DNA of 15,137 nucleotides from Dehalococcoidia bacterium (GTDB taxonomy: Bacteria; Chloroflexota; Dehalococcoidia; GIF9; AB-539-J10), in assembly GCA_030627025.1 (NCBI GenBank), contig DAOUSX010000005.1, positions 1 through 15,137 on the forward strand, in the 5' to 3' direction. Below the pieces are notes generated by a model that was not told the origin of the DNA, ran no database searches, and saw only the letters and a program-made list of their open reading frames with translations. The position numbers and the translations under genes were made by a program. How positions within the stretch are numbered: the first letter of the stretch is position 1; each line of letters begins with the position of its first letter. Shown here piece after piece: positions 1 through 15,137 of the stretch.

Positions 1-305
1 TTCGGCTCACCGCAATGACACCCCCACGGGGAAATCCTAAACTCCAAGCACTAAATGCTAAACAAATCCCAATTTAGCAGCTATCAGCCTTCAGCTTCAT
101 ACTGACTGTTTTTCATTTTTGCTCTGTCATTTTGCCTTTTGATTTTTGAGTTTTGCTTTGCCGGGATTGCCACGCCTTCGGCTCGCAATGACAATAGAAA
201 AGGGCGCAATGACACCTCCCTTCTGTCATTGCGAGGCACGCCTTCCCCTGTCATTGCGAGGCACGTTAGTGCCGAAGCAATCTCGTCCCGGGATTGCTTC
301 GCTCC
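1..305. repeat. Cluster of short palindromic 'tcattgcgag / ctcgcaatga' repeats
   Basis: The 17-base unit tgtcattgcgaggcacg occurs twice in direct orientation, at 224-240 and 249-265. Its inverted form appears as gctcgcaatgaca at 181-193, and in shorter form near 10-22 and 204-214. A gaagcaatctcgtcccgggattgcttc hairpin-like stretch lies at about 274-300, with arms gaagcaatc and gattgcttc. Interspersed repeats of this style, 'cattgcgag...cgaagcaatc...gattgcttc...ctcgcaatga', are familiar from many environmental bacterial genomes. They may be MITE-like or REP-like, but no transposase is present here. Reading frames across this stretch are repeat artefacts. Confidence 0.75.
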
Positions 306-596
306 CAATAAATAGGTAGGAAGCAAGCTCAGGGTGAGAGGAGGCAAAGGGCTGCGAATAACACAGCGCTTTCGGAGGGGCACTCCTCTTCTAATTTTGC
401 CAACTTTCCCCTTAAAATTTCGCAAAAACAAAGCGTTTCCACTCATGTTGAGGAGAAATAGGTTTCCCTTTGCAACGAGTGAATGGGAAATCAAAAAGGG
501 AGATTTGTTGCTAATGCTGCCGGGAAGGCTTGACATCTATCCTGGCCTTCTCTACAATCGTCGGCTAATGGAGGATGGGGGGCAAGGGATGGTGAT
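306..596. other. Non-coding stretch, no supported gene
   Basis: This region follows the repeat cluster. Short open frames exist on both strands, but none has a ribosome site with a recognisable product. In the frame of the remnant at 597-926, a short frame at 483-533 (starting ATG, ending TGA) lies just upstream, so the decayed gene may once have extended into this area. Confidence 0.4.
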
Positions 597-926
597 ATGG
601 CAGTTAGTCGCTCACTGCGACCACGCGCAGAGAGCCTTAGAGAGGTATCGGAGCGGCTGGATTCGGTCAGCGTTTCGGCAGTGGCGCTGCGGCTGACTGG
701 TCATGGTCACCGTGTTACTAATTGTCTGCTTGCCGTTCCTGATCCTGATGCCGTTGTCCATGGCTTGATTAGCACCAGTACATATGATGCTTACAAGAGT
801 GTCAGGGAAATTTTGGCCGGGGCTAGTTCCTGGCAGTTGCCTAATTGAATGGAAGAAGCTTGACGGCCAGGTGGTGCTGGAGGAAAGATTAGCGAGACTC
901 AGGGATAGCGCAAAAGCCTTAAAATA
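597..926 (+). pseudogene. Frameshifted 3' remnant of an unrecognised gene
   Basis: One frame reads 83 residues from an ATG at 597 and stops at 846-848. Codon usage looks protein-like (many GNN codons), and the product includes the segment PDPDAVVHGLISTSTYDAYK. If one base near 843 is dropped, translation continues smoothly from WQLP into IEWKKLDGQVVLEERLARLR and ends in SAKALK at a TAA (924-926), about 20 bases before the acyl-CoA ligase start. This is best explained as a gene end broken by one inserted base. The natural 5' end is unclear, because the same frame has a TGA at 531-533 upstream and the repeat cluster lies before that. I do not recognise the family. Alternatives are a short functional protein ending at 848, or a sequencing error in an intact gene. 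Confidence 0.4.
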
Positions 927-946
927 AAACCAAAGGGGGATATGAA

Positions 947-2614
947 ATGATTCTGGATTCACAAGAAAGAATTGAAGAATACACAGCGAAGGGATATTGG
1001 GGGAAGAAATCGCTTATCGATTATTTCAAAGAGCGTGTAAGTGAGGACCCTGATAGGGTTTGCCTGCTGGATCCTCCTGATAAAGAGCAATTGGTGGGCT
1101 TACCGCCGGAGAGGCTCACGTATAGAGAATTGGACCGGGCAGTGGATGCCACCGCAGAGAGCTTGTTAAGAATGGGTATTCAGAAGGATGACATTATTAT
1201 CGTTCAGCTTCCCAATTGCTGGGAGTTGGCAATGCTCTATTTGGCTATTGGCAGGACTGGAGCCTTCACCTCTCCTGCGCCAATGCAGTGGAGAGAATCA
1301 GAATTACGGTATGTTGGTGATCTAACTCAAGCCAGAGCGTTCATTACGGTCGAGGAATTTCATGATTTTAAACATGGAGAAATGGGCGAAAGGCTGCGGT
1401 CAAAGCTTCCCAATTTAAAACGCATAATTTACTTACAAGAAGTGAGAGAAATGGGCAAAGGAGAGATAACGGGCAAACTTGATGAGGTAAAAATAGATGC
1501 TAACGATATTTTTGCTGTTTGCTGGACTGCTGGCACTGAAATCGAGCCCAAGGGATGTCCTCTAAGCCATAATAACTGGATTGTTGAAGGTATTGCAGAA
1601 GTAGAGCTAGCGGGGATCAGAAAGGGAGAAACACTGCTAACTGCTGGCCCACTGGTTAACATTGCTGGATTGGGAACAACATACGTTCCCTGGCTCATGG
1701 TGGGCGGTACACTTGTTTTGCATCATCCCTTTCATCCGGTGGTTTGGCTGCAACAAATGATAGAGGAGAAGGTAAACTATACTCTTCTTGTTCCTGCCGT
1801 GGTAAACGCTATAGCAAAGCACCAGATGGTAGATAAGTTCGACCTGAGCGCTGTCAGGTCAATCATCATAGGTGGGGCACCACCAGCCCTATGGTCCGCT
1901 CAGGAATTTGAAAGAAGGTGGGGCATGGAAATCGGGAATCTCTGGGGGATGAGCGAGGGGCCAGGCATTCATTCTGGAGCGCTGGACGCCCCCGATTTAG
2001 AGAAAAGGATAGATGGATTGCCTCAATACGGTAAGCGAGGGGTAACATGGAACGGGAAGTTCTTAAGTAAAGCCATTGAAACAAAGCTCCTGGACCCTGA
2101 GACTGGCGAGGAGATAACTGAAGTGGGTCGTGTGGGGGAACTACTTTACAGAGGTCCAAATGTAATATCTGGTTACTTTAGACAGCCTGACTTGACAGAA
2201 AAGGCATTTGATAAACAGGGGTTCATTCGCACAGGAGACCTGTTCCGAATAAAGGAAGGAAATTTCATTAGTTTTGTTGACAGAAAAAAAGATATCATAA
2301 TTCGAGGCGGCTTCAATATCAGCGCACAGGAGGTTGAAAGTATCCTTCTTGGACATCCTAAGGTTTTGGATGCAGCAGCGGTACCGATGCCTGATGAAAG
2401 ATTGGGTGAAAAGGTCTGTGTTTATATAGTTCCTAGAGAAGGAGAAAAAGTCACCCTGGGTGAATTGACTTCATTTATGAAGGAGAAGAGTATCGCTATA
2501 TATAAGCGTCCACAACGACTTGAAATTACGAAGGAGATACCTAGAGACCGGGTCGGTAAAATCTTGAAAAATATACTGAAGGAAGATATCAGAAATAAAT
2601 TGGAATCAAAGTGA
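947..2614 (+). CDS. AMP-forming acyl-CoA ligase (ANL superfamily, EntE/benzoate-CoA-ligase-like)
   Basis: This 555-residue enzyme should activate a carboxylic acid with ATP to an acyl-adenylate and pass it to CoA. Core motifs are in order: phosphate loop WTAGTEIEPKG (193-203), LWGMSEG (332-338), FIRTGDL with Asp431 binding the AMP ribose, hinge DRKKD (445-449), and C-terminal lysine Lys538 in RVGKIL. The phosphate loop departs from the usual (Y/S)(T/S)SGTTGxPKG, having Glu-Ile-Glu where Thr-Gly-x is common, but it keeps the lysine. The N-terminus (residues 1-45, rich in charged residues, then YRELD at 59) resembles 2,3-dihydroxybenzoate-AMP-ligase-type enzymes, suggesting a small aromatic or cyclic acid; that is inference. 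The start is supported by aaaggggga at 932-940, six bases before ATG. The gene stands alone on + and is not linked to the tRNA cluster that follows on the other strand. Confidence 0.9.
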   Translation: MILDSQERIEEYTAKGYWGKKSLIDYFKERVSEDPDRVCLLDPPDKEQLVGLPPERLTYRELDRAVDATAESLLRMGIQKDDIIIVQLPNCWELAMLYLAIGRTGAFTSPAPMQWRESELRYVGDLTQARAFITVEEFHDFKHGEMGERLRSKLPNLKRIIYLQEVREMGKGEITGKLDEVKIDANDIFAVCWTAGTEIEPKGCPLSHNNWIVEGIAEVELAGIRKGETLLTAGPLVNIAGLGTTYVPWLMVGGTLVLHHPFHPVVWLQQMIEEKVNYTLLVPAVVNAIAKHQMVDKFDLSAVRSIIIGGAPPALWSAQEFERRWGMEIGNLWGMSEGPGIHSGALDAPDLEKRIDGLPQYGKRGVTWNGKFLSKAIETKLLDPETGEEITEVGRVGELLYRGPNVISGYFRQPDLTEKAFDKQGFIRTGDLFRIKEGNFISFVDRKKDIIIRGGFNISAQEVESILLGHPKVLDAAAVPMPDERLGEKVCVYIVPREGEKVTLGELTSFMKEKSIAIYKRPQRLEITKEIPRDRVGKILKNILKEDIRNKLESK

Positions 2615-2690
2615 ACGGGTCTAGTTATGCAGCTTAATGCAAGGTTGCGAAAAATTTTTTGGCAGTCAAGTGCACCTGCTGGCTCTGCAG

Positions 2691-2764
2691 TAGGCCGTGT
2701 GGGACTCGAACCCACGACACCCTGATTAAAAGTCAGGTGCTCTACCAAACTGAGCTAACGGCCC
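2691..2764 (-). tRNA. tRNA-Lys(UUU)
   Basis: Read on the minus strand from 2764, the acceptor GGGCCGT pairs with ACGGCCT (first pair G-U) and the discriminator is A. The D arm is GCTC/GAGC. The anticodon stem CCTGA/TCAGG encloses loop CTTTTAA, giving anticodon TTT. The T arm is GTGGG-TTCGAGT-CCCAC. CCA is not encoded; the next bases are CTG. It follows tRNA-Gly and a small gene on the same strand and probably shares their transcript. Confidence 0.97.
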
Positions 2765-2771
2765 ATTGCGT

Positions 2772-3044
2772 TTATTTTTGTGTTAGTAGATCGGAGATAT
2801 AGCAGGCAAATGATGGATGTACGTCACAGATGAATCCGCCGTCAACCACCTCAACGTCGAAGGTAACCCTGTTCGGCTTTCTAACAGCGTCACCAAATTT
2901 GCTAAGTCCAACTCCATCCCAGGGCATATCGTGTCCCAGTATTTCCAGAAAGCCCCTAACATCTCTGGGCTGGTCCAGCATCACCTCAAAAGGGAGGTGT
3001 TGTGCCAGTTTATCCAGTTGGTCGTTCTTCAGTTTTATCCGCAT
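2772..3044 (-). CDS. Small conserved-looking protein of unknown function (90 aa) between two tRNA genes
   Basis: The frame fills almost all the space between tRNA-Gly and tRNA-Lys. It ends 7 bases before tRNA-Lys and starts 22 bases after tRNA-Gly. The open frame continues back into the tRNA-Gly gene, but ATG at 3044 gives a natural start, MRIKLKNDQLDKL. Only a weak GGAG lies upstream, about 14 bases away, so expression level and start are uncertain. The product is acidic and soluble, with no membrane segment or signal peptide, and mixes predicted helix (residues 7-36) with strands (59-76). Two cysteines lie near the end (Cys73, Cys81). I do not recognise a family. Its position suggests co-transcription with both tRNAs. 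Confidence 0.65.
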   Translation of the reverse strand: MRIKLKNDQLDKLAQHLPFEVMLDQPRDVRGFLEILGHDMPWDGVGLSKFGDAVRKPNRVTFDVEVVDGGFICDVHPSFACYISDLLTQK

Positions 3045-3066
3045 AACTTTTTGTTTATTTCTCCAC

Positions 3067-3138
3067 AGCGGGTGATGGGGCTCGAACCCACGACAACTTG
3101 CTTGGGAAGCAAGCACTCTACCGCTGAGTTACACCCGC
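3067..3138 (-). tRNA. tRNA-Gly(CCC)
   Basis: Read from 3138 on the minus strand, the acceptor GCGGGTG pairs with CACCCGC and the discriminator is T. The D arm is ACTC/GAGT. The anticodon stem CTTGC/GCAAG encloses loop TTCCCAA, giving anticodon CCC, which reads GGG. The T arm is GTGGG-TTCGAGC-CCCAT. CCA is not encoded. Confidence 0.96.
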
Positions 3139-3152
3139 AAAAACTTTATCTT

Positions 3153-3181
3153 ATTCTAACCCGATGATGAAAAGTTGTAAA
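3153..3181 (-). promoter_or_regulatory. Sigma70-type promoter for tRNA-Gly / small ORF / tRNA-Lys unit
   Basis: On the minus strand TTTACA (3181-3176) and TAGAAT (3158-3153) are separated by exactly 17 bases. Predicted transcription starts about 8 bases before tRNA-Gly, which fits a short tRNA leader. Confidence 0.7.
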
Positions 3182-3279
3182 GCAACATGTTGGCAAGCAG
3201 GGCTTAAGAACACGGATGATGCCTGCTGGTGAAACTCAGAGTGCTCGGAGGTAGTGGAAGGTGATTTCTTGTTAAACAG

Positions 3280-4182
3280 TCAACGCCCTTCTGAAACTAT
3301 CTCTTCTATAATCGCCTTTACAGGTTTAATCTCCTTAATCAGAGCGCTCACCTGTCCTGCGCCTGCCGGGAAGAGGTCAAAGTCTCCGCTATTCCAGGCT
3401 TGAGGTGCGTTTATTAAATTATACTCTTGAGTAAGGTCTACATCGGGACTATCCATCTTCTCCCTGAGCTTGGGATTGACGATAACTCGTATATTCAAGT
3501 TTCCCAGAGGAAGGAGGCTGGTCTCTCCATCGCCACAATTGAGTATGGCATTCTTCCATTCTGTGGGGGCGGGGCTTTCCTCAGAGGCTATAAATCGTGT
3601 GCCGACCTGTACTCCTTGAGCACCGAGAGCTAGAGCAGCACGGTAGCCTCGTGAGTCAGCAATGCCTCCAGCGGCGACCACCGGGACATTTACATGGTCT
3701 ACCACTAATGGGACGAGAACCATGGTCGTGGATTCAGGACCAGTGGAGCGAAGACCCCCCGACTCTAATCCCGAAACAACCAGCCCATCCACACCGGCAT
3801 CTATAGCCTTTACGGCATGGGGAAAGGAAAGAACAACATGCATTCCTGTCATCCCCAGGGCGTGGATTTGCGGATAGATATGACGGGGAGAACCTGCTGA
3901 GGTGGTGACAGCTTTTACCCCGGCATCTGCCAGTATCTCGAGGATGTTTTGATTTACAGGGTTCATGATCGAGAGGTTTGCCCCGAATGGTTTATCGGTC
4001 AGTTTCTGGACCTCTTTTACCAGGCGCTTTGCCTCCTGAAGGTCGCTCATGAAGCCCATAGCAAGCATTCCGAAGGCTCCTGCTTCACAAATGGCTGCCA
4101 CTAGCTTCGAGCTGTTCATGGCACCAACTGGTCCGTGAATGATAGGATAACGGCATCCCAACATATCCAGTAATGCAGTCAT
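3280..4182 (-). CDS. Nitronate monooxygenase / FabK-like FMN oxidoreductase (TIM barrel)
   Basis: This 300-residue protein has the NMO / 2-nitropropane dioxygenase fold. It shows N-terminal LGCRYPIIHGPVGAM (8-22), the KPFGANL strand (64-70), and the FMN-phosphate segment AAGGIADSRGYRAALALGAQ followed by GVQVGTRF (170-197). The family normally has a histidine in G-x-E-A-G-G-H. Here that segment is GLESGGL (138-144), with Leu144 at the histidine position, so true nitronate oxidation is doubtful. I chose ATG at 4182 because AGGAGG lies 5 bases upstream (4188-4193); a GTG at 4224 would add 14 unlikely residues directly after the crotonase stop. It follows the crotonase by 42 bases on the same strand and is probably co-transcribed, suggesting a flavin-dependent step on an acyl-CoA or related metabolite. 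The substrate is unknown. Confidence 0.85.
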   Translation of the reverse strand: MTALLDMLGCRYPIIHGPVGAMNSSKLVAAICEAGAFGMLAMGFMSDLQEAKRLVKEVQKLTDKPFGANLSIMNPVNQNILEILADAGVKAVTTSAGSPRHIYPQIHALGMTGMHVVLSFPHAVKAIDAGVDGLVVSGLESGGLRSTGPESTTMVLVPLVVDHVNVPVVAAGGIADSRGYRAALALGAQGVQVGTRFIASEESPAPTEWKNAILNCGDGETSLLPLGNLNIRVIVNPKLREKMDSPDVDLTQEYNLINAPQAWNSGDFDLFPAGAGQVSALIKEIKPVKAIIEEIVSEGR

Positions 4183-4224
4183 AAAAACCTCCTGTTCTGG
4201 CTGGCGTCCATTGCTCCATGACAC

Positions 4225-5010
4225 TCAGGCAGTTGTTTTAGGTTGAGTACCCTTTTTCGTAATTCCCTGTCTGAAGTTCGCACCGAAAATAACGAGACTC
4301 TGCACGATGCCCGCTAATTCAAGTCCCTCAGATGTGCTTAACGAAAAGTTCATATCAATGGCTTTCTTTGCCAGTCCGACCGCTAATGGTCCGTTCCTCA
4401 TGATTTGCTCTGCCCAGGCTGTAGCAGTATCTCGCAGTTGTTCCACAGGGACGACCTTGTTTATCAGCCCAATTCGTTCTGCTTCTGAAGCGGAAATCAT
4501 CTTGCCGGTCAGGATGAGTTCCTTTGCCCTGCCTGTGCCTACTATTCTGGAAAGTCTATTCGAGCCACCTAAATCCGGGATTATGCCCAAAGTTACCTCG
4601 GGTATGGAAAATCTTGCTTCTTCGGAAGCGACTCTGAGGTCACAGGCTAGTATCAATTCAAATGCTCCTCCAAGGGCATATCCATGGATTGCGGCGATAA
4701 CCGCTTTCTCGAGATGTTCTATCTCTGAAAATGCTCGCTGAAGTTTTCTTACTGACGCCCGAAAGTCCTGGACATCACCGCCTTGCTGTGCCAGTTCTGC
4801 TAATTCAGTTAAGTCTGTGCCGCTGCTGAATGCTTTTCCTTCCCCTTGAATGATCACTGCCCCAACATCATTCTTAGCGGCTACTTTGGTCATGCATTGC
4901 TCAAGGTCATCGAACATTTGCAAATTCATGGCGTTCCTTTTTTCGGGTCTATTCAAGCTGACATACAGAATTTTACCCTCCTGTGATACAGAAAGCGTCT
5001 CGAAGTCCAT
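4225..5010 (-). CDS. Enoyl-CoA hydratase/isomerase (crotonase family)
   Basis: The 261-residue protein matches crotonase length and order. Oxyanion-hole segments are KAFSSGTDL (59-67) and IHGYALGGAFEL (108-119). The two glutamates that act as catalytic bases in hydratases are both present, as Glu118 and Glu138 (SIPEVTLGIIPDLGG, 135-149). Asp146 stands where many hydratases have glycine; 'PDxGG' versions are common in uncharacterised paralogues, so hydratase versus isomerase cannot be decided. The C-terminus has NFRQGI (245-250) but lacks the usual FLEKR ending and finishes in KKGTQPKTTA. The start is set by GGAGGG (5019-5024), eight bases before ATG. It is first in a minus-strand pair with the flavoprotein gene and has its own promoter at about 5071-5100. 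Confidence 0.92.
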   Translation of the reverse strand: MDFETLSVSQEGKILYVSLNRPEKRNAMNLQMFDDLEQCMTKVAAKNDVGAVIIQGEGKAFSSGTDLTELAELAQQGGDVQDFRASVRKLQRAFSEIEHLEKAVIAAIHGYALGGAFELILACDLRVASEEARFSIPEVTLGIIPDLGGSNRLSRIVGTGRAKELILTGKMISASEAERIGLINKVVPVEQLRDTATAWAEQIMRNGPLAVGLAKKAIDMNFSLSTSEGLELAGIVQSLVIFGANFRQGITKKGTQPKTTA

Positions 5011-5070
5011 AAAAAGTACCCTCCTTTAGAATTTTATTTCAGTGGGCCAAAAAACGAAAATTCGCACTAT

Positions 5071-5100
5071 ATACTACTCAATCGGGGATTTAATAGTCAA
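5071..5100 (-). promoter_or_regulatory. Promoter of the crotonase/flavoprotein unit
   Basis: On the minus strand TTGACT (5100-5095) and TAGTAT (5076-5071) are 18 bases apart. The -35 matches the consensus in five of six bases and the -10 in four of six. Predicted start is near 5064, leaving a leader of about 54 bases. Confidence 0.5.
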
Positions 5101-5136
5101 ACCTCCTATAAGGGCGATGTGGCTCAAAAAATAAGG

Positions 5137-5142
5137 TATAAT
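5137..5142 (+). promoter_or_regulatory. -10 element upstream of the flavoprotein-SepRS-SepCysS genes
   Basis: A perfect TATAAT lies 31 bases before the TTG start at 5174. No convincing -35 sits 16-18 bases upstream, so the promoter may be weak or activator-dependent. It lies back to back with the minus-strand crotonase promoter. Confidence 0.5.
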
Positions 5143-5173
5143 AAGGCAAATTTCTGAAAAGGGAGGTAAGACA

Positions 5174-6148
5174 TTGTTTAAGACAAGGATAACTGAAATG
5201 CTGGGGATTGAATATCCCATAATTTGTGGCGGGATGCAGTATGTATCAAATGCAGAGCTTGTTGCCGCTGTATCCCAAGCTGGCGGCATGGGTATGCTTG
5301 CTGTGGGCAATTTTGCTTCTAAGGAAGAACTAAGAGACGAGATTCGAAAGATTAAAACGCTTACCGACAAGCCCTTCGGCGTCAACGTTACTTTCATGCC
5401 TGTGCTTGAATTCGTGGACAGGGAAGGGATGATGGATACAGCTATTGAGGAAGGGGTTAGCGCTTTTGAAACATCGGGGAGAATCACCGAAGAGCATGTG
5501 CAACGTATTAAGAAGGGCAATGCGAAACATATTCATAAGGTAGCTCGGGTGAGGGATGCTCGGACTGCGGAGCGGCTGGGGGCGGATGCCGTGGCTATAG
5601 TGGGATTTGAATGTGGCGGCATACCACCAATGGATGAGATAACTACCTTTATTCAGGTTCCGGTTGCCGTCGGTGCCGTGAGCGTTCCTGTTATTGCTGG
5701 AGGTGGGATCGGTGATGCCCGCAGTTTTGTAGCGGCCTTAGCTTTAGGAGCGGAGGGTGTGGTTATGGGCACTCGCTTCATGGCTACCAAGGAAAGCCTG
5801 ATCCATTCGAATGCTAAACAGGCTATGATCAACGCTAAGGAGACTGATACTATATGCGTGATGCGTTCCCTGGGCATCATGGAAAGAACTCTAAAAACCG
5901 AAGCCTCACAAAAAGTTGTCGAGATGGAGAAAAAGGGAGCCACTCTTGAGGAGTTGATTCCGCTTATTATAGGTAAAAAGGTTCAGGAAGCTTTTGAAAC
6001 GGGTGATTTGCACACGGGAATTCTGCCTTGTGGACAGGTCACCGGGCTTATCAACGAAGTCCCTAGCGTGAAGGAAGTCATTGATGATATGGTAAGTGGT
6101 GCTGGGGAAATCTTGAAGCGTTTAAGCAAGATGGTTGTGGCGGGCTGA
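5174..6148 (+). CDS. Nitronate monooxygenase / FabK-like FMN oxidoreductase upstream of SepRS
   Basis: This 324-residue TIM-barrel flavoprotein is a paralogue of the minus-strand gene at 3280-4182. It carries LGIEYPIICGGMQYV (10-24), KPFGVNVTFMP (66-76) and the FMN-binding stretch VIAGGGIGDARSFVAALALG (173-192) plus VVMGTRF (196-202). The segment that is usually G-F-E-C/A-G-G-H reads GFECGGI (144-150), so the family's catalytic histidine is replaced by Ile150. Start is TTG at 5174, supported by GGGAGGT at 5161-5167. It ends at TGA 6146-6148, only 2 or 38 bases before SepRS depending on that gene's start, so it is probably co-transcribed with SepRS and SepCysS. Whether it has any role in cysteine formation is unknown; chance linkage is equally possible. 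Confidence 0.87.
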   Translation: MFKTRITEMLGIEYPIICGGMQYVSNAELVAAVSQAGGMGMLAVGNFASKEELRDEIRKIKTLTDKPFGVNVTFMPVLEFVDREGMMDTAIEEGVSAFETSGRITEEHVQRIKKGNAKHIHKVARVRDARTAERLGADAVAIVGFECGGIPPMDEITTFIQVPVAVGAVSVPVIAGGGIGDARSFVAALALGAEGVVMGTRFMATKESLIHSNAKQAMINAKETDTICVMRSLGIMERTLKTEASQKVVEMEKKGATLEELIPLIIGKKVQEAFETGDLHTGILPCGQVTGLINEVPSVKEVIDDMVSGAGEILKRLSKMVVAG

Positions 6149-6186
6149 GTGTGGTGGGGAGGAGATTTATTGTCGCGCTGCAGGAG

Positions 6187-7713
6187 ATGTTTGATTTAAA
6201 CAAAATACGGGCTCAGGCAAGGAGAGATTTTACCGAGACGTGGACATCGACGGCCAGGCTTTTGCCGGTAGATACTGAGGTCCGTCTCCAGGGTCGTGGT
6301 AGACCGCACCTTCTGCGTGAGCTAATTCAAAAATCCAGGGAAATATTATTAAACCTTGGCTTTGACGAGGTGGAAAATCTTACCATCTTGCCTGATAGCG
6401 ACGTTTCCAAACAATATGGTCCTGAGGCGCGAGTCATCCTTGACAGGGTTTATTATCTTGCCGAATTGCCGCGTCCCGAGATAGGTTTGAGCAACAAGAA
6501 GATAACCGAGGCAAGAAAGATAGTGCAGGAACTTGATGTCAGGAAGTTGCGGGGCATCTTGAGGGCGTATAAAAAAGGAGAAATTGAAGCCGATAACCTT
6601 GTAGAGGAGCTTATCGCTGGGTTAGGTATTACTGACCATCAGGCTACTGACCTGTTGAGTCGCGTTTTCCCTGAACTGGAGAAAATGAGGCCGTTGTCTT
6701 CCAACAAGACGCTCAGGAGTCACATGACGGCTACCTGGTTTCACACATTAGCGGCGATACAGGATAAAGCTAAGTTTCCCGTCGCCTTGTTTTCGGTAGG
6801 TCCTCGGTATCGTAATGAACAGAGGGAGGATGCTCATCATTTACGAATTCATCATTCAGCGTCAATAGTAATAATGGATGCCAACATTTCCTTAAGTGCT
6901 GGTAGGAAGATAACCGAGGAAATTCTCAGGCAATATGGTTTTTCTGATATTAAGATCGAAACGAAGATGGCAACATCCAAATATTATGCTCCTGGTCAGG
7001 AGCAGGAAGTTTTTGTTAATTACAACGGTGAATGGATAGAAGTTGCTGATATTGGTATGTATTCCCCGGTATCGCTGGCGAACTTTAACGTTAAATATCC
7101 GGTATTCAACGCTGGCTTAGGCATCGAGAGATTAGCGATGATACTTTATGAAGTAGGTGATATTAGGAAAGTAGCATATCCTCAATTCTCTGTGGTGGAA
7201 TTTTCCGACGAGGAGATAGCCAGGTCTATCACCTATATAGCAAGTCCAGGAACTTCTCGGGGGAGAAAGATAGCCAGTGCAATTGAGCAAACTGCACGAA
7301 AGCACAAGGATGAAATTGCTCCCTGTGAGTTTCTGGCCTGGGAGGATGACCTCGTTGAGGTGAAGGTCGTGGAGAAGGAGGAAGGCAAGAGGCTTATCGG
7401 TCCTGCTGGCTTCAATGAAATTTGTGTAGCTGATGGTACTATTTGTAGCGATATTGTCCCTTCGGGAGAATACAGCGGGGTAAACTATATGCATGCTATC
7501 GCTATGGGTGCAGCAGCTCTAATAGAGAATAGCCACGAGGATTTAACCTATCAGGTGAAGGCGATAAAGCATCTCTCAGACCTCAATTTGCAGATTCCCA
7601 CAGCTATTCGTGAATATATAGAGAAACAACAGAAAAAGATTGGAGTTGGTGGGGCTGTTTTTATAACGGTAAAATCGCAATTTAAAGGAGGGAAGGGTAA
7701 GGTTGAAGGATAA
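6187..7713 (+). CDS. sepS: O-phosphoseryl-tRNA synthetase (SepRS, class II aaRS)
   Basis: SepRS charges tRNA-Cys with O-phosphoserine, the first step of tRNA-dependent cysteine formation. Counted from ATG 6187 (508 aa), the class II core is clear: LRSHMTATW (176-184), motif 2 around RYRNEQRED (207-215), LRIHHSAS (219-226) and motif 3 GLGIERLAM (310-318). Thr181, Ser224, Ser226 and Asn308 line up, from memory of archaeal SepRS, with the residues holding the phosphoserine phosphate. The N-terminal KQYGPEA and YYLAELPRP segments and the C-terminal region also follow archaeal SepRS. The open frame reaches back to GTG 6151, but archaeal proteins begin at the equivalent of MFDLNKIRAQARRDF, favouring ATG 6187. 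Neither start has an ideal ribosome site: GGGGAGGAG at 6157-6165 is too far from 6187, and GGAG touches that ATG. It overlaps SepCysS by 11 bases. The short length compared with alanyl- or phenylalanyl-tRNA synthetases and the HHSAS motif exclude those relatives. Confidence 0.95.
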   Translation: MFDLNKIRAQARRDFTETWTSTARLLPVDTEVRLQGRGRPHLLRELIQKSREILLNLGFDEVENLTILPDSDVSKQYGPEARVILDRVYYLAELPRPEIGLSNKKITEARKIVQELDVRKLRGILRAYKKGEIEADNLVEELIAGLGITDHQATDLLSRVFPELEKMRPLSSNKTLRSHMTATWFHTLAAIQDKAKFPVALFSVGPRYRNEQREDAHHLRIHHSASIVIMDANISLSAGRKITEEILRQYGFSDIKIETKMATSKYYAPGQEQEVFVNYNGEWIEVADIGMYSPVSLANFNVKYPVFNAGLGIERLAMILYEVGDIRKVAYPQFSVVEFSDEEIARSITYIASPGTSRGRKIASAIEQTARKHKDEIAPCEFLAWEDDLVEVKVVEKEEGKRLIGPAGFNEICVADGTICSDIVPSGEYSGVNYMHAIAMGAAALIENSHEDLTYQVKAIKHLSDLNLQIPTAIREYIEKQQKKIGVGGAVFITVKSQFKGGKGKVEG

Positions 7714-8833
7714 GAGGCTGCAGAAGCTTGGTGAGTTACACCGAAAGCATAAAGATATTATAACTCTTATGCCCTTGCAGACAGGTGGGCTGCTCACTGA
7801 AGCGGCAAAAAAGGCTTTGATAGAATTCGGAGATGGTTACTCCGTGTGTGATTTTTGCGCGGGTAATCTAAGTAACATTGCAAATCCTCCTATTCGGGAG
7901 TTTGTGCACGAGTTTTTGCCTGAATTTTTGGGTTGTGAAGTTGCCGCTGTAACTCACGGAGCAAGAGAAGCTAAATTCATGATAATGCATTCGCTGGCTA
8001 GGCTTGGTGACTCGATTATCGTCGATGGTAATCGGCATTACACTACAATTGTTGCTGCTCAAAGAGCGGGATTAAACGTGGTTGAGGTACCCAGCTCGGG
8101 CTACCCTGGATTCACCATTGATGTTAACGAGTATGAGCCATTGATAGAAAAACATCACCCCAGGATGATTCTATTAACCTACCCCGACGGTAACTATGGA
8201 AATATCCCTGATGCAAAGAGGCTGGGGGAGATTGCTCAAAACCATGATGTTCCGTTTATCCTCAACGGGGCGTACGCTGTAGGTAGAATGCCTGTGAATA
8301 TGGATGAGTTAGGGGCTGATTTCATCATCGGCAGCGGTCACAAGAGTATGGCGTCTGCCGGACCTTGTGGAGTATTGGGGATGAAAAAGAGGTGGGAGGA
8401 GGTGGTATTGAGGAAATCGGAAACATATAGCAATAAAGAACTTGAGCTTCTTGGTTGTGCATTAAGAGGAGTTCCTGTGGTAACGCTTATGGCATCGTTT
8501 CCTTATGTGGTGGAAAGGGTTCATGATTGGGATGAGCAGGTACTAAAGGCACAGTGGTTTTCCGATGAGGTTGAAAAATTGGGATTCAAGCAGTTGGGGG
8601 AAAAGCCACACAGGCATGACTTATTGCATTTTGAAACGCTGATGCTTTACGAGATATCCAAGCGTGTTCGGGAGCGAGGATATTTTCTTTACAAAGAGCT
8701 CAAAGATAGAGGAATTTGGGGTCTGCAACCAGGCTTGGCCAGAGCTTTTAAGCTCTCTACTTTTGCTGCTAGCAGAGAACAGTTGAGTTTTGTGGTCGAT
8801 TCTTTTAAGTCTATCTTGAGTAAATATGGCTGA
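7703..8833 (+). CDS. pscS: Sep-tRNA:Cys-tRNA synthase (SepCysS, PLP enzyme)
   Basis: SepCysS replaces the phosphate of Sep-tRNA-Cys with sulfur, giving Cys-tRNA-Cys. The 376-residue protein has the family start PLQTGGLLT (24-32), THGAREAKF (84-92) that binds PLP and phosphate, LTYPDGNYGNIPD (158-170), ILNGAYAVGR (186-195) and the PLP lysine Lys214 in GSGHKSMASAGP (210-221). The three cysteines used for sulfur transfer in archaeal SepCysS are all present as Cys49 and Cys52 (VCDFCAGN) and Cys252 (LLGCALRG), so the enzyme should be active. Start is TTG at 7703 with strong AAAGGAGGG at 7684-7692; it lies inside the end of SepRS, 11 bases overlapping, implying translational coupling. No separate SepCysE scaffold gene is visible, and the N-terminal extension before the core is short (about 20 residues). 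SepSecS and cysteine desulfurases are less likely because of the cysteine pattern and the SepRS partner. Confidence 0.95.
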   Translation: MKDKRLQKLGELHRKHKDIITLMPLQTGGLLTEAAKKALIEFGDGYSVCDFCAGNLSNIANPPIREFVHEFLPEFLGCEVAAVTHGAREAKFMIMHSLARLGDSIIVDGNRHYTTIVAAQRAGLNVVEVPSSGYPGFTIDVNEYEPLIEKHHPRMILLTYPDGNYGNIPDAKRLGEIAQNHDVPFILNGAYAVGRMPVNMDELGADFIIGSGHKSMASAGPCGVLGMKKRWEEVVLRKSETYSNKELELLGCALRGVPVVTLMASFPYVVERVHDWDEQVLKAQWFSDEVEKLGFKQLGEKPHRHDLLHFETLMLYEISKRVRERGYFLYKELKDRGIWGLQPGLARAFKLSTFAASREQLSFVVDSFKSILSKYG

Positions 8834-8842
8834 CTGCGGCAG

Positions 8843-9493
8843 TTAAGCGGCAATGAAAGACTCTTTCCACCTTTGTCGGTGAGCTTCCTTTAATTCCTGA
8901 AAATGTGCCTGAAAGGAGGCAGAGGTTATAGTATTTGTGCTCATGAGCACAGCATCCTCCCTGTTATTTGAGTAGTAACGAGGGCGTCTCCCCACTGCTT
9001 GGAATCCATATTTTCGGTAAAGTGACTGAGCTGCTTCGTTGGAAGCGCGTACTTCTAAGGTGATTGTTTTAATGCTTAGTTGGGTGGCAAGGTCAATAAG
9101 TGAGATAAGTAATCTCTCTCCTATTCCACTGCAGCGATGATTGCTCCTTACTCCAAGGGCGGTGATGTGTCCTTCATCGGGCATAATCCAAAAGCCGGCG
9201 AAACCAAGGACATACTGCTCATTAGTCGTGTATTTTACATTGTGATAATTATGGCTAAGAAGTCGCTTATACCAGGGAAGTTCGGGCATGATTTGCTTGT
9301 TTGTATTCAGTCCATGCTCTTCTTCTGCACATGCCACAATATAGCGAGCTAATGGATTGTGAATCTCCCGGTGATATGAAGCATAGGAGCGAAATAATTG
9401 CTCCTCAGAGAAAGCCTCTTGGTCTATCTCAGCTACTTGATGGATGTCTCTATCCTCTGCAAGTCGGATAGTATATTGGTTTTCCCCCACCAT
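8843..9493 (-). CDS. rimI: RimI-type ribosomal-protein-alanine N-acetyltransferase (GNAT) with an internal insertion
   Basis: The GNAT acetyl-CoA site is RCSGIGERLL (120-129), preceded by HITALGVRSNH (109-119). The RimI signature follows: LEVRASNEAAQSLYRKYGF (146-164), then GRRPRYYSNNREDAVLM (168-184). RimI acetylates the N-terminal alanine of ribosomal protein S18. At 216 residues it is about 60 longer than usual RimI (near 150). The extra length is an insertion at roughly 56-93 between early strands, containing PELPWYKRLL, plus a basic helical C-terminal tail (190-216). The start at ATG 9493 has GGTAGG upstream. It converges on SepCysS with only 9 bases between the two stops. Because of the insertion, specificity for S18 is inferred rather than certain. 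Confidence 0.85.
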   Translation of the reverse strand: MVGENQYTIRLAEDRDIHQVAEIDQEAFSEEQLFRSYASYHREIHNPLARYIVACAEEEHGLNTNKQIMPELPWYKRLLSHNYHNVKYTTNEQYVLGFAGFWIMPDEGHITALGVRSNHRCSGIGERLLISLIDLATQLSIKTITLEVRASNEAAQSLYRKYGFQAVGRRPRYYSNNREDAVLMSTNTITSASFQAHFQELKEAHRQRWKESFIAA

Positions 9494-9525
9494 TTTAACC
9501 TACCATAATTGACTGATACGGGTTT

Positions 9526-9554
9526 ATTATAGACTACCTTGATATAATGGTGAA
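9526..9554 (-). promoter_or_regulatory. Promoter of rimI
   Basis: On the minus strand TTCACC (9554-9549) and a perfect TATAAT (9531-9526) are 17 bases apart. It overlaps the pyrD promoter on the other strand. Confidence 0.5.
9540..9548 (+). promoter_or_regulatory. Extended -10 promoter of pyrD
   Basis: TGATATAAT is a full extended -10 (TGn-TATAAT). No -35 is convincing, as expected for this class. Predicted start is near 9555, which is downstream of the ATG at 9547 and argues against that start for pyrD. Confidence 0.5.
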
Positions 9555-9564
9555 GGGTCTAAGA

Positions 9565-10503
9565 ATGGAAGGTGGTTTGTTAAACACCAGCGTTCAGCTA
9601 GCGCCACATCATCCTGAAGGATTAACCTTGGTTAATCCGGTGATGACTGCTTCAGGCACTTTCGGTTATGGCATAGAATATAGTGAGCTCGTCGACATAC
9701 AGAAACTGGGGGCTATTGTATGCAAGGGAATCACTCTCGAGCCTAGGAGTGGCAATCCTCAGCCACGATTGATAGAAACAAAGTGTGGATTGCTTAATTC
9801 CGTTGGGTTGGAGAATATCGGCGTTGATGCTTTGATTGAAGATAAAGCGCCGGTATGGGCAGGCTGGCAAGTGCCAGTCATCGTTAATATTGCTGGGGAA
9901 ACAATTGATGAATATGTTCAACTTGCTGCTAAGTTAGAAGGTGTGCCGGGGGTAAGTGGCATTGAGTTGAATATCAGCTGTCCTAATGTCTCGGCAGGAG
10001 GGATGGAATTTGGGTTGATTCCTGAAACGGCAGCTCAAGTAACCTCAGCAGTTAAGGCTGTGACTACTTTGCCTCTCATCGTGAAATTAACTCCAAATGT
10101 GACTGATATTAAAGAAATTGCTCTGGCAGTGGAGGAAGTCAAGGCTGATGCAGTGTGCTTGATCAACACCATAAAGGCAATGGCAATAGATATAAATGAA
10201 AGGAAGCCATGCTTGGGAAATATCACCGGTGGACTTTCTGGTCCTGCCATCAAGCCAATAGCCCTCTACATGGTGTATGAAGTAGCCAAGGTAGTCAGTA
10301 TTCCGGTGATAGGTTGTGGTGGCATTGCTTCCGGCGAGGATGCCCTGGAGTTCATCATGGCTGGCGCCAGCGCAATCCAGGTGGGTACAGCTAATCTCAC
10401 CAATCCTCGTGCTAGTCTTGATGTACTGCAGGGGATAGAGCGCTTTATGAAGGAAAACGGAATCACAAATTTAGTTGACATAATCAGTACAGCGACGAAA
10501 TGA
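9565..10503 (+). CDS. pyrD: Dihydroorotate dehydrogenase, class 1B catalytic subunit
   Basis: PyrD oxidises dihydroorotate to orotate in pyrimidine synthesis. Family marks are NPVMTASGTFGYG (near the N-terminus), CKGITLEPRSGNPQPRL, LLNSVGLENIG, NISCPN with the catalytic cysteine that defines class 1 enzymes, LIVKLTPNVTDI, and the FMN-phosphate segments GCGGIASGEDALEFIMAGAS and QVGTANL. Class 1B enzymes pair with a PyrK iron-sulfur/FAD subunit, which is not in this window. I favour ATG 9565 (312 aa) over ATG 9547 because the latter overlaps the -10 element and the family's N-terminus aligns better with the shorter form; TTG 9577 with GGAAGGTGG before it is also possible. The C-terminus is of normal length, so the TGA at 10501-10503 is a genuine end. 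Confidence 0.95.
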   Translation: MEGGLLNTSVQLAPHHPEGLTLVNPVMTASGTFGYGIEYSELVDIQKLGAIVCKGITLEPRSGNPQPRLIETKCGLLNSVGLENIGVDALIEDKAPVWAGWQVPVIVNIAGETIDEYVQLAAKLEGVPGVSGIELNISCPNVSAGGMEFGLIPETAAQVTSAVKAVTTLPLIVKLTPNVTDIKEIALAVEEVKADAVCLINTIKAMAIDINERKPCLGNITGGLSGPAIKPIALYMVYEVAKVVSIPVIGCGGIASGEDALEFIMAGASAIQVGTANLTNPRASLDVLQGIERFMKENGITNLVDIISTATK

Positions 10504-10707
10504 ACCAAAGGGTCTGCAAGTGGTGTTGAACTTGGTGAAGTAATTGATAACTTGCTTGGTGAACAGGAGACCAGGCGGAAACAAGGAGCAGTGGGATATT
10601 TGACTAAAGGTGTTATGGATAGGGAGAGAATTTATACTGATGGCTTGATTGCTGCTTTAGTTCCCTTTTTGAACGAGAATTTGTTTATGAACGGAGGCTC
10701 GAGATGA
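10504..10707 (+). pseudogene. 3' remnant of inosine/xanthosine triphosphatase gene (DUF84, YjjX-like)
   Basis: The frame directly after the pyrD stop, and in the same phase, encodes about 67 residues. They include GVELGEVIDNLLGEQETR, KQGAVGYLTKGVMDRERIY and LIAALVPFLNENLF. This matches the C-terminal third of DUF84 non-canonical purine NTP phosphatases, which show ELAEVMDEL, GAIGLLT and ALIPFIN in E. coli YjjX. The first 100 or so residues, with the nucleotide-binding region, are absent, and no credible start codon or ribosome site exists, so it should not make an active enzyme. Its TGA overlaps the next gene's ATG as ATGA (10704-10707), which suggests that the intact ancestor was translationally coupled to the saccharopine-dehydrogenase-like gene. 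A deletion that joined the pyrD end to this tail explains the arrangement. Confidence 0.72.
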
Positions 10708-11846
10708 AGATTGTCTTGCTTGGTGGAGGGGGGATGGGGGAAATTGCGCTGAGGGATTTGGTTGACAGCGGTGTTAAGCGAATCGTTATCGCCGATTATG
10801 ATAGGCCCAAGGTGGAATCCTTGGTGAAAGACTATAAAGCTGAAGGGGTGGAAATTTCAGCGGCGTTTGTGGATGCCAACGACAATGCTTCTTTGATGAG
10901 GGTGATGCAGGATGCCAGCGTGGTAGCCAGCGCTATCGGTCCATTCAGCGAATACGGGGTTAAGGTTCTCAAAGCGGCGATAGAGGCTCGGGTGAACTTT
11001 GTCGATATTTGCGATGATCCTCAGCCAACGATTGATGAGCTTAATTTACATGACGAGGCTAAACAAGCTGGTATAACTGCGATAATTGGCATGGGCAATA
11101 ATCCCGGGGTAGGAAATTTATGTGCCAAATATGGGGCGCAGAAGCTGGACGAAGTTGAGGAAATTGAGTTCATCTGGGTTCATCCTGCTATTTCTCGAGT
11201 GGGAGGCGCTGGTGTCCTGCATGCTATTGGCGCATTTTCAGGTGATGTGCCTTCCTATCACCAAGGGCAGTGGGTTGATGTGCCTGCTGGTTCAGATAAA
11301 GAGGTAATTGATTTTCCCGAACCTGTGGGCAGAGTCGAGGTATTCCATTCGGGACATCCTGAGCCCATAACCGTTCCCAGATATATTTCAGTCAAGGATG
11401 TCTCCTGTAAAGGTGGCATCGTTCCAGTATGGGCAGGACAGGAATTCATAAGGTTTCTCTCCTATGGGCTGGGAGATGCTGAGCCTATTAAAGTGAAAGG
11501 AGTCTCGGTGGTGCCCAGGGAGTTCACCGTTTCCCTCCTGGAATCTCTGCTTCACAGGATGGGTAAGGACATGATTGGTGGAGGGCAGCTTACCAAGGTA
11601 TCACGGGTAATCGTGAAGGGCAAGAAGGAGGGCAGGGCAACAAGTTACACCTATGATAGGATAGGCAATGATTGGGAAGCGGGCATAGCATTATCCATCG
11701 GGGCTCAGATGCTCGCCAGTGGCGGTATCACAGAGAAAGGCGTGTTCGCACCGGAGGGCTGCGTTGAGCCACAAGAATTCTTCCAGGAGCTGAAGAAAAG
11801 AGGGTTAACAATCTCCGAAAAGATGATGACAGAGCATTATCTATAA
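10704..11846 (+). CDS. Saccharopine dehydrogenase family NAD(P)-dependent oxidoreductase
   Basis: The 380-residue protein begins with a Rossmann nucleotide site, VLLGGGGMG (4-12), and an acidic residue after the second strand (Asp31 in IADYD, 29-33), which favours NAD over NADP. It continues with SAIGPFSEYG (76-85), NFVDICDD (98-105) and the family loop GNNPGVGNL (131-139). The C-terminal half (150-330) matches the catalytic/dimerisation domain of saccharopine-dehydrogenase-like proteins, many of which do not act on saccharopine. No lysine-pathway neighbours are present, so the substrate is unknown; an acyl or amino acid derivative linked to the surrounding CoA genes is possible. ATG at 10704 is supported by GGAGG at 10693-10697. 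It overlaps the DUF84 remnant stop by four bases and may be transcribed from the pyrD promoter. Confidence 0.88.
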   Translation: MKIVLLGGGGMGEIALRDLVDSGVKRIVIADYDRPKVESLVKDYKAEGVEISAAFVDANDNASLMRVMQDASVVASAIGPFSEYGVKVLKAAIEARVNFVDICDDPQPTIDELNLHDEAKQAGITAIIGMGNNPGVGNLCAKYGAQKLDEVEEIEFIWVHPAISRVGGAGVLHAIGAFSGDVPSYHQGQWVDVPAGSDKEVIDFPEPVGRVEVFHSGHPEPITVPRYISVKDVSCKGGIVPVWAGQEFIRFLSYGLGDAEPIKVKGVSVVPREFTVSLLESLLHRMGKDMIGGGQLTKVSRVIVKGKKEGRATSYTYDRIGNDWEAGIALSIGAQMLASGGITEKGVFAPEGCVEPQEFFQELKKRGLTISEKMMTEHYL

Positions 11847-11869
11847 GATTGGCTGCAATGCTTATCTTT

Positions 11870-13516
11870 TCATTGATAAATGTCCTGAAATTGATCCCTC
11901 AAATCCTTCTTTAAGGCCTTCCCTGAAGGGTTTTTGGGAATTTCATCCAGCACAATGACCTTCTTGGGTACTTTATACCCGGCGAGGTTTTCCTTGCAGA
12001 ACTGGATGATTTCTTCCTCGGTGATGCTCTCGTTCGGTTTAGCGACCACAAACGCGGTAACCGCCTCCATCCACCTCGGATGGGAAAAACCCACTATAGC
12101 GACATCAGCAACTTTGGGGTGGCCAGATATCACTGATTCCACCTCAACGGTGGAAACATTTTCGCCTCCACTTTTTACGACGTCCTTCTTTCTATCGACG
12201 AAATAGAAGTGGTGTTCCTCATCCATTATGGCAAGGTCACCGGTATGGAGCCAGCCTCCTCTGAAAATCTCCTTGGTTTTTTCCTCTTCCTTGTAATATC
12301 CCAGCATTACCGAAGCGCTTCTAGCGACCATTTCCCCGACGGTTCCCGGCGGAACATCATTGTCGTTTTCATCCACTATTTTCATCTCCACCATGTTATG
12401 AGGCTGTCCGATTGGCTCTGCTCCTCCGAATCTTTCCTCAGACTCCTTAACCTTCCTGAGCACATCAGGGTATTGCAACAATGTTCCCAGGGGTGTCAGT
12501 TCCGATTGCCCGTAGTAATTCATCCAGTAGACTTCTGGTAATATGTCAACCAATTTCCTCATAGATGCTCCGGGGATGGGTGCACCAAAGAGGATAACTC
12601 TTTTCACTGAGGCGAAAGTTTTTCTCATAAACTCTTCGATATTCGGTATGGGCAGCTTCAGGATATTGATGAAGACAGTAGGGGGATAGACCAGGTAGGT
12701 AACCTTCTCGTTCTGAACGAGTTGCAGGATCTCCTGAGGACTGGGTTCATAGTGCATGATAACCTTCACTTGAACGCCAAGAGTGGCCATGAGTAAGTTC
12801 ACACCGGCAACATGATAAAGCGGTATCGAGTCTATCATGCATTCATCCGGCGTCCATGCCACTGCGTTGAGGTCGCCAAGCTGGCTCAGGAAAGTGGAAT
12901 GCCAATTACTGTGGCTATTCATGACACCTTTAGGCATCGCCTCAGTCCCCGAGGTATACATCAAAGTCATGACGTCGTCTCCATTGACCTCGAAATATGG
13001 CTCGGCATCGGAATACCTTTCTGAACATAACTGGTCGAAATCAAGCCATCTCTCAGGTAGTTGCTTCGCACCAGCAAGATTTATCAGGATGTAATGTTTC
13101 ACGCTGGGCATATCTTGCTGTAGTTCCCTTACGTTATCCAGTAGCTCGTCTTCCACAATGAAAGCAACAGGTTCAGCATGATTGATTAGTTGAGTAATTT
13201 CTCTTGCCTTGAGAGCGAAATTCAGGGGAGTTATCCAGGCTCCCATCTTTGCCAGGGCGTACAAATAGATGGCGTATTGGGAACAATTATGTGAGATGAT
13301 AGCGACCCTGTCTCCTTTCTTGATTCCGAGCTTGGTTAAAGCATTGGCAAATCTGTTTACTTTCTGGTTGAGCTCTTCGAAAGTGAGCCGAGTTGTGACT
13401 GTGCCTTTATAGCTATAAACTAATGCTTCTTTCTTGGCAGATTTTTGTGCGCTCCGCCTGAGCATGTCCCCAACACACAGCCTCCTCATAACATGCGACT
13501 GCAGTGCCTTTTCCAT
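11870..13516 (-). CDS. Acyl-CoA synthetase (AMP-forming, long-chain fatty-acid-CoA ligase-like)
   Basis: The 548-residue enzyme carries all ANL motifs: phosphate loop YTSGTEAMPKGV (187-198), NYYGQSE (333-339), HTGD with Asp427, hinge DRKKD (441-445), SGGENVSTVEVE (449-460), and catalytic Lys533 in PSGKALKK. The loop has Glu-Ala-Met instead of Thr-Gly-x, a variant seen in a subgroup of fatty acyl-CoA synthetases. The substrate is probably a fatty or medium-chain acid, which is inference. Start is ATG 13516 with AGGAGG (13524-13529) seven bases upstream; a strong promoter lies at 13564-13592. It is transcribed divergently from another ligase gene and converges on the saccharopine-dehydrogenase-like gene with 23 bases between their ends and no clear terminator. 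Confidence 0.92.
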   Translation of the reverse strand: MEKALQSHVMRRLCVGDMLRRSAQKSAKKEALVYSYKGTVTTRLTFEELNQKVNRFANALTKLGIKKGDRVAIISHNCSQYAIYLYALAKMGAWITPLNFALKAREITQLINHAEPVAFIVEDELLDNVRELQQDMPSVKHYILINLAGAKQLPERWLDFDQLCSERYSDAEPYFEVNGDDVMTLMYTSGTEAMPKGVMNSHSNWHSTFLSQLGDLNAVAWTPDECMIDSIPLYHVAGVNLLMATLGVQVKVIMHYEPSPQEILQLVQNEKVTYLVYPPTVFINILKLPIPNIEEFMRKTFASVKRVILFGAPIPGASMRKLVDILPEVYWMNYYGQSELTPLGTLLQYPDVLRKVKESEERFGGAEPIGQPHNMVEMKIVDENDNDVPPGTVGEMVARSASVMLGYYKEEEKTKEIFRGGWLHTGDLAIMDEEHHFYFVDRKKDVVKSGGENVSTVEVESVISGHPKVADVAIVGFSHPRWMEAVTAFVVAKPNESITEEEIIQFCKENLAGYKVPKKVIVLDEIPKNPSGKALKKDLRDQFQDIYQ

Positions 13517-13563
13517 TCAAGCACCTCCTTTTTTCTTTACCGAAAAATTTGATTTTAAATTCC

Positions 13564-13592
13564 ATTTTACGCCTTTCACTTCGCCTTAACAA
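13564..13592 (-). promoter_or_regulatory. Sigma70-type promoter of the minus-strand acyl-CoA synthetase
   Basis: On the minus strand TTGTTA (13592-13587) and TAAAAT (13569-13564) are exactly 17 bases apart. Transcription would start about 40 bases before the ATG. Confidence 0.65.
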
Positions 13593-13680
13593 GGTGTTGG
13601 AGGCTCGTTTCGTATTGTTTTTTGGGGCATTTTTAAGATAAAGTATTTTCATCAAGATTTGGGAAGGAGGAAAGGTAGAA

Positions 13681-15137
13681 ATGAATGTGGCGCAATTAGG
13701 GAAAGAAAATCTCGAGAGGTTTGGGGAATATACTTCATCGATATTCGAGGGTAAGGAATATACCAATGTTGAAATGGACCGCTGGTCAAACAGAGTTGGC
13801 AATGCGCTTAAAAGCCTTGGTGTGAAGAGAGGTGATAGGGTTGTCATCCAGCTCCCCAACTGCCTAGAAGTGCAAGTAAGCTTCAGGGGAATATTCAAAA
13901 TTGGCGCTGCGGTTACCCCACTTAGCTTTCTTATCTCGGCTGAGGAAACAGCATACATCTATCAGGATTCCACTCCGGTTGTGGTAATAAGCAGCTCGGA
14001 ATTCATGGAAAAGGTCTCCCGTGGCAAGGCGTCAGCGCCGAGTATAAAGCATGTAATTTCAGTTGACGAAGCCCCGGACACACTCTTATTTAAGGACATA
14101 GTGGATAAAAGCTCAGACAAATTGGAGATGGAAAATACCAAGGATGATGAACTAGCGGCTTTGCTTTACACTGCTGGGACTACGGGAAAACCTAAGGGAG
14201 TTATGCTCGCCCACCAGGCTTTGTATGCTAATGCTGAAGGGCAGGCTGAAACCCTCAAGGGACCAGTCATGCAGGGCGATGTGATGTTAAGCTCACTTCC
14301 CCTTTCTCATGCCTATGGCATGGCAACAATGGGCGCCTTTCTCTACGGCGGCAATAAATGGATATTGGTCAGATGGTTCGACACCGACCTCATTTTTGAA
14401 GCGATACAGAAACATAAGGTAAAGCTCACAACCCAGGTGCCTACTATGTTCGTCTACCAGAACATATATCCTGAGCCCAAGAAATACGACCTTTCTTCAA
14501 TGAAGTACTGGATTTCCGGCTCTGCTCCATTGAACGAGGAGACCAGAAAGGAGTTCGAGTCTAAATACCCCGGCAAGGTATACCAGGGTTGGGGATTAAC
14601 CGAGGCGACAGCCAATAATTCCTGTTGCCCATTTGATAGACCATACAAGCCGGCGTCCATAGGCAAGCCATTGAATGGTAAGATGAGAGTGGTGGACGAA
14701 GATGGCAAACCACTCAAGGTTGGCGAGGTAGGGGAGCTAGTGGTGGGGGGATCTGTGGTGATGCAGGGATACTGGAACAAGCCCGAGGAAACTAAGGAAG
14801 CATTGCAGGGCGGCTGGCTTCGCACTGGAGATATGGGTTACATGGATGAAGATGGATATTTCTTCATCGTAGAGCGCAAGAAGAATATGATAATAAAGGC
14901 CGGGGAAAATATCTTCCCAAATGAGATTGAGACAGTTATCTATCAACATTCCAAGGTTTCCGAGGCAGCCGTTGTTGGCGTTGCTGATCAGAAATATGGC
15001 GAGGAACTCAAGGCGTTTATCGTGTTGAAGCCGGGTGAAAAAGCCACTGAGCAAGAGGTAATCGATTTTTGCAAGGGGAAGCTCAGCAGCTTTAAGACGC
15101 CAAAATATGTTCAGTTCCTCGATTCGCTCCCTAAGAA
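13681..15137 (+). CDS. Acyl-CoA ligase (AMP-forming), 3' end beyond the window
   Basis: At least 485 residues are encoded, open to the window edge. The phosphate loop is canonical, YTAGTTGKPKGVML (163-176). Further motifs are WGLTEAT (304-310), GWLRTGDMGYMDEDGYF (378-394, Asp384), hinge ERKKN (398-402) and KAGENIFPNEIE (406-417). The window stops just before the C-terminal lysine motif, so perhaps 20-40 residues are missing. The N-terminus is short compared with other ligases (the first 25 residues lead straight into the core), but ATG 13681 is well supported by AAGGAGG at 13664-13670 and AAAGG at 13671-13675. It is divergent from the ligase at 11870-13516, and the two share a 164-base intergenic region. 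It resembles long-chain or O-succinylbenzoate-type ligases; the substrate is unknown. Confidence 0.92.
   Translation, partial: MNVAQLGKENLERFGEYTSSIFEGKEYTNVEMDRWSNRVGNALKSLGVKRGDRVVIQLPNCLEVQVSFRGIFKIGAAVTPLSFLISAEETAYIYQDSTPVVVISSSEFMEKVSRGKASAPSIKHVISVDEAPDTLLFKDIVDKSSDKLEMENTKDDELAALLYTAGTTGKPKGVMLAHQALYANAEGQAETLKGPVMQGDVMLSSLPLSHAYGMATMGAFLYGGNKWILVRWFDTDLIFEAIQKHKVKLTTQVPTMFVYQNIYPEPKKYDLSSMKYWISGSAPLNEETRKEFESKYPGKVYQGWGLTEATANNSCCPFDRPYKPASIGKPLNGKMRVVDEDGKPLKVGEVGELVVGGSVVMQGYWNKPEETKEALQGGWLRTGDMGYMDEDGYFFIVERKKNMIIKAGENIFPNEIETVIYQHSKVSEAAVVGVADQKYGEELKAFIVLKPGEKATEQEVIDFCKGKLSSFKTPKYVQFLDSLPK

Follow-up and report, generated by a model that had tools for sequence, protein, structure and literature searches.

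A SepRS-SepCysS operon in a Dehalococcoidia bacterium and the probable replacement of CysRS in most genera of its family

We analysed a 15,137-nucleotide stretch of DNA (the window), which is contig C158 of the draft genome G000 (1.18 Mb in 204 contigs, 66% complete, 2.9% contamination). It contains two adjacent plus-strand genes that overlap by 11 bases: sepS (6151..7713), encoding an O-phosphoseryl-tRNA synthetase (SepRS) of up to 520 amino acids, and the SepCysS gene (7703..8833), which opens with a TTG codon. A putative Shine-Dalgarno-like sequence, AAAGGAGGG, read directly from the DNA, lies 5′ of this start codon (7684..7692, plus strand). The initial annotation had described an overlapping SepRS-SepCysS pair here, and the profile and PDB matches agree with it on both genes. 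In 33 of the 34 genomes that carry both on one contig and strand, the two genes are neighbours, with profile ends less than 700 bases apart. The start of sepS is uncertain and lies between the GTG at 6151 and the ATG at 6187: the match to PDB entry 2du3 begins at residue 14 (the ATG at 6187 encodes M13), and the homologue in the sister genome G001 begins about nine codons downstream of the listed GTG.

The upstream gene (5174..6148, plus strand; PF03060), which stops 2 bases short of the listed GTG, encodes a FabK/nitronate-monooxygenase-like protein, is the neighbour of sepS in G001 as well, and is possibly co-transcribed with it. On the other side, a gene for a RimI-like acetyltransferase (8843..9493, minus strand; TIGR01575, 112.9 bits against a cut-off of 86.4) is convergent with the SepCysS gene. 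It also adjoins SepCysS in G001, as does a homologue of 52% identity in G011. Next comes the gene for PyrD, a dihydroorotate dehydrogenase of the class 1 subfamily (9547..10503, plus strand; NF005574, 432.1 bits against 269; TIGR01037, 356.2 against 270), which holds the same position in the gene order of G001. The RimI-like and PyrD matches and the shared gene order bear out the earlier description of these surroundings as bacterial. The sigma70-like promoters that had been offered as a further bacterial sign do not: nine were observed between 5000 and 9600 and 7.5 (sd 2.8) in shuffled sequence, and since they are no commoner than in the shuffles they are not evidence. Terminator-like sites did exceed the shuffles (10 versus 3.8, sd 1.8), and none of these ten sites lies just 3′ of the SepCysS stop at 8833.

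The sepS product scored 438.6 bits against TIGR00470 (NCBIfam curated cut-off 380.65). The next-best family, PheS, reached 96.3 bits, far below its own cut-off of 237.45, and a PheRS identity was rejected. The best PDB match was A. fulgidus SepRS (2du3, E 2.7e-108), with query residues 14-511 aligned to chain residues 3-533; the class II core (PF01409) spans residues 112-348, and the C-terminal anticodon-binding region is inside the 2du3 alignment. The O-phosphoserine (Sep)-binding residues of the A. fulgidus enzyme, which we take to be Thr188, Ser231, Ser233 and Asn325, align with T193, S236, S238 and N320. In the SepRS rows of the family both serines and the asparagine are kept in 32 of 32, and the threonine position holds Thr in 30 and Ser in two. 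At the position of A. fulgidus Thr305, all 32 rows have Asp; seven of the eight archaeal rows have Thr and the remaining one, from Lokiarchaeota, has Asp. This set comprised eight of the ten archaeal loci found (L117 and L119 were left out, and L118 is a shortened ORF), with survey genomes used instead of the 30 named bacterial loci. In its accessible sections, PMC5688128 does not name the Sep-binding residues that we looked for there. Eight residues of 2du3 (about Ile444-Arg451) have no counterpart in the window SepRS, which continues with Asp434, and the m1G37-recognition motif of archaeal SepRS is missing. Because lack of this motif is a reported trait of bacterial SepRS (PMC5424206, accessible sections), its absence is not decisive for membership of the SepRS family. 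By homology to the Chloroflexi enzyme assayed in that paper, the protein would charge tRNA-Cys with Sep.

The product of the second gene scored 526 bits against TIGR02539 (NCBIfam curated cut-off 365.25) and also matched PF05889; the best cysteine desulfurase model, SufS, gave 43.1 bits, and a desulfurase identity was rejected on this comparison. Its best PDB match was the Sep-tRNA:Cys-tRNA synthase 2e7i (E 2.5e-143, query 14-375). Through this alignment, K214 falls on what is presumably the PLP lysine and C49, C52 and C252 on what we take to be the three cysteines; all 30 rows keep this lysine and these cysteines, the rows being the genomes with loci among the 37 over the cut-off. The alignment has a 4-residue gap at about 146-149, and the SepCysS loop near 144-147, whose loss is a trait of the Chloroflexi operon, is missing from the window protein. 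By analogy with its homologues, SepCysS would exchange phosphate for sulfur on the tRNA. Compared with G001, sepS is 88% identical with a dN/dS of 0.095 and the SepCysS gene 87% identical with a dN/dS of 0.098, both alike to the value for the neighbouring pyrD (0.109); both Sep genes are under purifying selection. The initial assignment of the two ORFs to SepRS and SepCysS, and not to PheS or the cysteine desulfurases, therefore holds. Alignment to 2du3 and 2e7i also agrees with the phosphoserine-binding residues, PLP lysine and cysteine triad that it had reported as present, and the kept core residues and a dN/dS of ~0.1 uphold its view of the pair as functional rather than a relic.

The tRNA-Cys genes of relatives carry A37 and U73 in 29 of the 29 genes parsed (three of the 32 candidate loci, L185, L220 and L230, were outside the parsed set), and these tRNAs are, judging by sequence, of the ordinary bacterial type. 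The two bases are alike in genomes that have only the Sep system and in G007, G010, G022 and G064, which have only CysRS; exchange of one route for the other therefore needed no new tRNA. The tRNA-Cys gene clusters with those for tRNA-Trp and tRNA-Leu at 10 of the 11 loci of relatives with enough flanking sequence. In G000 itself, no tRNA-Cys was identified among its 20 tRNA matches or by pattern. The tRNA cluster of this genome is cut at a contig end, with contig C140 beginning at tRNA-Trp, and the gene is likely missing because of the contig break. As for the serine-phosphate genes, SerA was over the cut-off in 41 of the 52 family genomes, G000 included.

We surveyed the same 52 genomes for both routes to Cys-tRNA. 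Twenty-six carried the Sep system only, 13 the Sep system and CysRS, nine CysRS only, and four neither. The Sep system here means any SepRS or SepCysS match, fragments included and a relic in G029 excluded; the Sep-only group thus takes in G008 and G021, with SepCysS and no SepRS match, and the group with both takes in G072 and G073, whose Sep match is SepCysS or part of it. SepRS was over the cut-off in 32 genomes (fragments were present in G017, G025 and G069 besides), SepCysS in 37, CysRS in 22 and CysK in 16; CysE was found in 19 and PF01053 in 11. The thresholds were E 1e-15 for CysE, 1e-30 for CysK and 1e-20 for PF01053, and the CysRS profile was over its cut-off in 13 of 14 control genomes. 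Nine of the 15 genera are Sep only (g2, g3, g4, g6, g7, g10, g12, g14 and g15), three are CysRS only (g5, g8 and g11) and three are mixed (g1, g9 and g13). Four states thus occur in the family, namely Sep only, both, CysRS only, and CysRS with a deleted Sep relic, and genus g9 alone holds all four.

CysE keeps company with CysRS, occurring in 17 of 22 CysRS genomes versus 2 of 30 without it, and so does CysK (14 of 22 versus 2 of 30). Between the Sep system and CysRS there is a modest negative association (one-sided Fisher p 0.026, with relatedness ignored), and CysRS was undetected in 26 of the 39 Sep-system genomes. Some CysRS-less genomes hold traces of the direct route: G008, G028 (343.6 versus 344.15) and G036 have CysK-family matches that fall short of the cut-off, G017 has a fragment of PF01053, and G023 has both CysE and CysK. 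No cysS, cysE or cysK was detected in G000 or in its 94%-complete sister G001. All three genes were found in G002, a genome of the same genus with 5% contamination, which has SepRS together with two CysRS genes, CysE, CysK and PF01053. Because G000 is 66% complete, its own lack of CysRS, CysE, CysK and tRNA-Cys proves little by itself.

We read the locus as a working SepRS-SepCysS operon, and put the probability of this reading at about 0.93. Its basis is the family identity of the two proteins, their catalytic residues, the operon structure, purifying selection, the tRNA-Cys bases of relatives and the SerA gene. In the proposed pathway, the product of SerA would be converted to O-phosphoserine by a transaminase, SepRS would ligate O-phosphoserine to an ordinary bacterial tRNA-Cys, and the PLP enzyme SepCysS, with its three conserved cysteines, would then put sulfur in place of the tRNA-bound phosphate to give Cys-tRNA-Cys. 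Going by gene content, this would be the only source of Cys-tRNA, and probably of cysteine, in the organism and in most genera of the family. It is also likely, if less firmly so, that the Sep operon displaced both CysRS and the serine acetyltransferase/cysteine synthase (CysE/CysK) pathway, so that most genera (9/15) would make cysteine on tRNA only, and that the two routes act as exchangeable modules on an unchanged tRNA-Cys, some relatives having kept or returned to the direct route. Both the sole-route and the replacement parts of this reading draw on the gene content of draft genomes.

The operon could instead be accessory, with CysRS charging tRNA-Cys and the Sep pair adding cysteine beside it, as in methanogens with both systems; the absences of CysRS would then reflect incomplete assemblies. 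Parts of both systems are present in 13 of the 52 genomes, so the Sep route does not stand alone in every case, and in G067, G033 and G031 the two lie on one contig, which makes their coexistence real. Assembly gaps may also matter in G023 and G063, the genomes with CysE/CysK and no CysRS: their cysK lies within ~0.75 kb of a contig end, nearer than the CysRS-cysK spacing of ~0.77 kb in G067 and G033, so a CysRS gene at the usual distance would have been cut off. Against an accessory role, however, stand eight genomes that are 92-99% complete and have the Sep pair with no match to CysRS, CysE, CysK or PF01053 (G001, 94%; G004, 92%; G005, 92%; G009, 92%; G011, 99%; G016, 99%; G030, 95%; G034, 92%). 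If misses are independent and occur at a rate of (1 - completeness), the chance that CysRS was missed in all eight is ~1.2e-11, and the same product over all 26 CysRS-less genomes is 2.8e-24 under the same assumption. We consider an accessory role improbable.

Returning to the replacement of CysRS by the Sep operon, the gene neighbourhoods give some indication of its history. In the other families of the order, CysE adjoins CysRS at 9 of 19 loci (f2, f3 and f4 each included); it does so at the two g5 loci and the two g8 loci as well, and the arrangement is therefore probably ancestral. In G002, G031, G033, G066 and G067, the genes for CysRS, CysK, CysE and a PF01053 enzyme are arranged differently, all four inside 6 kb; the last four of these are g9 genomes. 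In the CysRS tree, for which rows were trimmed at the BLAST start, each genus with at least two rows forms one group, and so do the order's other families taken together. This topology fits vertical descent with repeated loss, and CysRS may have been re-acquired in g9 and in G002. Genome G029 (95% complete) has CysRS and no SepRS, and it retains a relic in which SepRS residues 4-74 are fused to SepCysS residues 164-198 (relatives' numbering), followed in another frame by SepCysS residues 203-278; from these remnants, the Sep operon was evidently deleted there.

This relic, together with the Asp at the Thr305 position in all 32 family rows, is what could be said for a Sep pair that has changed its substrate or is decaying in the window as well. 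The core Sep-site residues are nevertheless kept, dN/dS is ~0.1, and an inactive pair would leave the genomes with SepRS only without a known source of Cys-tRNA. In addition, Chloroflexi SepRS and SepCysS are active in vitro according to the accessible sections of PMC5424206. We regard a changed or dying pair as very unlikely and retain a working operon as our reading.

The distribution of SepRS agrees with a resident of this lineage. In a sample of 393 genomes from the class, 20 had SepRS over the cut-off and two more a fragment, and all 22 belong to one family; the order's other families gave 0 of 24, and the control genomes 2 of 14 (M. jannaschii and M. acetivorans). The 32 family rows form one clade in the SepRS tree, in which every genus with at least two rows is one group except g10, with weak support for g2 (76). 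In a scan of named genomes, which reaches close relatives only and says nothing on Parcubacteria and the like, 30 of 40 loci were from Dehalococcoidia/Chloroflexi MAGs and the other ten were archaeal; the window SepRS is 36-41% identical to those ten. All 12 window genes tested are present in G001 on one contig, in the same order and at 80-92% identity. Archaeal contamination or a mis-binned contig, a concern raised at the outset and nourished by the archaeal fame of SepRS and by the 204 contigs and 2.9% contamination of G000, has a negligible chance in the face of the bacterial neighbour genes, the 12/12 synteny, the single family holding all 22 SepRS genomes of the class, the single SepRS clade and a nearest archaeal SepRS at 41% identity, and we assign the operon to a bacterial host, a member of the Dehalococcoidia (Chloroflexota).

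To our knowledge, nearly all bacteria have CysRS, and it is uncommon for an entire aminoacyl-tRNA synthetase to be replaced. Of the present results, the probable family-wide replacement of the direct cysteine route most deserves follow-up. Since CysE, CysK and CysRS are missing, automated reconstructions may misjudge these bacteria as cysteine auxotrophs or their genomes as incomplete. Mukai et al. ask, for archaea, why SepRS was kept or replaced by CysRS (PMC5424206, accessible sections), and several exchange states on a constant tRNA make this question testable in bacteria.

Among known systems, the A. fulgidus enzymes (2du3 and 2e7i) share near full-length homology and the active-site residues with the window proteins. 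The window SepRS differs from archaeal SepRS in its 36-41% identity, in the absence of the m1G37 stretch and in the Asp at Thr305, and the tRNA-Cys of its bacterial relatives, unlike that of the archaeal systems, has A37. Methanogens of the M. jannaschii type have no CysRS and rely on SepRS. They resemble the present case in having SepRS without CysRS and in making cysteine on tRNA; here, in contrast, host and tRNA are bacterial.

The Sep system itself is not new, as the initial annotation recognised: Mukai et al. (2017) described a Chloroflexi SepRS-SepCysS operon that is active in vitro, naming CG2_30_46_19 (PMC5424206, accessible sections), and the window SepRS is 86% identical to the SepRS of that genome, so that the enzymes are already known in relatives. 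That operon is alike in its two-gene structure, in the three SepCysS cysteines and in the A37 of relatives' tRNA-Cys, and its SepRS likewise lacks the stretch from A. fulgidus Ile444 and continues with Asp. No biochemical difference between that operon and the window locus was found. What is new here is the family-wide genomic setting and the survey of CysRS, CysE and CysK; no such survey was found in the accessible sections of PMC5424206, where none of the four mentions of CysRS that were found deals with whether these bacteria carry its gene. Within the open-access journal literature searched, we recognised no family-wide survey of Sep/CysRS exchange. In the accessible sections of the respective papers, a 2022 survey (PMC8762117) widens the known distribution of SepRS-SepCysS and reports that bacteria lack SepCysE, and SepRS is mentioned in organisms or methanogens without CysRS (PMC11580382, PMC8007984). 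The tRNA-Cys operons with a second SepCysS copy that are reported in the accessible sections of PMC5424206 differ from the window, in which no tRNA-Cys gene was found. They have a likeness in G021 (locus L235), the one exception to the clustering of tRNA-Cys with tRNA-Trp and tRNA-Leu, where the tRNA-Cys gene overlaps the 3′ end of SepCysS.

The genes for SepCysS and SepRS lie 5.3 kb apart in G011, a genome of the window organism's family (contig C37, locus L231, 4716-12625), and the interval between them encodes a desulfurase-like class-V aminotransferase along with one Sulf_transp and one cation-efflux protein. A second family genome, G021, encodes SepCysS on a contig without SepRS (C73, L235, 2029-8074). 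There, a tRNA-Cys gene overlaps the 3′ end of the SepCysS gene by 11 bases and is followed by a homocysteine-biosynthesis gene (PF01837) and genes for NIL/ferredoxin, ABC-ATPase and SufBD, and an Rrf2 regulator is encoded upstream; this gene group around SepCysS is a sulfur-assimilation cluster. In G029, which is 95% complete and encodes the direct cysteinyl-tRNA synthetase CysRS, a remnant of a deleted SepRS-SepCysS operon was observed (C67, L240, 4103-4622).

Two CysRS genes, 88% identical, are present in the SepRS-bearing G002, a genome of the same genus as the window organism with 5% contamination (L236, 2-1393; L237, 4174-5538). The presence of both could be due to strain mixing or contamination.

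Among the eight archaeal SepRS rows, only that of Lokiarchaeota (L109) has Asp at the position of A. fulgidus Thr305, as the bacterial proteins do. On the midpoint-rooted SepRS tree this sequence forms a long branch on the bacterial side.

Elsewhere in the window, two FabK/nitronate-monooxygenase-like paralogues (3280-4224 and 5174-6148) flank an enoyl-CoA hydratase gene; their scores of 207.6 and 270.5 are both far under the FabK cut-off of 453.1. Three AMP-binding acyl-CoA ligase-like genes fall within 15 kb: that at 947-2614 is under the cut-off of every NCBIfam model among the best 25 of 105, and those at 11870-13516 and 13681-15135 were called from sequence alone. The protein encoded at 10704-11846, which reaches the cut-off for none of the eight NCBIfam models among the matches listed, carries saccharopine-dehydrogenase Pfam domains.
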